Shown here in pieces: positions 1 to 64,000 of a DNA stretch of 64,000 nucleotides. This DNA is from an uncultured Prevotella sp. (GTDB lineage: Bacteria > Bacteroidota > Bacteroidia > Bacteroidales > Bacteroidaceae). The stretch lies in contig ONAK01000001.1 of NCBI GenBank assembly GCA_900315765.1, forward strand, positions 57,892 through 121,891. The letters are read 5' to 3'. Position numbers and translations under genes: made by a program. A model generated the notes under the pieces. That model did no database searches and was not told the DNA's origin. It was given only the letters and a program-made list of their open reading frames with translations. Numbering within the stretch: the stretch's first letter is position 1; every line of letters starts with the position of its first letter.

Positions 1-2
1 AG

Positions 3-44
3 GTGAAAGCGGAATTGGTGGAGAGACTTAATCCTGAAGTATGA
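3..44 (+). CDS. 3' end of an upstream CDS (partial)
   Basis: An open frame enters from the left edge and stops at 42-44. The visible C-terminus reads VKAELVERLNPEV, which looks like a real protein tail. It ends 17 nt before the next start codon in the same direction, so it is probably in one operon with the kinase. Too little is visible to name it. Confidence 0.4.
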   Translation: MKAELVERLNPEV

Positions 45-61
45 ATATTGATACTTGAAAC

Positions 62-958
62 ATGGAACTTGAAACAAATAATATCATAGTAGGTGCAGGC
101 CTGATCAGTCTGGATGTGTTGATTTGGGAAGGAAACCGCATCCCTGTGTCATTTTATGTGGGTGGCACATGCGGTAATGTGATGATGATCCTCTCCCATA
201 TGGGTTGGGATGCCTATCCCATAGCCCGTCTAGATGGCACGAAAGACGGGGTGAGAGTGTTGGATGACATGAAAAAGCACCGTGTACATACTGATTTTAT
301 TTCTACCCAAGACGGTAAGACACCGGTGATCGTGCAGCGTAACTTCATTAATAAGGATGGTGTTCCCACACACAAGTTTGAATCGCGCAACAATATCGGG
401 CGGTTCTATCTGGACTTCAAGTCGCTGACACTGAAACAGGCGAATGAGGTGATTGAGAGAATAGACTTTGTGCCAAAGGTATTCTTCTTTGACAGGGTTT
501 CACCCGCCATCTTGAAGCTAGCCAGTACATTTAAGGAAAAGGGGGCGGTGATATTTTTTGAGCCTTCCAGCAGAGGAGGTAATGTCTTCCTATTCAACAA
601 ATGTGTTGAGGTATCTGATATAGTCAAGTTCTCGGAACAGAGGATAAAAGACATTAACCAGTTTAAAGACTATAAGGATAAGCTGTTTATCCAGACGCAA
701 GGGGCAAAGGGTTTGAACTACCGCTTGAGTGGCGATTGGAAGCACTTGGAACCTGTTGCAAATAAAAAAGTGGTGGATACCGCTGGTGCTGGTGATTGGA
801 CAGCGGCTGCTTTGATTAATAATTTGTTCAAAGACAAAGTAATGTTTGGAATATGCGATCTCTTAGAATCAGATTTGGAAACAGCTCTGAAAGAAGCGCA
901 GAAAGTAGGTGCTGAGAGTTGCTCTTATGAAGGGGCGCGTGGCATGATGCAGCAATGA
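62..958 (+). CDS. PfkB-family carbohydrate/nucleoside kinase
   Basis: The 298-residue protein has the ribokinase/PfkB layout. The N-terminal part carries the glycine-rich substrate region (VGGTCGNVMMILSHMG, about residues 33-48). Near the C-terminus is the PfkB signature VDTAGAGDWTAAAL (about residues 238-251), where the Asp of GAGD is the catalytic base of the family. The family phosphorylates sugars or nucleosides with ATP in the cytoplasm; the substrate cannot be read here. The usual GAGDSF is GAGDWT, an atypical ending. It follows another gene by 17 nt and seems to be accessory cargo of the conjugative element rather than central metabolism. The family is clear, the role is unknown. Confidence 0.8.
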   Translation: MELETNNIIVGAGLISLDVLIWEGNRIPVSFYVGGTCGNVMMILSHMGWDAYPIARLDGTKDGVRVLDDMKKHRVHTDFISTQDGKTPVIVQRNFINKDGVPTHKFESRNNIGRFYLDFKSLTLKQANEVIERIDFVPKVFFFDRVSPAILKLASTFKEKGAVIFFEPSSRGGNVFLFNKCVEVSDIVKFSEQRIKDINQFKDYKDKLFIQTQGAKGLNYRLSGDWKHLEPVANKKVVDTAGAGDWTAAALINNLFKDKVMFGICDLLESDLETALKEAQKVGAESCSYEGARGMMQQ

Positions 959-1088
959 AACAACTAAAGAACAGAGATATTTTAAAACGTTAATCTTTAT
1001 ATATCTTCACTTCTTCAAAATTCACAAAAGCACTTTTCTGCCGTTTAAATTATAATTAGCTGACACATTATAAGTTGCAATTCTCTGG

Positions 1089-1394
1089 TTATATTTCCTT
1101 ATGCTCATAGGTCTTGAGCACTTTTTCAATATCTGATTCCTTATAGAGAATGTTACCTTTCATACGGATATAAGGTAAGATGCCGTCGTTACGGTAATCA
1201 CGCAACGCTCTTGGACTGACGCGGAGGACTGTTGCCAGCTCCCCATCCGTCATCAGCCGTTCACCATGAAGGACAAGCTTATAATCATCCATTAACCTAT
1301 TTGCTTTTCGGCTAGCCTTGCGCAGTGACTCCAAAGTCTCTGCTATCAAATCATCTTTGATTGTGAGTATTCTTTCTTCCATTTCCCTATACAT
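1089..1394 (-). CDS. Small HTH (excisionase/MerR-type) DNA-binding protein
   Basis: A 101-residue protein. An N-terminal helical stretch is followed by an HTH_17-type winged helix at about residues 47-95 (DGELATVLRVSPRALRDYRNDG, then a wing ending in LYKESDIEKVL). The family includes excisionases and directionality factors of Bacteroides mobile elements. It lies 3 nt after the stop of the upstream HTH gene on the same strand, so the two form an operon. A second ATG 12 nt downstream of the first (at 1382) is an equally possible start. Its fold matches the protein at 2261-2680, which suggests an ancient duplication of the pair. Whether it promotes excision or regulates transfer cannot be told from sequence. 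Confidence 0.75.
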   Translation of the reverse strand: MYREMEERILTIKDDLIAETLESLRKASRKANRLMDDYKLVLHGERLMTDGELATVLRVSPRALRDYRNDGILPYIRMKGNILYKESDIEKVLKTYEHKEI

Positions 1395-1397
1395 TAA

Positions 1398-1685
1398 TTA
1401 TATATTATGATACTTGCCCGACTGACGGATAACCAACTCCACCTCTTCAGGACGGTAGTAGAACTTTCTTCCCAACTGAGCGTAGCATATTTTATGCTTG
1501 CTACGCAGAGTCTGCAATGACCGTTGACTGATCTTGAGGATAGCACAAACTTCCTCACCGGTTAGCCATTTTTGGAAACGCTTGTCCTGACACTTGCGGG
1601 AAAGCGTTTCCACCCGCTGAGCCAGTTGGCGTGCCTCAGACAGCAACTGCTCAAACGCATTCTTTTCCAATATTACTATATCCAT
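1398..1685 (-). CDS. Small HTH (excisionase-type) DNA-binding protein
   Basis: A 95-residue protein. It has an N-terminal coiled-coil-like segment (EQLLSEARQLAQRVETLSRK), then an HTH_17 domain with WLTGEEVCAILKISQRSLQTLR and a wing with the FYYRPEEVE motif. It is the first gene of a two-gene operon reading left, from a TAnnTTTG promoter at 1716-1723. It is divergent from the Xis2c-like gene at 1902 and resembles it in domain order. On CTnDOT-type elements such paired small HTH proteins act in excision and in control of transfer genes. That role is inferred from family and context only. Confidence 0.75.
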   Translation of the reverse strand: MDIVILEKNAFEQLLSEARQLAQRVETLSRKCQDKRFQKWLTGEEVCAILKISQRSLQTLRSKHKICYAQLGRKFYYRPEEVELVIRQSGKYHNI

Positions 1686-1715
1686 GTTCTTATATCAATC
1701 TGGTTCAAACGGCTG

Positions 1716-1723
1716 CAAAGGTA
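1716..1723 (-). promoter_or_regulatory. Bacteroidota -7 box (TACCTTTG) for the leftward HTH pair
   Basis: On the minus strand TACCTTTG matches TAnnTTTG. It lies about 30 nt upstream of the start codon at 1685 and faces away from the excision promoter at 1863. Confidence 0.55.
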
Positions 1724-1760
1724 GCCGGATTGCGGTAAAACAAGCGTATAAGGATTGAAG

Positions 1761-1792
1761 AAGTCCCAGAAAGTCCCAAATAATCGGGGACA
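1761..1792. repeat. Direct repeats AAGTCCCA plus an inverted half-site
   Basis: AAGTCCCA occurs twice with a 10-nt period (1761 and 1771). It is followed by GGGGACATT, which contains the inverted core GTCCC. The set lies in the intergenic region between two divergent HTH operons, upstream of the excision promoter. One helical turn between the direct repeats suggests a regulator site, for example for the RteC-like protein. This is inference. Confidence 0.35.
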
Positions 1793-1862
1793 TTGGAGCC
1801 ATTTCAAAAATATTTTCTTCCAAGGTGTTAAAACGGTGGGAAACATTGTTCCTGGCTTGCAA

Positions 1863-1870
1863 TAATTTTG
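1863..1870 (+). promoter_or_regulatory. -7 box (TAATTTTG) of the excision operon
   Basis: TAATTTTG fits TAnnTTTG and lies 31 nt before the ATG at 1902. In CTnDOT the corresponding promoter in front of xis2c is activated by RteC. Confidence 0.6.
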
Positions 1871-1901
1871 CAGTCGAAATCAAACAAGAAAAGAAACAAG
1901 T

Positions 1902-2258
1902 ATGGAAGTCATCACCATTGAAAGCGGTCTCTGGCAGCAGTTGCTAAACCGCATAGAGAGAATAGAAACGTATGTAAAGGAGGCTACGGCTCCTGTCAAC
2001 ATCAGCGATGAAGACATCATCCTGAACAATGATCAGGCTTGCCGATTACTCTGTGTGGAGAAGCGGACGATGCAGTATTACCGATCAAAAGGAAAGATTG
2101 CTTATCGCTGCTATGCGAAGCAATTACGCTACCGTCTGTCTGACATTGAAGAGTTCGCACATGTCAACATGCGTCCGTTGAGCAAGAAACTACTTGCATC
2201 CATACGTCAGGAATGCATTGATGAGAAAAAGAGAATCCTTGAAAACATGGAGGACTGA
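1902..2258 (+). CDS. Xis2c-like HTH excision protein
   Basis: A 118-residue protein. The first 35 residues look helical, then an HTH_17/excisionase domain (ILNNDQACRLLCVEKRTMQYYRSKG, with wing LRYRLSDIEEF) lies at about residues 40-85. It is the first gene of an operon that continues with a second HTH protein, a DUF3945 protein and topoisomerase III. That is the xis2c-xis2d-orf3-exc order of the CTnDOT excision operon. In CTnDOT the first two products are directionality factors that help the integrase excise the element and also activate transfer genes. The assignment rests on gene order and fold; sequence identity to CTnDOT was not measured. Confidence 0.75.
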   Translation: MEVITIESGLWQQLLNRIERIETYVKEATAPVNISDEDIILNNDQACRLLCVEKRTMQYYRSKGKIAYRCYAKQLRYRLSDIEEFAHVNMRPLSKKLLASIRQECIDEKKRILENMED

Positions 2259-2260
2259 CT

Positions 2261-2680
2261 ATGAACGGAACAGACATAACAGAAGAGAAGCAGCAGAGTG
2301 AAGTTCTGGATAAGGATTTCTTCCTTGAGTGTATGCGTAGCGTAGTTAAAAGGATGCAGAAACAGGAACAGATGATACAGGTACTGGTGGATGATCTGAG
2401 GATGCGTAACCACGAAGGAGTACTTTACCTTAGAGGCGAGAGAATGTATTCTACACAGGAACTGGTAAACAGTTTGCGAGTCAGCAGAAAAACGCTCATG
2501 CGATATCGAAATGCAGGGAATCTTCCTTATATAATCCTGCGTAACAGTGCCTACTATAAGGAGTCTAACGTAGAGAAACTAATCACCCAATACGGAAACA
2601 GGCTCGACAAGAAAGCAGTTGCTGAGTTCCTTGCAAATATGAACAAAAACAAGAACGGCGATATTCTCGCCAACAAATAA
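2261..2680 (+). CDS. Xis2d-like HTH excision protein
   Basis: A 139-residue protein that starts 2 nt after the stop of its neighbour, so the two are probably translationally coupled. An N-terminal helical region with many Gln and Glu is followed by an HTH domain at about residues 58-105 (RMYSTQELVNSLRVSRKTLMRYRNAG, then AYYKESNVEKL). The C-terminal 30 residues are basic. Position two in the excision operon matches xis2d of CTnDOT. Its domain layout mirrors that of the leftward gene at 1089-1394. Confidence 0.72.
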   Translation: MNGTDITEEKQQSEVLDKDFFLECMRSVVKRMQKQEQMIQVLVDDLRMRNHEGVLYLRGERMYSTQELVNSLRVSRKTLMRYRNAGNLPYIILRNSAYYKESNVEKLITQYGNRLDKKAVAEFLANMNKNKNGDILANK

Positions 2681-2714
2681 CATTATTCATTAACAATTTA
2701 AATTTTTAGCTATT

Positions 2715-3803
2715 ATGGCACAAAACCAAAATCAGGGCTATCAGCCCATCGACGAGTCCAAGGTTAACTGGGACCAGATTGAAGAGAAGTTCGGTATCTC
2801 GAAAGAGGTGCTGGAGAAGACGGGAGCAAAGGACAACATGCTGAACTTCGGCAAGTCCGGGCTGCTTGATGTGACGATGCTCATCTACGATCAGAAGGTG
2901 AAGGCCGCTGCACGTCTGCAACTGACACGTCTGCAGGATGGCACTTATAGTGTACTGCCTCACTTCGTGCGCAAGGAGCAGAAGCTGGAGAATGCGGAGT
3001 ACATGGGCTACACCTTCACCAAAGAGGATGCCAAGGCACTGAAAGAGACTGGCAACCTCGGCAAGGTTGTTCCGCTGTTCAACGTGAAAGACAACACCAT
3101 GCAGAATTGCTTCGTGTCTTACGACAAGCAGACCAACGAACTGGTACACTATCCCGTGAGCAAGCTGCATCTCCGTGAGAGTGTGGGTAACGTGAAGTTC
3201 ACTCCCGAAGAGATGGAACTTCTCAAGCAGGGTGGCATCGTGAAGGACAAGTTCTTTGAGGGCGAGAACGGACAGAAGTTCACCGTGGACTTCCAGGTGA
3301 ACGCCGACCGCAAGAACGTTTCGTTTGTCCCAGGCAGTAGCCGCAAGGAGGAAGAGGTGCAGGAACAGAACCAGAAAGCCAAGATGAACTGGACCAACGA
3401 GGATGGCAGCATCAAGAACCTGACCAAGTGGAAGGGCATTCCCCTGACTGAAGAGCAGCAGAAGGACTACCGTGAAGGCAAGTCGGTGAAACTCGACAAC
3501 TACCCGCTGAAGGACGGAACAACAGCCACGATGTACCTGATGTTCTATCCCGACAAGAATCAGCCGTTTGTCTCGAAGAACGACCCGATGCAGGGTAAGG
3601 TTGTAGCCCCAGCCAACGAGAGCGAGACACAGGTGGCAGTCAACCATCAGGGCAAGACCAACGAGGCCACCAAGAAGGTGGACGAGCCACTGCAGAAGGG
3701 ACAGGTCGCGCCCAAGAACGAACACCAGAAAGAGCCACAGAAGCCCGAGGGAGAGAAGCAGGAGCAGAAGGAAGAGAAGAAGAAGCGAGGCCCGAAACTC
3801 TGA
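2715..3803 (+). CDS. DUF4099/DUF3945 protein (CTnDOT orf3-like)
   Basis: A 362-residue cytoplasmic protein with no signal peptide. It has the repeated DUF3945-type pattern: one module around residues 90-200 (YTFTKEDAKALKETGNLGKV, then LKQGGIVKDKF) and a second around 230-290 (GIPLTEEQQKDYREGKSVKL). The last 70 residues are low-complexity, rich in Lys, Glu, Gln and Pro, and end in KKKRGPKL. These proteins are found next to topoisomerase III in Bacteroides conjugative transposons; CTnDOT has orf3 in this place. Their biochemical role is unknown. The basic tail recurs on the 122-residue protein at 28599. Confidence 0.7.
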   Translation: MAQNQNQGYQPIDESKVNWDQIEEKFGISKEVLEKTGAKDNMLNFGKSGLLDVTMLIYDQKVKAAARLQLTRLQDGTYSVLPHFVRKEQKLENAEYMGYTFTKEDAKALKETGNLGKVVPLFNVKDNTMQNCFVSYDKQTNELVHYPVSKLHLRESVGNVKFTPEEMELLKQGGIVKDKFFEGENGQKFTVDFQVNADRKNVSFVPGSSRKEEEVQEQNQKAKMNWTNEDGSIKNLTKWKGIPLTEEQQKDYREGKSVKLDNYPLKDGTTATMYLMFYPDKNQPFVSKNDPMQGKVVAPANESETQVAVNHQGKTNEATKKVDEPLQKGQVAPKNEHQKEPQKPEGEKQEQKEEKKKRGPKL

Positions 3804-3880
3804 TTAGAGAAGCGCAATGTGTGGACAGCCGCAGATGGCTGTCGGCTGTCCACCTCTCACGCGCGTAATAATAAGTATAA

Positions 3881-3897
3881 AACCACTGAATCCATTT
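3881..3897 (+). repeat. 17-nt inverted repeat, left copy (flanks topB)
   Basis: AACCACTGAATCCATTT here is repeated perfectly in inverted orientation at 6038-6054. This copy sits just before the topB start; the other sits in the leader of the next operon. Confidence 0.8.
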
Positions 3898-3904
3898 TTA
3901 CAAT

Positions 3905-5983
3905 ATGATTACCATTATCGCAGAGAAACCGAGCGTCGCACGACAAATATCCCGTGTCGTGGGCGCCATGGAAAGGAAAGTCGGCTGCTACGGAGGCAAC
4001 AACTACTGCGTCACCTGGGCCTTCGGTCACCTGATACAACTGGCCATGCCCGAAGCCTATGGTGTGACAGGATTCCGTCGCGAGTCCCTGCCAATCATCC
4101 CCGATGTTTTCCAACTCGTCAGCCGCAAGGATGTCAAGGGTAAAGAGGATAACGGGGTAAAGGAGCAGCTTCGCGTCATTAAGAACCTCTTCGAGCATAC
4201 CGAAAAGATCATCGTTGCCACAGATGCCGGACGCGAGGGCGAACTGATTTTCCGCAATCTCTACCAGTACCTCGGCTGTCACGTCCCGTTTCAGCGTCTC
4301 TGGATCAGTTCACTGACCGACAAGGCCATCAAGGAAGGACTGAAAAACCTTAAGAACGGCCACGACTACGACAACCTTTTCTTGTCTGCCAAGGCACGAA
4401 GTGAAGCCGATTGGCTTGTGGGCATCAACGCTACCCAGGCACTGACTATTGCGGCTGGAAATGGAACATACTCCCTCGGACGTGTGCAGACGCCTACACT
4501 TGCAATGGTCTGCCGCCGCTTTTTAGAGAACAAGAACTTTGTGCCGACTCCGTTCTGGCAGATGCACTTCACTACCGAAGGTGACGGCAAGACCGTCAAG
4601 TTTTTGACCGCAGACCGATGGAAAGACAAGGCTGATGCCGAATCCGTCTATCAGAAGTTGAAGTCTGCCAACAGCGTAGCCATCGCCAAGGTGGAGTGCA
4701 AGGAAAAGACGGAGGAACCGCCCTTGCTCTATGATCTCACCACGCTCCAGAAGGATGCCAACGTCAGGTATGGCTTCACCGCCGAGCAGACACTAACCAT
4801 CGCGCAGAAACTCTATGAGGCCAAGGCCATCACCTATCCCCGCACGTCAAGCCGCTACATCCCCGATGACGTGTACGACGAGATTCCCAAGCTACTCCGC
4901 ACACTGGCCGACAATGAGCAGTGGGGCGCACTCTCCATGACCATTCACAAGCCCAACCGCCACAGCGTCGATGCCTCGAAGGTCACTGACCACCACGCCC
5001 TGCTGATTACAGGCGAAAAGCCGCAGTACCCGTCCAACGACGACAAGAATATCTACAACCTCATCGTCGCCCGTATGCTCGAAGCCTTCTCTGACAAGTG
5101 CGTCAAGGAACTGACTACTGTCACCGTTGATGTGGACGGAATACCGTTTGTCGCCAAGGGAACTGTCATCCGTCAGCAAGGTTGGCGGTTCATCATGAAC
5201 GAGGACACAGATGCAGACCATTTGCCCAACTGGAAGGAAGGTCAGGAACTGCACGTCACGGGATGGGGACTGGCCGAGGGCAAGACCAAACCCGCTGCAA
5301 TCCACACCGAGGCTACGCTGCTGTCCGAGATGGAACACTGCGGCAAGAACATCGACGACGAGGAACTGGCACAGGCCATCAAGGACTGTGGCATCGGAAC
5401 CCCAGCCACCCGTGCCGCCATTATCGAGACGCTTATCAACCGCGAGTACATGATTCGCCTAAACAAGCAGCTTATCCCGACCGAAAAAGGGCTGTTTATC
5501 TACAAACTGCTGAAAGACAAGCAGATTGCCGATGTCGCCATGACGGGCCAGTGGGAGCAGTCGCTTGCCAGGATCGAACGGGGCGAGTACAGTGCCGAGG
5601 ACTTCCGCAAGGGCATTGAGGACTATACGGGCAGCATCGTTAGGGAACTTCTCTCCTTGGAGGACAGGTTTGAGCACAGCGGCATCGGCATACCATGTCC
5701 CAAGTGCGGGAAAGGCACGATGCAGTTCTACAAGAAGGTCGTCAAGTGCGACAATCCCGCCTGTGACTGTCATGTGTTCCGCGAGAAAGCTGGCAAGGAA
5801 CTAACCAACGACCAGTTGAAGGCTTTGCTGACCGAGGGCAGGACGGGAATCATCAAAGGTTTCAAGAGCAAACAGGGCAATTCCTTCGATGCCGTTGTCA
5901 CTCTTAACCGCGAGACCTTCCAGACAGAATTTTCGTTCCCTGAGCGAAAAAGTCAACCAAAGAAAAGTAAATCCCGAAAATAA
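3905..5983 (+). CDS. topB: DNA topoisomerase III (type IA), Exc-like
   Basis: A 692-residue type IA topoisomerase. The TOPRIM domain starts at MITIIAEKPSVARQIS, and its acidic motif VATDAGREGELIFR lies at about residues 104-117. The active-site region AITYPRTSSRYIP places the catalytic tyrosine at residue 311. A C4 zinc-ribbon follows near the C-terminus (CPKCGK, then CDNPACDC). The family nicks and relaxes negatively supercoiled DNA. In CTnDOT the fourth gene of the excision operon (exc) is a topoisomerase III, needed for excision in vivo. It is fourth here too, and the size is normal for that clade. ATG 3905 follows directly after the intergenic repeat. Confidence 0.92.
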   Translation: MITIIAEKPSVARQISRVVGAMERKVGCYGGNNYCVTWAFGHLIQLAMPEAYGVTGFRRESLPIIPDVFQLVSRKDVKGKEDNGVKEQLRVIKNLFEHTEKIIVATDAGREGELIFRNLYQYLGCHVPFQRLWISSLTDKAIKEGLKNLKNGHDYDNLFLSAKARSEADWLVGINATQALTIAAGNGTYSLGRVQTPTLAMVCRRFLENKNFVPTPFWQMHFTTEGDGKTVKFLTADRWKDKADAESVYQKLKSANSVAIAKVECKEKTEEPPLLYDLTTLQKDANVRYGFTAEQTLTIAQKLYEAKAITYPRTSSRYIPDDVYDEIPKLLRTLADNEQWGALSMTIHKPNRHSVDASKVTDHHALLITGEKPQYPSNDDKNIYNLIVARMLEAFSDKCVKELTTVTVDVDGIPFVAKGTVIRQQGWRFIMNEDTDADHLPNWKEGQELHVTGWGLAEGKTKPAAIHTEATLLSEMEHCGKNIDDEELAQAIKDCGIGTPATRAAIIETLINREYMIRLNKQLIPTEKGLFIYKLLKDKQIADVAMTGQWEQSLARIERGEYSAEDFRKGIEDYTGSIVRELLSLEDRFEHSGIGIPCPKCGKGTMQFYKKVVKCDNPACDCHVFREKAGKELTNDQLKALLTEGRTGIIKGFKSKQGNSFDAVVTLNRETFQTEFSFPERKSQPKKSKSRK

Positions 5984-5987
5984 TGCG

Positions 5988-5995
5988 TACCTTTG
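5988..5995 (+). promoter_or_regulatory. -7 box (TACCTTTG) for the DUF1896-methylase operon
   Basis: TACCTTTG lies just after the topB stop codon and about 130 nt before the next gene, leaving a long 5' leader that contains a strong hairpin. Confidence 0.55.
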
Positions 5996-6037
5996 CCACT
6001 GACATTCATTTTCATACATCGTTTAAACGATTTTTTG

Positions 6038-6054
6038 AAATGGATTCAGTGGTT
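6038..6054 (-). repeat. 17-nt inverted repeat, right copy
   Basis: The sequence AAATGGATTCAGTGGTT is the exact reverse complement of 3881-3897. The two copies bracket topB and the promoter at 5988. Confidence 0.8.
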
Positions 6055-6055
6055 G

Positions 6056-6080
6056 CACCTCGGGAGGGATACCCGGGGTG
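6056..6080 (+). promoter_or_regulatory. GC-rich stem-loop in the 5' leader
   Basis: CACCTCGGG and CCCGGGGTG form a 9-bp stem (one G-T pair) around a 7-nt loop. No T-tract follows, so it is more likely a leader structure than a terminator. Confidence 0.5.
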
Positions 6081-6126
6081 CTTTACTTGTACGCTGATTC
6101 TATAACCCACTTAAACGTTTTTGAAA

Positions 6127-6570
6127 ATGAATAAGAAAGAACAACCAGAGTTGTCCTACTATGGACTGTATCTGCTTCGCTACCTGCTGGAGCAGCATTC
6201 ACGCAAGGCCAAAGACCTGAGTTTCATCTATAGCCGTGAGCAGTTGGCAGCAGAAACCTTTGAACAGGCCCGACTCGACGGCTATCCCGTGGAGGGAGCA
6301 CACGAACTGGCGATGTCCGTACTGACGAAAGACCTGGGCCTCTCACAGTGGAGCATTCTCATTGAGGTGCTGGAGAAAGAATTTGCCCGCGAACTGAACG
6401 ATGGGCAGCGCCTGACATTTGCCGAGAAACTGCTTCCTTCACTGGCCCCTGTCTTCGAGCCTTACGACCTCGCCGAACCAGAGTTTGAACTGACGCCTGA
6501 CTACATGCAGCTCTATACCGAGTTGACGGGTGCCGTGGTACTTTACATCGAGCAGTATGGCGTTCAATAG
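6127..6570 (+). CDS. DUF1896 family protein
   Basis: A small acidic, helical protein. With the ATG at 6127 it has 147 residues; a TTG two codons upstream is also open but less likely. The opening ([17 protein letters not shown], then [13 protein letters not shown] and [15 protein letters not shown]) is typical of DUF1896, a family of unknown function in Bacteroidota conjugative transposons. It nearly always precedes a large methylase/helicase, as it does here, where the last 14 nt overlap the next gene. Overlap and conserved pairing suggest the two act together in DNA processing; that is inference. Confidence 0.75.
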
Positions 6571-9500
6571 GAAGGCACGGCTGCAAGCCAACATCGATGC
6601 CATCCGCACAGCCTTTGCCGTGTGGAAGGAGGTACGCATCCCCACTGAGGCCGAACGGGAAACCATTTCCCGTTATTGTGGCTTCGGTGGGCTGAAATGT
6701 GTGCTGAATCCTGTGGAGAATAAGGCAGTCTGGCCGAAGAACGACCTTCCACTGTACGACCTGACCGCCGAACTCCACAGGGTGATACGCGAGAATTCCG
6801 AGGACGAGACCGACTACAAACGCTATGTTGCCAGTATGAAGCAGTCCGTCCTAACGGCTTTCTATACCCCAAAGGAGATACCCGAAGCCATCTGGAGCGT
6901 TTTCGGTGAGATGAACCTGAAGCCGCAGAAGGTGTTAGAGCCGTCTGCGGGTATGGGTGTTTTTATCGACACCATGCGCACCGTCAATCCTGATGCCGAG
7001 GTGACCGCCTTTGAGAAGGACAAACTGACGGGTTTGTTGCTGACCACCCTCCACAAAGATGACGGAACCAAGGTACGGACTGCCGGTTTTGAGATGATAG
7101 ACAAGGAGCAGTTAGGCACCTACGACCTCGCCATCTCCAACATCCCCTTTGGTGACACGAAGGTGTACGACCCCTTCTACAGCGACAGCAAGAGCCTGTT
7201 CAACCGCGTGATTTCCAAGTCCATTCACGGTTACTTCATGCAGAAAGGGCTTGATGCCGTGCGCGACGGTGGCATGGTGGCATTCATCACGACGAGGAAC
7301 TACCTCGACAGGGAACAGAACTGTATCAGGATCAACCACCTCCTTCAGCAAGCCGACCTTGTTACCGCTTTCCGTCTGCCTGACAATCTGTTCAAGGAGA
7401 ACGCCAACACCGAGGCAGGGAGCGACCTGATCATCATTCAGAAGAACTATGCCAAGCAGGGACTGACCGAGGATGAGGAAAGGCTGAAAAGGGTGTACTC
7501 TGCCGAGGATGAGAACATCGTCCGTAACGACTATTTTGAGCATTACCCTGACAATGTGCTTGCCACAAGCATCCTGAGAGGGCACGACCAGTACGGCAAG
7601 CCCGCGCTGGAGTATCTGCATACGGGTGGTGTCGAAGGCATTGCCCATGAACTTCGTGAGCGATTACGGGACGAACTCGCCAAACATCTGGACTTCCGTA
7701 AGTTCACGGGGCTTGACAGCCCGGCCTTTATCCGCAAGGAAAAGGAAAATAAAATCCAGAAGTCCGTTGAGAAACAGAAACCAGCGGAAGAACAGGAGTC
7801 AATAGAAGCAGAACAAAAGCCAGTAGAGACAGGGCAGCAGCATGTAACGGAAGATGAGCCAGCAAAGACGGCCCAGATTGTAACGATACCAGAGCCAGCC
7901 AAGAAGGAAGAAAAGCCAGTCCCAGAGCATACGCCCGACAACAATCCGCAACTGTCACTCTTCGACCTTTGGGGGATGACCGTGCAGGAACAGCCAAAAC
8001 CGAATCAAGTACCCAAGAAGCCAAAGAAGGAACGTAAGAAGGAGCGTCAGGCCAGGAAACTGCAGGAGAAGAAGGCCGCAATGGAGAAGAAAAGCCATAT
8101 CGACCAGCAGTTGGCCGTCTATGACTCTCTGGATTGGGAAGAGAACCCGCCCATCAACGGCTTCTATGAGATGATGATGGACTTGACTCCTGAGCGTCGC
8201 CGCCAGTTGCTGGAGGCTGGACAGCAGCGCATCGAGACCAATGCGGATGCCAAAGCCAGAGAGCAGGGACAGACGGAAACCGAGCCGAAGCAGCGCCGTA
8301 CCACCAAGACAAAACTGGTAGAGCCAAAACCCTTCGAGGGTGAGATGAAGGCATACTACCGTAACGGCTCCATGGTTGAGGATAAGGACGGAAACATCGG
8401 ACATCTGGAGAAGATCACTTCCTCGGGTGCCACCTTCGTCCCCCTGATTGTTTCGCAGGAGCAGACCGACCGCATCCGCCAGTATATCGCCGTGCGTGAC
8501 GTGTATGAGGAATTGTATGCCTACGAGCAGGACAACCAGCAGGCGAATGACGAGTTGCGCGAGAAACTTAACGGCTACTACGATGCCTTCACGGCCATGT
8601 ACGGCAACTTGAACGACAGGAAGAACGTACGGATGATTCTGATGGATGCAGTGGGAAGGAACATGCTGGCACTGGAACGTGGCGAAAACGGCAGGTTTGT
8701 AAAGGCCGACTTCCTCGACCACCCCGTAGCCTTCTCCACGCAGGAACTGAAGCACGTCGATACGTCGCAGGAAGCCGTCTCTGCATCGCTCAACAAATAC
8801 GGTGTGCTGAACATGCCCTATATGTCGTACCTCACCGACAAGAGCGAGGACGACATCATCCGAGAACTGCAGGGGCAGATATTCTACAATCCGCTGACGG
8901 ACTTCTACGAAATCCGCGACAAGTTCATTGCCGGAAACGTCGTGGAGAAGGTAAGGGACATCGAGAACCTGATTGAGAAACGTGGCGGAGAGGTGGACGA
9001 CCGCATCATGGAGTCACTGAAAGCCCTGAAGGATGCCGTGCCTACGCCGATTCCTTTTGAAGACTTGGACTTCAACTTCGGTGAGCGATGGATTCCCGCC
9101 AATGTCTATTCTGCCTTTATGACCGACTTCTTCGACACGAAGGTTGACATTGTCTATTCGCCGCAGATAGACCAGTTCGATGCCAGTTGCGCCCAGAAGA
9201 ATGAGAAGATATGGACTGAGTTCTGTGTCCAAGGTGAGTATCGCAGGTATGACGGTATAGCCCTGCTGCGCCATGCCCTGCACAACACGACACCGAAAAT
9301 CATGAAGTCGAACGGCAAGGATGACAACGGCAACGACATCAAGGTGCCTGATGCACAGGCCATCCAGTTGGCAAACTCGAAGATTGATGAAATCCGCAAC
9401 GGCTTCACTGAATGGCTTGAAAGCCAAAACCGTGAGTTCAAGGACAGACTGGCACAGATGTATAACGAGAAGTTCAACTGCTTTGTCCGCCCGAAGTACG

Positions 9501-12205
9501 ACGGCAGTCACCAGACCTTCCCAGACCTTGACATGAAAGGGCTGGAGTTGCGCTATGGTATCAGCAGCGTCTATCCTTCACAGAAGGATTGTGTGTGGAT
9601 GATCAAGCAGAACGGTGGGGGAATATGCGACCACCAGGTGGGTACGGGTAAAACGCTTATCATGTGTATCGCTGCGCATGAGATGAAACGTCTCGGCATG
9701 GCGAAGAAGCCAATGATTATCGGTCTGAAAGCCAATGTCGCTGAGATTGCAGCAACGTATCAGACAGCCTATCCCAATGCCCGCATCCTGTATGCCAGCG
9801 AAAAAGACTTCTCGACGGAGAACAGGGTAAAGTTCTTCCATTCGATTAAGAACAATGACTTCGACTGTGTGATTATGTCGCACGACCAGTTCGGCAAGAT
9901 ACCGCAGTCGCCGGAGATGCAGGAGAAAATTCTGATGGCCGAGTTGCAGAGTGTGGAGGACAATCTTGAGACGCTGAGAATGAGCGGCAAGGATATTTCT
10001 GGCATGATGCTGAAGGGTTTGGAGAAGCGCAAGGCCAATCTCGAGGCAAAGCTCGTTGAGATTTCCAGCAAGATCAACAGCCGAACCGATGACTTCATTG
10101 ACTTCAAGCAGATGGGCATCGACCACCTGTTTATCGATGAGAGCCACCAGTTCAAGAACCTGATGTTCAACACCCGTCATGACCGTGTGGCGGGATTGGG
10201 CAACAGTCAGGGAAGCCAGAAAGCGCTTAACCTGCTTTTTGCCATCCGCACGATGCAGGAGGGTGACGGGACGAAGCTGCGCCGTGACCTCTGTGCCACC
10301 TTCCTGTCTGGTACGACTATCAGTAACTCGCTGACAGAACTTTATCTGCTATTCAAGTACCTACGACCGAGGGAAATGGAGAAACAGAATATCCCGTGTT
10401 TCGATGCTTGGGCTGCTATCTTCGCAAAGAAATCGACGGACTTCGAGTTTTCGGTGACAAACAACATCATCCAGAAGGAGCGTTTCCGTTACTTCATTAA
10501 GGTGCCGGAACTGGCGACGTTCTACAACGAAATCACGGACTATCGCACCGCTGAGGACGTGGGTGTGGACAGACCAAAGATGAACGAGATACTTTACAAT
10601 ATCCCGCCGACGCCTGATCAGGAGGTATTTATCAAGAAACTGATGGAGTTTGCAGAATCTGGAGACGCTACTATCCTCGGTCGTCTGCCCCTGAGTGAGA
10701 CGGAAGAGAAGGCGAAAATGCTGATTGCTACGGACTACGCCCGTAAGATGGCACTCGACATGCGTATGATAAATCCGACGCTCTATGATGATGACGCAGG
10801 TAACAAGGCCAGCGTCTGTGCCATGAAGATTGCCGAGTACTACCACAAGTTCGAGGAACACAAGGGTACTCAGTTTGTATTCTCAGACCTCGGAACGTAT
10901 CAGCCGGGCGACACTTGGAATGTCTATTCCGAGATCAAGCGCAAGTTGATTGAGGATTACGGCATCCCTGCCGATGAGATACGCTTCATTCAGGAATGCA
11001 AGAGCGAGAAGGCACGAAAAGCCGTGATTGAGGCCATGAACGAGGGACGTGTGCGCGTTTTGTTCGGCTCGACATCAATGTTAGGTACGGGCGTCAATGC
11101 GCAGAAAAGAGCAGTTGCCATCCATCATTTGGATATACCCTGGAGGCCCAGCGACCTTGAACAGCGCAACGGTCGTGCAGTGAGGAAAGGCAACGAGGTT
11201 GCCAAGAAATACAATAATAATACGGTAGACAGCATTATCTATGCGGTAGAGCATACACTTGATGCCTATAAGTTCAACCTGTTGCACTGCAAGCAGATGT
11301 TTATCTCTCAGTTGAAGTCCGGTGCCATGGGCGCACGAACCATTGACGAGGGAGCGATGGATGAGGCCAACGGCATGAATTTCTCGGAGTACATGGCCAT
11401 CCTGTCGGGTAACACCGACCTGCTTGACAAGGCGAAGCTTGAGAAAAAGATTGCCTCACTGGAGAGCGAGCGCAAAAGTTTCATGAACGCAAGGCGCAGT
11501 GTGGAGTTTGACATTGAGGATGCCCGTAAGGAAGTGCAGTCTACAAAGGAGATTCTGGGCAAACTGGATGCCGACAGGCAACAGTTAGACGCACATTTGA
11601 AACGGGATACCCTCGGAAACATCGTAATGGAGGTGAAGATTGAGGGTAAGGTCTATACTGATTTGGAGGAACTTGGTGCCAAGGTGCAGCACATCGCCGA
11701 GACGATGGACACGAAAGGCCAGACAAAAGAGATTGGCGAAATCTACGGTTTTCCCATCAAGGTACGCACTGAGGAAGTGGAGAAAGGCGGTTTGCCATTC
11801 CGTGAGAACAACTTCGGAGTATATGGCAACATCGTCTATCGACACAACAACGGCATGGTGGCCAAAAAGGACAAGGAGGCTGCAGCTACAAGTTTCTTCC
11901 GTGCCCTTGAAAAGATTCCTTCTTTGGTGGATAAGTACCAGAAGGATGTGGACTGGTATCAGAAAAAGATTGACCAGCTCACACCTACAGCAAACAAGGA
12001 GTGGAAGAAGGAGAAGGAACTTCACGACCTGAAGAACGAACTCGCCGCCCTTGACCGCAAGATTCAGATGGAACTTGCCCCTAAGGAGGAAAGACCAGAG
12101 ACACCCGAAGAGAAAAAGGAATACGAGGATGGTCATAAGGTTTCCATGCTTCCTGCGCCTGACAAAGATGATGAGCCGAAAAAAGTCAAAGGCTTGAAAA
12201 TGTAG
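6557..12205 (+). CDS. Giant N6-adenine methylase / SNF2-type helicase of ICEs
   Basis: From ATG 6557 the protein has 1882 residues; an upstream ATG at 6530 is open but lies deep in the previous gene. A class I methyltransferase domain comes first ([11 protein letters not shown] as motif I; NIPFG near 7140 as the NPPY-type catalytic motif). A Glu/Lys/Pro-rich linker lies near 7740-8130. An SF2 helicase follows: Walker A VGTGKT (about 9640), DESH box (about 10136), and motif [13 protein letters not shown] (about 11165). A coiled-coil C-terminus ends in a basic KKVKGLKM tail. Such proteins are a fixed part of CTnDOT-like elements; modification and protection of transferred DNA is likely but unproven. 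No restriction nuclease domain was seen. Confidence 0.85.
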
Positions 12206-12325
12206 ATCTGTAATTTCTAAGGTAAATACACCTCATTTTAGCTCTATTCCCTTCAAATAAGGAGGAAATAGGGCTAATTTTTGAATATTTAAATACTGGT
12301 CGGTATGTTTTTGCGACTTTTTTCG

Positions 12326-12333
12326 TAATTTTG
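12326..12333 (+). promoter_or_regulatory. -7 box (TAATTTTG) of the rteAB operon
   Basis: TAATTTTG is followed by GCACCCC, about 130 nt before the rteA ATG. The long leader fits the CTnDOT arrangement, where the operon is controlled by translational attenuation. Here no tetQ gene lies between the promoter and rteA. Confidence 0.55.
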
Positions 12334-12389
12334 CACCCCAAATTGAAAAGAGAATTGTAAAATAAGTCAATAGGGAGTAAAAAAGGGAA

Positions 12390-12455
12390 ATGTATGTCCC
12401 CCATTGGAATCCCTTATATATAAGGATATCAGGGTATCACCCTCTAAACGATTAG
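12390..12455 (+). CDS. Possible leader peptide upstream of rteA
   Basis: A 21-codon frame starting MYVPHWNPLY and ending in TAG 5 nt before the rteA start codon. AAAAAAGGGA just upstream could serve as ribosome entry. CTnDOT controls tetQ-rteA-rteB through a short leader peptide. This frame could play that part, but its length and residues were not compared with a reference. Confidence 0.35.
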   Translation: MYVPHWNPLYIRISGYHPLND

Positions 12456-12460
12456 GCTAA

Positions 12461-14698
12461 ATGAAAAGAACAAAGTTTGACCTCTTACTGACAAATGCTG
12501 TCAACATCTTACTATTTATAGGAGTATTTATGTTTGGCTACTGGCGGTGGCAGAAACTGGAGAATATCATTGTTGAGTCAACAAATAGCCAGGAACAATA
12601 CAGAATCATTCATGCTGCACTGAAAAGCACAATACAGTTAGATCACTTGGGCGAACAGGTATCAGAATGGTCCCCGACAGATTCTGTTGAATACCAACAA
12701 AAATTGGTAGAAACAAACAACTCGCTTGACGGACTGCGCAAATATTACTCCAAAAGCCAGATTGACTCCATGCAGAACATCCTTAACCAAAAAGGGCACC
12801 TGCTGTCCGAAATCTACGCGACAATCGTCAAGCGGAATGAGAATGACGAGCATCTGCGACAGGACAGACAAGTCACTGTCAAGGACACGGAGACTTATGT
12901 CAAGCATTACACCGGGCATGTGTTCAGGAGCAGCAGGGAAGAAGTGACCTCAAGGAGCAAGAACAGGACGGTCACCGTGCCGTCCGTCAACGAACTGGCC
13001 TTTCTTGACAAAGAACTATATACCATCAGTCTCAGTGTTCTCAGCGACAGCCTCGCCGAAGTCAACCGTTGGCTGGATATCAACGTCAGCCAGATGCTTG
13101 ATGCGGAGGATGCCAAAGCCGAACGCAATCAGAAAGAGTTGATGGATAAGGCAAGCGGTATCGGAAAGACCACGTTCAGATGGGGTATGTTGTTCCTCAT
13201 TTTCGTAGCACTACTGAATGTGGCTAACACATGGCGGCGCTCAAAGGTGATGAAGGAACTCGAAAAAGAATCTGATAAGAACAAAAAACTCGTGGAGAAG
13301 CGCCGACAGATGATGTATGCCATCGTCCACGACCTGCGCACCCCGCTGAGCATCGTCATCGGCTACAACGATATGGCGAAACAATGCCCAACGAAGAATG
13401 AAAAGTACGTCAGTGCCATATCGTTCTCCGCCCGGCAACTCAGGGGGATGATAGACCAGTTGTTAGACTACTTCCGTTTAGAAAGCAACAAGGGTGTGCT
13501 GAAGCCGAGGAACTTCAGCCTGATGGAACTGGCCAACGAACTGACCAATTCCTTCGAACTGAGAGCCGACGAGCGACTGATAGAATTCGTAAAGCCGAAG
13601 GTGCAGGGCATCGTCCTCAACGGCGACTATGAGAAAATCTGCCACATAGTGACCAATCTGCTTGACAATGCCTTCAAGTTTACCAGGAAGGGCAGTGTGG
13701 AACTGGATATTTCGTATGCCGACGATACGCTGAACATCAAGGTGAGCGACACAGGCATTGGCATCAAGGATGAGGACAAGGAACGGGTGTTCTCTGCCTT
13801 TACCCGCTTCTCCAATGCCGTTGCCACTGGCAAGGAGGGCTTTGGCATCGGACTTTCAACGGCCAAGATGCTCGTTGACCTGATGAAAGGCAAGATCGAT
13901 TTTGAGTCTTCGGACATGGGGACCACATTCTGCGTAAGTCTGCCGATGAAGATTGCGGAGAGCAAGGGGGATGCGGTTGTGGCGGAGGTCATGAAAGCCT
14001 CGGAGGAGCGGAAACATGTGCTGGTGGTTGACGACAGCAACGTGTGGCTGCTGATGATACAAGGTGTTCTGCAGCAGAACGGTTTCGACTGTGACGTGTG
14101 CAGCGACACGGCAAAATTCTTCACAATGCTCAGGAAGGGCAATTATTCTGCGGTTATCATGGATCTGCAGATGCCGGGAAAGAACGGGCGGGAACTGCTG
14201 GACGTCATGAGGGAGGGTAAGGTTGCCAACAGCCAGACGGTTCCCGTGATAGTCTCGACGGCATCAGGCGAGGAAGTGCGCGAGGAACTGCTGAAGGTGG
14301 GATTCGACGAGTATCTGCCCAAGACGGCTGACATCAGCGAGATGGTAAATGTGGTGAACCAAGTGATAGCCGAGAAAAGCAAGACGGTGACACCAGACTT
14401 CACGAAACTGCGGAAATCCGTAGCAGGGTATCTGATAGAAGAGACCGAGGATGCTGTCGCAGGGCTGCACAATGCCGTCAAGACTATGGACTTCGACGAG
14501 ATGAGGAAGTGGGCGCATTGCCTGAAGACAAGTTGGCTGCTCTATCGTGTCAGCATATTGGTTGATCCCATCATGGAGGTGGCACGGAGTAAAGACATAA
14601 GCGCCTATAATCGTCTGGTGTCCTATATGGCTGAGATAGACAAGATGGCGAAAATCATCATCACAAAGGCGAAGGAGATACGGGGACACGAGGGATGA
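12461..14698 (+). CDS. rteA: RteA-like hybrid sensor histidine kinase
   Basis: A 745-residue inner-membrane kinase. A first membrane segment (about residues 10-28) and a second (about 237-253) enclose a periplasmic helical sensor. Then come the HisKA domain with the H-box AIVHDLRTPLS (about residue 291), and a HATPase domain with N-box TNLLDNAFKF and G-boxes DTGIGI and GFGIGLS. A receiver domain follows (VVDDSN, with the phosphorylated Asp in VIMDLQMPG), and a C-terminal Hpt-like region (AHCLKTSW). In CTnDOT, RteA senses tetracycline-linked conditions and phosphorylates RteB. The stop overlaps the start of the next gene by 4 nt. The input signal is unknown, as tetQ is absent. Confidence 0.85.
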   Translation: MKRTKFDLLLTNAVNILLFIGVFMFGYWRWQKLENIIVESTNSQEQYRIIHAALKSTIQLDHLGEQVSEWSPTDSVEYQQKLVETNNSLDGLRKYYSKSQIDSMQNILNQKGHLLSEIYATIVKRNENDEHLRQDRQVTVKDTETYVKHYTGHVFRSSREEVTSRSKNRTVTVPSVNELAFLDKELYTISLSVLSDSLAEVNRWLDINVSQMLDAEDAKAERNQKELMDKASGIGKTTFRWGMLFLIFVALLNVANTWRRSKVMKELEKESDKNKKLVEKRRQMMYAIVHDLRTPLSIVIGYNDMAKQCPTKNEKYVSAISFSARQLRGMIDQLLDYFRLESNKGVLKPRNFSLMELANELTNSFELRADERLIEFVKPKVQGIVLNGDYEKICHIVTNLLDNAFKFTRKGSVELDISYADDTLNIKVSDTGIGIKDEDKERVFSAFTRFSNAVATGKEGFGIGLSTAKMLVDLMKGKIDFESSDMGTTFCVSLPMKIAESKGDAVVAEVMKASEERKHVLVVDDSNVWLLMIQGVLQQNGFDCDVCSDTAKFFTMLRKGNYSAVIMDLQMPGKNGRELLDVMREGKVANSQTVPVIVSTASGEEVREELLKVGFDEYLPKTADISEMVNVVNQVIAEKSKTVTPDFTKLRKSVAGYLIEETEDAVAGLHNAVKTMDFDEMRKWAHCLKTSWLLYRVSILVDPIMEVARSKDISAYNRLVSYMAEIDKMAKIIITKAKEIRGHEG

Positions 14699-16041
14699 GT
14701 AAGGTAATAGTCATTGACGACATGAAATCCTACTGCGATTCCGTCTGCGCAACACTGGCGGATTTCGGGATAGAGGCTGTTGCCTGCCAGACTGTCAAGA
14801 AAGCCAAGTGGCTTATTGAACGGGCTGGCAGGAACGACGTAATCTTGGCCGATCTCATGCTGAATGATGAGAGCGGAAAGAATGGCACTGACATTCTGCG
14901 TTGGATGCGGAAGCAGGGGTATCATCAGTTATTCTTCCTGATGACAAACTACGGCACGATGGAAAACTCAATTGAGACGATGGAACTTGGTGCCAAAAGT
15001 TATATCCCCAAGCCGCAGATGGACGAGAAATTCTATGCTAGGATTAAATGCATCATGGAAGAGCAGAATCTTCGTGACAAGCACAAGAACCGCCTGATGT
15101 TCAGGCGCAACAGCCAACCTTTTCTGGCTCTTTATGAGAGGCTGAAGGGCTATGTCGGTCTGGATCTCCGTCTTGTAGTCGTTGGTGAGAGCGGGACAGG
15201 CAGGAGCCATCTGGCAGAGGACTATATGGCAATGGAGGGCTTCCATTATGGCGACTATGCCCACGTTAGATGCAGCGCATTGGCTGAAATGGAGCATGTG
15301 GAGGACTATTTCTTCGGACATCAGAAAGGTGCATACGCCAGTGCCGTACAATCAACCGACGGCATTCTGGAGAAAGCACGTGACAGTTTCCTTTTCTTGG
15401 AGAACGTCGATGAAATGCCCTTGAGTGTACAGAATTTGCTTAAAGAGGTGATAGAAACAGGGGAATACTGTCGTATTGGCTCATGCAAGAAGCGTTTTGT
15501 TGATTTCAGACTTATATGCACTTCCGCAAAATCTCCCGATGAACTTGTCAGAGAGGGCTTAATGACGCAGCATTTCCGGGATTGCATCTGTGAGGAGGTA
15601 GTCAATATTCCACCGCTAAGGGAAACGGTGACAGACATCGTACCAATGGCAACATTCTTTTTGGAACACTTTGACGAAAGGCGCAGGCTAAGCAGTAAAG
15701 CCAAACATAAACTGGAGGCATATCCCTGGCCGGGGAATGTGCGTGAACTTGTGAGGGTAATAGAACTGGCGGTTAAGAAGTATGATTGCGACAAACTCCA
15801 ACCAGAACACCTTACCTTCTCTCTTCAAGAAGCGCCAGAAATACCCACGACTATGAAACTGAATGATGAGAGCGAGGAAAAGGCAAAAATAGTCAAGGCA
15901 CTTGAATCATGTGGATACAGGCGAGAACCTGCCGCAGCCATTCTTGGCATCAGCAGACGTAACTTGTTTCAGAAGATGAAAGACTATTGTATTGAGGTTC
16001 CTAAAAATCACACTAATCCAGAACCTGTTATAAAATCTTAA
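14695..16041 (+). CDS. rteB: RteB-like NtrC-family response regulator
   Basis: A 448-residue regulator. The receiver domain (VIVIDDMKSYC; phosphorylated Asp in VILADLML) is followed by a sigma54-interaction AAA+ domain with Walker A GESGTGRSH and Walker B-like FLFLENVDEM. A Fis-type HTH lies at the C-terminus (AAAILGISRRNLFQKM). The sigma54 contact loop GAFTGA reads GAYASA, so it is degenerate. In CTnDOT, RteB activates rteC. Here the next backbone gene, an RteC-like protein, lies 13 kb away because a cargo island separates them. The 4-nt overlap with rteA shows one operon. Confidence 0.85.
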   Translation: MSKVIVIDDMKSYCDSVCATLADFGIEAVACQTVKKAKWLIERAGRNDVILADLMLNDESGKNGTDILRWMRKQGYHQLFFLMTNYGTMENSIETMELGAKSYIPKPQMDEKFYARIKCIMEEQNLRDKHKNRLMFRRNSQPFLALYERLKGYVGLDLRLVVVGESGTGRSHLAEDYMAMEGFHYGDYAHVRCSALAEMEHVEDYFFGHQKGAYASAVQSTDGILEKARDSFLFLENVDEMPLSVQNLLKEVIETGEYCRIGSCKKRFVDFRLICTSAKSPDELVREGLMTQHFRDCICEEVVNIPPLRETVTDIVPMATFFLEHFDERRRLSSKAKHKLEAYPWPGNVRELVRVIELAVKKYDCDKLQPEHLTFSLQEAPEIPTTMKLNDESEEKAKIVKALESCGYRREPAAAILGISRRNLFQKMKDYCIEVPKNHTNPEPVIKS

Positions 16042-16063
16042 AAAAACAAGATTCCAAGCAATT

Positions 16064-16083
16064 ATTACCCTTTCGGGTAGTGA
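16064..16083 (+). promoter_or_regulatory. Palindromic operator box 1 (E1-like gene)
   Basis: The sequence ATTACCCTTTCGGGTAGTGA contains the palindrome TACCC-N4-GGGTA (16066-16079). The -7 box TACCTTTG starts at 16103, 37 nt after the palindrome start. The same 37-nt geometry recurs at boxes 3 and 5. That places the operator near -44, typical of an activator site. Confidence 0.8.
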
Positions 16084-16133
16084 TTATTTCATTTTATGCA
16101 TCTACCTTTGCATCCAAATTTAAATAATACACA

Positions 16134-16901
16134 ATGGAAGAAAGGTATAGCAGAAATCGGATTTATGTGAGTGAACAAGAACAGGAAGTAGTAAGGAATA
16201 CCAAACTCCTTTTTGGTGGGGCTGGTATTGGAAGTATTATTGCGGAATGTGCCTTGCGATTCGGCTTTGAGAACATTACGATTATAGATGGAGACAAGGT
16301 TGAACTAAGCAACTTGAATCGGCAAAACTACACACAGAATGATCTTGGAGAATACAAAGCTGAGAGTTTAGCCAAAAGATTGCTTACAATTAATCCACAA
16401 GCAAAGATCAAGTATCACACAACATTCCTATCGAAAGAGAATGTGAGAGATTTTATGGAGGACTGTGACATTGCTGTTAATGCTTTGGATTTTAAAGATG
16501 AGACGCCATTTGTTTTTGATGAGATCTGTAAAGAAAGAAATATCCCCGTGTTACATCCTTACAATTTCGGATGGGCAGGTTTTATGTCAATCGTTAGGCC
16601 AGACGGATTACAACTTTCGCAATTGAATAAAAGTTCTGATTCTCCTATCGGTTTTGAATTGAAAGTTGCCGATTATGTCACTGGCTATGGAGCATTTTGG
16701 CATGATTCTAAAGAATGGTTAGAAAAAATAGTTGAAACATACAAAGAAGAAAAGGATATTCTACCTCCTCCCCAACTGGCTATTGCCTCATGGATTACGG
16801 CAGGTTTTTGCGTAAATGCCATGTATAATTTAGCGACAGGCAAGGAAGTGAAGTACTTTCCTAAGTTCTATTTATCTTCATTGTTGGAAGATAGGAATTG
16901 A
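16134..16901 (+). CDS. ThiF/E1-like adenylyltransferase
   Basis: A 255-residue protein of the ThiF/MoeB/HesA fold. It shows the nucleotide-binding loop GGAGIG (residues 28-33), the acidic IIDGD (50-54), and the conserved NLNRQN (60-65) that binds ATP in E1-type enzymes. A second acidic site lies in VNALDF. The CxxC zinc pairs and a catalytic cysteine region of MoeB/UBA1 are not obvious. Such stand-alone E1 domains activate a carboxylate as an acyl-adenylate; in peptide pathways such as microcin C7 (MccB) or pantocin (PaaA) they modify the precursor. Box 1 drives it alone, in the same putative regulon as the acyltransferase and precursor operon. The substrate is unknown: the precursor or the acyltransferase product are candidates. 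Confidence 0.82.
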   Translation: MEERYSRNRIYVSEQEQEVVRNTKLLFGGAGIGSIIAECALRFGFENITIIDGDKVELSNLNRQNYTQNDLGEYKAESLAKRLLTINPQAKIKYHTTFLSKENVRDFMEDCDIAVNALDFKDETPFVFDEICKERNIPVLHPYNFGWAGFMSIVRPDGLQLSQLNKSSDSPIGFELKVADYVTGYGAFWHDSKEWLEKIVETYKEEKDILPPPQLAIASWITAGFCVNAMYNLATGKEVKYFPKFYLSSLLEDRN

Positions 16902-16913
16902 GTTAGTTATGAT

Positions 16914-17672
16914 TTACAACAATCCGTAGCTTGTAGCGTATGACAATGCTTCTGTGATATTTTTAACCCCTAGCTTGTCAAAAAGGTTGCGTCTATAGAA
17001 TTTTATTGTATCTACAGACTTGCACATGTGATCGGCTATCTCATCACGGTTAAATCCTTGTGCTGACAAAACCAATACATCTTTTTCTTCGGAAGTTAGT
17101 TCTACTTTCTCTTTTTCTTTCCATTTGTGTGAGAGACGAGAATACTCCCATATACGATCGTCGCCAGACATACGGAATTCTATGTGTCCGGCGGAAGCGT
17201 GAGGTGATAATGAGACAACACATAACCCTAACCAGGTCCTTCCATCTTCCGTCATAACGAGAGGAGTTATCTTATGATTGATTAACGTAGAGTGCTTTCC
17301 ATTCAGGATATGGAAATCGTATGAGATAATACACTTCCGTCTTTGACTTAGTGGGAACTTATTAAAGAAATTGAATCCTGACTTGTTTATTTCTGCTAAC
17401 ATGCTATGTTCTTCTTTAGGCACATTGCTGATATAAAATAAATAGCCCATTTCCAACAGTTCTTCAGGAGTATATCCACATAGGAAAAGTGGATTGTCAG
17501 ATACATATAGAAATCCCTTCTTAAAGTAGTCGATAACATAGACACTTTGATAAGTCGAACGCGAAAATGAATCCACGGCTCGAAGTAACACATCCAGATC
17601 TCTATAATTTTCTTCTGTTACAGAATCTACTGAGTTTGCTTCTATAAAGAAATCCTCTACTCTAATATCCAT
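16914..17672 (-). CDS. PAS-LuxR transcription regulator
   Basis: A 252-residue cytoplasmic regulator. A PAS-like sensor domain covers about residues 35-155 (FLYVSDNPLFLCGYTPEELLEM is a typical PAS opening). A LuxR-type HTH covers residues 190-252 (LTSEEKDVLVLSAQGFNRDE, then KSVDTIKFYRRNLFDKLGV). It is convergent with the E1-like gene and divergent from the acyltransferase gene. Palindromic boxes lie in both intergenic regions and at the precursor promoter, so it is the natural candidate for binding them. A box also lies between its own promoter and that of the acyltransferase, so autoregulation is likely. It lacks a recognisable AHL-binding domain, so the ligand is unknown. Confidence 0.85.
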   Translation of the reverse strand: MDIRVEDFFIEANSVDSVTEENYRDLDVLLRAVDSFSRSTYQSVYVIDYFKKGFLYVSDNPLFLCGYTPEELLEMGYLFYISNVPKEEHSMLAEINKSGFNFFNKFPLSQRRKCIISYDFHILNGKHSTLINHKITPLVMTEDGRTWLGLCVVSLSPHASAGHIEFRMSGDDRIWEYSRLSHKWKEKEKVELTSEEKDVLVLSAQGFNRDEIADHMCKSVDTIKFYRRNLFDKLGVKNITEALSYATSYGLL

Positions 17673-17691
17673 TTGACTATGATTTTGGGTG

Positions 17692-17699
17692 CAAAGATA
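17692..17699 (-). promoter_or_regulatory. -7 box (TATCTTTG) of the PAS-LuxR gene
   Basis: The minus strand reads TATCTTTG 20 nt upstream of the start codon. The nearest operator (17730-17743) starts 44 nt upstream, not 37 as at the three other promoters, so its effect here may differ. Confidence 0.6.
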
Positions 17700-17727
17700 C
17701 GAAAAATATCAATAATACCAGGCGGTA

Positions 17728-17745
17728 TTTACCCAAAAGGGTAAT
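17728..17745. promoter_or_regulatory. Palindromic operator box 2
   Basis: TACCC-AAAA-GGGTA (17730-17743) lies between the divergent regulator and acyltransferase promoters. Its start is 39 nt upstream of box 3, the same spacing as between boxes 4 and 5. Confidence 0.75.
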
Positions 17746-17766
17746 ATTTAAAGGAGTTTTAACCTA

Positions 17767-17813
17767 ATTACCCTTTCGGGTAGTGAAAAAGTGCTAATCT
17801 CTCTATACTTTTG
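17767..17813 (+). promoter_or_regulatory. Operator box 3 and -7 box of the acyltransferase gene
   Basis: The 20-nt box at 17767-17786 is identical to box 1. The -7 box TACTTTTG is at 17806-17813, 37 nt after the palindrome start at 17769. Confidence 0.8.
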
Positions 17814-17829
17814 GAGAAAAATTTTAGGT

Positions 17830-18459
17830 ATGGAGACAATTATTAATGTTATGCCAAAGTATGAGATAAGCATTGCAAATCAGGAATGCTTAGAAGAATT
17901 ATCTCGTTTTGTCGTTGAAGAGAACTACAAGCATCATTCAACAAATCCTCCAAGTAAGGAAAAACTGGAATCAGATGTCATGACTATATATAATGAAGAA
18001 AAGGCGTTATATTCCGATACATCTAATATATATATAGCTCGATACGATCATAAAATGATAGGATCTATAAGGGTTTTCAAATGGGATAGAAAAAAAGAAC
18101 TTCCAATAGAAAGGATGTATGGTATTAATCCTTTAAAGACAATATCTCATGAAAAATATGCGGAATACTGGCATATAGGAAGATTTGCAATTGATTCATC
18201 CATTGATATTTCTCCTGTTCAATTATTTAAGCAACTCATGATATATGCTGTAACTCCTATTATGAAAAGTGAAAATGGATATATGGTGGCGGAAGTTGAT
18301 GCAAAATTGTTGAAAGTTGTCAATGCATTAGGGATTCATACTATTAATTTGGGGGAATCAATATACTATCTATCCTCAGAGACTATCCCAATATATGCAA
18401 GTCAGGAAGGTATCACTCCCTTCTATCAACATTATCATAGTTTGTACAATTGTGCATAA
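17830..18459 (+). CDS. LuxI/FeeM-like GNAT-fold acyltransferase (candidate signal synthase)
   Basis: From ATG 17830 the protein has 209 residues; the upstream in-frame start lies inside the promoter and is rejected. The topology follows autoinducer synthases and N-acyl amino acid synthases. It has an N-terminal helical part, the strand pair IYIARYDHKMIGSIRVFKW, and the motif YWHIGRFAIDSS. A helix (LFKQLMIYAVTPI) follows, and then LLKVVNALGI with LGES. In LuxI proteins the motif is W-E-[LI]-S-R-F; here the Arg and Phe are kept but the Glu is His, so the amino substrate probably differs from S-adenosylmethionine. It has its own operator-bearing promoter. A role making a small acyl signal for the neighbouring LuxR protein is an attractive inference, not shown. 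Confidence 0.65.
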   Translation: METIINVMPKYEISIANQECLEELSRFVVEENYKHHSTNPPSKEKLESDVMTIYNEEKALYSDTSNIYIARYDHKMIGSIRVFKWDRKKELPIERMYGINPLKTISHEKYAEYWHIGRFAIDSSIDISPVQLFKQLMIYAVTPIMKSENGYMVAEVDAKLLKVVNALGIHTINLGESIYYLSSETIPIYASQEGITPFYQHYHSLYNCA

Positions 18460-18478
18460 TTACCCGTTCGGGTAATTG
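18459..18478. promoter_or_regulatory. Palindromic operator box 4
   Basis: TACCC-GTTC-GGGTA (18461-18474) lies directly after the acyltransferase stop codon and 39 nt upstream of box 5. It has no -7 box at 37 nt, so it is the distal box of a tandem pair. Confidence 0.75.
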
Positions 18479-18497
18479 TAGAATAAAGAAACCACCA

Positions 18498-18544
18498 ATT
18501 ACCCTTTTGGGTAGTGAGTATAATAAAAGATGTAGATAATTTTG
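18498..18544 (+). promoter_or_regulatory. Operator box 5 and -7 box of the precursor operon
   Basis: The 20-nt box (18498-18517) differs from boxes 1 and 3 by one base. The palindrome starts at 18500 and the -7 box TAATTTTG at 18537, again 37 nt apart. Transcription should start near 18551. Confidence 0.8.
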
Positions 18545-18578
18545 CAAATGAATATAAGAGCTAGCGTATTATATGTGC

Positions 18579-18620
18579 CAGACCATACTGGATAAAAGGA
18601 GCGGAAACCGAAAAGCTTAA
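18579..18620 (+). repeat. Conserved 5' leader element, copy 1
   Basis: The core ACTGGATAAAAGGAGC, preceded by AGACC and followed by an AAGCTTA, recurs at 24828-24866 in front of the toxin operon. It lies inside the transcribed leader of the precursor gene, 30-70 nt before its ATG. Confidence 0.7.
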
Positions 18621-18650
18621 AGAGTAGGTAGAATAAATAATAGATTAGTT

Positions 18651-18803
18651 ATGAAGAATAACATTGAATTGCTAAAAGCAGAAGAACTTGAAAACATTAA
18701 AGGCGCATTTGCCGTATCTGTTACGACCTACGGCTTAAATGTTCAAGGAGTGTCGAATTGCTGCAATACGACAACGCCGACGCAACCTACAAAAGAAGAA
18801 TAA
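18651..18803 (+). CDS. Double-glycine leader peptide precursor (RiPP/bacteriocin-like)
   Basis: A 50-codon gene too short for most gene callers. Residues 1-19 fit a double-glycine leader exactly: Leu8 (-12), Glu12 (-8), Leu13 (-7), Ile16 (-4), Gly18 (-2), Ala19 (-1). Cleavage after Ala19 would release a 31-residue core beginning FAVSVTTYG. The core has a Cys-Cys pair at residues 37-38, a Thr/Pro-rich stretch after it, and the end TKEE. Leaders of this type are cut by C39 peptidase exporters; Bacteroidota natural-product precursors beside radical SAM maturases look alike. The gene follows an operator-bearing promoter and precedes a radical SAM/SPASM gene, a barrel and a C39 transporter. Core identity and modification are unknown. 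Confidence 0.85.
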   Translation: MKNNIELLKAEELENIKGAFAVSVTTYGLNVQGVSNCCNTTTPTQPTKEE

Positions 18804-18814
18804 GAGCAGCAAAT

Positions 18815-18845
18815 GGTGCCTATTAGGAGAAATCCTATAGGCACC
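18815..18845 (+). terminator. Intra-operon hairpin with GAAA loop (attenuator-like)
   Basis: GGTGCCTATTAGGA pairs with TCCTATAGGCACC around a GAAA tetraloop, with one bulged base. Only a weak TTAATTAA follows, so it probably lets part of transcription through or stabilises the precursor message. Confidence 0.6.
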
Positions 18846-18897
18846 TTAATTAAGGTTAAGTAAAAAAGTGACGAAGCAATTTTAAAGAGCCATTTAT

Positions 18898-20253
18898 ATG
18901 CTAAAGAAAGATATAAAACAAACCATCTCATCCGATTGGATATTAAGGCATGATCCCTATTATAAGGATATGTATTCTATGTATAATATTTGTGACAGAA
19001 GTTTGCTGAATTTAACACCTGCGGCTTATTCTCTTCTAAAATTGTTCTACTATAATGCTATATCAATTAACGAAGCAGAGGAGTACCTTCATTCGCATAA
19101 TGTAGACATGGATTTATGCTCTGTCATAAATTTGTTTTCAAAGCCTAATATTCCTGAAATTTTAATTCCTTCATCAAAGCCCTTTCATATTGAATCACAA
19201 AGAGTCAAAACGTTTGAAGGATTTAAAGTCCCAATAGCATCGACTCCTATAGATGCAGAATTACTATTAACTCATAATTGCAACCTCAATTGTAAACATT
19301 GTTTTCAATCCTCGTCTTTGAATAGTGACACTCGTATTCAGCTTCCTGCCGAGACATGGTATAACATCTTTAAACAATTCGAAGAATGTAATCTTTATAG
19401 TGTTGTAATTAGTGGAGGCGAACCTATGATGTATAAAGACTTTGAGATATTGCTTCGAAAAGTAATTGAACTTCGCCTTAGTATCAACATTTTAACGAAT
19501 GGCATGCTTATTACCCCAAAGAATATTGACATTTTTTCCAGAAGAAATGTTTGTGTTACAGTCTCTGTTGATGGTCACAATTCACAAACTCATGATTACC
19601 TAAGAGGCAGAGGAGCATTTGAGAAAATAGAGACCATAATAAAACTTTTAGTAAAAAAGGGTGCTTCTGTTAATATTGCACATACACTTCATCGATATAA
19701 TTATGAATATATAGAAGATTTTATTAAATATGGAATAAACAACGATATTAAAAATATTTCTATTAATTTTATAGAACCAGAAGGACGCGCTTCGCATAAC
19801 AAAGCTATGATATTAAACCAAGAGCAAGAGCATCTCTTATATAAAAGAATTAAGGAGTTGTCAGAGAAGTATAATAAAGAAATCTCCCTTGATTTTCCAA
19901 ATATGTCATATAAGAGTAATATGAACGGGGTGGGGAATTCCAATCTTATATTTTGTTCTGCAGGAACAAAAAGGGTTGCAGTCAGTTCCGATGGTCGTTT
20001 ATACCCTTGCGTATATGCTATTGAACATCCAGAACTTGAAATTGGGGATTTAAAGGGACATCGTCTTATAGACTTATGGACCAATCACTCATGGGACATT
20101 TTTAGGGGAGGTATAGAACAAGAAAAGATAATTGGATGTTCCACATGTGACCTGAAAAGTGCATGCAGTATAAAAAACTGTAGAATCAAATTCTACTCAA
20201 AAGAGTCTGGGCTATATTCTAAGCCGCGTAATTGTTTCAAGGACAAATTGTAA
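18898..20253 (+). CDS. Radical SAM/SPASM peptide maturase
   Basis: A 451-residue enzyme. Residues 1-115 form an N-terminal domain of the kind that binds leader peptides in RiPP maturases (RRE/PqqD-like, not certain). The radical SAM core starts with ELLLTHNCNLNCKHC, giving the CxxxCxxC cluster at Cys128, 132 and 135; the GGEP motif is at 173-176. The C-terminal SPASM region holds seven cysteines (353, 371, 414, 417, 423, 428, 446) for auxiliary iron-sulfur clusters. The family installs thioether, C-C or epimer modifications on peptides. Directly behind the precursor gene, it most likely modifies the Cys-Cys or nearby residues of the core. Strongly AT-rich, unlike the next gene. Confidence 0.9.
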   Translation: MLKKDIKQTISSDWILRHDPYYKDMYSMYNICDRSLLNLTPAAYSLLKLFYYNAISINEAEEYLHSHNVDMDLCSVINLFSKPNIPEILIPSSKPFHIESQRVKTFEGFKVPIASTPIDAELLLTHNCNLNCKHCFQSSSLNSDTRIQLPAETWYNIFKQFEECNLYSVVISGGEPMMYKDFEILLRKVIELRLSINILTNGMLITPKNIDIFSRRNVCVTVSVDGHNSQTHDYLRGRGAFEKIETIIKLLVKKGASVNIAHTLHRYNYEYIEDFIKYGINNDIKNISINFIEPEGRASHNKAMILNQEQEHLLYKRIKELSEKYNKEISLDFPNMSYKSNMNGVGNSNLIFCSAGTKRVAVSSDGRLYPCVYAIEHPELEIGDLKGHRLIDLWTNHSWDIFRGGIEQEKIIGCSTCDLKSACSIKNCRIKFYSKESGLYSKPRNCFKDKL

Positions 20254-20263
20254 ATGTATCATA

Positions 20264-22570
20264 ATGAGAAATAATATATTGTTAATTGTCTGTTGTTTGA
20301 GAATAGGTATTGCTCAAGGGCAGAATATTATAGGCTGCATCATCGACGAGCAATCGAAGCCTATGCCATTTGCCAATGTTGTGTTAATCAACCGCGCGGA
20401 CTCTGCTTTCGTATCGGGTGCAGTAACAAAAGACGATGGAACTTTCATCATAAATACCGATAAACAAGACGGACTGCTGAAAGTGTCGAGCGTAGGATAT
20501 GTAATAAGGTATGTCGATGCGAAGCAGGGCAACGTCGGCGACATCGTAATGCAGCCCGACACGCAGATGTTGAGAGAGGTGACGGTGAAAGGAAGCATTC
20601 CAACTCATAAACTGACAGCCGAAGGCTTGCAGACCAACGTGGAAAACACCATTTTGAGCAAGCTAGGCACTGCTTACGATGTGCTTGCCCATATACCGGG
20701 CTTGCAGAAAAACGGCGATGATTATAGCGTGTTTGGCAAAGGCACTCCTATCTTCTACATCAACGGAAGGCTGGTGCGCAACCAGACAGAACTCGACCAA
20801 CTAAAATCGGAGAACATTAAGAGCATCGTACTCGTCACTTCTCCTGGTTCACGTTACGATGCGTCAGTCCGTGCCGTAGTAAAGATAAAGACCAAGTTGC
20901 CACAAGGAGAGGGTTTCAGTTTTGACAACCGCCTTGTATATGGTCAGTCTGAAAATGCTGATTTGATAGAACAACTTAACATAAACTATCGTCATCGCGG
21001 ACTTGATGCCTTTGGAATGTTGTACTTCTCCAGTAGCGAGGGGTTTAATCGGGCAGATATAGAGCAAGACATTCAAGCCGACACTATCTGGCATCAGTCA
21101 AACACAAATGATTACAACTACCGCCATAAGTGGCTCGGTGGGGAAGCGGGGCTAAACTACGTCATTAACGATGAGAATTCCATAGGTTTCCGATACAACA
21201 TTTATCAGCAATTGAATACCGATGAATATGATACGTTTACAAGTATATTGACAGCCAACGGAAAGCCCTACGACAAGTTAAACAATTCATCAACTTTCCA
21301 GAACAGGGCAACCCCCATGCACTCGGCAAACGTCTATTACAATGGAGTATTAGGGAAAACGACGATCGACTTCAATGCCGACTGGAAGCAGACAGACAAA
21401 ACCTACAATAGTGCCTATACAGAAACAAGCGAGGATTTCGGCAATCGTTTGCTCAACACTTCTAGCCATATCAAAAACCGTCTTTATGCCGCAAAACTTG
21501 TAGTCGGGCATCAGCTGCTCGGTGGAAACCTCGACATAGGAGGCGAATATACGAACACCCACCGCAACGATGATTACGTCAATCCCGAAGGTTATCTGTC
21601 TTCAAACTTTATAGAGCTGAAAGACCAAAACATGGCCATCTTTGCCGCCTACACCCACAAGATACCTATAGGCACGGTGATGGCGGGACTTCGCTATGAA
21701 CACGCCTCTTTTGACTACTATGCAAACGGCTGCTATATGAAAGAGCAAAGCCGTACGTTCGACAACATTTTCCCAAGTCTCTCAATGACTGCACAGATAG
21801 GCAAGGTGCAAGGTCTTGTCAGTTATACAGCCAAAATCCGCCGCCCAAATTACAGCGAACTCAATGGCAATATGTCCTATGCCAACCGCTTCACTCTGCA
21901 AGTCGGCAATCCATTCCTCAAACCATCCATCATTCACAACATATCACTACAGGCCATGTGGAAGATTTGGAGCCTCAGCGCTGACTACACCGATACGCGA
22001 AACGACATCATAGACTGGACTGAACAGCAAGAAGGAAATACGGCAGTCTCTATCCTGGGCAAAAAGAACATCAAGAGTCTGAAAAACGTTTCAGCTTATC
22101 TTGTTGCCGCTCCCAAGGCAGGATTCTGGCATCCGCAGTTCGTTGCAGGACTGAGCAAGCAATGGCTCACCCTACAGACAGCCAGCGGCAGCATACGGAT
22201 GAACGCTCCTATATTCCTCGGTCAGATGGCAAACACATTCCAGTTTACCAGCACCCTCATCGGCGACCTTACCATGAAGTTTACCAGCAAGGGGGATGAC
22301 AAGAACATCTCGCTGATGCGGAATATGTTTCAGACCAATATAAGTCTGACCAAAACATTCTTTGAACAGCGCCTCTCCATAAGACTTGCCGGCTACGACC
22401 TGTTCCATGCCAGACAGAAGATAAAGCTGTATAACCAGCAGATGCAATTAGTGCAAGACAACAGCCTTGACACTCGCTATGCAGAAATAACCATTCGCTA
22501 TAAGTTTAACGCCGCCCGCTCGAAATATAAGGGCACAGGGGCTGGAAATGATGAAAAAAGAAGATTGTGA
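20264..22570 (+). CDS. Outer-membrane beta-barrel protein with carboxypeptidase-like domain
   Basis: A 768-residue outer-membrane protein. A signal peptide (first about 20 residues) is followed by a carboxypeptidase-regulatory-like beta-sandwich (about 21-100: GCIIDEQSKPMPFANVVLIN). A TonB-plug-like domain follows (about 115-215), then a long barrel of the OMP_b-brl type. It lies 10 nt after the maturase and its TGA overlaps the ATG of the exporter, so it is translationally coupled with both sides. In this operon it could be the outer-membrane exit or uptake channel of the peptide. Its base composition is visibly richer in G+C than the maturase and exporter genes around it, which hints at a separate origin. 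Confidence 0.82.
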   Translation: MRNNILLIVCCLRIGIAQGQNIIGCIIDEQSKPMPFANVVLINRADSAFVSGAVTKDDGTFIINTDKQDGLLKVSSVGYVIRYVDAKQGNVGDIVMQPDTQMLREVTVKGSIPTHKLTAEGLQTNVENTILSKLGTAYDVLAHIPGLQKNGDDYSVFGKGTPIFYINGRLVRNQTELDQLKSENIKSIVLVTSPGSRYDASVRAVVKIKTKLPQGEGFSFDNRLVYGQSENADLIEQLNINYRHRGLDAFGMLYFSSSEGFNRADIEQDIQADTIWHQSNTNDYNYRHKWLGGEAGLNYVINDENSIGFRYNIYQQLNTDEYDTFTSILTANGKPYDKLNNSSTFQNRATPMHSANVYYNGVLGKTTIDFNADWKQTDKTYNSAYTETSEDFGNRLLNTSSHIKNRLYAAKLVVGHQLLGGNLDIGGEYTNTHRNDDYVNPEGYLSSNFIELKDQNMAIFAAYTHKIPIGTVMAGLRYEHASFDYYANGCYMKEQSRTFDNIFPSLSMTAQIGKVQGLVSYTAKIRRPNYSELNGNMSYANRFTLQVGNPFLKPSIIHNISLQAMWKIWSLSADYTDTRNDIIDWTEQQEGNTAVSILGKKNIKSLKNVSAYLVAAPKAGFWHPQFVAGLSKQWLTLQTASGSIRMNAPIFLGQMANTFQFTSTLIGDLTMKFTSKGDDKNISLMRNMFQTNISLTKTFFEQRLSIRLAGYDLFHARQKIKLYNQQMQLVQDNSLDTRYAEITIRYKFNAARSKYKGTGAGNDEKRRL

Positions 22571-24616
22571 TGAAAAAAATTCCCTTTTTTAAACAGTCAG
22601 ATTCCATGATGTGTGGTGTCGCATGTTTACAGATGATATGCAAATATTATGGCAAGAGTTATAGCCAAAGATATTTGAATGAAATATGTCATGCAACAGT
22701 AGAAGGGGTATCATTGCTTGCCATTAAAAAGGCAGCAAATAGACTTGGATTTGAAACAACTAATGGACGGCTTTCTACAGAGGAATTGCCTAATATGGCA
22801 TTACCTTGCATTTTGCACTGGAACCAGAACCACTTTGTTGTCCTATATAAAGTAAAGAAGGAACGCAAGTTTTACATAGCCGACCCTGGGAAAGGATTGA
22901 TAACTTACACAATAGATGAATTCAAACAGCATTGGATAGAAATGGGACAAGGGAAAGAAGGAAAAGGAATTGCCATGTTTCTTGAGCCAACACAGGCTTT
23001 TTATGAAAATTCTGGCGAATACGAGTCAAGAACAGACAAGCCTTTCAAATTCTTGTTCGGTTATATCAAGCAATACCGTAAGTATTTCTTCCAAATAATA
23101 CTTGGCTTGTTTGTTGGAAGCCTTCTACAACTCGCATTGCCATTCCTTACCCAGAATATCGTCGATATTGGCATCAAAAACAAAGATATAGGTTTCGTCT
23201 GGCTCATTTTGATAGGGCAACTTGTTATCACACTCAGCCGGACATCAGTTGACTTCATCCGTAGGTGGCTCTTGCTGCACATCTCAATGCGCATCAATAT
23301 ATCATTGGTAAGCGACTTCTTTATCAAGTTGCTACAACTTCCCATGTCGTTCTTCGATACGAAGTTGATGGGTGATTTGATGCAGCGTATCGGTGATCAT
23401 TCGCGAGTTAACTCATTCCTGACACAGCAGACGTTAAATGTGGCTTTTTCCTTAATTAGTTTTGCTGTGTTCAGTTGTGTGCTGTTGGTCTATAACAGGC
23501 TCATCTTCTTAATATTTCTTATTGGAAGTATTCTGTATGGCGGATGGATGGCACTGTTTTTGCGACGTCGTAAGGTTATTGACTATGAACTCTTTGAGCA
23601 ACAGGCAGCAAACAACAATAAAACCTATCAATTTCTAACCTCCATGCAGGAAATAAAACTTCAAGATTGTGAACAGCGCCGACGCTGGGAATGGGAGGAT
23701 GTGCAGGCAGACCTGTTCCATATTCAGATGAAGAGTCTGAAACTCCAGCAGACGCAGGAGGCTGGAAGTATTTTTATCAATGAATTGAAGAATATCATCA
23801 TTACCGTCGTCTCAGCTACTGCAGTCATTAATGGAAGCCTTACACTTGGTATGATGTTGGCCGTGCAGTATATCATTGGCCAGTTAAACAGTCCTATAGA
23901 GCAACTTATGCACTTCATATACTCTATACAGGACGTAAAAATAAGCCTTGAGCGTATCAATGAGATTCACAAAAAGGACAATGAAGAAGATTTCAATCGT
24001 TCAAGAACTGATTTTGACAATGAAAGTCATGATATAGAATTGAGTAATATTGACTTCAAGTATGACCCTCATGCCTTATCCAAGACCATTGAAGGCGTAA
24101 ACATACATATCCCAGAGGGGAAAATCACGGCTGTCGTGGGCGCATCAGGAAGTGGCAAGACCACACTGATAAAACTCATGCTGGGGTATTACCCGGTAAT
24201 GAATGGTGAAATAACAATTGCTGGCCACAACATATCCGAATACAACTTGAAATGGTGGCGACGGCAATGTGGTGTTGTCATGCAAGATGGTGTCATCTTC
24301 TCTGAGTCTATTGCAAGGAATATTGCGGTTGATGATGGCGAGATAGATGAGGAAAGACTTGAAATGGCTCCTTGATGAAGCGACAAATTCTTTGGATGCA
24401 AGCAATGAACGAGCCATTGTAGATAATTTGGATAAGTTCTATAAAGGTAAGACCGTTGTGGTAGTAGCACATCGTCTGAGTACAGTGAAGAATGCGGATC
24501 AGATAATCGTCTTGGATAAGGGCAAGGTGGTTGAGACAGGAAATCACAAGTCCCTGACAGCAAAGAGAGGAGCGTATTATAATCTTGTAAAGAATCAGTT
24601 AGAATTAGGAAATTAA
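22570..24616 (+). pseudogene. C39 peptidase ABC exporter, broken by a deletion/frameshift
   Basis: The first frame (22570-24375) gives a C39 peptidase domain with Cys15 (QSDSMMCGVACL), His in HWNQNHFVVLY and Asp in IADPGKG. A six-helix ABC membrane domain follows, then an ATPase start with Walker A GASGSGKTTL and a Q-loop (VVMQDG). After EERLEMA the frame stops. The rest of the ATPase (LLDEATNSLDASNERAI onward, to 24616) is in the +1 frame. The LSGGQ-type signature and the first half of Walker B, about 50 residues in normal homologues, are gone. As written the ATPase cannot be complete. The peptidase half is intact and may still be made. A sequencing or assembly error is the alternative. Confidence 0.8.
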
Positions 24617-24627
24617 ATAGTTGAGAT

Positions 24628-24804
24628 ATGGCTAAAGATTTGGAGAACATAGGAATCCGTAGCGATAAGGTGAGGAATATTATGGGAGAAGAACCGCCTA
24701 TAGTTATACGATATGGTACTACCATAATTGCAGCTTTGCTGTTATCTGTGGCTGTAGTTGCGTTCTACATAATTAAGAAAACAGCATTGACATGTATGAT
24801 ATAA
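24628..24804 (+). pseudogene. Truncated HlyD-family adaptor (58 codons)
   Basis: The frame begins MAKDLENIGIRSDKVRNIMG, which resembles the cytoplasmic start of HlyD-type adaptors beside Bacteroidota C39 exporters. One membrane segment follows (IIAALLLSVAVVAFYIIK), and then it stops at TALTCMI. The periplasmic part expected of an adaptor is missing. The sequence right after the stop runs into copy 2 of the leader element, as if a deletion had joined the two. It could instead be a small intact membrane protein, but truncation is more likely beside a broken exporter. Confidence 0.6.
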
Positions 24805-24827
24805 CAGATTCCGGAACTCTATAAAGC

Positions 24828-24866
24828 AGACCTAACTGGATAAAAGGAGCAATGCCAGAAGCTTAT
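24828..24866 (+). repeat. Conserved 5' leader element, copy 2
   Basis: CAGACC-TA-ACTGGATAAAAGGAGC followed by GAAGCTTA matches the leader of the precursor gene (18579-18620). It lies 45-80 nt before the toxin ATG. No TAnnTTTG box was found between the HlyD stump and this element. Confidence 0.7.
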
Positions 24867-24908
24867 AGAAGGCAAAAAATATAAAGTACAAATAAAAACA
24901 TTACAAAA

Positions 24909-25940
24909 ATGAGAAAAAAAATTTTAATGTCCTTTTGTGTTGGACTAGTATCCGTATTTATTATTTCGTCTTGTTCAAAAGACGAATTTGAAGTAGAAAC
25001 ACTGAAATCTATCAACGAACATACCATTAGCCAGGTTCAGAGCGAGTGGGAATGGGATGAGTCATACCATCCGAAAATGAGTACACGCTCGATTAATGAG
25101 AGTTATGAATTTGTGCCTATTGGCATTAAAAACGTGTATGCAGGTATGATACTAAAGGGCGATGAACTTAATAATGGCAAAATGATACCAATAACAGAGA
25201 AAGCCGATCCTTTAGGACTTGTGTTCACTGTTCCAAGTTTTTATATCGGATGGCTACAGCAGCCCAACTATATCAGTTATATGGGAGAGTTTAAGAAAGC
25301 GTTAAACAATGAAGACTTCTCTGGCCAGCAGATTGAGGAGTTTGAGTATGACTTAAAGCAGTTCTCGAAATATAGCGAGATGAAATTGGCATTTGGAGCT
25401 AATGTGGACATCTGCTCCATCCTGAAGATAGAGGGTAGCTACGAATCCAATAAGATTCAGCATAAGACAGGACTCTTTGCCAGGGTTTGCCAGAAAAACT
25501 TTGATGGCGTTATTGACTATCCTGATGATGGCAACATCTTCAACAACAATAGTAAGCTCTCAAAATATCCGAATGCTGTGTATGTCAACAGCATCACCTA
25601 TGGCAGAATGGCCATCATCTCTATTGAAAGCGACTCATCATATAACGCAGTTAAGTCTGCCTTCAAGATTGCCTTGAACATCAAGAAGGTGAACGGCGAG
25701 ATATCGATGGATGCACAAGCTAAGAAGTTACTCCAAGAGGCAGATATCCGTATCTGGATCAGAGGTGGCAATGGAGCAGATGTTGTTAAGACCATTGCAG
25801 GTTTCGACGAATTTGCTAATTTCATTGTCAATGGCGGAACGTTTACTAAAGACGTACCGGGTCAGCCCATCTTCTGCACAGCCAATAGAGCTGACGATAA
25901 TTCTGCATTTGCTCTACAATTTGATACAGATAACAAATAA
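24909..25940 (+). CDS. CDC-like pore-forming toxin, short component (CDCL-S)
   Basis: A 343-residue secreted lipoprotein: signal peptide with lipobox IISSC, and an acidic stretch (SKDEF) after the Cys that could serve as a surface-export signal. The body matches the MACPF/CDC core of thiol-activated cytolysins. It has the YVNSITYGRMAIISIES strand (like YVSSVAYGR of perfringolysin), then IWIRGGNGADVVKTIAGF and PGQPIFCTANRADDNSAFA (like the PISYTxxFLxDN strand). It ends right after this core, so the membrane-binding domain 4 is lacking, as in short components of two-component CDC-like toxins. Those from Bacteroides kill related bacteria. The next gene is the long partner. Sequence similarity to known CDCLs was judged by eye. 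Confidence 0.85.
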   Translation: MRKKILMSFCVGLVSVFIISSCSKDEFEVETLKSINEHTISQVQSEWEWDESYHPKMSTRSINESYEFVPIGIKNVYAGMILKGDELNNGKMIPITEKADPLGLVFTVPSFYIGWLQQPNYISYMGEFKKALNNEDFSGQQIEEFEYDLKQFSKYSEMKLAFGANVDICSILKIEGSYESNKIQHKTGLFARVCQKNFDGVIDYPDDGNIFNNNSKLSKYPNAVYVNSITYGRMAIISIESDSSYNAVKSAFKIALNIKKVNGEISMDAQAKKLLQEADIRIWIRGGNGADVVKTIAGFDEFANFIVNGGTFTKDVPGQPIFCTANRADDNSAFALQFDTDNK

Positions 25941-25942
25941 CC

Positions 25943-27421
25943 ATGCGTTTTCCTAATTATTTATTTTCTTTTCTGCTTTTAGTTCCCCTTATTAGTTGTA
26001 CTGACGAGACGGAGAACTATTTAGTAACAGCACCGATAAAATATCATCATCCTGATGATTATGTCGTTTCTATCAGTACAAGTCGAAATCCATTTAACCT
26101 GTTGGATGAAGACTCTACACTTTTCAATGGCAGCAATGGGTTAAGGGGAATCACCCGATCTATAGACGACTATTTTACAGTAGAGAAAGATGTCTCAACT
26201 AATGAAACAGTAGTATTGCCTGAGTACAGTCCTCATGTGTGGCTTGGGAATGTTTTGTATAGGAGTTCTGTTGCAGACTGTACATTCAAGCCCATACCTG
26301 GGTCAAAGAAGCCGGTGACAGCTTCTTTGACCCTGACGGGAACAGAGCCTGGCGTGATAAGTAATCCCTCTTATTCAATGTACACATCATACATCAAGCA
26401 ACAAATTCCGAAATCATCTTTCAAACAGAATGACGAGTTCCTTTTCTCGATTGAGCAATTTACATCGTATAATGAACTTAAGTCTGCTTTCGGAAGCAAT
26501 GTAAACACAAGTTTTTTGTTTTGGGGCTCATCCTCATCGAGCAGTGGCATGGAGCATCATATCAACAAGGCAACAGGTATCTATCTGAAGTTTTGGCAGA
26601 GCAGTTTCTCGGCTGTTATGGATACTCCCAGCATCCCATATTCTAATGTATTAACAGAACTTATGGATTCTGCAGTGTATATCAACTCTATCACCTATGG
26701 TCGCTTTGGTTTGTTAACACTGGAGACTAATGAGGAAGCTAATTATGCTAAAAGAATGATTCAAGAGTCTTTCCACACACTCTTTACCAAAGGCAGTTCC
26801 TATATTACCAGCGAGCAGCGAAGTTTCTTGAATGGGTGCGACTTCAAAGTCTATCTCATAGGTGGTAATGGAACTACGGCCGTACAGAGTTTTAATGGAT
26901 TCACAGGATTTGTCGATCATATAACCAAAGGACAGTTCTCGAAAGAGCAGCCTGGCGTGCCTATTTTCTGTTCATTTGCGAATGTGGCTGATAATTCTTT
27001 GGCAAAAATTAAGTTTAAGTACAATATACGTCGAGAACCATTATATGTGGATATTATAGATAATTGCACATATTCCGTATATAGACACTCACATGAATAC
27101 ACGATGAAGTTTTATGCCAATCAAGCTAAAGTGCCTACAATTGCGCACCCCAAAGTTAAGTTTAGATTTAAATTTGATGTCAAGTATGAGGATGCTCCCA
27201 AAAATTTCAGAGACACAACCTATGTTCGTGAGTATTCGAATGCTGGGTATGAAACTTCAATGCCACTGTTCTCGTACAACTCCTATCAGGCTGCTACCCG
27301 TACTCATCCTGCAGGAAGAGGTGAGAGAGAGACCGATATCATCTGGGAAAAATATACAGACGTGAAGTTGCTCGATAGCCCCAACTACAAATTGTTGAAT
27401 ATTACATCAATCCCCAAATAG
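25943..27421 (+). CDS. CDC-like pore-forming toxin, long component (CDCL-L)
   Basis: A 492-residue lipoprotein (lipobox PLISC, then TDETEN) that starts 2 nt after the short component. It carries the same MACPF/CDC core: AVYINSITYGRFGLLTLET, then VYLIGGNGTTAVQSFNGF and PGVPIFCSFANVADNSLA. About 140 further residues follow (from KFKYNIRREPLYVDI), which look all-beta and occupy the place of domain 4. The Trp-rich undecapeptide of cholesterol-binding cytolysins is absent, so a sterol target is unlikely. In characterised two-component CDCLs the long form binds the target cell and nucleates the pore, after proteolytic activation. Confidence 0.85.
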   Translation: MRFPNYLFSFLLLVPLISCTDETENYLVTAPIKYHHPDDYVVSISTSRNPFNLLDEDSTLFNGSNGLRGITRSIDDYFTVEKDVSTNETVVLPEYSPHVWLGNVLYRSSVADCTFKPIPGSKKPVTASLTLTGTEPGVISNPSYSMYTSYIKQQIPKSSFKQNDEFLFSIEQFTSYNELKSAFGSNVNTSFLFWGSSSSSSGMEHHINKATGIYLKFWQSSFSAVMDTPSIPYSNVLTELMDSAVYINSITYGRFGLLTLETNEEANYAKRMIQESFHTLFTKGSSYITSEQRSFLNGCDFKVYLIGGNGTTAVQSFNGFTGFVDHITKGQFSKEQPGVPIFCSFANVADNSLAKIKFKYNIRREPLYVDIIDNCTYSVYRHSHEYTMKFYANQAKVPTIAHPKVKFRFKFDVKYEDAPKNFRDTTYVREYSNAGYETSMPLFSYNSYQAATRTHPAGRGERETDIIWEKYTDVKLLDSPNYKLLNITSIPK

Positions 27422-27444
27422 ATAAAAATCAAACATACAGTATT

Positions 27445-28365
27445 ATGAGAATCATGAGAAAGGCCCCTTGGTCGTTGATTTTGTCCATTTGCCTCTTGCT
27501 TTCTTGCAATAAGGATTACTCAGACAAAGAGGAATCTACATGCATCACAGTGAATGCCAAAGAGGTGTTGATTGACTTCGTGGATATCTATAACTATCAT
27601 CTGACAAAAGACAGATATGCAGAATTCAATGTTGTTGTTGGAAATGACAAAGTAGTTAATACATATCTTGTGGAAAGAGAAGGAAATACCTTTTTGGGAT
27701 TTAAGCCTGTATTCCCCTTTGATCCAAAAGAGAACAATACAATAAAACTTCTCTCTAAGGTTTATTTGGGTAGCAAGGCTATGGCTGTTGTTGAGAGTAC
27801 ATTCAGACTTGACTCTGTGCGATTAGTGGGCAGCGAAAGGAGGCTTTATTACACAAACACTGAGAATAAAGTTTCATCTCGGCCTGCAGAAAGTCATGTC
27901 AAGTTGCTTGTCGGGGCAGACTTCTCATATAGAGAAGAGGGACAGGCTAGGTTCTGTGTAGTATTCAACTTCCCAACAGCAAAAGTCCAGCCAACAGATG
28001 CAGTAGAATATGCAGTAACAATCAGTGGATTTATGGGGCAAAACGTAAAACCGTTCCAAAAGGGGTTGATTATGACTGGCAATCCTGACAGTACGCAGAA
28101 TGTGACTCTTGCCATTGAGGGCATTGTTCATAATTATTACGATACAGAAGGGATGCTCCAGGAACCGTATGATATTGTTTACGAGATAGTCAGTCTACAG
28201 CTATTTGGAAATAATGAGAAGCATGTTCTTAAAATTACAAATTCGGGAGACTGCTATAGTAACAAGATTCAGGCATGTAGTCTCGACGGACAACAACTCA
28301 ACCTTACTTCTGTTGTGGCTCAAGACTCCTTCGGCGGAGAATATATAAATCTAACCATAGAGTAG
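27445..28365 (+). CDS. Surface lipoprotein, candidate CDCL immunity protein
   Basis: A 306-residue predicted lipoprotein: signal peptide with lipobox LLLSC, followed by acidic NKDYSDKEE. The mature part looks all-beta and has no family I recognise. It lies 23 nt after the long toxin gene and is the last gene before a strong terminator. Published Bacteroides CDCL producers are protected by a surface lipoprotein that blocks pore formation, and position and export signal fit that role. Alternatively it could be a targeting or activation partner. An in-frame ATG three codons in is another possible start. Confidence 0.6.
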   Translation: MRIMRKAPWSLILSICLLLSCNKDYSDKEESTCITVNAKEVLIDFVDIYNYHLTKDRYAEFNVVVGNDKVVNTYLVEREGNTFLGFKPVFPFDPKENNTIKLLSKVYLGSKAMAVVESTFRLDSVRLVGSERRLYYTNTENKVSSRPAESHVKLLVGADFSYREEGQARFCVVFNFPTAKVQPTDAVEYAVTISGFMGQNVKPFQKGLIMTGNPDSTQNVTLAIEGIVHNYYDTEGMLQEPYDIVYEIVSLQLFGNNEKHVLKITNSGDCYSNKIQACSLDGQQLNLTSVVAQDSFGGEYINLTIE

Positions 28366-28400
28366 ACATAAAATTATTGCTGTCCGCTAAATACAAAGTA

Positions 28401-28436
28401 AAAGGGCTGACTCCACTATTAGGTGTCAGCCTTTTT
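28401..28436 (+). terminator. Rho-independent terminator of the toxin operon
   Basis: GGCTGAC and GTCAGCC pair, extended by AAAG/CTTT around one bulge, and are followed by TTTTTAG. It closes the cargo operon 36 nt after the lipoprotein gene. Confidence 0.8.
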
Positions 28437-28598
28437 AGTTACCTTACCAGTCGCAACACCAATCATATGTAATCGTAGCTATGTGTTATTCGAACAGACT
28501 GTGTATGGTTGGTCACTAAAAATGCTCGAATGCAAAAGAAATTGTTAGTCTTCGAGTACAGAATTATGTTGTTTGTTACGACAAAACATTACTATAAA

Positions 28599-28967
28599 CT
28601 ATAGTCTTGGCCCTCGTTTCTTTTTCTTCTTCTGTTGCAAACGACGGCGGAAATCTTCATCTTCGGGGTCATAGACGGGGTCGTTGGTGTCGAACAAACC
28701 CAATGAAGGGATGCCGATAGATGAGCCAGATGTGTGCTGGTATGATTCCTCTTGACGCTCTTCCTGTCTTGGATTAGGCTCTTGTCTGGGCTGATTGTTC
28801 TGCCTTGCCTGCTGCTGATAAGTTGTCTTAGCCTCCTGTCCTTTCTTCGCATTTTCGTCCAAATACAAGACGATATTAGCAAATGTGAGGTCGCGCTTTA
28901 TCTGTGAGGCCTTGAAGGTCAGCCCGTCTTTCGTGAATCGGAGGCCCTGTATGTCCTTGATGCTCAT
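28599..28967 (-). CDS. Small ICE protein with basic C-terminal tail (DUF3945-related?)
   Basis: A 122-residue cytoplasmic protein. The N-terminal 45 residues form a short folded part (IQGLRFTKDGLTFKASQIKRDLTFANI). It is followed by a Gln/Arg-rich low-complexity linker and an end of KKKKKRGPRL. The fold recalls the last module of DUF3945 proteins, and the tail is almost that of the orf3-like protein at 2715 (KKKRGPKL). I do not recognise a function; a nucleic-acid-associated role in the element is plausible. It is transcribed leftward toward the cargo island, so it marks the return of the ICE backbone. Confidence 0.55.
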   Translation of the reverse strand: MSIKDIQGLRFTKDGLTFKASQIKRDLTFANIVLYLDENAKKGQEAKTTYQQQARQNNQPRQEPNPRQEERQEESYQHTSGSSIGIPSLGLFDTNDPVYDPEDEDFRRRLQQKKKKKRGPRL

Positions 28968-29070
28968 TAACTAAAGTATTACGGTTCTTTAAAACCTAAG
29001 ATTCGCTATGATTGTTGAATGAATCGCTGTTTCATCTTCAAATGGTAATTATTGGGGCGAATTTTGGGCA

Positions 29071-29091
29071 TTTGGGCAAATTTTGCCCAAA
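29071..29091. promoter_or_regulatory. Perfect palindrome TTTGGGCAAA-T-TTTGCCCAAA
   Basis: Ten-base perfect arms separated by one base, preceded by another TTTGGGCA-like half-site (TTTTGGGCA, 29062-29070). It lies between divergent genes (28967 leftward, 29264 rightward) and is a likely operator. Confidence 0.55.
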
Positions 29092-29208
29092 TTGTTAGAG
29101 ACATTTTTTAGTCTTGTTTTCATTAACATCTTTTAATCACGCTCGTTTTCAGATAGTTGCAAAATTCCTGTCTGAAAGCGAATTCTTTTTGCTTGCACCC
29201 CTGCTTAT

Positions 29209-29245
29209 GTTACAAATGCGATCGCAAACAAACGCATTTAGTAAC
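29209..29245 (+). promoter_or_regulatory. Inverted repeat in the leader of the RteC-like gene
   Basis: GTTACAAATGCG pairs with CGCATTTAGTAAC (one bulge) around a 12-nt loop. It ends 19 nt before the start codon, so it could be an operator or a translation-control hairpin. Confidence 0.5.
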
Positions 29246-29263
29246 AAGTAAAAAGAACTAAGG

Positions 29264-29830
29264 ATGAAATTCAATATTCTGACTGAAACGGCTTTCTTCC
29301 GTGCCGCACAAAACGGAAGTCTCGAAGATATGACTGCCTGTTATGGTGAGTTTATCGAAAAGGTTGTGGACGTGTGCGGTTGCAAGAATGGCAAGACAAT
29401 GGCCGTTGCCTCTCTGCTGTTCGCAGGGATAGAACTGAAGGCAATGGGCAAGGGGAATCGGATGGTGGAAAAGGCTGTGACGTTCATCGGCGAGATGCAG
29501 AAGGTGGTGGAGCAGATGCCTGCCTCGGAGATAGCGGAACCGGCCAAGACGGGGCTGAACTGGACTGGTGACATCGTGAACCTTGTGGAACTGATGTATG
29601 GACTGCAGGAGATGCAATGCCTGAACGACGGGAAACTGCCCATTGAGGAACTCGGCAATCGCATATTCTCCCTGTTCGGGCTTCAGCCGAGGATATATCC
29701 GCGTATCTATATCGACATCAAACAGCGGGCCACGAAGAACGGCAACCGCACGTATTTCCTCAGCAGGATGCGGAACATGCTGGAGGAACGGATTGACCAG
29801 GACATTCATATCTCGCTGAGAAGGAAATAA
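29264..29830 (+). CDS. RteC-like regulator of excision
   Basis: A 188-residue protein. The C-terminal half fits the RteC domain: LNWTGDIVNLVELMYGL, then ELGNRIFSLFGLQPRIYPRIY and NRTYFLSRMRNMLEERI. This corresponds to the DNA-binding winged helix of CTnDOT RteC. The N-terminal 95 residues are helical and diverged. In CTnDOT, RteC is made under RteB control and activates the excision operon promoter; here the matching targets would lie near 1740-1870. Two palindromes precede the gene. Family assignment is by eye and moderately firm. Confidence 0.65.
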   Translation: MKFNILTETAFFRAAQNGSLEDMTACYGEFIEKVVDVCGCKNGKTMAVASLLFAGIELKAMGKGNRMVEKAVTFIGEMQKVVEQMPASEIAEPAKTGLNWTGDIVNLVELMYGLQEMQCLNDGKLPIEELGNRIFSLFGLQPRIYPRIYIDIKQRATKNGNRTYFLSRMRNMLEERIDQDIHISLRRK

Positions 29831-29896
29831 AAAGTATCTGTTCATACGATATTCAGAAGCCCCGAACGATGTGAGTCGTCCGAGGCTTCGACTTTC

Positions 29897-30235
29897 TCAG
29901 AGATAGACTATCATAGCCCGCTCCTTGCGTCTCGTCACCCTGTCGCATATCCAACGGCGGAACTCGGAGGCAAGCCCGGTGTGGACGTGGTAGGAGATGA
30001 CGATAATGAACTCAAGGTTGTAAAGTTCGTCTTTGTAGCCGCTTTCCAAGAGGTCGTACTTGCTGATTAAATCGAGGTTGACGGCCAGTTGACTACGCAT
30101 CCTGTTGATGATGCCGCGCACCTTCATGATGGTTACGCCGAGCAGACTGGCTATCTCGCCCGCAGTCATCCAGACATCGTAGCCCGTCAGTTCAAATCTT
30201 TCGTGCTCAAACACGATGAGGTCTCTCTTCATCAT
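29897..30235 (-). CDS. Hypothetical ICE protein downstream of the integrase
   Basis: From the ATG at 30235 the protein has 112 residues; a GTG five codons earlier is open but would start only 6 nt after the integrase stop codon. It has a possible HTH segment (MTAGEIASLLGVTIMKVRGIINRM, about residues 23-46) and a C-terminal part ending FRRWICDRVTRRKERAM that is reminiscent of phage-type antirepressor or RhuM-like proteins. It follows the integrase by about 20 nt on the same strand and is probably co-transcribed. No function is assigned. Confidence 0.55.
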   Translation of the reverse strand: MMKRDLIVFEHERFELTGYDVWMTAGEIASLLGVTIMKVRGIINRMRSQLAVNLDLISKYDLLESGYKDELYNLEFIIVISYHVHTGLASEFRRWICDRVTRRKERAMIVYL

Positions 30236-30255
30236 AGTCGTGCCCTCCACCTTAT

Positions 30256-31503
30256 TTATATTACCATGCCGATGTTGGGCGAGAACTGCTTGATCTTTGC
30301 CAGTTTCGTGGCCAGCGTATCAATCTCGCAGCCCAACTTCTCTTGCGTAATCTTCGCATATACCTGAGTGCTCTCGATGCACTTGTGGCCCAATACGGAG
30401 CCGACGACCTCCAAAGGCATTCCGTTCGACAGGCAGACAACCGTTGCCATCGTGTGGCGGGCCATGTGCCAGGTCAAGTTCTTGGTAATTCCGCACAACT
30501 TGGCAACAAAACGAATTCTCTTGCAACAAGATTTGTGGTTAGGCACATCGAAGACATGCCCGTCCGTGCAAAGCCCCTTGTACTTCTTGAGGATTGCCAG
30601 CGGGATAGGCAGCAGTTTCACGTTCTCGGCCACGCCCGTCTTCTGGCGGTGAGTGTGAATCCACCAACTGCCATCAGCGGGATTCTTCACGATGTTTTCA
30701 TTCTTCAGGTTCTTCAAGTCGGCATGAGCAAGACCTGTGAAGCAGCAGAAGATGAAGAGGTCGCGGATGTAGGCACGTCGCGGTGTGAGCCTCGGATTGT
30801 TCATTAAGGCGTTCAACTCTTCCTTGGTCAGAAATCCCTTTTCGGTTTCCTCCTTTTGGATGTGGTAGTCACTGAATGGATAACGCGACACCCAACCGTT
30901 CTCATGGGCACGGTGCATCAGCATCATAATGGCATTGTTGTAGAGGATACAGGTGTTGTGCGAGATGTTCCTCTCTGTTTTCAGATAGACTTCGAAGTCC
31001 GAGACGAAGGAGGGTTGGATTTCCTTTAACGCCATATCCGACACTCTATAGTGTTGGCGCAGGAACTCCCCGACATGCTTATAGACGGCCTGGTACTTGT
31101 GCAGCGAGGCTTTCGATCGCAGACCGCCCTCATACATGCGCTGATACTCAGCATTCCATTGGGCAAACATCGTCATCAAAGTTTGCTGACGATACTCCAG
31201 ACCGAGGAAGGCATTCTTCACCTTCTCTGCCGTCACGAAGTTGTCGCGGTCAACAATCTCCTTGTAATACTTGTCGATACGGGCCTTGATCTTGTCAAGT
31301 TCCATGTTGACATTGCGGGCCATGACGCTTTTGCCAGTGGCACGACCGCCTTTGGTTTCCCAGAGGTCAGGCTTGCAGTCCACCTTGCAACTGAACTGGC
31401 ACTGTGTTCCATCCACTGTGATGCGACCCATTACGGGGTACGTTCCATCCTTCTTTAACTTCTCCCTCTTGAGGTAGAAAATGATACTGTAGGTACTCTT
31501 CAT
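30256..31503 (-). CDS. int: Tyrosine recombinase (ICE integrase)
   Basis: A 415-residue site-specific integrase of the Bacteroidota type. It has an N-terminal arm-binding domain (SIIFYLKREKLKKDGTYPVMGRIT), a SAM-like core-binding domain (about residues 105-205), and a catalytic domain from about 210. The box II residues are present: HMARHT with His and Arg, a later His in LGHKCIESTQVY, and the nucleophile Tyr in QVYAKI. The first catalytic Arg is not in its usual place: the motif CFTGLRxxDL reads CFTGLAHADL. CTnDOT IntDOT also lacks this Arg (it has Ser). It reads inward from the right part of the element and is the last gene before chromosomal DNA. Confidence 0.9.
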   Translation of the reverse strand: MKSTYSIIFYLKREKLKKDGTYPVMGRITVDGTQCQFSCKVDCKPDLWETKGGRATGKSVMARNVNMELDKIKARIDKYYKEIVDRDNFVTAEKVKNAFLGLEYRQQTLMTMFAQWNAEYQRMYEGGLRSKASLHKYQAVYKHVGEFLRQHYRVSDMALKEIQPSFVSDFEVYLKTERNISHNTCILYNNAIMMLMHRAHENGWVSRYPFSDYHIQKEETEKGFLTKEELNALMNNPRLTPRRAYIRDLFIFCCFTGLAHADLKNLKNENIVKNPADGSWWIHTHRQKTGVAENVKLLPIPLAILKKYKGLCTDGHVFDVPNHKSCCKRIRFVAKLCGITKNLTWHMARHTMATVVCLSNGMPLEVVGSVLGHKCIESTQVYAKITQEKLGCEIDTLATKLAKIKQFSPNIGMVI

Positions 31504-31537
31504 TTTTACACTAATTTTACGTTTAACTTTCAGTTTG

Positions 31538-31545
31538 CAAAATTA
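31538..31545 (-). promoter_or_regulatory. -7 box (TAATTTTG) of the integrase gene
   Basis: The minus strand reads TAATTTTG 34 nt upstream of the integrase ATG. Confidence 0.55.
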
Positions 31546-31852
31546 GTCAATGCCGAGCATCCGATTTCTACGCAAATCTATTCAAATTTCGGCAACTCGT
31601 ACCAAAGTCGGTTCAATTTCTCAAACTCGTTGAATATCAACCGTTTAAGTGTCTGAAAGTAACCTGTTCTCCTCGATTTTCACAATTTCAGAAACAAGTT
31701 ACGAATTAGATACTTAAATCTTTCCTTCATACCGTACTCAAGTTGCAGTCCACTGTTCTCATCATTCCGCAGTTTCCTTCCCAATCCCCTGATTTGCAAC
31801 GATTTTTCCGCTTTTCTCCTCTTTTGTTATCCGATAGCTGGTTTTACAAATA

Positions 31853-31889
31853 CAAAGGGGTAGTTTGGTTACTTCAAACTGCCCCTTTG
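31853..31889 (-). terminator. Hairpin downstream of rnc
   Basis: CAAAGGGGTAGTTTG and CAAACTGCCCCTTTG form a 15-bp stem (one G-T pair) with a 7-nt loop, 28 nt after the rnc stop. The T-tract is weak on either strand. Confidence 0.6.
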
Positions 31890-31917
31890 CTTACTTTTAT
31901 CAAAATGTGCTTGATGC

Positions 31918-32946
31918 TTAGTCTTCAGAGAAGGCTGCTGCTTCGGCTTCAGCAATAATCTCTTCGCGTGATTTCTCCTTGTGCGAAATGTCTGAAAGGT
32001 CGAATTCTTTATCCGAGAAGTCGATGGTTTGTGTCTTATCAGGTATCACAGTAAGAGCATCCTCTTTCCTCTTTCCACCTTCCTCATTCCTCAAATCTTC
32101 CTGCTCTATGATAAAGTTCTGCTCCTGTTCTGTATTGGGAACAGCCATCGCAGGCTCTTCTTCCATCTGAGTGCGAGCAGTCTTGGCAGCAAACACTGCG
32201 TCAACAAACTGAGGTTCGCGCTTAAGTCTCTGCAGAGTATCCTTCGATGCCTTCTGCTGCGCCTCCTTCTTAGAGTAGCCAGAACCACTCTCGCCGCTAA
32301 CGCCCTCAATCAGTACCATATAGGTGAAAACAGGACTACCGTTCTCATCTTTCTTCTGCTTTGTGAGTTTATACTCCAAACGTACACGATTCTTCTGGCT
32401 CCACTCCAGCAACTTCGATTTGAAGTTAACCTCCTTGAATGCCACCTTGTCTATATCGATATACTTGCCCAGAACCTGCTTTTCGAAAAATCGGAGGCAA
32501 GCCTCGTAGCCTCTGTCCAGATAGATGGCACCAACCAGCGCCTCGAAGGCGTTGCCCTCTACGTAGCTGTTGTGCGATGTAGAGTGACCAGCCGATAGCA
32601 GCAGATTGGTAAGGTGCATCTCTGAGGCAAGTTTTCCAAGTGTCTCACGACTCACCAGCTTGGAACGTGTATTGGTAAGGAATCCCTCGCGCTTACCCTC
32701 ATAATGACGATAAACGATATAACCTACAGCAGCGTCGAGTATAGCATCACCCAGAAACTCAAGTCGCTCATTATTAAGCGGTTTGCCCTTGTCGTTGCGC
32801 TTACGGATGCTTTTGTGCATCAGCGCCATCTTGTAATACTCGATGTTGCGTGGGTAGAATCCCAGAATCTCATAAAGAGAAGAAAAAAGCTCCTTCTCCT
32901 TGCGGAAAGGGAGCTTTATTCTATCAATAATGTTATTAAGCTTCAT
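31918..32946 (-). CDS. rnc: Ribonuclease III with acidic C-terminal extension
   Basis: A 342-residue RNase III. The catalytic signature NNERLEFLGDAILDAAV lies at about residues 58-74. A double-stranded RNA-binding domain follows at about 178-245 (GYSKKEAQQKASKDTLQRL). The enzyme cuts double-stranded RNA in rRNA and mRNA processing. Most bacterial forms end after the RNA-binding domain at 220-250 residues. Here about 95 more residues follow, very acidic and apparently disordered. The start overlaps the fabF stop by 11 nt, so the two are one operon with acpP upstream, an order common in Bacteroidota. Confidence 0.93.
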   Translation of the reverse strand: MKLNNIIDRIKLPFRKEKELFSSLYEILGFYPRNIEYYKMALMHKSIRKRNDKGKPLNNERLEFLGDAILDAAVGYIVYRHYEGKREGFLTNTRSKLVSRETLGKLASEMHLTNLLLSAGHSTSHNSYVEGNAFEALVGAIYLDRGYEACLRFFEKQVLGKYIDIDKVAFKEVNFKSKLLEWSQKNRVRLEYKLTKQKKDENGSPVFTYMVLIEGVSGESGSGYSKKEAQQKASKDTLQRLKREPQFVDAVFAAKTARTQMEEEPAMAVPNTEQEQNFIIEQEDLRNEEGGKRKEDALTVIPDKTQTIDFSDKEFDLSDISHKEKSREEIIAEAEAAAFSED

Positions 32947-34198
32947 ACTTCTTGAATACTACACAAGCATTGTGACCACCAAAGCCGAAGGTATTGCTGA
33001 GTCCAGCACGTACCACACGCTTCTGAGCCTTGTTGAATGTGAAGTTCAGATTGTAATCAATCTCAGGATCCTCATCGCCCTCCTCATGGTTGATGGTTGG
33101 AGGAATGATATCGTTCTTAACAGCCAGAACGGTAGCCATTGCCTCAACAGCACCAGCAGCACCAAGAAGGTGACCAGTCATTGACTTGGTAGAAGAGATA
33201 TTGAGCTTGAAGGCAGCATCGCCAAATACCTCCTTGATGGCCTTAGCCTCAGAGATATCACCAACGTGGGTAGAAGTACCGTGTACGTTGATGTAGTCGA
33301 TGTCCTCAGGCTTCATACCTGCATCCTCGAGTGCATTCTGCATAACGAGCTTAGCACCAAGACCCTCTGGGTGAGAAGCTGTGATGTGGTGAGCATCAGC
33401 GCTCATACCAGCACCAACCATCTCTGCGTAGATCTTAGCACCACGAGCCTTAGCGTGCTCGAGCTCCTCAAGAATCAAGCAACCAGAACCCTCGGCCATG
33501 ATGAATCCATCGCGGCTTGCGCTGAATGGACGGCTTGCCTTCTCTGGCTCGTCGTTACGAGTAGAGAGTGCGTGCATGGCATTGAAACCACCTACGCCAG
33601 TAGCGCAGATAGCAGCCTCGGCACCACCGGCAACGATAGCGTTAGCCTTACCAAGACGAATCAGGTTGAAAGCATCGGCCAGTGCGTTAGAAGAAGATGC
33701 ACAAGCTGAAGCTGTAATATAGTTGGGGCCATGGAAGCCATACATAATAGAAATCTGACCAGCAGCGATATCAGCAATCATCTTTGGGATGAAGAACGGA
33801 TTGAACTTAGGACCATCGGCCTCGTGAACACCATAGTATTTCACCTCATCCTCGAAGGTCTTAATTCCACCAATACCAACTCCGTAAACCACACCGATAC
33901 GGTTCTTGTCTTCTGTTTCCAGATCCATGCCGCTGTCCTCAACAGCCTGCTTAGCAGCAATCAGGGCCAGCTGTGTGTAGCGGTCCATCTTACGTGCCTC
34001 TTTGCGATCCAGAAAATCGTTCACGTTGAGGTTCTTTACCTCACAAGCGAACTTGGTTTTGAAATTTGTTGTATCGAAACTTGTAATAGGTGCAGCGCCG
34101 CTTACTCCGTTGAGCAGGTTATTCCACATCTCATCAGGAGTGTTGCCCACTGGTGTTACTGCGCCAAGACCTGTTACAACAACTCTTTTTAATTCCAT
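32936..34198 (-). CDS. fabF: 3-oxoacyl-ACP synthase II
   Basis: A 420-residue condensing enzyme of fatty-acid elongation. The catalytic Cys sits in ITASACASSSNALADAF. The two His residues are in NVHGTSTHVGD and SMTGHLLGAAGAVEA, and the conserved Lys is in STKSMTG. It joins malonyl-ACP to acyl-ACP in the cytoplasm. It lies between acpP, its acyl carrier partner, and rnc, on the same strand. Size and motifs are normal for the family. Confidence 0.95.
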   Translation of the reverse strand: MELKRVVVTGLGAVTPVGNTPDEMWNNLLNGVSGAAPITSFDTTNFKTKFACEVKNLNVNDFLDRKEARKMDRYTQLALIAAKQAVEDSGMDLETEDKNRIGVVYGVGIGGIKTFEDEVKYYGVHEADGPKFNPFFIPKMIADIAAGQISIMYGFHGPNYITASACASSSNALADAFNLIRLGKANAIVAGGAEAAICATGVGGFNAMHALSTRNDEPEKASRPFSASRDGFIMAEGSGCLILEELEHAKARGAKIYAEMVGAGMSADAHHITASHPEGLGAKLVMQNALEDAGMKPEDIDYINVHGTSTHVGDISEAKAIKEVFGDAAFKLNISSTKSMTGHLLGAAGAVEAMATVLAVKNDIIPPTINHEEGDEDPEIDYNLNFTFNKAQKRVVRAGLSNTFGFGGHNACVVFKKYEA

Positions 34199-34303
34199 AA
34201 GCTTAAAGTTGTAAAATTAAAAAATTGAAAAATTGAAGAACGAATCCAGGATGAAGCCTGAACTACAATTCTTCAATTCTTCAATCCTTCAATTCTGAAA
34301 AAT

Positions 34304-34540
34304 TTATTTTGCGTTCTCCTCGATGTAAGCGATAGCGTCGCCAACAGTACCGATCTTTTCAGCCTTATCGTCGGGAATAGAAATACCAAACTCCTTCTCG
34401 AACTCCATGATCAGCTCAACGGTATCCAGTGAGTCTGCACCCAGGTCGTTTGTGAAGCTAGCCTCAGCCTTTACTTCAGCCTCATCTACACCGAGTTTGT
34501 CTACGATAATTGCCTTTACTTTGCTTTCAATTTCTGACAT
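34304..34540 (-). CDS. acpP: Acyl carrier protein
   Basis: A 78-residue acidic four-helix protein. The Ser of [17 protein letters not shown] carries the phosphopantetheine arm. It is the first gene of the acpP-fabF-rnc operon; 105 nt separate it from fabF. The length is normal. The gene carries fatty-acid intermediates in the cytoplasm. Confidence 0.95.
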
Positions 34541-34792
34541 AATTGTAATACTTTAATTTGTTAATAATGATGTTGCTATCTTGAAATTTTTAACGGCTTA
34601 AGCCGAAATCGGGTGCAAAGTAACACATTTTCTTTCATTTATGCAAATATTTTTAAGAAAAACTTACTTTAGATTGCACAAAATAGGGTTGTTTGTGCAA
34701 AAAATGAGCCTTTTAAGGTATTATGTTTGCTATAAAAATGCAAAATATGATGATTTTCTTATAATTTAGTTGGATATTTGAAAAAGTTTCTG

Positions 34793-34800
34793 TAGTTTTG
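34793..34800 (+). promoter_or_regulatory. -7 box (TAGTTTTG) of the DUF4254-GT9 operon
   Basis: TAGTTTTG lies 22 nt before the ATG at 34823, with a TTG 20 nt upstream as a partial -33 box. Confidence 0.6.
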
Positions 34801-34822
34801 CAAAATCAAACTAATATAAGAT

Positions 34823-35428
34823 ATGTCATTTACATCAGAAGCGAATCAAATTTTTAATCGGGCAATAAATGATTATCATCTGACTGATGATGTGAATACG
34901 CCCATGAAAAATCCGTATTCAAAAGACAGTATTCAATACAGTCTATATACAAAATGCTGGATAGATACCGTTCAGTGGCATTACGAAGACATTATCCGCG
35001 ATCCTCATATCGACCCTGTAGAGGCTTTGGCCTTGAAGCGCCGTATCGATCGCAGTAATCAGGATCGTACCGACTTGGTTGAGGAGATAGACTCGTTCTT
35101 CCGTCAGCAATACAGCCATGTTAAACCATCGCCCTCGGCTCGTCTTAACACCGAGAGTCCTGCATGGGCTGTCGACCGTTTGAGCATTCTGGCTCTTAAG
35201 ATTTATCATATGCAGGAGCAGGTAGATCGTACTGATGCTGAGCCAGAGCACATTGCACGATGCAAGGCAAAGCTCGACGTTCTGCTTGACCAGCAGAAGG
35301 ATTTGTCGCTGGCCATCGACCAGTTGCTTGAGGATATCGAGGCAGGTCGTATTTATATGAAGGTATATCGCCAGATGAAGATGTATAACGATCCTGCAAC
35401 CAATCCTATTTTATATAATCAGAAGTAA
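34823..35428 (+). CDS. DUF4254 protein
   Basis: A 201-residue soluble helical protein. The sequence (NQIFNRAINDYHLTDD, then DTVQWHYEDIIRDPHIDPVEAL and ALKRRIDRSNQDRTDLVEEID) matches DUF4254, which in Bacteroidota sits next to a heptosyltransferase-like gene, as here (6-nt gap). No catalytic motif is evident. The conserved pairing suggests a role in surface polysaccharide or lipopolysaccharide building, by association only. Confidence 0.8.
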   Translation: MSFTSEANQIFNRAINDYHLTDDVNTPMKNPYSKDSIQYSLYTKCWIDTVQWHYEDIIRDPHIDPVEALALKRRIDRSNQDRTDLVEEIDSFFRQQYSHVKPSPSARLNTESPAWAVDRLSILALKIYHMQEQVDRTDAEPEHIARCKAKLDVLLDQQKDLSLAIDQLLEDIEAGRIYMKVYRQMKMYNDPATNPILYNQK

Positions 35429-35434
35429 AGGCCA

Positions 35435-36487
35435 ATGAAGAAAGAGCATATATTGGTCATCAGATTCTCGTCTCTGGGCGATGTGGCAATGATGGTGCCC
35501 GTTGTCTGGTCGCTGGCTCAGCAGTACCCTGATATACGTATCACGGTGCTGAGTCGTAAGTTTGCGCGTCCACTATTTGATGATCTGGCTCCTAACGTTA
35601 ACTTTATGGAGGCCGACGTTAGCAAGGAGTATCATGGTGTGAGAGGTCTGAATGCCCTTTATCGTCGATTGGTAGCCAAGCAGTTTACAAAGGTGGCCGA
35701 TCTGCATAATGTGCTTCGTTCAGAGTATCTTCGTCTGCGATTTAACTTAGGCAGATATCGTGTAGAGCATCTGATTAAGAACCGCAGTCAGCGCCGCAAG
35801 TTGATTTCTGGCAAATTAGAAAAGAGAGCTCAGCTGCCAACATCGTTCGAGAACTATGCTGCAGTATTTGAGCGCCTGGGCTATCCTGTTGACTTGAAGC
35901 AGTTCCGTTCCATCTTCCCTCCCGACGGCGGAAATCTTAATCTGCTGCCAGCCATATTCGGACCAAAGAAGAGCTTCGAGCAATGGATAGGCATTGCTCC
36001 GTTTGCTGCCCATGAGGGTAAGATATATCCACCCAGATTGATGGAGCAGGTTATATACAAACTGATACAGCAGTACCCTAAAGGCCGTTTCTTCCTGTTC
36101 GGACGAGGTGAGGAAGAAGAGAAGTACTACCAGATGTGGTGTGCCCAGTATCGCCAGTGTGTATGGGTGGGCAGGCATTGTAATGATATGTATAGTGAGC
36201 TTATACTGATGAGCCATCTCGATGTGATGCTTTCAATGGATTCGGCCAATATGCATCTTGCTTCGCTCACTGGAATACCTGTAGTCAGCGTTTGGGGTGC
36301 TACTCATCCTATGGCTGGATTCCTGGGATATAATCAGGATCCAGAGAATGTGATTCAGATTGATTTGGAGTGCCGCCCATGTAGTATATATGGCAACAAG
36401 CCCTGCCAGCGTGGCGATTATGCTTGCTTACAGAACATTCCGCCCGAGCGGATTGTTGAGAGAATAACAACCCTTATTAATAACTAA
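35435..36487 (+). CDS. GT9-family glycosyltransferase (heptosyltransferase-like)
   Basis: A 350-residue enzyme of the ADP-heptose:LPS heptosyltransferase family. The N-terminal Rossmann half begins [22 protein letters not shown]. The C-terminal half carries [19 protein letters not shown] and the donor-binding [26 protein letters not shown]. It adds a sugar to the lipopolysaccharide core on the inner face of the membrane. The acceptor is unknown. It follows the DUF4254 gene and precedes rubredoxin by 17 nt. Confidence 0.85.
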
Positions 36488-36504
36488 AAAAAACAAAAAC
36501 GATT

Positions 36505-36660
36505 ATGAAGTACGTATGTGAAGTTTGCGGTTATATTTATGACCCAGCAGAAGGCGATCCCGATGGCGGAATCGCTCCAGGAACAGCATTTGAGGATATC
36601 CCAGATGATTGGGTTTGCCCCATTTGTGGTGTAGGCAAAGATAGCTTCAAACCCGAGTAA
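36505..36660 (+). CDS. Rubredoxin
   Basis: A 51-residue protein with the two CxxCG pairs of rubredoxin: CEVCG (Cys5, Cys8) and CPICG (Cys38, Cys41), which bind one iron. The conserved [28 protein letters not shown] pattern is present. It carries single electrons, often in oxygen or peroxide detoxification of anaerobes. It starts 17 nt after the glycosyltransferase stop; its last 14 nt overlap the end of the convergent aldo/keto reductase gene. Confidence 0.95.
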
Positions 36661-37600
36661 CACAACGAAGATTCTTTTCCAGCTGGGCAACGCTGCTGGC
36701 ACCTACCAGCACAGAGGTTACGCCCTTCTGGTCTAATATCCAGCCAAGAGCAGTTTCGGCAAGTGTCTTGCCCTCGCTCTTGGCTTTTTCGTTGTACTCG
36801 CGCAACTTAGCCAGCAGCTCTGGGGTGAGCATCGACTCTTTCAGGAATTTGCCTTTCGACATACGGGAATCTGCTGGTATGCCATTAAGATAACGGTCGG
36901 TAAGCAGTCCCTGAGCCAGAGGCGAGAAGGCGATAAAGCCTACACCTTCGTTAGCACAGAACTCAAGAATACCCTGCTCAATAGGTTCGCGATTTAGCAT
37001 ATTCAAGCGCCCCTGATAGATGAGCAAGGGAACATCGCGCTCCTTAAGATATTTGGCGCCAAAGCGTAATGCCTCAAGCGGCCAGTTGCTGATACCAACA
37101 TACAGAGCCTTGCCGGCACGCACCACATCAACCAAGGCCTGCAAGGTTTCTTCCAGCGGTGTGTTGGGGTCGTAACGGTGACTATAGAACAAGTCGACAT
37201 AATCCAGCTTCATGCGCTTCAGACTCTGATCGAGCGAAGCCATCAGATATTTTCTTGAACCCCATTCGCCATAAGGTCCAGGCCACATATCGTATCCGGC
37301 CTTGGTCGAGATAAAGAGCTCGTCGCGATAAGGACGGAAGTCCTCATCCATCAGTCGGCCCATAGTCTCCTCGGCCGATCCGTAAACAGGACCGTAGTTA
37401 TTAGCCAAGTCGAAATGAGTGATACCGTGATCGAAAGCATAGTGAGTAATCTCACGACTACGTTCGTAGGGATCAACACTTCCAAAGTTATGCCAGAATC
37501 CCAGACTAACCTTTGGCAATAAAACACCCGAACGCCCACAGCGCTCAAACTCCATTCCGTTGTTGTAACGGTTCTTGTCGGCAAAATATGCTTCTCTCAT
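36647..37600 (-). CDS. Aldo/keto reductase (YghZ-like), copy 1
   Basis: A 317-residue NADPH-dependent TIM-barrel reductase. It shows [20 protein letters not shown], with the catalytic Asp and Tyr, then a Lys in [15 protein letters not shown] and a His in [10 protein letters not shown]. The C-terminal cofactor site is [14 protein letters not shown]. The WPGPYG stretch is typical of the L-glyceraldehyde-3-phosphate reductase subgroup. A near-identical paralogue of equal length lies at 41578-42531, with a similar 5' leader and -7 box. Confidence 0.88.
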
Positions 37601-37627
37601 TGGTCAATAAAGTTTTTGTTCGTGCTG

Positions 37628-37635
37628 CAAAGATA
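37628..37635 (-). promoter_or_regulatory. -7 box (TATCTTTG) of aldo/keto reductase copy 1
   Basis: The minus strand reads TATCTTTG 27 nt upstream of the start codon; the same layout precedes copy 2. Confidence 0.6.
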
Positions 37636-37711
37636 AGAAAAAACTTTTGTAATCATCTTATTTATCGCGATTATTTCTTTTTTCTGCCTCATTTTTAGTA
37701 CTTTTGCACCC

Positions 37712-39163
37712 ATGAATACAGAATACCCTATTATAAGTTTCCCTGCCGAGGGAACCGTTACATATCCATATCGCCGTCACCCACTTGTAAAGCCTGGTAA
37801 CCTCGAGTCGCAATTCGCTCGCGAGCTATCAGCTAAGTTGCCGGCTGGCGTGGAGTGCATGCTTAATGCCTGCATCATCACTACCGATAAGCAGCCACCT
37901 TATTATCCCGACTTGGCGCTGGTGGTGGCCGACAGACCTGAGGTGCGTATTGATGTGGAGATCGACGAGCCTTATCAGAAGTCTACCCGCGAGCCTATCC
38001 ACTACGTGTCGTGTGGCGATATGTTTCGCGACCATCTGCTCAATCGTCATGGGTGGACCGTTGTCCGCCTGGCAGCCCAGCAGATAACCCAGGAATCCAG
38101 CATCTGTGCCGACTTCCTGGTAGAACTGGTTTCTGCTATGATGGCCGATATGCCCGCAGCCCGTCAGCATGTCTACACATCAGTACCCTTTCCTGTGGCC
38201 CGATGGAGTCGCAACGATGCCTTGAAGATAGCCTATTGGCAGAAGGTTGCTGGCGAAGACAAGCAGTGGATACCCGATTGTTATGACCTCGATGCCGATG
38301 AGCTGAAGTGCAAGCAGCAGGTTAAGCCATTCGATAAGACTGCCGATATGCTCGAAAAGATGACTACCTTTCGCGATGCAGGCCGCTACGCTCAGGATGC
38401 CGACATCGATTTTGAGCCCGACGAGCACATATATATATATAAAGGTATAAAGCGCATGCTGCCGGTAAGTGCGTTGATAGCCTATTTCTTCGACGAGTTT
38501 CAGGCCTTGTCTCAGGCCGAAAACCAGTTGCGATACAAAGGCATACCCATTGAGGAGAGTCTCGACAAGTGGGCGCGCTCTGGCCGGTTGGCCAGCGAAG
38601 TGGGCACGTTTGTTCATCTGCAGACTGAGAACTATTTTCAGCGTGGATTCTTCGAGACAGAATGCAAACTGCAGTTTGGCTCTGAGACAGAGGTGGTTAG
38701 CGTGGAGCAAGAGAAGTTGCACTTCCTCCACTTTATCCGCGACTATCAGATAGAGCCCTATCGCCAGGAGTGGCCCGTCTACGATAAGGCTTTGAACATC
38801 GCTGGTACCATCGACCTGATATGCCAGAACGACGATGGCGAGTTTACCATCTACGACTGGAAGCGCTCGTCGAAGGTGGTCAACGCCCAAGGCCAGCCCA
38901 TAGTAGAGGGCTTCAGAGGCAAGATGAGCCACAACGGCATCAGCCTGCCCGATACCTCGTTCTATCACTACTGCATCCAGCAGAATATGTATCGCTATAT
39001 GCTCGAGCGCCATTACGGCATCCGCATCAAGGCAATGAATCTGGTAGTCCTGAGCCCCGACTATCCCACCTACTATGTAGCCCAAGTTCCCAAGATGGAC
39101 CAGCTCATCCAGCAAATCGTCACCATCTGCCAGCAGCACGACTTAGGCCACACGTTGCTGTAA
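37712..39163 (+). CDS. Two-domain PD-(D/E)XK nuclease-like protein
   Basis: A 483-residue cytoplasmic protein. The N-terminal part (about 20-160) resembles small endonuclease-like (DUF559/Vsr-type) domains: PPYYPDLALVVADRPEVRIDVEIDEPY, then MFRDHLLNRHGWTVVRLAA. The C-terminal part (about 240-460) resembles RecB/Cas4-type nucleases: KWARSGRLASEVGTFVH, then IAGTIDLI and EFTIYDWKRSSK, which supply the Asp and Asp-Trp-Lys of the catalytic motif. The middle is a linker. No helicase is adjacent. It may act in DNA repair or in defence; both readings are inference. A weak -7 box (TACTTTTG) lies at 37699-37706, 5 nt before the ATG. Confidence 0.6.
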   Translation: MNTEYPIISFPAEGTVTYPYRRHPLVKPGNLESQFARELSAKLPAGVECMLNACIITTDKQPPYYPDLALVVADRPEVRIDVEIDEPYQKSTREPIHYVSCGDMFRDHLLNRHGWTVVRLAAQQITQESSICADFLVELVSAMMADMPAARQHVYTSVPFPVARWSRNDALKIAYWQKVAGEDKQWIPDCYDLDADELKCKQQVKPFDKTADMLEKMTTFRDAGRYAQDADIDFEPDEHIYIYKGIKRMLPVSALIAYFFDEFQALSQAENQLRYKGIPIEESLDKWARSGRLASEVGTFVHLQTENYFQRGFFETECKLQFGSETEVVSVEQEKLHFLHFIRDYQIEPYRQEWPVYDKALNIAGTIDLICQNDDGEFTIYDWKRSSKVVNAQGQPIVEGFRGKMSHNGISLPDTSFYHYCIQQNMYRYMLERHYGIRIKAMNLVVLSPDYPTYYVAQVPKMDQLIQQIVTICQQHDLGHTLL

Positions 39164-39281
39164 AAACGGTGCATATACCTCTTGACGAGATATCCGTAAC
39201 CTAACTGCCAGATAACCGTAAGCAATCCCCTTGATTAGTTACGGCTCGTTTTTCTTTACAAAAGGAATATAATAAAAAAGA

Positions 39282-39359
39282 TAGTTTTTACTACTACACG
39301 TAGAAAAAATATTTCCCACACGTGGGAATTTTTGCGCCTACACGTAGTAGCAAAAACTA
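39282..39359. repeat. Compound palindrome with ACACGTAG arms
   Basis: Two 22-nt arms (39282-39303 and 39338-39359) pair with three mismatches. Nested between them is a smaller palindrome, TTCCCAC/GTGGGAA. The arms contain CTACACGTAG. Confidence 0.65.
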
Positions 39360-39394
39360 CTATTAATACCTAAAAATAATTTTTTTTGAAATAA

Positions 39395-39500
39395 CTCTCC
39401 ACCTCTCATTCAGATGCTTTGAAAGCTGCATAAACACAGGGGCTGCAGAGGCGTGAGAGGTTTGCCAAACCTCTCACTAAACCTCTCAACAACCTCTCAC
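39395..39500 (+). repeat. About 105-bp inverted repeat flanking vapE, left copy
   Basis: Aligned by eye with the reverse complement of 40903-41008 it agrees at roughly four of five positions. It contains several CCTCTCA units (inverted as TGAGAGG) and the shared block GCATAAACAC. Confidence 0.75.
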
Positions 39501-39510
39501 CTTTTTTGCA

Positions 39511-40722
39511 TCATGCGGCTTTAACAGGCACTACATCGTAGAACTTTACATGCCCTCGTTCATAGTGACTAAATCCCAGATCCTTCATCGCATATCCCAG
39601 ATGAACCTTGGTGCTGATATCCTTCTTTACTGAGGGGAACTCCTTGGTAATCAGCTCCAGTATCTGAGTGCAGTTCATCGCCTTTGACTTCTCGCCTTCA
39701 TTAGGCTTGCGGAAACAAGCCTCAACTATCTCAGCGATATCCTTCTGGTCGGCATAGTTCAGATTGATTTCCTGAATGCGAGCCACCTGATCGTTGTTGA
39801 ACCAGTAAGGTGCCTTCAGCTCTTCTACCTCATACTCAATCTGAGCGAAAAGCTGCTGATAATCTATGTCGCCAGAGTTGTCGATATACTGGCCTTCAGG
39901 TATATCGATGCAGATGTATCGACGGCTACCAGTGACGTCCGACAGAGGATGACGATTGTTGGTGGTAGCTACAAACGATGCATATCGAGGGCGATCCTGC
40001 TGAGTGCAGCCATAGATGGTGCGTCCGTTAACCTTACTCTTCGATAGAGTCTGCTTCAAAGCAGCCTGCTGACTGGGACGAATGGCATCCAACTCATCGA
40101 GATTTACTATCAGATTGTTGGTAAGTGCCATCTCCTTGTCGAACTTGTTGCTAAGATTAATATGGTCGAGATAATACTCGCGAAGTTCAGGAGGCAGCAG
40201 TCGAGCCAAGAAGGTAGACTTGCCACAACCCTGAGCACCTATCAGCGTAGGCACACATTCGTTACCATGCAGCGTATCCTTCTGTCGCCAATGTGCAACG
40301 GTAGAACGGCACCAGATGAACAGGAAATCCATCTGTTCGCTGCTGATTCCAGGCAGTCGGCTGAATAGTTTAGCCATATGATTCTGTCCGTCCCATTTGG
40401 GCAGACTGTCCAGATACTCCCAGATAGGATTAAATGTGGGAGTTTCATCAGAGAAGATCACCTCTACGATGTCCGTTTTAGGACTACCTTTGGTAATCTG
40501 TTCCTGCTTAGCCTTCTGAATTATGCTGTTCAGGGCTTCAGGAGTTAGTGGTCGCCAAACATGCTGATTATCAGCCTGTTCAGGGTTCAGAATTACATAC
40601 TCTACCTTGCCGTTAAGAACGTTTCGACGGAACTGGTAGTTGTCTTTGAGGAACTGCACTACAGCGAGACAGCCCTGCTGAGAGGCTCCAAGAGACTCTC
40701 CGTTAATTGTCATTTTCTCCAT
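39511..40722 (-). CDS. VapE/VirE-family P-loop ATPase
   Basis: A 403-residue protein of the virulence-associated E family. The helicase-like SF3/AAA core has Walker A GAQGCGKSTFLARLL (about residue 165), Walker B LIVNLDELD, and a sensor-like FVATTNNRHPLSD followed by SRRYICIDI. The N-terminal 100 residues and the C-terminus (about 330-403) look like DNA-binding or regulatory regions. Such proteins are replication helicases of phage satellites and islands; the primase half is missing. It is flanked on both sides by about 105-bp inverted repeats, unusual for a single gene. Confidence 0.8.
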   Translation of the reverse strand: MEKMTINGESLGASQQGCLAVVQFLKDNYQFRRNVLNGKVEYVILNPEQADNQHVWRPLTPEALNSIIQKAKQEQITKGSPKTDIVEVIFSDETPTFNPIWEYLDSLPKWDGQNHMAKLFSRLPGISSEQMDFLFIWCRSTVAHWRQKDTLHGNECVPTLIGAQGCGKSTFLARLLPPELREYYLDHINLSNKFDKEMALTNNLIVNLDELDAIRPSQQAALKQTLSKSKVNGRTIYGCTQQDRPRYASFVATTNNRHPLSDVTGSRRYICIDIPEGQYIDNSGDIDYQQLFAQIEYEVEELKAPYWFNNDQVARIQEINLNYADQKDIAEIVEACFRKPNEGEKSKAMNCTQILELITKEFPSVKKDISTKVHLGYAMKDLGFSHYERGHVKFYDVVPVKAA

Positions 40723-40823
40723 TCTATTAATTTAGTTTGTTAATGTAATATCTAGTCGATGATTCTGTGCACTTTTCATACTCCCGTATGTTTTCCAAGT
40801 GTGCGCTTTCTTTAATCGGAGTG

Positions 40824-40831
40824 CAAAGTTA
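40824..40831 (-). promoter_or_regulatory. -7 box (TAACTTTG) of vapE
   Basis: The minus strand reads TAACTTTG about 100 nt before the ATG, leaving a structured leader. Confidence 0.5.
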
Positions 40832-40902
40832 CAAAATAAAACTGCGCTCTACAAATATTCCCAGCTAAATATTCGTTAAATTTTGTAATTGTTAAAATCG
40901 GA

Positions 40903-41008
40903 TGAGAGGTTGTTGAGAGGTTGAGTGAGAGGTTGCCCAAACCTCTCATGCTCCAAATTCCCAGTGTTTATGCAGGTTTCAGAGCATTTGAGTGAGAGGT
41001 GGAGAGGT
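40903..41008 (-). repeat. About 105-bp inverted repeat flanking vapE, right copy
   Basis: This is the inverted partner of 39395-39500. It contains GAGAGGTTG units three times near 40904-40934 and ends next to the HigA stop codon. Confidence 0.75.
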
Positions 41009-41009
41009 T

Positions 41010-41351
41010 TTAGAATATTGCCGCAATTTTGCGTATTTTCTCCAGACGAGACATAAATGATTTGTCCTGCTTCATCTTTTGCATGTTGTATTCAGCCTGC
41101 AGGCCAAGCCAGATGTTTGCATCCGTACCTAGAGCAGCCTCCAGCAATAGGGCATACTCAGTAGTAACAGGACGCTTACCATTCAGAATCTCGTTAAACA
41201 CGGTATATGACACTCCCATTTGCTGGGCCAAATCTTTCTGAGTAAGGCCACGAGCCACAATCTCATCCTTAATCATCTCACCAGGATGAATCAACATCGA
41301 TGAAGTCATGTTGTTTGCAATCTTTTCTGCTGAAAAATTATTCTTAGCCAT
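41010..41351 (-). CDS. higA: HigA-family antitoxin, no toxin adjacent
   Basis: A 113-residue protein with the HigA/VapI layout: HPGEMIKDEIVARGLTQKDLAQQMGVSYTVFNEILNGKRPVT, an XRE-type HTH at about residues 21-65, then LLLEAALGTDANIWLGLQAEYNMQ. In toxin-antitoxin modules HigA binds its own promoter and neutralises HigB. No HigB-like gene lies on either side, so this is an orphan or a free-standing regulator. It sits between the right VapE-flanking repeat and a long palindrome. Confidence 0.85.
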   Translation of the reverse strand: MAKNNFSAEKIANNMTSSMLIHPGEMIKDEIVARGLTQKDLAQQMGVSYTVFNEILNGKRPVTTEYALLLEAALGTDANIWLGLQAEYNMQKMKQDKSFMSRLEKIRKIAAIF

Positions 41352-41470
41352 ACCTTAATTTATTTAAGGTGATTTGACAATTCCATTCTGATGCAGAAGA
41401 TAATATAATTATTTCAAATTCGCAAATAATCGAATTGTTTTTTTTGAATTCAATTTGTACTGCTAAAAAA

Positions 41471-41492
41471 AGCTCCCACCGAGGCGGGAGCA
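41471..41492 (-). terminator. Terminator of aldo/keto reductase copy 2
   Basis: GCTCCCACC and GGCGGGAGC form the stem. Read on the minus strand it is followed by a T-run (AAAAAA on the plus strand, 41465-41470). Confidence 0.75.
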
Positions 41493-41516
41493 TAGGTTTT
41501 ACCCTTCAGCCATGAT

Positions 41517-41553
41517 TGGTACACAACTTTGTGGACCACAAAGTTGTGTACCA
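41517..41553. repeat. Perfect 37-nt palindrome
   Basis: Two 18-nt arms with no mismatch around a single A at 41535; the left arm begins TGGTACACAACTTTGTGG. It lies between the reductase stop codon and its terminator. Confidence 0.85.
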
Positions 41554-41577
41554 TTATGATTTTTTAGCTTTTAGGGA

Positions 41578-42531
41578 CTATTTTGTAGTGACGCAGCGGA
41601 GGTTCTTTTCTAGTTGGGAGGTGCTGCTGGCGCCTACTAGGACTGAGGTTACGCCCTTTTGGGAGAGTATCCAGGCGAGAGCTGATTCGGCTAGGGTTTT
41701 GCCTTGGCTCTGGGCTTGAGTGTTGTATTCGCGGAGTTGAGCCAGGAGTTCTGGAGTGAGCATCGACTCTTTTAGGAACTTGCCCTTTGACATGCGTGAA
41801 TCTGATGGTATTCCGTCGAGATAGCGATCTGTTAGCAAGCCCTGGGCCAATGGCGAGAAGGCGATAAAACCTACGCCCTCTTGAGCGCAGAAGTCGAGTA
41901 TTCCTTGCTCGATAGGCTCACGATTCAGCATATTAAGTTTGCCCTGATATATCAGCAGTGGAACATCGCGCTCCTTTAAGTATTGGGTGGCAAAGCGCAG
42001 TGGCTCTAATGGCCAGTTGCTTATACCTATATATAATGCCTTGCCAGCACGAACGATATCAACCAATGCCTGTAGAGTCTCTTCCATCGGTGTCTCAGGG
42101 TCGAAACGATGGCTATAGAAAAGGTCGACATAGTCCAAATGCATACGTTTAAGACTCTGGTCGAGCGATGCCATCAAGTATTTGCGACTACCCCAATTGC
42201 CATAAGGTCCAGGCCACATATCGTAGCCAGCCTTGGTAGAGATGAACAGCTCGTCGCGATAAGGACGGAAATCATCGTCCATAAGTCGGCCCATTGTCTC
42301 TTCGGCCGATCCATAGACGGGACCATAGTTGTTGGCCAGGTCGAAGTGGGTGATGCCATGATCGAATGCGTAATGGGTTATCTCACGACTACGCTCGTAT
42401 GGATCAACACTACCAAAGTTGTGCCAGAAACCCAGGCTAACCTTAGGCAGCAACACACCAGAACGTCCACAACGCTCATATTTCATACCATTATCGTAAC
42501 GATTCTCGTTGACTGTATACATTTCTTTCAT
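41578..42531 (-). CDS. Aldo/keto reductase (YghZ-like), copy 2
   Basis: A 317-residue paralogue of the protein at 36647-37600, with the same length and nearly the same sequence throughout; most changes are conservative and lie in the C-terminal half. The catalytic Asp, Tyr, Lys and His regions are all kept ([38 protein letters not shown]). The leader and -7 box are similar too, so the duplicated unit probably included the promoter. Confidence 0.88.
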   Translation of the reverse strand: MKEMYTVNENRYDNGMKYERCGRSGVLLPKVSLGFWHNFGSVDPYERSREITHYAFDHGITHFDLANNYGPVYGSAEETMGRLMDDDFRPYRDELFISTKAGYDMWPGPYGNWGSRKYLMASLDQSLKRMHLDYVDLFYSHRFDPETPMEETLQALVDIVRAGKALYIGISNWPLEPLRFATQYLKERDVPLLIYQGKLNMLNREPIEQGILDFCAQEGVGFIAFSPLAQGLLTDRYLDGIPSDSRMSKGKFLKESMLTPELLAQLREYNTQAQSQGKTLAESALAWILSQKGVTSVLVGASSTSQLEKNLRCVTTK

Positions 42532-42556
42532 AGGTCATAAAGTTTTTGTTCGTGGG

Positions 42557-42564
42557 CAAAGATA
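42557..42564 (-). promoter_or_regulatory. -7 box (TATCTTTG) of aldo/keto reductase copy 2
   Basis: The minus strand reads TATCTTTG 25 nt before the start codon and faces away from the riboswitch promoter at 42629. Confidence 0.6.
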
Positions 42565-42628
42565 CGTCAAATTATCTATTTTTCCAAATAATTACAGCAA
42601 AAAGATTCGCTAATTTGCAGAATTGTTG

Positions 42629-42636
42629 TATCTTTG
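42629..42636 (+). promoter_or_regulatory. -7 box (TATCTTTG) of the cobalamin uptake operon
   Basis: TATCTTTG is followed by GCAGG. Transcription would start near 42643, just ahead of the riboswitch. Confidence 0.65.
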
Positions 42637-42639
42637 CAG

Positions 42640-42810
42640 GCAGTAATCGGTTCTCCGTTGGGGAGATTAATAGGGAATCGGGTGTGAATCCTGAACAGTC
42701 CCGCTGCTGTGAGTCGTCCTTTATGGCACAAACAGACAAGTCACTGAGATTATTGGGAAGACGTTTGTGGCCAGACGATAAGTCAGAAGACCTGCCGATG
42801 AAGACTATAG
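42640..42810 (+). promoter_or_regulatory. Cobalamin riboswitch
   Basis: The conserved core is present: AATAGGGAATCGGGTGTGAATCC, then CAGTCCCGCTGCTGTGAG, later an AGTCACTG segment and AGAAGACCTGCCGAT at the 3' side. Together these are the hallmark of adenosylcobalamin-type riboswitches. It lies directly in front of a TonB-dependent receptor gene, as in known btuB genes. The boundaries are approximate. Confidence 0.92.
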
Positions 42811-42856
42811 CCGCATGCCGTACTCTGGGGATAGGCGGTGGTGGCGCAGATAAACG

Positions 42857-44872
42857 ATGAGGAAGCGAAAGCTCACATTGACATTGGCTTGCATGTTGGC
42901 CTTGACAGCAATGGCACAAAGCAAGCTCGACTCCGTACAGCATGTAAGGGAGATAATAGTCGTGTCGAAACCCGCCATGCGCGAGGTGGTGCCCAGTCAG
43001 AAGCTTAAGGGCGAACTGCTGGAGCAACTGAACACACATTCTGTGGCCGATGCTTTACGCTATTTCTCTGGCATCCAACTTAAGGATTATGGCGGAGTGG
43101 GCGGCATAAAGACGGTGAACATCCGCTCGATGGGCACGCATCATCTTGGCATCAGTTACGATGGCGTGCAATTGGGAAATGCGCAGAACGGACAGATAGA
43201 TTTGGGTCAGTTTTCGCTAGACAATGTGGAGGATATCACGCTATACAACGGACAGAAGAGTGCTATCTTCCAACCCGCAAGCGACTTTGGCAATGCTGGC
43301 GCCATCTATATCCGCACCAAAGCGCCCGTATTCGAGAAAGGCGAGAAAACTCATCTGAGGTTTAAGACTCAGTATGGCTCGAGCGATATGTTCCGCTTTA
43401 CAACGTTGTGGGAGCAGAAGTTGTCGCAGACGGTAAGCTCGAGTGTAAGTGCAGGATTCCTTACGGCAAGCGGAAAGTATAAGTTCCACTACGAACGAAA
43501 GTATCCTAACGGAGAGACCGCCTGGGATACGACAGCAGTCAGAAATAATGGCGACATCCACGCTGAACGCTTGGAGGCAAACGTGTTTGGAAGATTAGAC
43601 CAAGGCAGTTGGCAGCTTAAGGCCTACATTTATAACTCTGCTCGTGGAATACCTGGTGCCATAGTAAACAACGTGTGGCGACGTGGCGAGCGACAGCAAG
43701 ATTTGAATACCTTTGTACAAGCCGATTATAATAAGAACATAGGCGATGGTTTCAGCACCCGCTGGCTGGCCAAATATGCCTATTACAACACCCACTACGT
43801 AAACAAGGATACCACCCAGTTGCCTGTAGATAATCGCTACAAACAGCAGGAGTTCTATCTCTCTACAGCAAATGTATTAGAGATATTACCCAATTGGAGT
43901 GCATCGCTTGCTTACGACTTTAAGTGGAACAAACTGAATGCCGATATCTATAACTTTGCCTACCCCACTCGCATTTCTAATCTTGTGAGTCTGGCTACAG
44001 CTATCGACTACAAGCACTTGAAGGCACAAGGCTCTATCTTAGCTACATTCATTCACGACAAAACACATCGCAGGGGAGAGTTTGCTGGGATGAATAGCAG
44101 CAATTCTATTTCGAAACTAACACCAGCGCTCTTTGTGAACATCTACCCCTTCAGTGGCACATTCTTCTCGATGCGAGCATACGTAAAGAAGAGTTTCCGC
44201 ATGCCAACCTTTAACGACCTCTATTATACAGATATGGGCAACGCCAATCTGGTGCCAGAGAGTGCGCTGCAGTATGATGCTGGTTTCGCGCTGAACAAGC
44301 ACTTTGAGCATGGTATAGTGCGACATGCCGAGATGCACTTCGATGCCTATTACAATACGGTACACGATAAGATTGTGGCTTATCCAAAAGGACAGCAGTT
44401 CCGCTGGACAATGCTGAATCTGGGCGAGGTACACATCAAGGGTATCGACGTTGAGGCTGAGGCTGATTTCAAGATAGGTAAGGACTTGATAGCTACCACT
44501 CGCGCACAGTATACCTATCAGGATGCGCGCGACGTTACTGATCCTACTACCTCTTATTATAAGCACCAGATACCATATATCCCTTGGCACTCTGGCTCAG
44601 CAATAGTAGGTTTGAACTATAAGAATTGGAATTTCAACTACTCGTTTATCTATGCTGGCGAACGCTACGACGAGCAGGAGAACATTATCTATAACCACAT
44701 GGAGCCTTGGTACACCAGCGATCTGAGTATAATCTATCGCTTCCACATGCAGAAAACACTCTGCAAGGCCCAGTTGGATGTAAACAACGTGTTTGGTCAG
44801 GACTATGAGGTGATAGTAAACTACCCCATGCCTGGTCGTAACTATGCACTAACCTTAAGCGTTGAGATATGA
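42857..44872 (+). CDS. btuB: TonB-dependent cobalamin receptor
   Basis: A 671-residue outer-membrane receptor. After the signal peptide comes a TonB-box-like stretch (VREIIVVSKPAMREVVPSQKL) and a plug domain (about 45-165: LNTHSVADALRYFSGIQLKDYGG, then VNIRSMGTHHLGISYDGVQLGN). A 22-strand-type barrel ends in a typical aromatic terminal strand (YALTLSVEI). The riboswitch in front and the BtuG-like gene behind identify cobalamin or a corrinoid as substrate. The last 4 nt overlap the next gene. Confidence 0.88.
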   Translation: MRKRKLTLTLACMLALTAMAQSKLDSVQHVREIIVVSKPAMREVVPSQKLKGELLEQLNTHSVADALRYFSGIQLKDYGGVGGIKTVNIRSMGTHHLGISYDGVQLGNAQNGQIDLGQFSLDNVEDITLYNGQKSAIFQPASDFGNAGAIYIRTKAPVFEKGEKTHLRFKTQYGSSDMFRFTTLWEQKLSQTVSSSVSAGFLTASGKYKFHYERKYPNGETAWDTTAVRNNGDIHAERLEANVFGRLDQGSWQLKAYIYNSARGIPGAIVNNVWRRGERQQDLNTFVQADYNKNIGDGFSTRWLAKYAYYNTHYVNKDTTQLPVDNRYKQQEFYLSTANVLEILPNWSASLAYDFKWNKLNADIYNFAYPTRISNLVSLATAIDYKHLKAQGSILATFIHDKTHRRGEFAGMNSSNSISKLTPALFVNIYPFSGTFFSMRAYVKKSFRMPTFNDLYYTDMGNANLVPESALQYDAGFALNKHFEHGIVRHAEMHFDAYYNTVHDKIVAYPKGQQFRWTMLNLGEVHIKGIDVEAEADFKIGKDLIATTRAQYTYQDARDVTDPTTSYYKHQIPYIPWHSGSAIVGLNYKNWNFNYSFIYAGERYDEQENIIYNHMEPWYTSDLSIIYRFHMQKTLCKAQLDVNNVFGQDYEVIVNYPMPGRNYALTLSVEI

Positions 44873-46032
44873 AGCACTTGGCATACTACATATTGACCCT
44901 GTTGCTGCTTAGCGCTTGTCGCCAAGACGTGATGATAGTACCGATGGAGAAAAGCGATCCAGGCGGCAAGACACAGAAGGGCGATATCGTTGGCATGTAT
45001 CTGCTTAACGAGGGCAATATGGGCTCGAATAAGTCGTCGCTCGACTATCTCGACCTTTCTGATTCTACTGCGCATTATTATCGCAACATATACTCAGAGC
45101 GCAACCCAAGCACAGTGATGTCGCTGGGCGATGTGGGTAACGACTGTCAGATTTACGGCTCGCGCCTCTGGCTGGTCATCAACTGCTCGAACAAGGTAGA
45201 GGTGGCTCATGCTGATGATGCCGTAAGGATAGGCAAGGTGGATATACCCAACTGTCGCTATGTGACGTTTAAAGATCAGTATGCTTATGTTTCATCTTAT
45301 GTAGGTTCTGTTTATGCCACAAGTCAAAGTCCGCTGGGCAGTGTGTATAAGGTAGATACCTTGTCGTTGCAGAAAGTGGATTCGTGCGCTGTGGGCTATC
45401 AGCCAGAAGAGATGGCTATAATCGGCAATCGCCTCTATGTGGCCAATAGTGGTGGCTATCAGGGCATGACTGGGCAGGGCTACGAGAGTACCGTGAGTGT
45501 GATAGATCTGGCCTCGATGCAGGAGGCAGAAAAGATAGAAGTAGCCCCCAATCTGCACCATCTGAAGGTAGATAAATACAATCAGCTGTGGGTAACGGCC
45601 CGTGGCAACTATATGGACGAACAATCGAGTATCTATTGGTTGGTACCTGATGGAAATGGAAAAATGAAGGTTGGCGGACATCTTGACCAATCGGTAAGCG
45701 ACCTCTGTATCGTAGGCGATTCGCTCTATTTCTATGGCAGTCAGTGGAGCGAGGTCTCGATGACCAACACCGTAACTTACGGCATTATCAACGTCAAGAC
45801 GCACCAGGTAATAAGCACAAGTCTATCAGATGCACCAGAGATAAGTAAGATACGTATGCCTTATGGCATCATCGTCAATCCCATCCATCGCGATTTCTAT
45901 CTGATGGATGCCAAGAACTACGTATCAAGTGGCGAACTGCTGCACTTCCTGCCCGATGGTACCTTCGACTGGAAGGTAAAGACGGGCGATATTCCCGCCC
46001 ATGCAGCATTTTTGTTTAAGAGTGAACAGTGA
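44869..46032 (+). CDS. btuG: BtuG-like surface cobalamin-binding lipoprotein
   Basis: A 387-residue lipoprotein (signal peptide with lipobox LLSAC, then RQDV). The mature part is a repeated-strand beta-propeller of the YncE/DUF5074 type: MYLLNEGNMGSNKSSLDYLD, and blades with VYKVDTLSLQKVDS, VSVIDLASMQEAEKIEV and IINVKTHQVIS. In Bacteroides thetaiotaomicron BtuG is a propeller lipoprotein on the cell surface that grabs B12 and hands it to BtuB. The 4-nt overlap with btuB and the riboswitch support this. Identity to BtuG was not measured. Confidence 0.75.
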   Translation: MKHLAYYILTLLLLSACRQDVMIVPMEKSDPGGKTQKGDIVGMYLLNEGNMGSNKSSLDYLDLSDSTAHYYRNIYSERNPSTVMSLGDVGNDCQIYGSRLWLVINCSNKVEVAHADDAVRIGKVDIPNCRYVTFKDQYAYVSSYVGSVYATSQSPLGSVYKVDTLSLQKVDSCAVGYQPEEMAIIGNRLYVANSGGYQGMTGQGYESTVSVIDLASMQEAEKIEVAPNLHHLKVDKYNQLWVTARGNYMDEQSSIYWLVPDGNGKMKVGGHLDQSVSDLCIVGDSLYFYGSQWSEVSMTNTVTYGIINVKTHQVISTSLSDAPEISKIRMPYGIIVNPIHRDFYLMDAKNYVSSGELLHFLPDGTFDWKVKTGDIPAHAAFLFKSEQ

Positions 46033-46156
46033 ACAGTGAATAGTGAATAATGAATAGTGAAGATGAATAGAAATAGTATGATGAATACAGGGAATGTGAA
46101 TTGGATAGTGAGAGTGTTGGTAGCACTATTCACTATTTACTGTTCACTATTCACTG
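46027..46156. repeat. Inverted AGTGAATA-repeat arms around a start codon
   Basis: The 33-nt arms at 46027-46059 and 46124-46156 match in inverted orientation at 29 of 33 positions; each is itself a degenerate tandem repeat of GTGAATA/GTGAACA. The ATG at 46063 lies in the 64-nt loop. Confidence 0.75.
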
Positions 46157-47226
46157 CAAAAGCTCAGCGCATGGATGATGTGACGGAGCACTCAAGATAC
46201 ATCCAGGCGGTTGACGAATATCGCCCGGCTCCTGGTCAGTATGTGAACGATGTGCCAGAATACGAGGCTGGCGATACAGAGGCCGATATGATTCGTAAGT
46301 GTAATGAGAATCTGGCTGGCTTAGGTCCCATCCAGTCGCACGTGGTAGCCCTTGGTGGCTGGGGTGGTTACATCACTTTCCACTTCGACCATTCTATCGC
46401 CAACATTCCTGGTCAGCGCGACTTTGCTGTGTGGGGTAATGCATATCAAGAGATGCGCAACCTGGTGTTTGGCGGTATGAACGAGGCTGGTATCGTGATG
46501 GTTTCAAAAGATATAAACGGCAACGGCAAGCCCGATGACCCTTGGTATGAGATTAGTGGCAGTTGCGATGTAGATAGCGTAGGAAAAGTGGTATATGGCT
46601 ATGAGGTGACCTATCGTCAGAACGCTATGGGCGATATTCCCTGGACCGACAATCAGGGTCAGAGCGGTACCATCGATCGCAACCATTACCACGAACAGGA
46701 GTATTACCCCATGTGGTTGCCCGATGGACTTACCTTTAAAGGCACGCGTCTGCCTGATAACATGCTGAATCTCTCTGAAAAAGTGGAGTCGAGCTGGAGT
46801 CCTTATTATTATGTGCTCGTAGGATTTCGTTATGGCTATGCCGACAATCTGCCAAACTTTACGGATAATGCCGATGCCACCTCTTATAATTATGAGGGCT
46901 GTGGTATCGACATCAGTTGGGCTGTAGATGAAAACCGTCAGCCCGTTAATCTGGACTTCGTTGATTTTGTAAGGGTTTACACAGGTCTGAACCAGAAGTG
47001 CCCACAGCCAGAGTGGTGGGGCGAGACTTCTACAGAGTTTGCTGGGGCAGAAGATATACACCTTGATGCTTCTATCGAGGCTGTTAGGAATGCTCTTTCT
47101 GGCATCCAATCTATTGAATGCGAAAGCAGAGAGTCACAAATTCTCTACGATATGCAAGGCCGGAGAGTAAAGGAGGCTGGAAAAGGCATCTATATTCAGA
47201 ACAGAAAGAAGATAATTTTAAAATAA
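46063..47226 (+). CDS. Secreted protein of the cobalamin locus
   Basis: From ATG 46063 the protein has 387 residues (a GTG two codons earlier is also open). A signal peptide ends near AKAQ. The mature part begins with DVTEHSRYIQAVDEYRPAPGQYVNDVPEY and continues with VALGGWGGYITFHFDHSIANIPG and NPW-like surface motifs, a pattern seen in cell-surface proteins of Bacteroidota B12 loci. The last 30 residues (ILYDMQGRRVKEAGKGIYIQ) look like a Por-type C-terminal sorting tail. It probably binds or presents a corrinoid, but this is context only. The signal-peptide codons overlap the right arm of an inverted repeat. Confidence 0.65.
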   Translation: MNRNSMMNTGNVNWIVRVLVALFTIYCSLFTAKAQRMDDVTEHSRYIQAVDEYRPAPGQYVNDVPEYEAGDTEADMIRKCNENLAGLGPIQSHVVALGGWGGYITFHFDHSIANIPGQRDFAVWGNAYQEMRNLVFGGMNEAGIVMVSKDINGNGKPDDPWYEISGSCDVDSVGKVVYGYEVTYRQNAMGDIPWTDNQGQSGTIDRNHYHEQEYYPMWLPDGLTFKGTRLPDNMLNLSEKVESSWSPYYYVLVGFRYGYADNLPNFTDNADATSYNYEGCGIDISWAVDENRQPVNLDFVDFVRVYTGLNQKCPQPEWWGETSTEFAGAEDIHLDASIEAVRNALSGIQSIECESRESQILYDMQGRRVKEAGKGIYIQNRKKIILK

Positions 47227-47255
47227 CACTAATTATTCACTTAAAACAAAAAGTT

Positions 47256-48011
47256 ATGAAAACAAACAAGTTATTTGGACTCGCAGTCCTCGCATGCGGT
47301 TTCGCATTGTCATTCACTTCTTGTACTAACGACGATAATCCTGCAGGTGGCAAGCGTGTGGCCAAAATTTCTTTTGAGAACAAATCGCTTAACGATCTGG
47401 GATTCTGGTGTGGAGAAGTCAACGACAAGGGTTTCGACAATGGTTATGGCACCAGCTATGCATGCGCCTATCAGGAGCAGGGTGTAACTTTCAATACCAC
47501 CTATAGCGTCAGCTACTGGTCTGGTTTCGCTATCTCTAATCGTACCAAGACAGACTTCACCATTGGTGACTTTACGCCAGAGGGTATGCCCGATCAGTTT
47601 AACAACGTAACAGGTAAGGCTCGCACAGGTCAAAACTATTGTGTAATACAGACCTATGGAGAGAGCATCGATCTGGGCGGTGAGGTTACCGTCAATGGCT
47701 TCTGGTTCACAAACAGCAGCTATACGGCTAATGCTTACTTGAATGGCGATGGTATGACTCCTGGTAAGTTCGAAAAGGACGACTGGTTTAAGTGCATCAT
47801 CACTGGCACAAAGGCAGATGGCACCAAGGCTAATGTAGAGGTTTATCTGGCTAAGGACGGTACCTATGTTCAAGACTGGCAGTTCTGCGACCTGAGCTCA
47901 CTGGGTAAGGTAAAGAGCCTGAGCTTTGCCTTCGATGGCACCAAGAAGAACGATTGGGGTGTAACAACGCCTACTTATATTTGTATAGACGATCTCCAGA
48001 TTACAGAATAA
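47256..48011 (+). CDS. DUF4465 surface lipoprotein (possible BtuH-like)
   Basis: From ATG 47256 the protein has 251 residues; the longer upstream frame lies within the preceding gene. A lipobox LSFTSC is followed by TNDDN. The body is a beta-sandwich with the DUF4465 pattern (ISFENKSLNDLGFWCGEVNDKG, then GFWFTNSSYTANAYLNGDG and VYLAKDGTYVQDWQFCDLSSLGKVKSLSFAFDG). Novel surface B12-binding lipoproteins (BtuH) are known from Bacteroidota cobalamin loci; this protein is a candidate by location and class. Confidence 0.7.
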   Translation: MKTNKLFGLAVLACGFALSFTSCTNDDNPAGGKRVAKISFENKSLNDLGFWCGEVNDKGFDNGYGTSYACAYQEQGVTFNTTYSVSYWSGFAISNRTKTDFTIGDFTPEGMPDQFNNVTGKARTGQNYCVIQTYGESIDLGGEVTVNGFWFTNSSYTANAYLNGDGMTPGKFEKDDWFKCIITGTKADGTKANVEVYLAKDGTYVQDWQFCDLSSLGKVKSLSFAFDGTKKNDWGVTTPTYICIDDLQITE

Positions 48012-48027
48012 TCCTGATTGAGTATTA

Positions 48028-49152
48028 ATGAAATACATTCATATAATAATTCTGGCAGTATTGCTCGCAGCCTGCGGAGGAGGAAATAAAACCTCCTCAT
48101 TGCAGACTGGGGGCGATACTGTCGCTTTTAAATATGCCACTCAGATAAGTGTTGTGAAGTACGATGGCTTTTCGGTAGCAACCATCAATAATCCTTGGAA
48201 AGAAGGCATGACTCTGCACCGCTATGTGCTGGTTCCAGCCGACAAAGAGGTTCCTCAGCATCTACCAAGTGGCACCGTAATCCGTACACCATTAAAAAAA
48301 GCTGTGATGTTTACCACCGTTCATTGTGCTATGTTGATGGAGTTTGGCAAGCAGGATTGTATATCAGGCGTGGCCGATCTTAAGTACATTAAGATTCCTT
48401 GGATTCAAGAGCAGGTGGCCAAAGGTAAGATTACTGATGTGGGCGATGGAATGAGTCCTGTTATTGAGAAAATTATCGATGAGCATCCTGATGCCCTCTT
48501 CCTTTCGCCATTTGAGAATAGTGGCGGGTATGGAAAGCTCGACGAGATAAATATACCTATCGTAGAGTGTGCCGACTATATGGAAACATCGCCATTGGCG
48601 CGTGCTGAATGGTTGCGATTCTATGGCATGCTGTTTGGTTGCGAGCAGAAGGCTGATAAGATGTTCAATGATGTTGATAAGAGCTATCATGAACTGAAGG
48701 CGATGGCTGCCAAGGCAAAAACCAAACCATCGGTATTGTTGGATAAAGTAACAGGTAGCGTGTGGTATGTTCCTGCAGGTAAAAGTACTATCGGACAGAT
48801 GATAAAAGATGCCAATGCACAATATCCATGGGGCGATGATGAGCATAGCGGTTCAATATCGTTACCTTTCGAGACTGTTCTGGAGCGTGCTGGCGAATCG
48901 GATGTGTGGCTTTTCAGATATAGCAGCGATCATGATATCACTTACGACGAGCTCACCAGCGAGCATCATGGCTACAACCAGTTTAAGGCATTTAGGAATA
49001 AGGAGGCATACGGTTGCGATGTAGAACGGTCGCCATTCTACGAAGAGTCACCTTTCCATCCAGAAAGGTTGTTGAATGATTTTATTCAGATTTTCCACCC
49101 AGAGATAGAAGGACTTGCTCCTTTGCGCTTCTACACCAAGGTTAGTCGCTAG
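48028..49152 (+). CDS. BtuF-like ABC substrate-binding lipoprotein
   Basis: A 374-residue lipoprotein (lipobox LLAAC, then GGGNK). It has the class III binding-protein layout: KKAVMFTTVHCAMLMEFGKQDCISGVAD for the first lobe, VGDGMSPVIEKIIDEHPDALFLSPFE, a long connecting helix (about 210-240), and the second lobe. The family carries cobalamin, haem or iron-siderophores in the periplasm to an ABC permease. No permease gene is in the window; the nearest ATPase gene is at 50189 on the other strand. Confidence 0.8.
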   Translation: MKYIHIIILAVLLAACGGGNKTSSLQTGGDTVAFKYATQISVVKYDGFSVATINNPWKEGMTLHRYVLVPADKEVPQHLPSGTVIRTPLKKAVMFTTVHCAMLMEFGKQDCISGVADLKYIKIPWIQEQVAKGKITDVGDGMSPVIEKIIDEHPDALFLSPFENSGGYGKLDEINIPIVECADYMETSPLARAEWLRFYGMLFGCEQKADKMFNDVDKSYHELKAMAAKAKTKPSVLLDKVTGSVWYVPAGKSTIGQMIKDANAQYPWGDDEHSGSISLPFETVLERAGESDVWLFRYSSDHDITYDELTSEHHGYNQFKAFRNKEAYGCDVERSPFYEESPFHPERLLNDFIQIFHPEIEGLAPLRFYTKVSR

Positions 49153-50176
49153 TTTCAATCAGATGACTGACATACTCTGTTAATGCCTCAACAAGCAGGT
49201 CGTCTTCTTCTGGTGTCTGGGCGGTAACACGGAAATAGTTGTCATCAAGTCCGCGAATGTTCGATGCATCGCGAATAAGTATGCCGTACTTATCCATAAG
49301 CCATCGTTTCAACTCAGCTGATGTGCCATTCTTTATACTTACCAGCATAAAGTTGGTGTCAGACTTCATGACCTTCAGGCCTTCTATGGTTCCCAGATTA
49401 TAACGCAGTCTCATGGCTTCAGCCAGATAACCTTTCAAATCGGGAATCATCTGTTTGTTTTGTCCAATCAGGAATTTTCCTGCCTCAATGGCTAAGGCAT
49501 TCACAGTCCAAGGTTGGCGTATATGTTTCAGTCTGCCTATAATGATAGGCGAAGCAACGACGTATCCTAAACGAAGGCCGGGAATACAGTATTTCTTTGA
49601 GAGCGAATGTACCAGCATAAGGTTGAAAACATCCGTCATCTCTTTAGGCTCAATCATAGGGGCGAGTGTGTAGTCGGCATACGACTGGTCGATCACATAC
49701 AGATAGCGTGGATGCTTCCTTACAATATGGCTCAGCATGCCCTTAACCAGAACGTTTCCTGTTGGATTATTTGGGTTGCATATCCAGTAGATGCGGTCTT
49801 GTGGCAGCACATCCATCTCGTCTTTTACATCGTATGATATAATGTGATTATACATTCGGCATGCATCCTCGTATTCGCTGAATGTGGGTTGTGGTATTAT
49901 TGACGACCAACCTTTATATAATTGTGCTATAAGATATATGGCTTCGTTGGCGCCGCTTGTCACCATCACCATATTCTCCTTCACGCCAAGTCTCTCGGCA
50001 ATCATGCTTTCCAACGTGTGTGCGTCAGGCTCAGGATAATGGCCTACAGCATCGAAGTGCTGCATCAGATAATCCTTCAGCTCTGTATAGTCGGCCTGAC
50101 TATACACATTCGAACTGAAATTTATCTTTACCTTATCTCCGTAGCGGTAAATTTCATCACCATGCCCGTAAATCAT
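49142..50176 (-). CDS. CobD/CobC-like PLP aminotransferase
   Basis: A 344-residue fold-type I enzyme. The PLP Lys lies in LVHSLSKKYCIPGLRLGY. CNPNNPTGNVLVKG is the cofactor-contacting loop and TSGANEAIYLIAQLY the phosphate site. In cobalamin synthesis the family decarboxylates threonine phosphate to aminopropanol phosphate, the nucleotide-loop linker; histidinol-phosphate aminotransferase is the other reading. Placement beside a B12 uptake locus favours the first. It lies 12 nt after the ATPase gene on the same strand. The 3' ends of this gene and the BtuF-like gene overlap by 11 nt. Confidence 0.72.
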   Translation of the reverse strand: MIYGHGDEIYRYGDKVKINFSSNVYSQADYTELKDYLMQHFDAVGHYPEPDAHTLESMIAERLGVKENMVMVTSGANEAIYLIAQLYKGWSSIIPQPTFSEYEDACRMYNHIISYDVKDEMDVLPQDRIYWICNPNNPTGNVLVKGMLSHIVRKHPRYLYVIDQSYADYTLAPMIEPKEMTDVFNLMLVHSLSKKYCIPGLRLGYVVASPIIIGRLKHIRQPWTVNALAIEAGKFLIGQNKQMIPDLKGYLAEAMRLRYNLGTIEGLKVMKSDTNFMLVSIKNGTSAELKRWLMDKYGILIRDASNIRGLDDNYFRVTAQTPEEDDLLVEALTEYVSHLIETSD

Positions 50177-50188
50177 AAGCTCAATAGA

Positions 50189-50986
50189 TTATATTCTCTT
50201 TGTAACTTTTATTGCCATTGTCTCTGTGTCGAATTCTATTCCGTCTCTTTCAATGAATCTACTCAGTGCTCCTTGTTCTGCCAGCGTTTTGGGCGATCCG
50301 ATAGCCATCGCCTCTCCGCCAGTCATGAGCCATATGGTATCTGCCATTTGAAGGGCCAGCTCCACATCGTGGGTAGACAGGAATATTACTTTTCCAGCTT
50401 CGCGGCTAATACGACTTAGTAGTTGTAGTACCTCTACCTTACTGGGGTAGTCGAGAAATGCTGTTGGCTCGTCAAGATAGATGACTGGTGTTTGTTGTGC
50501 CAAAGCCTTGGCTATCATCACTTTCTGTCGCTCTCCGTCGCTCAGTGTGTGAACCATACGCTTACTCAGTGCCTCAATACCCACCATCGCGATGGCTTCG
50601 TCAACAATCTGCAAATCTTCTTTCGAATAAGTTCCCCAGAACCCTGTATAGGGCGATCGGCCCAGACTAACCAGTTCGCGGACGGTCATATTCCTCACGT
50701 CGGGCTTCTCTGTAAGCACCACTCCTATCAGTCGGCTCAACTGTTTGTCGCTGTATTCTGAGAGTTCGCAACCTTCCAGCAGAATCTTGCCGCCTGTTTG
50801 GGGCTGAAATGAAGAGAGGGTTCTTAGTAATGTAGATTTACCTACGCCATTGGCTCCCAGCAGACAGGTAAGCTCACCACTTTTGATGGTTCCGTTTATG
50901 TCTGTTGCCACCGTTCTTACGCCGTGTTTTGTCTGGTAGCCAATGCTGAGATTGCACAGTTCTATTGTCTCGCCCATCATCTTCAT
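50189..50986 (-). CDS. ABC transporter ATPase (BtuD/FecE type)
   Basis: A 265-residue ATPase with Walker A LLGANGVGKSTLLR, Q-loop LTEKPDV, signature LSDGERQKVMIAKAL and Walker B VIYLDEPTAFLD; the H-loop His is in LSTHDVELA. This set fits the importers of cobalamin, haem and siderophores. The matching permease is not in the window. It is the first gene of a leftward pair with the CobD-like enzyme. Confidence 0.88.
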   Translation of the reverse strand: MKMMGETIELCNLSIGYQTKHGVRTVATDINGTIKSGELTCLLGANGVGKSTLLRTLSSFQPQTGGKILLEGCELSEYSDKQLSRLIGVVLTEKPDVRNMTVRELVSLGRSPYTGFWGTYSKEDLQIVDEAIAMVGIEALSKRMVHTLSDGERQKVMIAKALAQQTPVIYLDEPTAFLDYPSKVEVLQLLSRISREAGKVIFLSTHDVELALQMADTIWLMTGGEAMAIGSPKTLAEQGALSRFIERDGIEFDTETMAIKVTKRI

Positions 50987-51058
50987 GGTGCAAAGGTAAT
51001 AAAAACTTTTAAATCGAAATGAAAAAAATGGAAAAAGTTTTCTTTTACCTAATCTATA

Positions 51059-51634
51059 TCATGCCATAAGGTGTGTAATCAGTATTTTTATACCAATTAC
51101 TATCAAGATAATTCCACCAAGCAGTTCTGGCTTAAGCTTGCGGGCTATAGACTTGCCGAATCTAACGCCCAGCTTATAGCCGAACAAACTGAACATAAAC
51201 GACACCAAGCCGATAATGAACAGTGGATAGGCAATCTGAGAAAAATCTCTAAAGCCCATGCAGGCAAAGGAGATGCCCACGGCCAAGGCATCAATGCTGG
51301 TAGCTATTGCCAATAGCAGTTGGGTGTGAAGATTCTTTGGGTTAAACTGCTGCTCTTCTTCTGGGCCGAACGATTCGCGAATCATCTTTCCGCCGATAAA
51401 GGCAAGCAGTCCGAAGGCTATCCAGTGGTCAATAAACTCCAGCTGCTCGCTGAAGTGGCTTGTTGCCATCCAACCAATAAGTGGCATCATGGCTTGGAAT
51501 AATCCAAATAAGAAAGCTATGCGCAGTATCATACCCCACAACCAACGGCGCACTATCACCCCGCTCACAATTGAAACCGTGAAACAGTCCATTGCCAATG
51601 CGATGGCAAGCATCCATATATCCAGTTGGTTCAT
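51059..51634 (-). CDS. mntP: Manganese efflux pump
   Basis: A 191-residue inner-membrane protein with six predicted segments. The two inverted halves carry AIALAMDCFTVSI and IATSIDALAVGISFA, which hold the conserved Asp residues of MntP. It exports Mn(II). MntP genes are often preceded by a yybP-ykoY riboswitch; none was recognised in the 125 nt upstream. Confidence 0.88.
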   Translation of the reverse strand: MNQLDIWMLAIALAMDCFTVSIVSGVIVRRWLWGMILRIAFLFGLFQAMMPLIGWMATSHFSEQLEFIDHWIAFGLLAFIGGKMIRESFGPEEEQQFNPKNLHTQLLLAIATSIDALAVGISFACMGFRDFSQIAYPLFIIGLVSFMFSLFGYKLGVRFGKSIARKLKPELLGGIILIVIGIKILITHLMA

Positions 51635-51689
51635 ATATGTACTTATTTTGCTCTTTCTTATACTTTAGCCTGCAAAATAACTACTTTTT

Positions 51690-51720
51690 TTTGAGATAAC
51701 CAAAATTTTTCTTATCTTTG
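51690..51720 (+). promoter_or_regulatory. Full Bacteroidota promoter of the alpha-galactosidase gene
   Basis: TTTG (51690-51693) and TATCTTTG (51713-51720) are separated by 19 nt, matching the consensus TTTG-N19-TAnnTTTG. Confidence 0.75.
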
Positions 51721-51759
51721 CGCCCAGAATATCACTAATAACTAAATTATTATTCCAAC

Positions 51760-53943
51760 ATGAAGAAATTTGTTTTTCTAGTTTCTCTCTTGATTTCAGC
51801 CTCCACAGCATGGGCCGAGCAAGTGGTTCTCCAGACTAAAAACACCACGATGGTGCTTAATGTAGAGAACAATAAACAGCCGCAGTACGTTTATTTTGGC
51901 ACACGCCTTACCGATTACGATCTGCAGAATCTGCAGTCGCCTCGAAACGGTCGTATGGATGCCTACCCAGCTTACGGCATGAACTGTCCTGCTGAGGCTG
52001 CTGTTGCCATGCGTCATGCTGATGGTAATATGTCGACAGAGCTCTTTGTATCAGACATGAAGAAGCAGGGTGATGTGACCAAGATCACACTGAAGGATCC
52101 TAAATATCCTGTTTCTGTGATGCTTTGCTACAAGGTGTACTTTGAGGAGGATATGATAGAGACCTGGACGGAGATCTATAATGGTGAGACCAAACCTGTG
52201 ACTCTGACACAGTTTGCCTCTTGCGCTCTGCCCATCCGTCGCGGCAATGTATGGCTTTCGCATTTTTATGGTTCGTGGGCTAATGAGGCCCGTCTGGTTG
52301 AGGAACCAATATTGCCAGGCGAGAAGGTGATAAAAAACAAGGATGGTGCGCGCAACTCGCATACCGATCATGCTGAGGTGATGTTCTCGCTCGATGGAAA
52401 GGCTCGCGAGAATAGTGGCGATGTGATTGGTGCTGCCCTCTGCTACTCGGGTAACTACCAGCTGAAGGTGGAGACCGATGATACAGAATATCACTATTTC
52501 TTTGCAGGTATCAATCCTGATAACTCTGAGTATCACCTCAAGAAGGGCGAGATCTTCACCACACCAAAGGTGGCGCTGAGTTTCTCTAAATGCGGTCTCT
52601 CAGGTGTGTCGCGCAACTTCCACAAGTGGGGCCGCAAGTATATGCTGGCTCATGGCGATAAAGAAAGAAAAATACTGCTCAACTCTTGGGAGGGTGTTTA
52701 TTTCGACATCAACCAGAAGGGTATGGACCAGATGATGGGCGATATTGCCTCGATGGGTGGTGAACTTTTTGTGATGGACGATGGTTGGTTTGGCGTGAAG
52801 TATCCACGTAAGACGGATAACTGCGCTCTTGGCGATTGGGAGGTTGATAAGAACAAACTGCCTGAGGGTATCGAGGGCCTTCTGCGCGATGCCAAGAAAC
52901 ACGGCATCAAGTTCGGCATCTGGATTGAGCCAGAGATGACCAACTCTGTTTCTGAGCTTTATGATGCTCACCCCGATTGGATTATCAAGGCTCCTAAGCG
53001 TGATGCCGTTCAGGGACGTGGAGGTACGCAGTTGATTCTCGATATGAGTAATCCTAAGGTGCAGGACTTCGTGTTCTCTGTCGTCGATAACCTGATGACT
53101 AAGTATCCAGAGATTGACTATATCAAGTGGGATGCCAATATGCCTATCTTGAATCATGGTTCGCAGTATCTCACTATGAACGATCAGAGTCACCTTTATA
53201 TCGAGTACCATCGTGGTTTTGAGAAGACCTGTAAGCGTATTCGTGCTAAATATCCTGATCTTACTATCCAGGCTTGTGCCTCTGGTGGTGGACGTGCCAA
53301 CTGGGGCGTGCTACCTTATTTCGATGAGTTCTGGGTGAGCGATAATACGGATGCTTTGCAGCGTATCTATATGCAGTGGGGTACCTCTTATTTCTTCCCT
53401 GCTATTGCTATGGCCAGCCACATCTCGGCTACACCTAACCACACCGTATTCCGCACCACAGCCATGAAGTATCGTATCGATGTGGCCATGAGCGGACGAC
53501 TGGGTATGGAGATTCAGCCTAAGAATATGACTGACGACGAAAAGGCTCTCTGTCGCAAGGCCATTGCCGAGTATAAGCAGATTCGTCCAATTGTGCAGTT
53601 TGGCGATATCTATCGTTTGGTTTCACCTTACGATAAGATGGGCCTGGCTTCACTCATGTATGTCAACGAAGCAAAGGATAAGAGTGTGTTCTTCTGGTGG
53701 AAGACTGAGTCGTTCCAAAATGAACATTTGCCAAGAGTAAAGATGGCAGGTCTCGATGCTAATAAAAAGTATAAGGTGCGCGAACTGAATCGTATCGATC
53801 TGCAGCCGATGGATATCGAGGGTAAGACCTTTAGTGGTGCCTACCTGATGAATCACGGTTTGGAGATGCCTTATCGCAACGAGCCCGAGTGGTCGAAGAA
53901 GAGCGATTGGAGCAGTCGTGTACTGCTGTTAGAAGCCCAATAA
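51760..53943 (+). CDS. Alpha-galactosidase, GH36
   Basis: A 727-residue exported enzyme (signal peptide ending STAWA). The family GH36 barrel has WIEPEMTNSVSELYDAHPDW, the nucleophile Asp in YIKWDANM, and the acid/base Asp in FWVSDNTDALQR. It removes alpha-1,6-galactose from raffinose-type sugars and galactomannans, in the periplasm. It has its own consensus promoter and may share a transcript with the following redox protein (14-nt gap). Confidence 0.92.
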   Translation: MKKFVFLVSLLISASTAWAEQVVLQTKNTTMVLNVENNKQPQYVYFGTRLTDYDLQNLQSPRNGRMDAYPAYGMNCPAEAAVAMRHADGNMSTELFVSDMKKQGDVTKITLKDPKYPVSVMLCYKVYFEEDMIETWTEIYNGETKPVTLTQFASCALPIRRGNVWLSHFYGSWANEARLVEEPILPGEKVIKNKDGARNSHTDHAEVMFSLDGKARENSGDVIGAALCYSGNYQLKVETDDTEYHYFFAGINPDNSEYHLKKGEIFTTPKVALSFSKCGLSGVSRNFHKWGRKYMLAHGDKERKILLNSWEGVYFDINQKGMDQMMGDIASMGGELFVMDDGWFGVKYPRKTDNCALGDWEVDKNKLPEGIEGLLRDAKKHGIKFGIWIEPEMTNSVSELYDAHPDWIIKAPKRDAVQGRGGTQLILDMSNPKVQDFVFSVVDNLMTKYPEIDYIKWDANMPILNHGSQYLTMNDQSHLYIEYHRGFEKTCKRIRAKYPDLTIQACASGGGRANWGVLPYFDEFWVSDNTDALQRIYMQWGTSYFFPAIAMASHISATPNHTVFRTTAMKYRIDVAMSGRLGMEIQPKNMTDDEKALCRKAIAEYKQIRPIVQFGDIYRLVSPYDKMGLASLMYVNEAKDKSVFFWWKTESFQNEHLPRVKMAGLDANKKYKVRELNRIDLQPMDIEGKTFSGAYLMNHGLEMPYRNEPEWSKKSDWSSRVLLLEAQ

Positions 53944-53957
53944 CTTAACTAAATAAT

Positions 53958-55322
53958 ATGATTATGGAGGAAAACAACAACAAAAACTTGTCCCGTCGCG
54001 ATTTTCTTCGCCGATTGGGTATGGGCGCAGGAGCCGTTATGGCTTCAAGTGTTATGGGACCGCTACGTGTGTTGGCTCAAGACGATAAGAAGGCACCTTC
54101 GCCTAACAATCGTATGACCTATCGTGTTCAGCATGGTTCTGGCGAGCAGATCTCTCTGCTTGGCTTTGGCATGATGCGATTGCCTAACAATCAGGAAGAG
54201 GTAAACCAGTTGGTAGATTATGCCATTGAGCATGGCGTGAACTACTTTGATACAGCCCCCATGTATATGGGTGGCCAGTCGGAAGTGCTTACTGGTAACG
54301 CCCTCAGCCGTCATCCGCGCGACAAATACTACATCGCTACTAAGATGTCGAACCAGAATCAGCGCCTTTGGAGCTTTGAAGAGTCGCAGAAGATGTACTA
54401 CCAGTCGTTTCAGCGCCTTAAGGTTGATCATATCGACTACTACCTGATGCATAGCATTGGTGGCGGAGGTATGGATACGCTCAACAAACGATTCTTCGAT
54501 AATCATCTGCTCGAATTCCTACTGAAGGAACGAGAGGCTGGTCGTATCCGTCATCTGGGGTTCTCGTATCATGGCGATGTGCGTCCGTTCGACTGGCTGC
54601 TCGACCATCAGGAGGAGTATCACTTCGATTTCGTTCAGATTCAGATGAACTTTCTTGATTGGCGCCATGCCTCGATGGGTAACGGTTGGCGTAAGGATGC
54701 CGATGCCGAATACCTATATAATAAATGTGAGAAGACGGGCGTGCAATGCGTTATTATGGAGCCCCTGCGTGGTGGAGCCTTTGGCAAGATGGCCAAGGAA
54801 CTTACCGACCAACTAAAGGCCGTTCGCCCTAACGATAGTACAGCCCGTTGGGCCTTCCGTTGGGTTGGTTCTCACCCCAATATCCTGACTACGCTTAGTG
54901 GTATGAACCAGATGGCCCACATGAAGGAAAATGTTGAGACCTTCTCGCCACTTGAGAACTGTACTGAGGCCGAGAATACACTGCTGGCTGAGATTGCCGA
55001 CCAAATGGCTGGTTTCCCAACCATTCCTTGCACCACTTGTGCTTATTGTATGCCCTGTCCTTATGGCGTAGATATCCCAGGCAATTTTGCCTATTATAAT
55101 GAGGCTGTAAACTCTCACATCCTACCATTGCCAGATAAGGCCTCGGCTGATTATGCTACCAAGAAAGAACAGTTTGCCGATGGTTTGCGTAAAGCTCTGC
55201 CAAATGTTGAGACTTGGGCTCGTAGTTGTGCTGATTGCGAGGAATGCCTCGCCAAGTGCCCTCAGCAAATTCGTATCCCTAACCAAATGGCCCGCATCGT
55301 AGAACTGTTGAGGAAAAGGTGA
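53958..55322 (+). CDS. Tat-exported aldo/keto reductase with ferredoxin-type C-terminus
   Basis: A 454-residue protein. A twin-arginine signal (LSRRDFLRRLGMGAG) suggests export folded with cofactor. The middle is an aldo/keto reductase barrel (GVNYFDTAPMYMGGQSEVL holds Asp and Tyr, and IATKMSNQNQ the Lys). The C-terminus holds two cysteine clusters, CTTCAYCMPCPYGVD and CADCEECLAKCPQQIRIP, typical of 4Fe-4S ferredoxins. Such fusions occur in Bacteroidota; the substrate is unknown. Placement behind a GH36 enzyme is the only hint toward sugar metabolism. Confidence 0.82.
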   Translation: MIMEENNNKNLSRRDFLRRLGMGAGAVMASSVMGPLRVLAQDDKKAPSPNNRMTYRVQHGSGEQISLLGFGMMRLPNNQEEVNQLVDYAIEHGVNYFDTAPMYMGGQSEVLTGNALSRHPRDKYYIATKMSNQNQRLWSFEESQKMYYQSFQRLKVDHIDYYLMHSIGGGGMDTLNKRFFDNHLLEFLLKEREAGRIRHLGFSYHGDVRPFDWLLDHQEEYHFDFVQIQMNFLDWRHASMGNGWRKDADAEYLYNKCEKTGVQCVIMEPLRGGAFGKMAKELTDQLKAVRPNDSTARWAFRWVGSHPNILTTLSGMNQMAHMKENVETFSPLENCTEAENTLLAEIADQMAGFPTIPCTTCAYCMPCPYGVDIPGNFAYYNEAVNSHILPLPDKASADYATKKEQFADGLRKALPNVETWARSCADCEECLAKCPQQIRIPNQMARIVELLRKR

Positions 55323-55327
55323 TACTT

Positions 55328-56881
55328 TTACTCAATAGTTCTTAACTTGGTGTCGAAATCTTTGGCGCCGCCTGTTTCGTTGAAGAGCTTCTTAAGAAGG
55401 CGGACGCGGGTGTTAGTGATGGTTTGAGGAGTGGAAATGGTTAATGTTGCAATCTCCGTTGGTTGGAAGTTGTGGCGGATAAGCAGACAGACGCTCTGCT
55501 CCTTGGTATTGAGCTGAGCAAAGAGTAATTGCAGATTGGGACTCAGGGCATAAGAGCATTGTGCCAAGGCATTCATGTCCTCATCAGATGCTGCACGACC
55601 TTTATTGGCTGAGGCATGCAGAGAGGCTACGATGGTCTTGAGCTGTTCTGAGTTTTCACGTTCTTCGCGTTCGCGCTGCAATCGCATCTGGGTAAGCTCT
55701 TCGCGCGTACGATCGTATTTCTTCTGACTCTCAACAAAGCGGGCGTTAAGTTTGTCAATCCTACGACGACTATACCAGATGGCTACAATCGTGATGAGTA
55801 TCAGCAACAGGATGGCTGAGAGTAGCATGATGGTAGTACGATACTGTTGGCGCTCCTTCTGTTGTTCATCGAACTGGGTTTGAAGGTCGATGATGCTGGC
55901 TGCATCGTTGCGCTGATAAAGGTCGTGATATACCTCATTCAGATGGCTGCTGTAATAGGCCGCCCTTTCTGTAGCTCCACGATTGGTAAGGTATCTTATC
56001 AGCTGGCGATAAGAGCTGATGCTGACATCGGGCGAAAAGGAGTTAACCAGTTGGTACCATTGTTCAGCAGCGCTAATGGTGTCTTTCTCAGCAAGATACA
56101 CATCGGCAAGGAGTTTTGAGGCTCTGTCGGTAGGCGACTCCTGAATGGCTTTGAGCAATAGCTGTTTGGCATCTTTGCGCTTGTTCTGTTGCATCAGATA
56201 GCTGGCCACATTAGTAAGATAGGTGGCTCGAATCTCACCATCGGTCTTAGGTGCATAAGGCTTGGCTAGTTCGTTGTAGTAATGCAGACTATCAGTCTCG
56301 CCAAGCATATCGAAGGTCTGGGCAATATTGTTCAGAGCCCTTACAATCCAGTCGTCCTTATGACATTGGCGGGCTGTGGCTAAGGCCTGCTTGTAGTATC
56401 TTAGGGTTTGGGTATAATTACCCACATTGTCGTTGATGTCGCCAAGCACCGAATAGAGATAATTATTGAAAACGGGATCGTTTACGTTCGAGGCAATCTG
56501 CTCGGCACGCTTCATGGTGAGCACAGCCTCGAGGGTTTGCTGCTTATGATAGAGCACGATGGCATGGTGCAGCAAGGCCCTTGCCAATCGCGGTTTATCG
56601 TTATGATTCTCATAATAATCCCTGCTGAACTGGATGAGCGACGAGGATTCTGTAACCAATCCACTACGATGTAGGGCCTCGTTATAAAGCAGTCCGAAGA
56701 GAGCACGATCGGGCTTGGAAAGTGTTGTGTCAGCCCAATATGGCTCAAGCATAATGACCACCGAATCAGGATGCTCTACTACTATTTTCTCAGCTTGGGA
56801 AATAACGCTGTTGTGGGGCTGCTCTTGATGCGAGCAGCCCACAATAACGAGAGAGAATATGAGATAAACGATAGTTGTCAT
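55328..56881 (-). CDS. Membrane TPR protein with C-terminal HTH
   Basis: A 517-residue lipoprotein-like or membrane-anchored regulator. The N-terminus (VYLIFSLVIVGCSHQE) has a lipobox. TPR-type helical repeats cover about 40-320. A transmembrane segment (TIMLLSAILLLILITIVAIWY, about 345-365) comes next, then a coiled coil and a LuxR-like HTH (LFAQLNTKEQSVCLLIRHNFQPTEIATLT) at the end. The layout suits a membrane sensor that binds DNA from the membrane. Its 5' end overlaps the TonB-like gene by 4 nt. Confidence 0.72.
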   Translation of the reverse strand: MTTIVYLIFSLVIVGCSHQEQPHNSVISQAEKIVVEHPDSVVIMLEPYWADTTLSKPDRALFGLLYNEALHRSGLVTESSSLIQFSRDYYENHNDKPRLARALLHHAIVLYHKQQTLEAVLTMKRAEQIASNVNDPVFNNYLYSVLGDINDNVGNYTQTLRYYKQALATARQCHKDDWIVRALNNIAQTFDMLGETDSLHYYNELAKPYAPKTDGEIRATYLTNVASYLMQQNKRKDAKQLLLKAIQESPTDRASKLLADVYLAEKDTISAAEQWYQLVNSFSPDVSISSYRQLIRYLTNRGATERAAYYSSHLNEVYHDLYQRNDAASIIDLQTQFDEQQKERQQYRTTIMLLSAILLLILITIVAIWYSRRRIDKLNARFVESQKKYDRTREELTQMRLQREREERENSEQLKTIVASLHASANKGRAASDEDMNALAQCSYALSPNLQLLFAQLNTKEQSVCLLIRHNFQPTEIATLTISTPQTITNTRVRLLKKLFNETGGAKDFDTKLRTIE

Positions 56882-57282
56882 TTCAGACGGAAAGAAATAG
56901 GAACAGTATATTTAACACGTACTTTCTGGCCTTTTTGCTCACCAGGAACCCATTTGGGCATGCCCGATATTACTCTGACAGCTTCGGCGTCGAGCGATGG
57001 GAATGCCTTCTTAAATACTTCTATGTCAGTAATACTGCCATCGGTGTTTACCACGAATGTAACAAGAACTCTTCCTTCTATCTTCTTTTTCGCAGCATCG
57101 TCAGGATACTTGATGTTACCATTAAGGTACTCGAATAGGGCTGCCTGTCCACCAGGGTACTCAGGCATTTTCTCTACTACATCGAATACTTTCTGATTCT
57201 TTTTAGCCACTACAGTCTTCTGGGCGCTCACAGTGGTGAGGCCAAACAAAGCCATAAGTGCCATGATTATAAACTTCTTCAT
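56878..57282 (-). CDS. TonB C-terminal domain protein
   Basis: A 134-residue protein. A signal peptide or anchor (first about 22 residues) is followed by the TonB_C domain: MPEYPGGQAALFEYLNGNIKYPDDA, then GRVLVTFVVNTDGSITDIEVFK and VRVKYTVPISFRLK. This domain normally contacts outer-membrane receptors. Without the long proline spacer it cannot span the periplasm as TonB does, so a sensory or partner role is likely. It is the first gene of a pair with the TPR-HTH gene. Confidence 0.8.
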   Translation of the reverse strand: MKKFIIMALMALFGLTTVSAQKTVVAKKNQKVFDVVEKMPEYPGGQAALFEYLNGNIKYPDDAAKKKIEGRVLVTFVVNTDGSITDIEVFKKAFPSLDAEAVRVISGMPKWVPGEQKGQKVRVKYTVPISFRLK

Positions 57283-57333
57283 ACTTTTCTAATTTTAAAT
57301 GGTTCAACAATCAAATTGTCTGTCCGGACGGTG

Positions 57334-57341
57334 CAAAAGTA
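57334..57341 (-). promoter_or_regulatory. -7 box (TACTTTTG) of the TonB-like/TPR-HTH operon
   Basis: The minus strand reads TACTTTTG 51 nt upstream of the start codon, with a TTG 20 nt further upstream. Confidence 0.6.
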
Positions 57342-57459
57342 AGAGATTTCCTGCTTTTTTGCAAGAAATCCATTACATATTATTACACAAAGGGCTTTTT
57401 TCGACTCTTTTTGTACAAAATCCATATAAATAGGGATTGCATAGTTCTAAGAATCAACT

Positions 57460-57467
57460 TACCTTTG
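57460..57467 (+). promoter_or_regulatory. -7 box (TACCTTTG) of the hemE operon
   Basis: TACCTTTG lies 48 nt before the chosen hemE ATG (57516), with TTG 20 nt upstream. Confidence 0.6.
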
Positions 57468-57515
57468 CAGCCGGAAAATAAAAATGGTGTTTTAAACACA
57501 AAAACCAATAAGTGT

Positions 57516-58535
57516 ATGTATCAGAATCCCTTCTTTGCGGTCATCAACCATCAACCAGCCAGTCGTCCTCCTGTATGGATGATGCGACAGGCTGGTAGAG
57601 TATTGCCTCGCTATCGTGAACTGACCAAGACTCATCCGTTTCACTTTATCATGGCCAACGCTAAGTTGGCAGCTGAAGTAACGCTGATGCCGATAGAGGA
57701 TATGGGCATGGATGCTGCTATATTATTTAGCGACATTCTGGTTATTCCTGAAGCTTTGGGCGTAAAGGTAGAATGGACCAGAGAAGGACCAGATTTCCAG
57801 CACTTGTTGTTAGGTGTCGAACATCCTTCGTCAGAGCTTAGTTTTGACTCTTCGAAACTGGTGCATGTGGCTGATGCACTCGACGAGATACATAGGCAGA
57901 AATCAAACGACACACCTGTTATCGGCTTCTGTGGAGGTCCGCTAACATGCCTTTGCTATATGCTTAGAGGGCGTGACGCTACTCTGCAGTTTACTGATGT
58001 GGTGCGATATCTGTACACCAACCCTATAGAATCGCGACAGATACTCGAAGCTATAACAAGTGCCACAGAGTGGTATGTAAACATGCAGGCAGAGCATGGT
58101 ATAGATGCTTTCCAGATATTCGAGTCGTTTGCAGGTGTTGTTCCTGCAGAGCTGTATAATGATATTGTGATGCCTTTTGTGCGTCGCATTACAGCTGCTG
58201 CGCGTAAGCATGGACTACCTGTAATATTCTTCCCAAAGGGATTTGGTGCAGGATTACACTTACTGTCAAAGCAAGAGTGCGACTATGTAAGCATAGATTG
58301 GCAAACACCTTTATCAGTGGCTCGCAAGATAGTAGATGAAGACTTAGGGCTTCAGGGTAATATGGATCCGCGAATACTATTTGCTTCACAGGATGTTATT
58401 GAGAAACAACTGAAGAATTATGCTGAATTTTTTCGTGAGAATCCAAATTTTATATTCAATTTAGGTCACGGATTGCACAAAGACACTCCAGTAGAGAATG
58501 TATGCTTTGTAACCAACTGGTTTAAAACACAATGA
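57516..58535 (+). CDS. hemE: Uroporphyrinogen decarboxylase
   Basis: From ATG 57516 the protein has 339 residues, the usual size; the longer upstream frame starts with TTG inside the promoter. The family signature PVWMMRQAGRVLPRYREL is near the N-terminus, and the substrate-binding Asp lies in DAAILFSDILVIPEALG. FGCGP-like GFCGGPLTCLCYML follows. It decarboxylates uroporphyrinogen III to coproporphyrinogen III in the cytoplasm. It opens an operon with a TonB receptor, an MFS carrier and a HemD-like gene. Confidence 0.93.
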   Translation: MYQNPFFAVINHQPASRPPVWMMRQAGRVLPRYRELTKTHPFHFIMANAKLAAEVTLMPIEDMGMDAAILFSDILVIPEALGVKVEWTREGPDFQHLLLGVEHPSSELSFDSSKLVHVADALDEIHRQKSNDTPVIGFCGGPLTCLCYMLRGRDATLQFTDVVRYLYTNPIESRQILEAITSATEWYVNMQAEHGIDAFQIFESFAGVVPAELYNDIVMPFVRRITAAARKHGLPVIFFPKGFGAGLHLLSKQECDYVSIDWQTPLSVARKIVDEDLGLQGNMDPRILFASQDVIEKQLKNYAEFFRENPNFIFNLGHGLHKDTPVENVCFVTNWFKTQ

Positions 58536-58554
58536 GATTTAAAATAAAAGATTT

Positions 58555-60648
58555 ATGTTTTTAGGATTGTTCTTAACATCGCTGTTGGCCGTTGAAGGTC
58601 CAGAGATTATTCCCGCTGATACTACAACAGCCCGTTCGTATGCACTCGACGAGGTTGTGGTAAGCGCATTCAAGTCAAACAAGTATGATTTGGTACCAGC
58701 ATCGCGTACTGCCTTGTCTGCCCGTCAGATAAGCAATAGACAGATTAATGGTATAAAGGAGTTGACTGCTATTATCCCCAATTTTTATATGCCCGACTAT
58801 GGCTCGAGAGCCAGTTGTCCAGTGTTTGTGCGTGGGGTGGGCAACAAGTCGGATGGTACAGGCATAGGTTTCTATGTTGATGGTGTACCTTACTATGAGC
58901 CTTTGTCGTTTGATACCGATCTTGGTGATGTAGCATCGGTTGAAGTGCTGCGTGGTCCACAGGGAACTCTTTACGGACGAAATGCCATTGGCGGCATCGT
59001 GAACATCAGCACACGTAACCCCTTGGAGTATCAGAACACTCGTGTACGTCTGGGGTATGGTCGTTATAATGATTTGCGTACTCAGATATCTAATTATACT
59101 AAGGTGTCGGATAAGTTTGGTTTCACCTTTGGTGCTTTGTATCATCACAACGATGGTGCTTTCCGCAACAGCTATCTCGACGAGAAGGTAGACAAGATGA
59201 ATGAGACGGAAGAGCGTATAGGCTTGTACTACAAACCCTCGGAGTCTTGGCTGATACGCCTTACAAGCAATTTTACCTATAGCGATCAGGGTGGATATCC
59301 CTATGCTCCTGTTGATGTAGAGACTAACACCTTGCAGCCCATCAGCTATAATCGTTACAGCTCGTTCCGTCGTCTTATCAGCACTAACGGACTTGGTATT
59401 ACATATACAGGACCAGTGGTTAGCTTTAATAGTCAGACATCATTCCAGTATATCAATTCTAAGCAGGCTATCGATCAGGACTTTACTGTTACAGATAAGT
59501 CGTTTGTTGAGAATGCACGTCATCAGAATATGGTGTCGCAGGAGTTTACCCTCAAGTCGAATGGCGACAGTCGTTATCAGTGGGTGGTTGGTGCCTTTGG
59601 TATGATGGAGCATGTTGATCGTACCGTAGATAACTTCTCTCCATCTGCAGGTTCGCTCAGTCATACCGACTATTGTGTACCTACCAGTTCTCTGGCCTTG
59701 TATCACCAGAGCACTTATAATATCTGGCGTGGTCTCTCGGCTACTGCTGGTATCCGTTTCGACTATGAGCATGCTAAGACCAAATATGATAACCTGAAGG
59801 TGAAAGCTGCTCCATTTACTGATGGCTATCTGGAATATGCAGATTTGCTGTCATCGGCAAGTGGTGAGTCTTTCGAGAGTACAAAGAACTTCACACAGTT
59901 TACACCAAAGTTCACGCTGCAGTATAATACTACCGAGAATAACCTTTTTTATGCATCGGTAACACGTGGATATAAGCCTGGAGGTTTCAATAAGTCGTTC
60001 TCTACTGCCGATCAGCGTTCGTATGAGCCAGAGTATAGCTGGAACTACGAGGTTGGTGCAAGTGTCAACCTGATTCGCGACTTGCTTACCATCAGTGCCG
60101 ATCTGTTCTATATTGACTGGCGCGAAATGCAGATAACATCTACTATAGCAGGTGTGGGAAATATTACCACTAATGCTGGTCATACTGATAGTAAGGGTGT
60201 GGAGCTTGATATTGCCTTCCGTCCGCTTAAAGGTCTGCAGTTCAATGCCAATTATGGTTATACCTATGCTCGATTCCTGTCGTATGAAAAGAGCGAAACA
60301 GTAAGCTACACCAACAATCGTCTGCCTATGGTGCCAAACCACACATTGAGTGTTGATGGAAACTATACTATCAACCCTCAGGGTTGGTTAGACCGCATCA
60401 TGATTAATGTTGGTCTGCGCGGTTTGGGTCGTATCTATTGGGCAGAGGACAATCTGGTAAGTCAGGATTTCTATGCACTCCTAAATGCCAAGGTAGCTCT
60501 TACCAAAGGCATTGTAACTTGGGAACTGTGGGGTAAGAACCTGACAGATACTCATTATATGGCCTACGGATTCAAGTCGTCATCAGGTAACTATGCTCAG
60601 GCTGGTAAACCATTGACATTTGGAACAACCATCGAAATAAATTTCTAA
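58555..60648 (+). CDS. TonB-dependent receptor of the hem operon
   Basis: A 697-residue outer-membrane receptor: a short signal peptide, a TonB-box-like stretch (YALDEVVVSAFKSN), and a plug (about 50-160: LTAIIPNFYMPDYGSRASC, then VASVEVLRGPQGTLYGRNAIGG). A barrel follows, ending in an aromatic residue (FGTTIEINF). There is no carboxypeptidase-like N-domain or SusD partner, so it is of the siderophore/haem class rather than the glycan class. Placed between hemE and a porphyrin-pathway gene, a tetrapyrrole substrate is likely by context. Confidence 0.85.
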   Translation: MFLGLFLTSLLAVEGPEIIPADTTTARSYALDEVVVSAFKSNKYDLVPASRTALSARQISNRQINGIKELTAIIPNFYMPDYGSRASCPVFVRGVGNKSDGTGIGFYVDGVPYYEPLSFDTDLGDVASVEVLRGPQGTLYGRNAIGGIVNISTRNPLEYQNTRVRLGYGRYNDLRTQISNYTKVSDKFGFTFGALYHHNDGAFRNSYLDEKVDKMNETEERIGLYYKPSESWLIRLTSNFTYSDQGGYPYAPVDVETNTLQPISYNRYSSFRRLISTNGLGITYTGPVVSFNSQTSFQYINSKQAIDQDFTVTDKSFVENARHQNMVSQEFTLKSNGDSRYQWVVGAFGMMEHVDRTVDNFSPSAGSLSHTDYCVPTSSLALYHQSTYNIWRGLSATAGIRFDYEHAKTKYDNLKVKAAPFTDGYLEYADLLSSASGESFESTKNFTQFTPKFTLQYNTTENNLFYASVTRGYKPGGFNKSFSTADQRSYEPEYSWNYEVGASVNLIRDLLTISADLFYIDWREMQITSTIAGVGNITTNAGHTDSKGVELDIAFRPLKGLQFNANYGYTYARFLSYEKSETVSYTNNRLPMVPNHTLSVDGNYTINPQGWLDRIMINVGLRGLGRIYWAEDNLVSQDFYALLNAKVALTKGIVTWELWGKNLTDTHYMAYGFKSSSGNYAQAGKPLTFGTTIEINF

Positions 60649-60661
60649 TTCCAATCATGAT

Positions 60662-61888
60662 ATGACAACTACCGCAAGCGTTGAAAATGTGCGAAAAATA
60701 AATCTCGCCACCTTCTTCTGCCTTTATATTGCGCAGTTCATTCCTTCTACATTTATTACTACCGCTATGCAGGTAACTATGCGCCAAGCCAATTACGGCT
60801 TGGCCACCATAGGCTTGCTACATCTGGTACATATCCCCTGGATGGTAAAGTTTCTATGGGCTCCTATGGTCGATCGCCAGTGTTCTGATATCTCTAACTA
60901 CAGGCGTTTCATTCTGCTCATGGAGACGGTTTATGCGCTTTCTATCATCAGTATTGGTTTTCTGGATATATCGGCCGACATCTACTTTATCTTTGTGCTG
61001 GTGTTTATATCCATGTTTGCATCAGCCACTCAGGATATTGCTACCGATGGCTTGGCTGTACGAGCCTTTGGTAAGGGTGATCATAGTGCAGTAAACAGCA
61101 TGCAGTCTATGGGCCGTTATGCAGGTGCCTTCTTGGGTAGCGGCATTTTTATTGTGATGCTCGATCACTTCGGTTGGAGTGTGGTATTCCCTCTTTTGGG
61201 AATTATTGCCCTGCTGATGATTGTGCCTCTGCAGTTCAATAAAAAGATACATATTGAACCGCGTTCGCCCAAGCAGCGTGCAAAGCTGATGGACTTTATG
61301 TGGTTTTTCTCGCGTCGCCAGATTATTCCGCATGTCATCTTCCTGCTGCTCTATTTCATGGGTATCATAGGTATTATTGCCAATGTGCGTCCTTATATGG
61401 TTGACCTTGGCTATAACATGAAGGAGATAGGCGTATGGTTTGGAATGGTGGGTACTGCTACCTCATTTTTTATGGCTTGGGTGGCCCATGTGTTTATTCG
61501 TCGGATAGGCATGTATCGCGCTCGTTTGATAGTGGCTTTTATGATAGTAACAGCTCCTCTTTATTTCCTGTTGCTCACATTCACTGCGCCCACGTTGCCA
61601 TTGTTGGTTGGTGGCTTGCTGTTAGTAAAAACATGTCATGCGTTTGCCTCGATAGTGGTTTATACTACTGCCATGGATTGTGTTCGCGAAGGTCGAGAGG
61701 GAACTGATTTTACTATTCAGGTAGTTGTGGTGCATCTCAGCTCGTCGCTCATCTCGCTCATCTCTGGTGGAGTAGGCGAATGGCTCGATTATCGTGGATT
61801 GTATATCATTGAACTGGCTATTGCTATTATCAGCCTTATATATGTTATCAAAGTATTTAAACCTAATCAGATGTTAGCACGATGGTAA
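60662..61888 (+). CDS. MFS transporter (AmpG-like)
   Basis: A 408-residue inner-membrane carrier with about 12 predicted segments. The N-terminal half has PWMVKFLWAPMVDRQ and the ATQDIATDGLAVRAF motif typical of the AmpG branch. The C-terminal half includes VYTTAMDCVREGREGTDFTIQ. AmpG itself imports peptidoglycan fragments; relatives carry other ligands. Here it lies in the hem operon, 13 nt after the receptor, and its last 7 nt overlap the HemD-like gene. It may take the receptor's ligand across the inner membrane. Confidence 0.82.
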   Translation: MTTTASVENVRKINLATFFCLYIAQFIPSTFITTAMQVTMRQANYGLATIGLLHLVHIPWMVKFLWAPMVDRQCSDISNYRRFILLMETVYALSIISIGFLDISADIYFIFVLVFISMFASATQDIATDGLAVRAFGKGDHSAVNSMQSMGRYAGAFLGSGIFIVMLDHFGWSVVFPLLGIIALLMIVPLQFNKKIHIEPRSPKQRAKLMDFMWFFSRRQIIPHVIFLLLYFMGIIGIIANVRPYMVDLGYNMKEIGVWFGMVGTATSFFMAWVAHVFIRRIGMYRARLIVAFMIVTAPLYFLLLTFTAPTLPLLVGGLLLVKTCHAFASIVVYTTAMDCVREGREGTDFTIQVVVVHLSSSLISLISGGVGEWLDYRGLYIIELAIAIISLIYVIKVFKPNQMLARW

Positions 61889-62661
61889 AAAAGATTCTCT
61901 TTACAGCTCCAGATACCTATCAACCTCGTTTGTGTATGGCTATGGCTGAAGTACAGAATAGTGTTATCCGTCCTGTATTCGTACCTTTTATTAATACATT
62001 CTTGTATACCAAGTATGCCTCATTTGTTGAGTTCTGTAGAGTGGCGGCATCATACGATTATGTGATATGTTCGAGTATGATGGCTGTTTGGGCATTACAA
62101 TCATCAGGAATTGAGCCTTCTTTATTAGAAGGTAAGGTGATTGCCATTGGTAACGATCAGAAAGCGGTGAGAGATATGCTTGGCTTCGATTCTATCATGC
62201 AAGATGCCAAACCTAGTATGATGGGCATTGTTGACGCCTTGAAGTGTCAGCCAGCGTTGTCGGCTAAGCGTATAGCCGCCTTAATGCCTGAGTTTACAGG
62301 TCTGCCAGTACCCTCTACTATCACCAACTTTCTGAATGCCCTCAGTGATACGGGAGCCAGTGTTACTAACGTGTATTGCTATTGTACCGTTGCTATGGGA
62401 CAAGAGCATTATGCTAAAGCCTTAGAATACATCCTTGAAAAAGAAATCGATGCGATTGCTATTACAAGTGGTGGTGAGGCTCATGTGTTATCAAAGCTTC
62501 TGTCGTTTGCTGTAGCTCAAGGCAAACCAATTGATGTGCCAATCTATTCGTATGGACCTTATACCACACGTTGTGCCCAAGAAGTATCGCTGCCAATAGC
62601 TGGTACATCTCCCAAGTACCAAAGTTTTATAGACTTTATTGATTATCTTTCTACGAAATAA
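61882..62661 (+). CDS. hemD: Uroporphyrinogen-III synthase-like protein
   Basis: A 259-residue protein of two similar lobes, the HemD fold: YDYVICSSMMAVWALQSSG in lobe 1, and VYCYCTVAMGQEHYAKALEYI and IDAIAITSGGEAHVLSKLL in lobe 2. The family cyclises hydroxymethylbilane to uroporphyrinogen III, the step before hemE. No hemA, hemB or hemC gene is near, so the full pathway is not shown. It is coupled to the MFS gene by a 7-nt overlap. Confidence 0.72.
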   Translation: MVKKILFTAPDTYQPRLCMAMAEVQNSVIRPVFVPFINTFLYTKYASFVEFCRVAASYDYVICSSMMAVWALQSSGIEPSLLEGKVIAIGNDQKAVRDMLGFDSIMQDAKPSMMGIVDALKCQPALSAKRIAALMPEFTGLPVPSTITNFLNALSDTGASVTNVYCYCTVAMGQEHYAKALEYILEKEIDAIAITSGGEAHVLSKLLSFAVAQGKPIDVPIYSYGPYTTRCAQEVSLPIAGTSPKYQSFIDFIDYLSTK

Positions 62662-62690
62662 CAGCACCCTCCCAAGTCGGGAGAGTGCTG
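62662..62690. terminator. Hairpin between convergent hemD and asnB genes
   Basis: CAGCACCCTCCC and GGGAGAGTGCTG pair with one mismatch around AAGTC. No strong T-tract follows on either strand. Confidence 0.5.
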
Positions 62691-62718
62691 TAGTAAAAGA
62701 TTAAAACAGGAAAAGTGA

Positions 62719-64000
62719 TTAATATGCTTGTTCATGAACGCCCTTAACGGCTCGTCCGCTTGGGTCGTTCATATTTTTAAAGGCTGCATCCCACTCAAGG
62801 GCGATAGCGGTTGAGCAAGCTACACTTGCCTCGCTTGGAACACTTTTAGCGGCAGAGTCGCTGGGGAAGTGTTCTGCAAATATAGAGCGGTAGTAATATT
62901 CTTCTTTATTCTTTGGCGGATTGATGGGGAATCGCTCTGCAGCGTGCGCCATCTGCTCGTCGGTTACTGCCTCAGAAGTTATCTGTTTCAAGGTGTCAAT
63001 CCACGAATAGCCCACACCATCGCTGAACTGTTCTTTCTGTCGCCACGCTACCTCTGCTGGCAGCATGTCGGCAAAGGCCTCGCGTACAATCTTCTTTTCT
63101 ATCGTAGAGCCAGGACACATCTTGGCCTCAGGGTTGGTACGCATTGCCACATCGAGAAACTCCTTGTCGAGGAATGGCACACGCCCCTCAACGCCCCAAG
63201 CGCTCAAACTCTTGTTGGCGCGCAGACAATCGTAGAGGTGAAGTTTAGAGAGCTTGCGAACTGTTTCGTCGTGGAAATCTTTGGCCGATGGAGCTTTGTG
63301 GAAGTAGAGATAACCTCCGAAAATCTCGTCGGCTCCCTCGCCTGAGAGTACCATCTTGATACCCATCGACTTGATGACGCGAGCCAACAGATACATAGGT
63401 GTTGAGGCTCGAACGGTGGTAACATCGTAAGTCTCGATAAAGTAGATAACATCGCGGATGGCATCAAGACCCTCCTGTATAGTGTAGTTGATTTCGTGGT
63501 GAACGGTACCTATATGGTCGGCCACCATTTTAGCTTTTGCAAGATCGGGTGCCCCTTTAAGTCCAACAGCAAACGAGTGCAGACGTGGCCAGTAGGCGCG
63601 AGTCTGTGAATTGTCTTCGATACGGTGCTCACTGAATTTTTCAGCAATGGCAGAAATGACTGATGAATCAAGACCTCCTGACAGCAATACTCCGTAAGGT
63701 ACATCACTCATAAGCTGACGCTTAACGGCATCAGTAAGTGCATCGTGGATAGCTTTGCTACTGGCCTGATTGTCCTTAACGGCATCGTACTCAAACCAGT
63801 CGCGCTTGTAGTAGCGCTTCATGCCTGGATCGCCACTATAGTAGTAATGTCCTGGGAGGAATGGCTCGTAGCGCTCGCATTGACCTTCTAAGGCTTTTAG
63901 TTCTGATGCTACATAAACGGTTCCATCGGTATCATAACCTATGTAAAGAGGAATAACACCAATGGGATCGCGGGCAATAAGGAACTCATCCTTCTCCTCA
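62719..64000 (-). CDS. asnB: Asparagine synthetase B (partial, 5' end outside the window)
   Basis: The frame runs off the right edge. Upstream of the first internal Met the frame stays open (DEFLIARDPIGVIPLYIGYD, VYVASELKAL), which is the end of the glutaminase domain. The synthetase domain carries the PP-loop SGGLDSSVISAIA, then LSGEGADEIFGGYLYF, and EGRVPFLDKEFLDVAMRTNP. It makes asparagine from aspartate with glutamine nitrogen in the cytoplasm. Confidence 0.93.
   Translation of the reverse strand, partial: EEKDEFLIARDPIGVIPLYIGYDTDGTVYVASELKALEGQCERYEPFLPGHYYYSGDPGMKRYYKRDWFEYDAVKDNQASSKAIHDALTDAVKRQLMSDVPYGVLLSGGLDSSVISAIAEKFSEHRIEDNSQTRAYWPRLHSFAVGLKGAPDLAKAKMVADHIGTVHHEINYTIQEGLDAIRDVIYFIETYDVTTVRASTPMYLLARVIKSMGIKMVLSGEGADEIFGGYLYFHKAPSAKDFHDETVRKLSKLHLYDCLRANKSLSAWGVEGRVPFLDKEFLDVAMRTNPEAKMCPGSTIEKKIVREAFADMLPAEVAWRQKEQFSDGVGYSWIDTLKQITSEAVTDEQMAHAAERFPINPPKNKEEYYYRSIFAEHFPSDSAAKSVPSEASVACSTAIALEWDAAFKNMNDPSGRAVKGVHEQAY

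Follow-up and report, generated by a model that had tools for sequence, protein, structure and literature searches.

Phased palindromic boxes mark a candidate LuxI/LuxR-like signalling module ahead of a Prevotella RiPP-type gene cluster

Five palindromic boxes of fixed geometry (TACCC-N4-GGGTA) are interspersed with the genes of a three-gene module in the window, the whole 64,000-nucleotide stretch of uncultured Prevotella DNA analysed here, and are very probably the operators of the LuxR-HTH regulator encoded among them. From these boxes the regulator probably activates transcription, and on balance we favour a reading of the whole as a self-amplifying LuxI/LuxR-like signalling module that would activate from about -42.5. 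Judged by its recurrence across genomes, the constant unit is an E1-like enzyme, a LuxR-HTH regulator and a FeeM/LuxI-like acyltransferase, found here with the following neighbours:

14695-16041: sigma-54-type response regulator, upstream of the boxes
16134..16901, plus strand: E1-like (ThiF-fold) enzyme, 255 aa (Pfam ThiF 118.3 bits, cut-off 28.1)
16914..17672, minus strand: LuxR-HTH (GerE) regulator, 252 aa, N-terminal sensor domain PAS-like in appearance (GerE 45.4 bits, cut-off 23.5; alignment of 21)
17830..18459, plus strand: FeeM/LuxI-like acyltransferase, 209 aa, proposed signal synthase (sub-threshold FeeM and Autoind_synth matches)
18598..18630, plus strand: cis-regulatory RNA motif DUF805b, 5' leader of the precursor operon (RF02914, 39.8 bits, gathering score 35.6)
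18651..18803, plus strand: 50-aa RiPP-type precursor (open frame)
18898..20253, plus strand: radical SAM/SPASM maturase (family match)
20264..22570, plus strand: outer-membrane beta-barrel protein, OMP_b-brl_3 (family match)
22567..24375, plus strand: peptidase C39 ABC exporter, frame ending inside the ATPase domain (family match, frame reading)

The regulator had been labelled PAS-LuxR in a preliminary description, of which the LuxR part is borne out by GerE matches in 21/21 relatives, while the PAS part has a single match (PAS_3, 1/21, E 0.0022). The 12 families matched by these 21 regulators at E <= 0.01 do not include an autoinducer-binding domain, and the longest PDB match of the regulator was to 3clo (residues 97-252 of the profile). 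The acyltransferase scored 23.5 bits against FeeM (PF21926), under the cut-off of 27, and 15.1 bits against Autoind_synth, under the cut-off of 24; among its 22 aligned relatives, 17 matched FeeM and one matched Autoind_synth at E <= 0.01, and a sequence search of the PDB returned no relative. Genes for a precursor, a maturase and a C39 exporter, as expected of a RiPP cluster, are all present, although at E <= 0.1 neither Pfam nor NCBIfam matches the precursor and the exporter frame is interrupted. A histidine kinase and response regulator also adjoin the module. The DUF805b RNA was considered as part of the regulon and dropped, being absent at the gathering score in the seven relatives scanned.

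The geometry described at the outset was recovered to the nucleotide, with all five boxes at their reported positions, a 20-mer at 16064 identical to that at 17767 and one base different from that at 18498, and both tandem pairs (17730/17769 and 18461/18500) spaced by 39 nt. In each of the three promoters the -7 box starts exactly 37 nt after the start of the proximal palindrome. The regulator's own promoter had been missed and adds a divergent -7 box on the minus strand, so that the boxes and promoters read:

16066..16079, no strand: putative operator box TACCCTTTCGGGTA of the E1-like gene (motif match)
16103..16110, plus strand: -7 box TACCTTTG for the E1-like gene, beginning 37 nt from the start of the box at 16066
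17692..17699, minus strand: -7 box TATCTTTG of the regulator gene, 44 nt from the box at 17730-17743 (family-wide offsets 44-46)
17730..17743, no strand: putative operator box, distal for the acyltransferase promoter and proximal for the divergent regulator gene
17769..17782, no strand: putative operator box, proximal for the acyltransferase gene, spaced 39 nt from its distal partner
17806..17813, plus strand: -7 box TACTTTTG of the acyltransferase gene
18461..18474, no strand: putative operator box, distal, precursor operon
18500..18513, no strand: putative operator box, proximal, precursor operon
18537..18544, plus strand: -7 box TAATTTTG of the precursor operon

With up to one mismatch, the motif matched eight times in the 64-kb window (mean 0.67 and maximum 3 in 100 shuffles). 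Exact matches numbered nine in the whole genome (3.45 Mb, 140 contigs), five of them at this locus, and a reversed control pattern matched at four sites in the same genome. TAnnTTTG at 37 nt was found on neither strand at the remaining genomic motif sites (0/4), two of which fall under long open frames.

Whether such phasing could arise by chance was addressed with 103 loci of regulator relatives, selected as the top 80 among at least 564 stretches of a species collection. These loci are mutually related and two of them (L044 and L138) are seemingly one contig entered twice, so locus counts are not independent events. Relative to five dinucleotide shuffles, box pairs at 38/39 nt (78 versus 1-4), box pairs at 49/50 nt (51 versus 2-6) and TAnnTTTG at +37 nt (60 versus 0) were all strongly raised across the 103 loci. 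The total number of boxes showed no excess (1256 versus 1355-1405) and box number was thus rejected as evidence, the geometry alone being raised. The near identity of the three 20-mers would suit chance palindromes or recently duplicated promoter DNA, an explanation that is barely credible given that the shuffles do not reproduce the arrangement, and that it is kept where the letters differ; for example, one locus (L048) has five TACAC boxes at the same distances as in the window. The original contention that the phasing is hard to explain by chance is upheld by the family-wide geometry.

Next to relatives of the regulator, the equivalent genes show this geometry again. At 23 acyltransferase loci, a box with at most one mismatch and a -7 box at +37 was found in 12/17 E1 promoters, 15/23 acyltransferase promoters (leaving 8/23 without it at this stringency), 13/22 regions behind the acyltransferase and 0/23 regulator promoters, against 2/2300 windows drawn at random, rather than from promoters, in these loci. 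Offset 37 read into the regulator gene in 0/54 cases, while offsets of 44-46 did so in 22/25. The proposal that the adjacent LuxR-HTH protein governs three transcripts is supported by this recurrence and by box letters that follow the recognition helix; as a regulon of three targets it needs extending, as the regulator gene itself also seems to be included at a different offset.

Placing TAnnTTTG at -12, as in the accessible text of PMC9723704, the 37-nt offset sets the box centre at -42.5. A TTG lay 18-25 nt before TAnnTTTG, the place of the -33 element, in at most 5/60 distinct promoters, all of them putative targets. Activators that touch polymerase sit at about -42.5. The regulator might instead repress from its boxes, which do cover the -33 region and stand at a different offset (44-46) at its own promoter, but this is improbable considering how seldom the target promoters carry a -33 TTG, how constantly the box centre is kept at about -42.5, and the two distances of the distal boxes (38/39 and 49/50 nt), which differ by a helical turn, as fits activation.

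The identity of the binding protein is indicated by covariation between box letters and recognition helix. Loci in which all boxes are TACCC encode an [FV]YR helix in 36/36 cases, compared with 1/57 loci with TACAC or mixed boxes, and in two loci nested within a TACCC clade (L116/L131) the F has changed to H and the boxes are TACAC; their nearest FYRRQ sisters had no usable boxes. Along well-supported branches there are only two independent box changes, with which a sign test is unable to reach significance. A rule relying solely on Arg at window residue 227 was discarded, as L061, L063 and L116/L131 have Arg together with TACAC; in all, seven rows (L061, L063, L116, L131, L141, L143 and L144) have Arg in second position and boxes that are TACAC or mixed, so no one-residue rule applies. 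The pair [FV]225 plus R227 fits box class better than residue 227 alone. Another protein, such as the upstream sigma-54-type response regulator (its gene lying, with a histidine kinase, next door) or a host factor, is very unlikely to be the binder, given that in genomes with different surrounding genes the boxes still go with the LuxR-HTH gene, with its promoter and with its recognition helix.

LuxR-type control with tandem boxes had been considered unusual in Bacteroidota, which does not hold: regulator relatives occur in 30/201 genomes of the family (own genome counted; E <= 1e-15) and, in the species collection, in 564 stretches or more, and tandem boxes are common beside the regulator family. 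Relatives were also present at two loci of a viral collection and in seven plasmid records, the best being a 45% relative in Riemerella. Neither E1 nor acyltransferase lay within 3 kb at 86/103 regulator loci, some of them on short stretches, and the regulator can therefore work without a local synthase.

Where the acyltransferase is present, its association with the regulator is close. The regulator is its divergent neighbour at 22/24 places, and at one further place the acyltransferase gene is split with its N-terminal piece adjoining the regulator; E1 adjoins at 19/24. Across 395 phylum genomes, the acyltransferase was found in 11 (E <= 1e-15) and E1 in 12 (E <= 1e-50), with 11/11 having both. 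The twelfth E1 genome retains an acyltransferase fragment. The cargo behind the module varies, including radical SAM RiPP, LanB/LanC lanthipeptide, NRPS and sugar epimerase genes, and an NHLP-type leader as a sub-threshold match. The first genes behind the acyltransferase at L174 and L188 had been guessed from their letters to be LanC-like, an assignment that no Pfam match supported; the proteins scanned from L176 and L181 matched no family.

This variety of cargo bears on what the two enzymes do. E1-like enzymes act on peptides in microcin C7, and MccB is among the PDB relatives of the window E1. The acyltransferase and E1 could thus tailor the peptide and make no signal, with the boxes still the regulator's operators and the regulator sensing something else; both enzymes lie within the RiPP cluster and share its regulation, and most of the 103 regulator loci have no local synthase. 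We regard this as unlikely, though the most probable of the alternatives: it is disfavoured because one and the same enzyme pair precedes cargo of different classes (radical-SAM RiPP, lanthipeptide, NRPS); in addition, the acyltransferase keeps its link to the regulator at 22/24 places (23 counting the split gene) and the enzyme genes have their own promoters, separate from the biosynthetic operon.

Under the favoured signalling model, transcription of the E1-like gene, the acyltransferase gene and the precursor operon would be switched on by a regulator dimer that occupies the proximal box and stands in for a -33 promoter element; with TAnnTTTG placed so that its TA is at -12, the box centre falls at about -42.5. 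Two of the three promoters would be strengthened by a further dimer bound 38/39 nt upstream, the distal spacing of 49/50 nt elsewhere amounting to one helical turn more, and the tandem pair, read from the opposite side at 44-46 nt, would tune the regulator gene. With moderate confidence, we propose that the acyltransferase and the E1-like enzyme make the regulator's signal, most likely co-producing a small molecule. The molecule would be an N-acyl amino acid, activated by E1 at the expense of ATP and perhaps, by analogy with tRNA threonylcarbamoyladenosine dehydratase (TcdA), closed to a ring by the same enzyme. The N-terminal domain of the regulator would sense the signal, and the resulting positive, LuxI/LuxR-like loop would turn on whichever natural-product cluster lies behind. 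We see about an even chance that the module is the Bacteroidota counterpart of LuxI/LuxR, with a FeeM-like acyltransferase, an E1 that activates or cyclises the N-acyl amino acid and a LuxR-HTH receptor whose operator code is portable, all set before interchangeable RiPP, lanthipeptide or NRPS clusters, and that the many relatives of the regulator without a synthase are listeners acting on outer-membrane genes.

A literature search that excluded subscription papers returned no paper naming the boxes or the three-gene module in its title or the start of its abstract. The operator code (TAC[C/A]C-N4-G[G/T]GTA with the -7 box at 37 nt and another box upstream at 38/39 or 49/50 nt) can be used to seek targets of a large Bacteroidota regulator family in other genomes, and the helix residues identified for swapping allow specificity to be tested. 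According to the accessible part of a review (PMC10838665), pure cultures of several rumen Prevotella showed no acyl-homoserine lactones. If the signal reading is true, the module would provide a gene-level quorum-sensing system for Bacteroidota and suggest a way to switch on silent peptide clusters.

The module shares features with several known systems. Bacteroidales RiPP clusters (PMC10352776) similarly combine a precursor, radical SAM enzyme, C39 exporter and outer-membrane protein; the accessible text of that article names an HTH gene and a kinase/regulator pair, contains no occurrence of LuxR, ThiF or acyltransferase, and describes no box. The window E1 belongs to the same family as the solved chains 9egb/9egc/9egd (308 bits for 9egb/9egc), and shares its adenylating core with TcdA and MccB. 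Entries 9egb-9egd bear a generic name only and a literature search for their codes found no paper. The existence of these entries suggests that this E1 family has already been studied by someone. The regulator has a GerE HTH like those of NarL/LiaR/VraR-type regulators, and the NarL heptamer given in the accessible portion of PMC4886647 (TACYYMT) is similar to the half-site TAC[CA]C; the regulator differs in having no detected receiver domain, box arms 4 bp apart and another kind of N-terminal sensor. FeeM N-acyl amino acid synthases (PF21926) are the best sub-threshold match of the acyltransferase, although the window protein lies under the curated cut-off and is paired with a regulator and an E1. 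Compared with LuxI/LuxR of Proteobacteria, the regulator has no detected autoinducer-binding domain, the acyltransferase falls below both the LuxI and FeeM cut-offs, and the module has an extra E1-like enzyme, another box sequence, tandem boxes and a Bacteroidota promoter. The lux box is centred near -42.5. As in that system, a synthase-like acyltransferase gene adjoins and diverges from the gene of a GerE-HTH regulator, and the synthase gene would lie under boxes with a predicted centre near -42.5.

Within the window, the cluster carrying the boxes comprises the following genes:

16134-16901, E1-like enzyme (ThiF)
16914-17672, minus strand, GerE-HTH regulator
17830-18459, acyltransferase (FeeM and LuxI-family matches, both sub-threshold)
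downstream of the acyltransferase, in order: 50-aa precursor, radical SAM/SPASM enzyme, outer-membrane barrel and C39 exporter

A pattern scan recovered the exact palindromes TACCC-N4-GGGTA at 16066, 17730, 17769, 18461 and 18500, as the preliminary description had reported, together with its geometry: the three proximal 20-mers differ from one another by one base at most, all three proximal palindromes start 37 nt before a TAnnTTTG (-7) box, and both tandem pairs are spaced by 39 nt. The regulator's own -7 box lies 44 nt from a box. The exact motif occurs at nine places in the source genome, five of them in the window (the reversed pattern, used as a control, at four), and a TAnnTTTG at 37 nt follows none of the four places outside the window. 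The regulator had been labelled PAS-LuxR; its GerE helix-turn-helix was borne out, while the PAS part rests on appearance, a PAS model being matched by one of 21 aligned regulators. At E <= 1e-15 the source genome has a single match to this protein, namely itself.

Several other features accompany the cluster. The C39 exporter (22567-24616) has a frame stop at 24375, within the ATPase domain, and a further open piece at 24347-24616; given this interrupted frame, export by the cluster may be defective. Directly upstream (12461-16041) lie a hybrid histidine kinase and a sigma-54-type response regulator, a pair that we take to be reminiscent of RteA/RteB of CTnDOT-type elements, and this likeness suggests that the cluster could be cargo of such an element. 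The precursor-operon leader contains a DUF805b cis-regulatory RNA motif (18598-18630; 39.8 bits versus a gathering cut-off of 35.6), and a second above the cut-off lies outside the window (G000:C86:46306-46341, in the source genome), with a weaker one just ahead of it. The 16-mer ACTGGATAAAAGGAGC occurs exactly twice, before the precursor (18587-18602) and before the gene at 24909 (24835-24850).

The association of the three front genes extends well beyond this cluster. Searches with an acyltransferase alignment found the gene in 12 genomes out of 399 from the family and 11 out of 395 from the phylum, giving 24 distinct places with the window's counted once, and at 22 of these the divergent neighbour was the regulator (profile check). 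At L049 the acyltransferase gene is split in two: the N-terminal piece is the regulator's divergent neighbour and the other piece lies ~4 kb away. At L169, an acyltransferase-E1 pair, no regulator was found in the stretch covered, 1.5 kb on either side. The L169 pair (1447-2932) is the second of its genome, with both genes on the same strand. E1 adjoins the acyltransferase at 19 of 24 places, and lies ~9-12 kb off at four of the other five and on other contigs at the fifth. Where all three genes are present, the order is E1-regulator-acyltransferase at 17 of 18 places (L049 included; L174 is the exception). E1 occurs in 12 of 395 phylum genomes, among them all 11 with the acyltransferase, and the twelfth (G059) keeps an acyltransferase fragment.

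For the regulator, matches were found in 30 of 201 family genomes, source genome counted. The regulators of 20 stretches (18 from this search, two from the acyltransferase search) were aligned with the window's, and searches with this alignment of a species collection (at least 564 relatives, of which the 80 best were taken) and of viral contigs (two loci) led to a set of 103 loci, the window stretch included. The two viral-collection contigs (L144, L145) carry the regulator and a divergent short gene, E1-like by eye, with mixed TACAC/TACCC boxes serving both directions.

Across the 103 loci, distances between boxes with at most one mismatch peaked at 39 nt (55) and 38 nt (21), with smaller peaks at 49 (8) and 50 (7), while the distance to TAnnTTTG peaked at 37 nt (54 cases; one at 36, two at 38), with secondary peaks at 44-46. 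Under a looser box definition there were 78 pairs at 38/39 nt versus 1-4 across five shuffles, 51 at 49/50 nt versus 2-6, and 60 TAnnTTTG at 37 nt versus none; the number of boxes itself was not above these shuffles. None of the 54 promoters at 37 nt reads into a regulator gene within 150 nt, and 22 of the 25 at 44-46 nt do, so the putative operators seem to act on target genes from one distance and on the regulator gene itself from another. The usual site of the -33 element is 18-25 nt before TAnnTTTG, and lux boxes are centred near -42.5. A TTG at that site was present in at most five of 60 distinct promoters, counted from these box promoters alone. Taking TAnnTTTG at -12 to -5, as given in PMC9723704, the target boxes are centred at -42.5.

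At the 23 regulator-bearing acyltransferase loci, a box with a -7 box at 37 nt was found at 12 of 17 E1 promoters (five loci without adjacent E1 and one promoter at a contig end omitted), 15 of 23 acyltransferase promoters, 13 of 22 regions behind the acyltransferase (that after the split gene omitted) and none of 23 regulator promoters, against 2 of 2300 random windows. The corresponding counts for any box with at most one mismatch were 15/17, 22/23, 18/22 and 19/23, against 297/2300.

At 86 of the 103 regulator loci, some of whose stretches end near the regulator, a search of 3 kb around it found no E1 and no acyltransferase; such regulators may respond to the same signals or to others. At many synthase-less loci, tandem boxes with a 49/50-nt spacing precede an outer-membrane barrel gene, Pfam-confirmed as a barrel at two (L073, with a 50-nt pair, and L133). 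At L066 (7889-16754, Segatella baroniae B14), one of the 86, an acyltransferase lies further off. The L066 regulator is 99% identical to the window's, and its cluster has TACCC pairs at two places as well as a TACAC pair ahead of a gene of outer-membrane type, which would place two putative operator classes side by side.

Box letters were compared with the recognition helix on a tree of 101 regulators (L132 and L145, too short, omitted), 93 of which have usable boxes. The 36 all-TACCC rows carry FYRR (28), FYRK (7) or VYRK (1), none of the 18 all-TACAC rows has [FV]YR, and the 39 mixed rows include one FYRR (L143). These rows come mostly from few clades, with a minimum of six box-class changes, and only two independent pairs fall on starred branches; the [FV]YR rule runs in the expected direction in 2.0 of 2, with significance unreachable, and an Arg-alone rule in 0.7 of 2. 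L116 and L131, with HYRRQ helices and TACAC boxes, are nested within the FYRRQ clade, where their nearest sisters lack usable boxes. L048 repeats the window's five-box layout with TACAC boxes and a TYKR helix.

The cargo behind the acyltransferase varies: radical SAM clusters in the window, L048 and L172 (SPASM in the window and L172), LanB and LanC in L180, a leader peptide (sub-threshold NHase_alpha match) with export genes in L177 and, by eye, L179 and L184, a sugar epimerase in L189, lipoprotein-like genes (by eye) in L171 and L187, and an NRPS preceded by a NusG-like gene in L183. Pfam gave no family for the scanned proteins of L174, L176 and L181, nor for the first protein of L188. The NusG-like gene (L183, 8220-8753), between the acyltransferase and NRPS genes, may act as a processive antiterminator on this long operon. 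An unvarying front end ahead of chemistry that changes from locus to locus fits a signalling module better than it fits tailoring enzymes. Given the FeeM match and the TcdA likeness of E1, the enzymes of such a signalling module might perform N-acylation, then ATP-dependent activation or ring closure. Structures of the E1 family have been solved (9egb, 9egc and 9egd), and as a literature search for these codes found no citing paper, its chemistry may be published elsewhere. After these three entries, the best named PDB relative of E1 is tRNA threonylcarbamoyladenosine dehydratase (TcdA), whose reaction is a ring closure; MccB, of microcin C7, is an E1-like enzyme that acts on a peptide.
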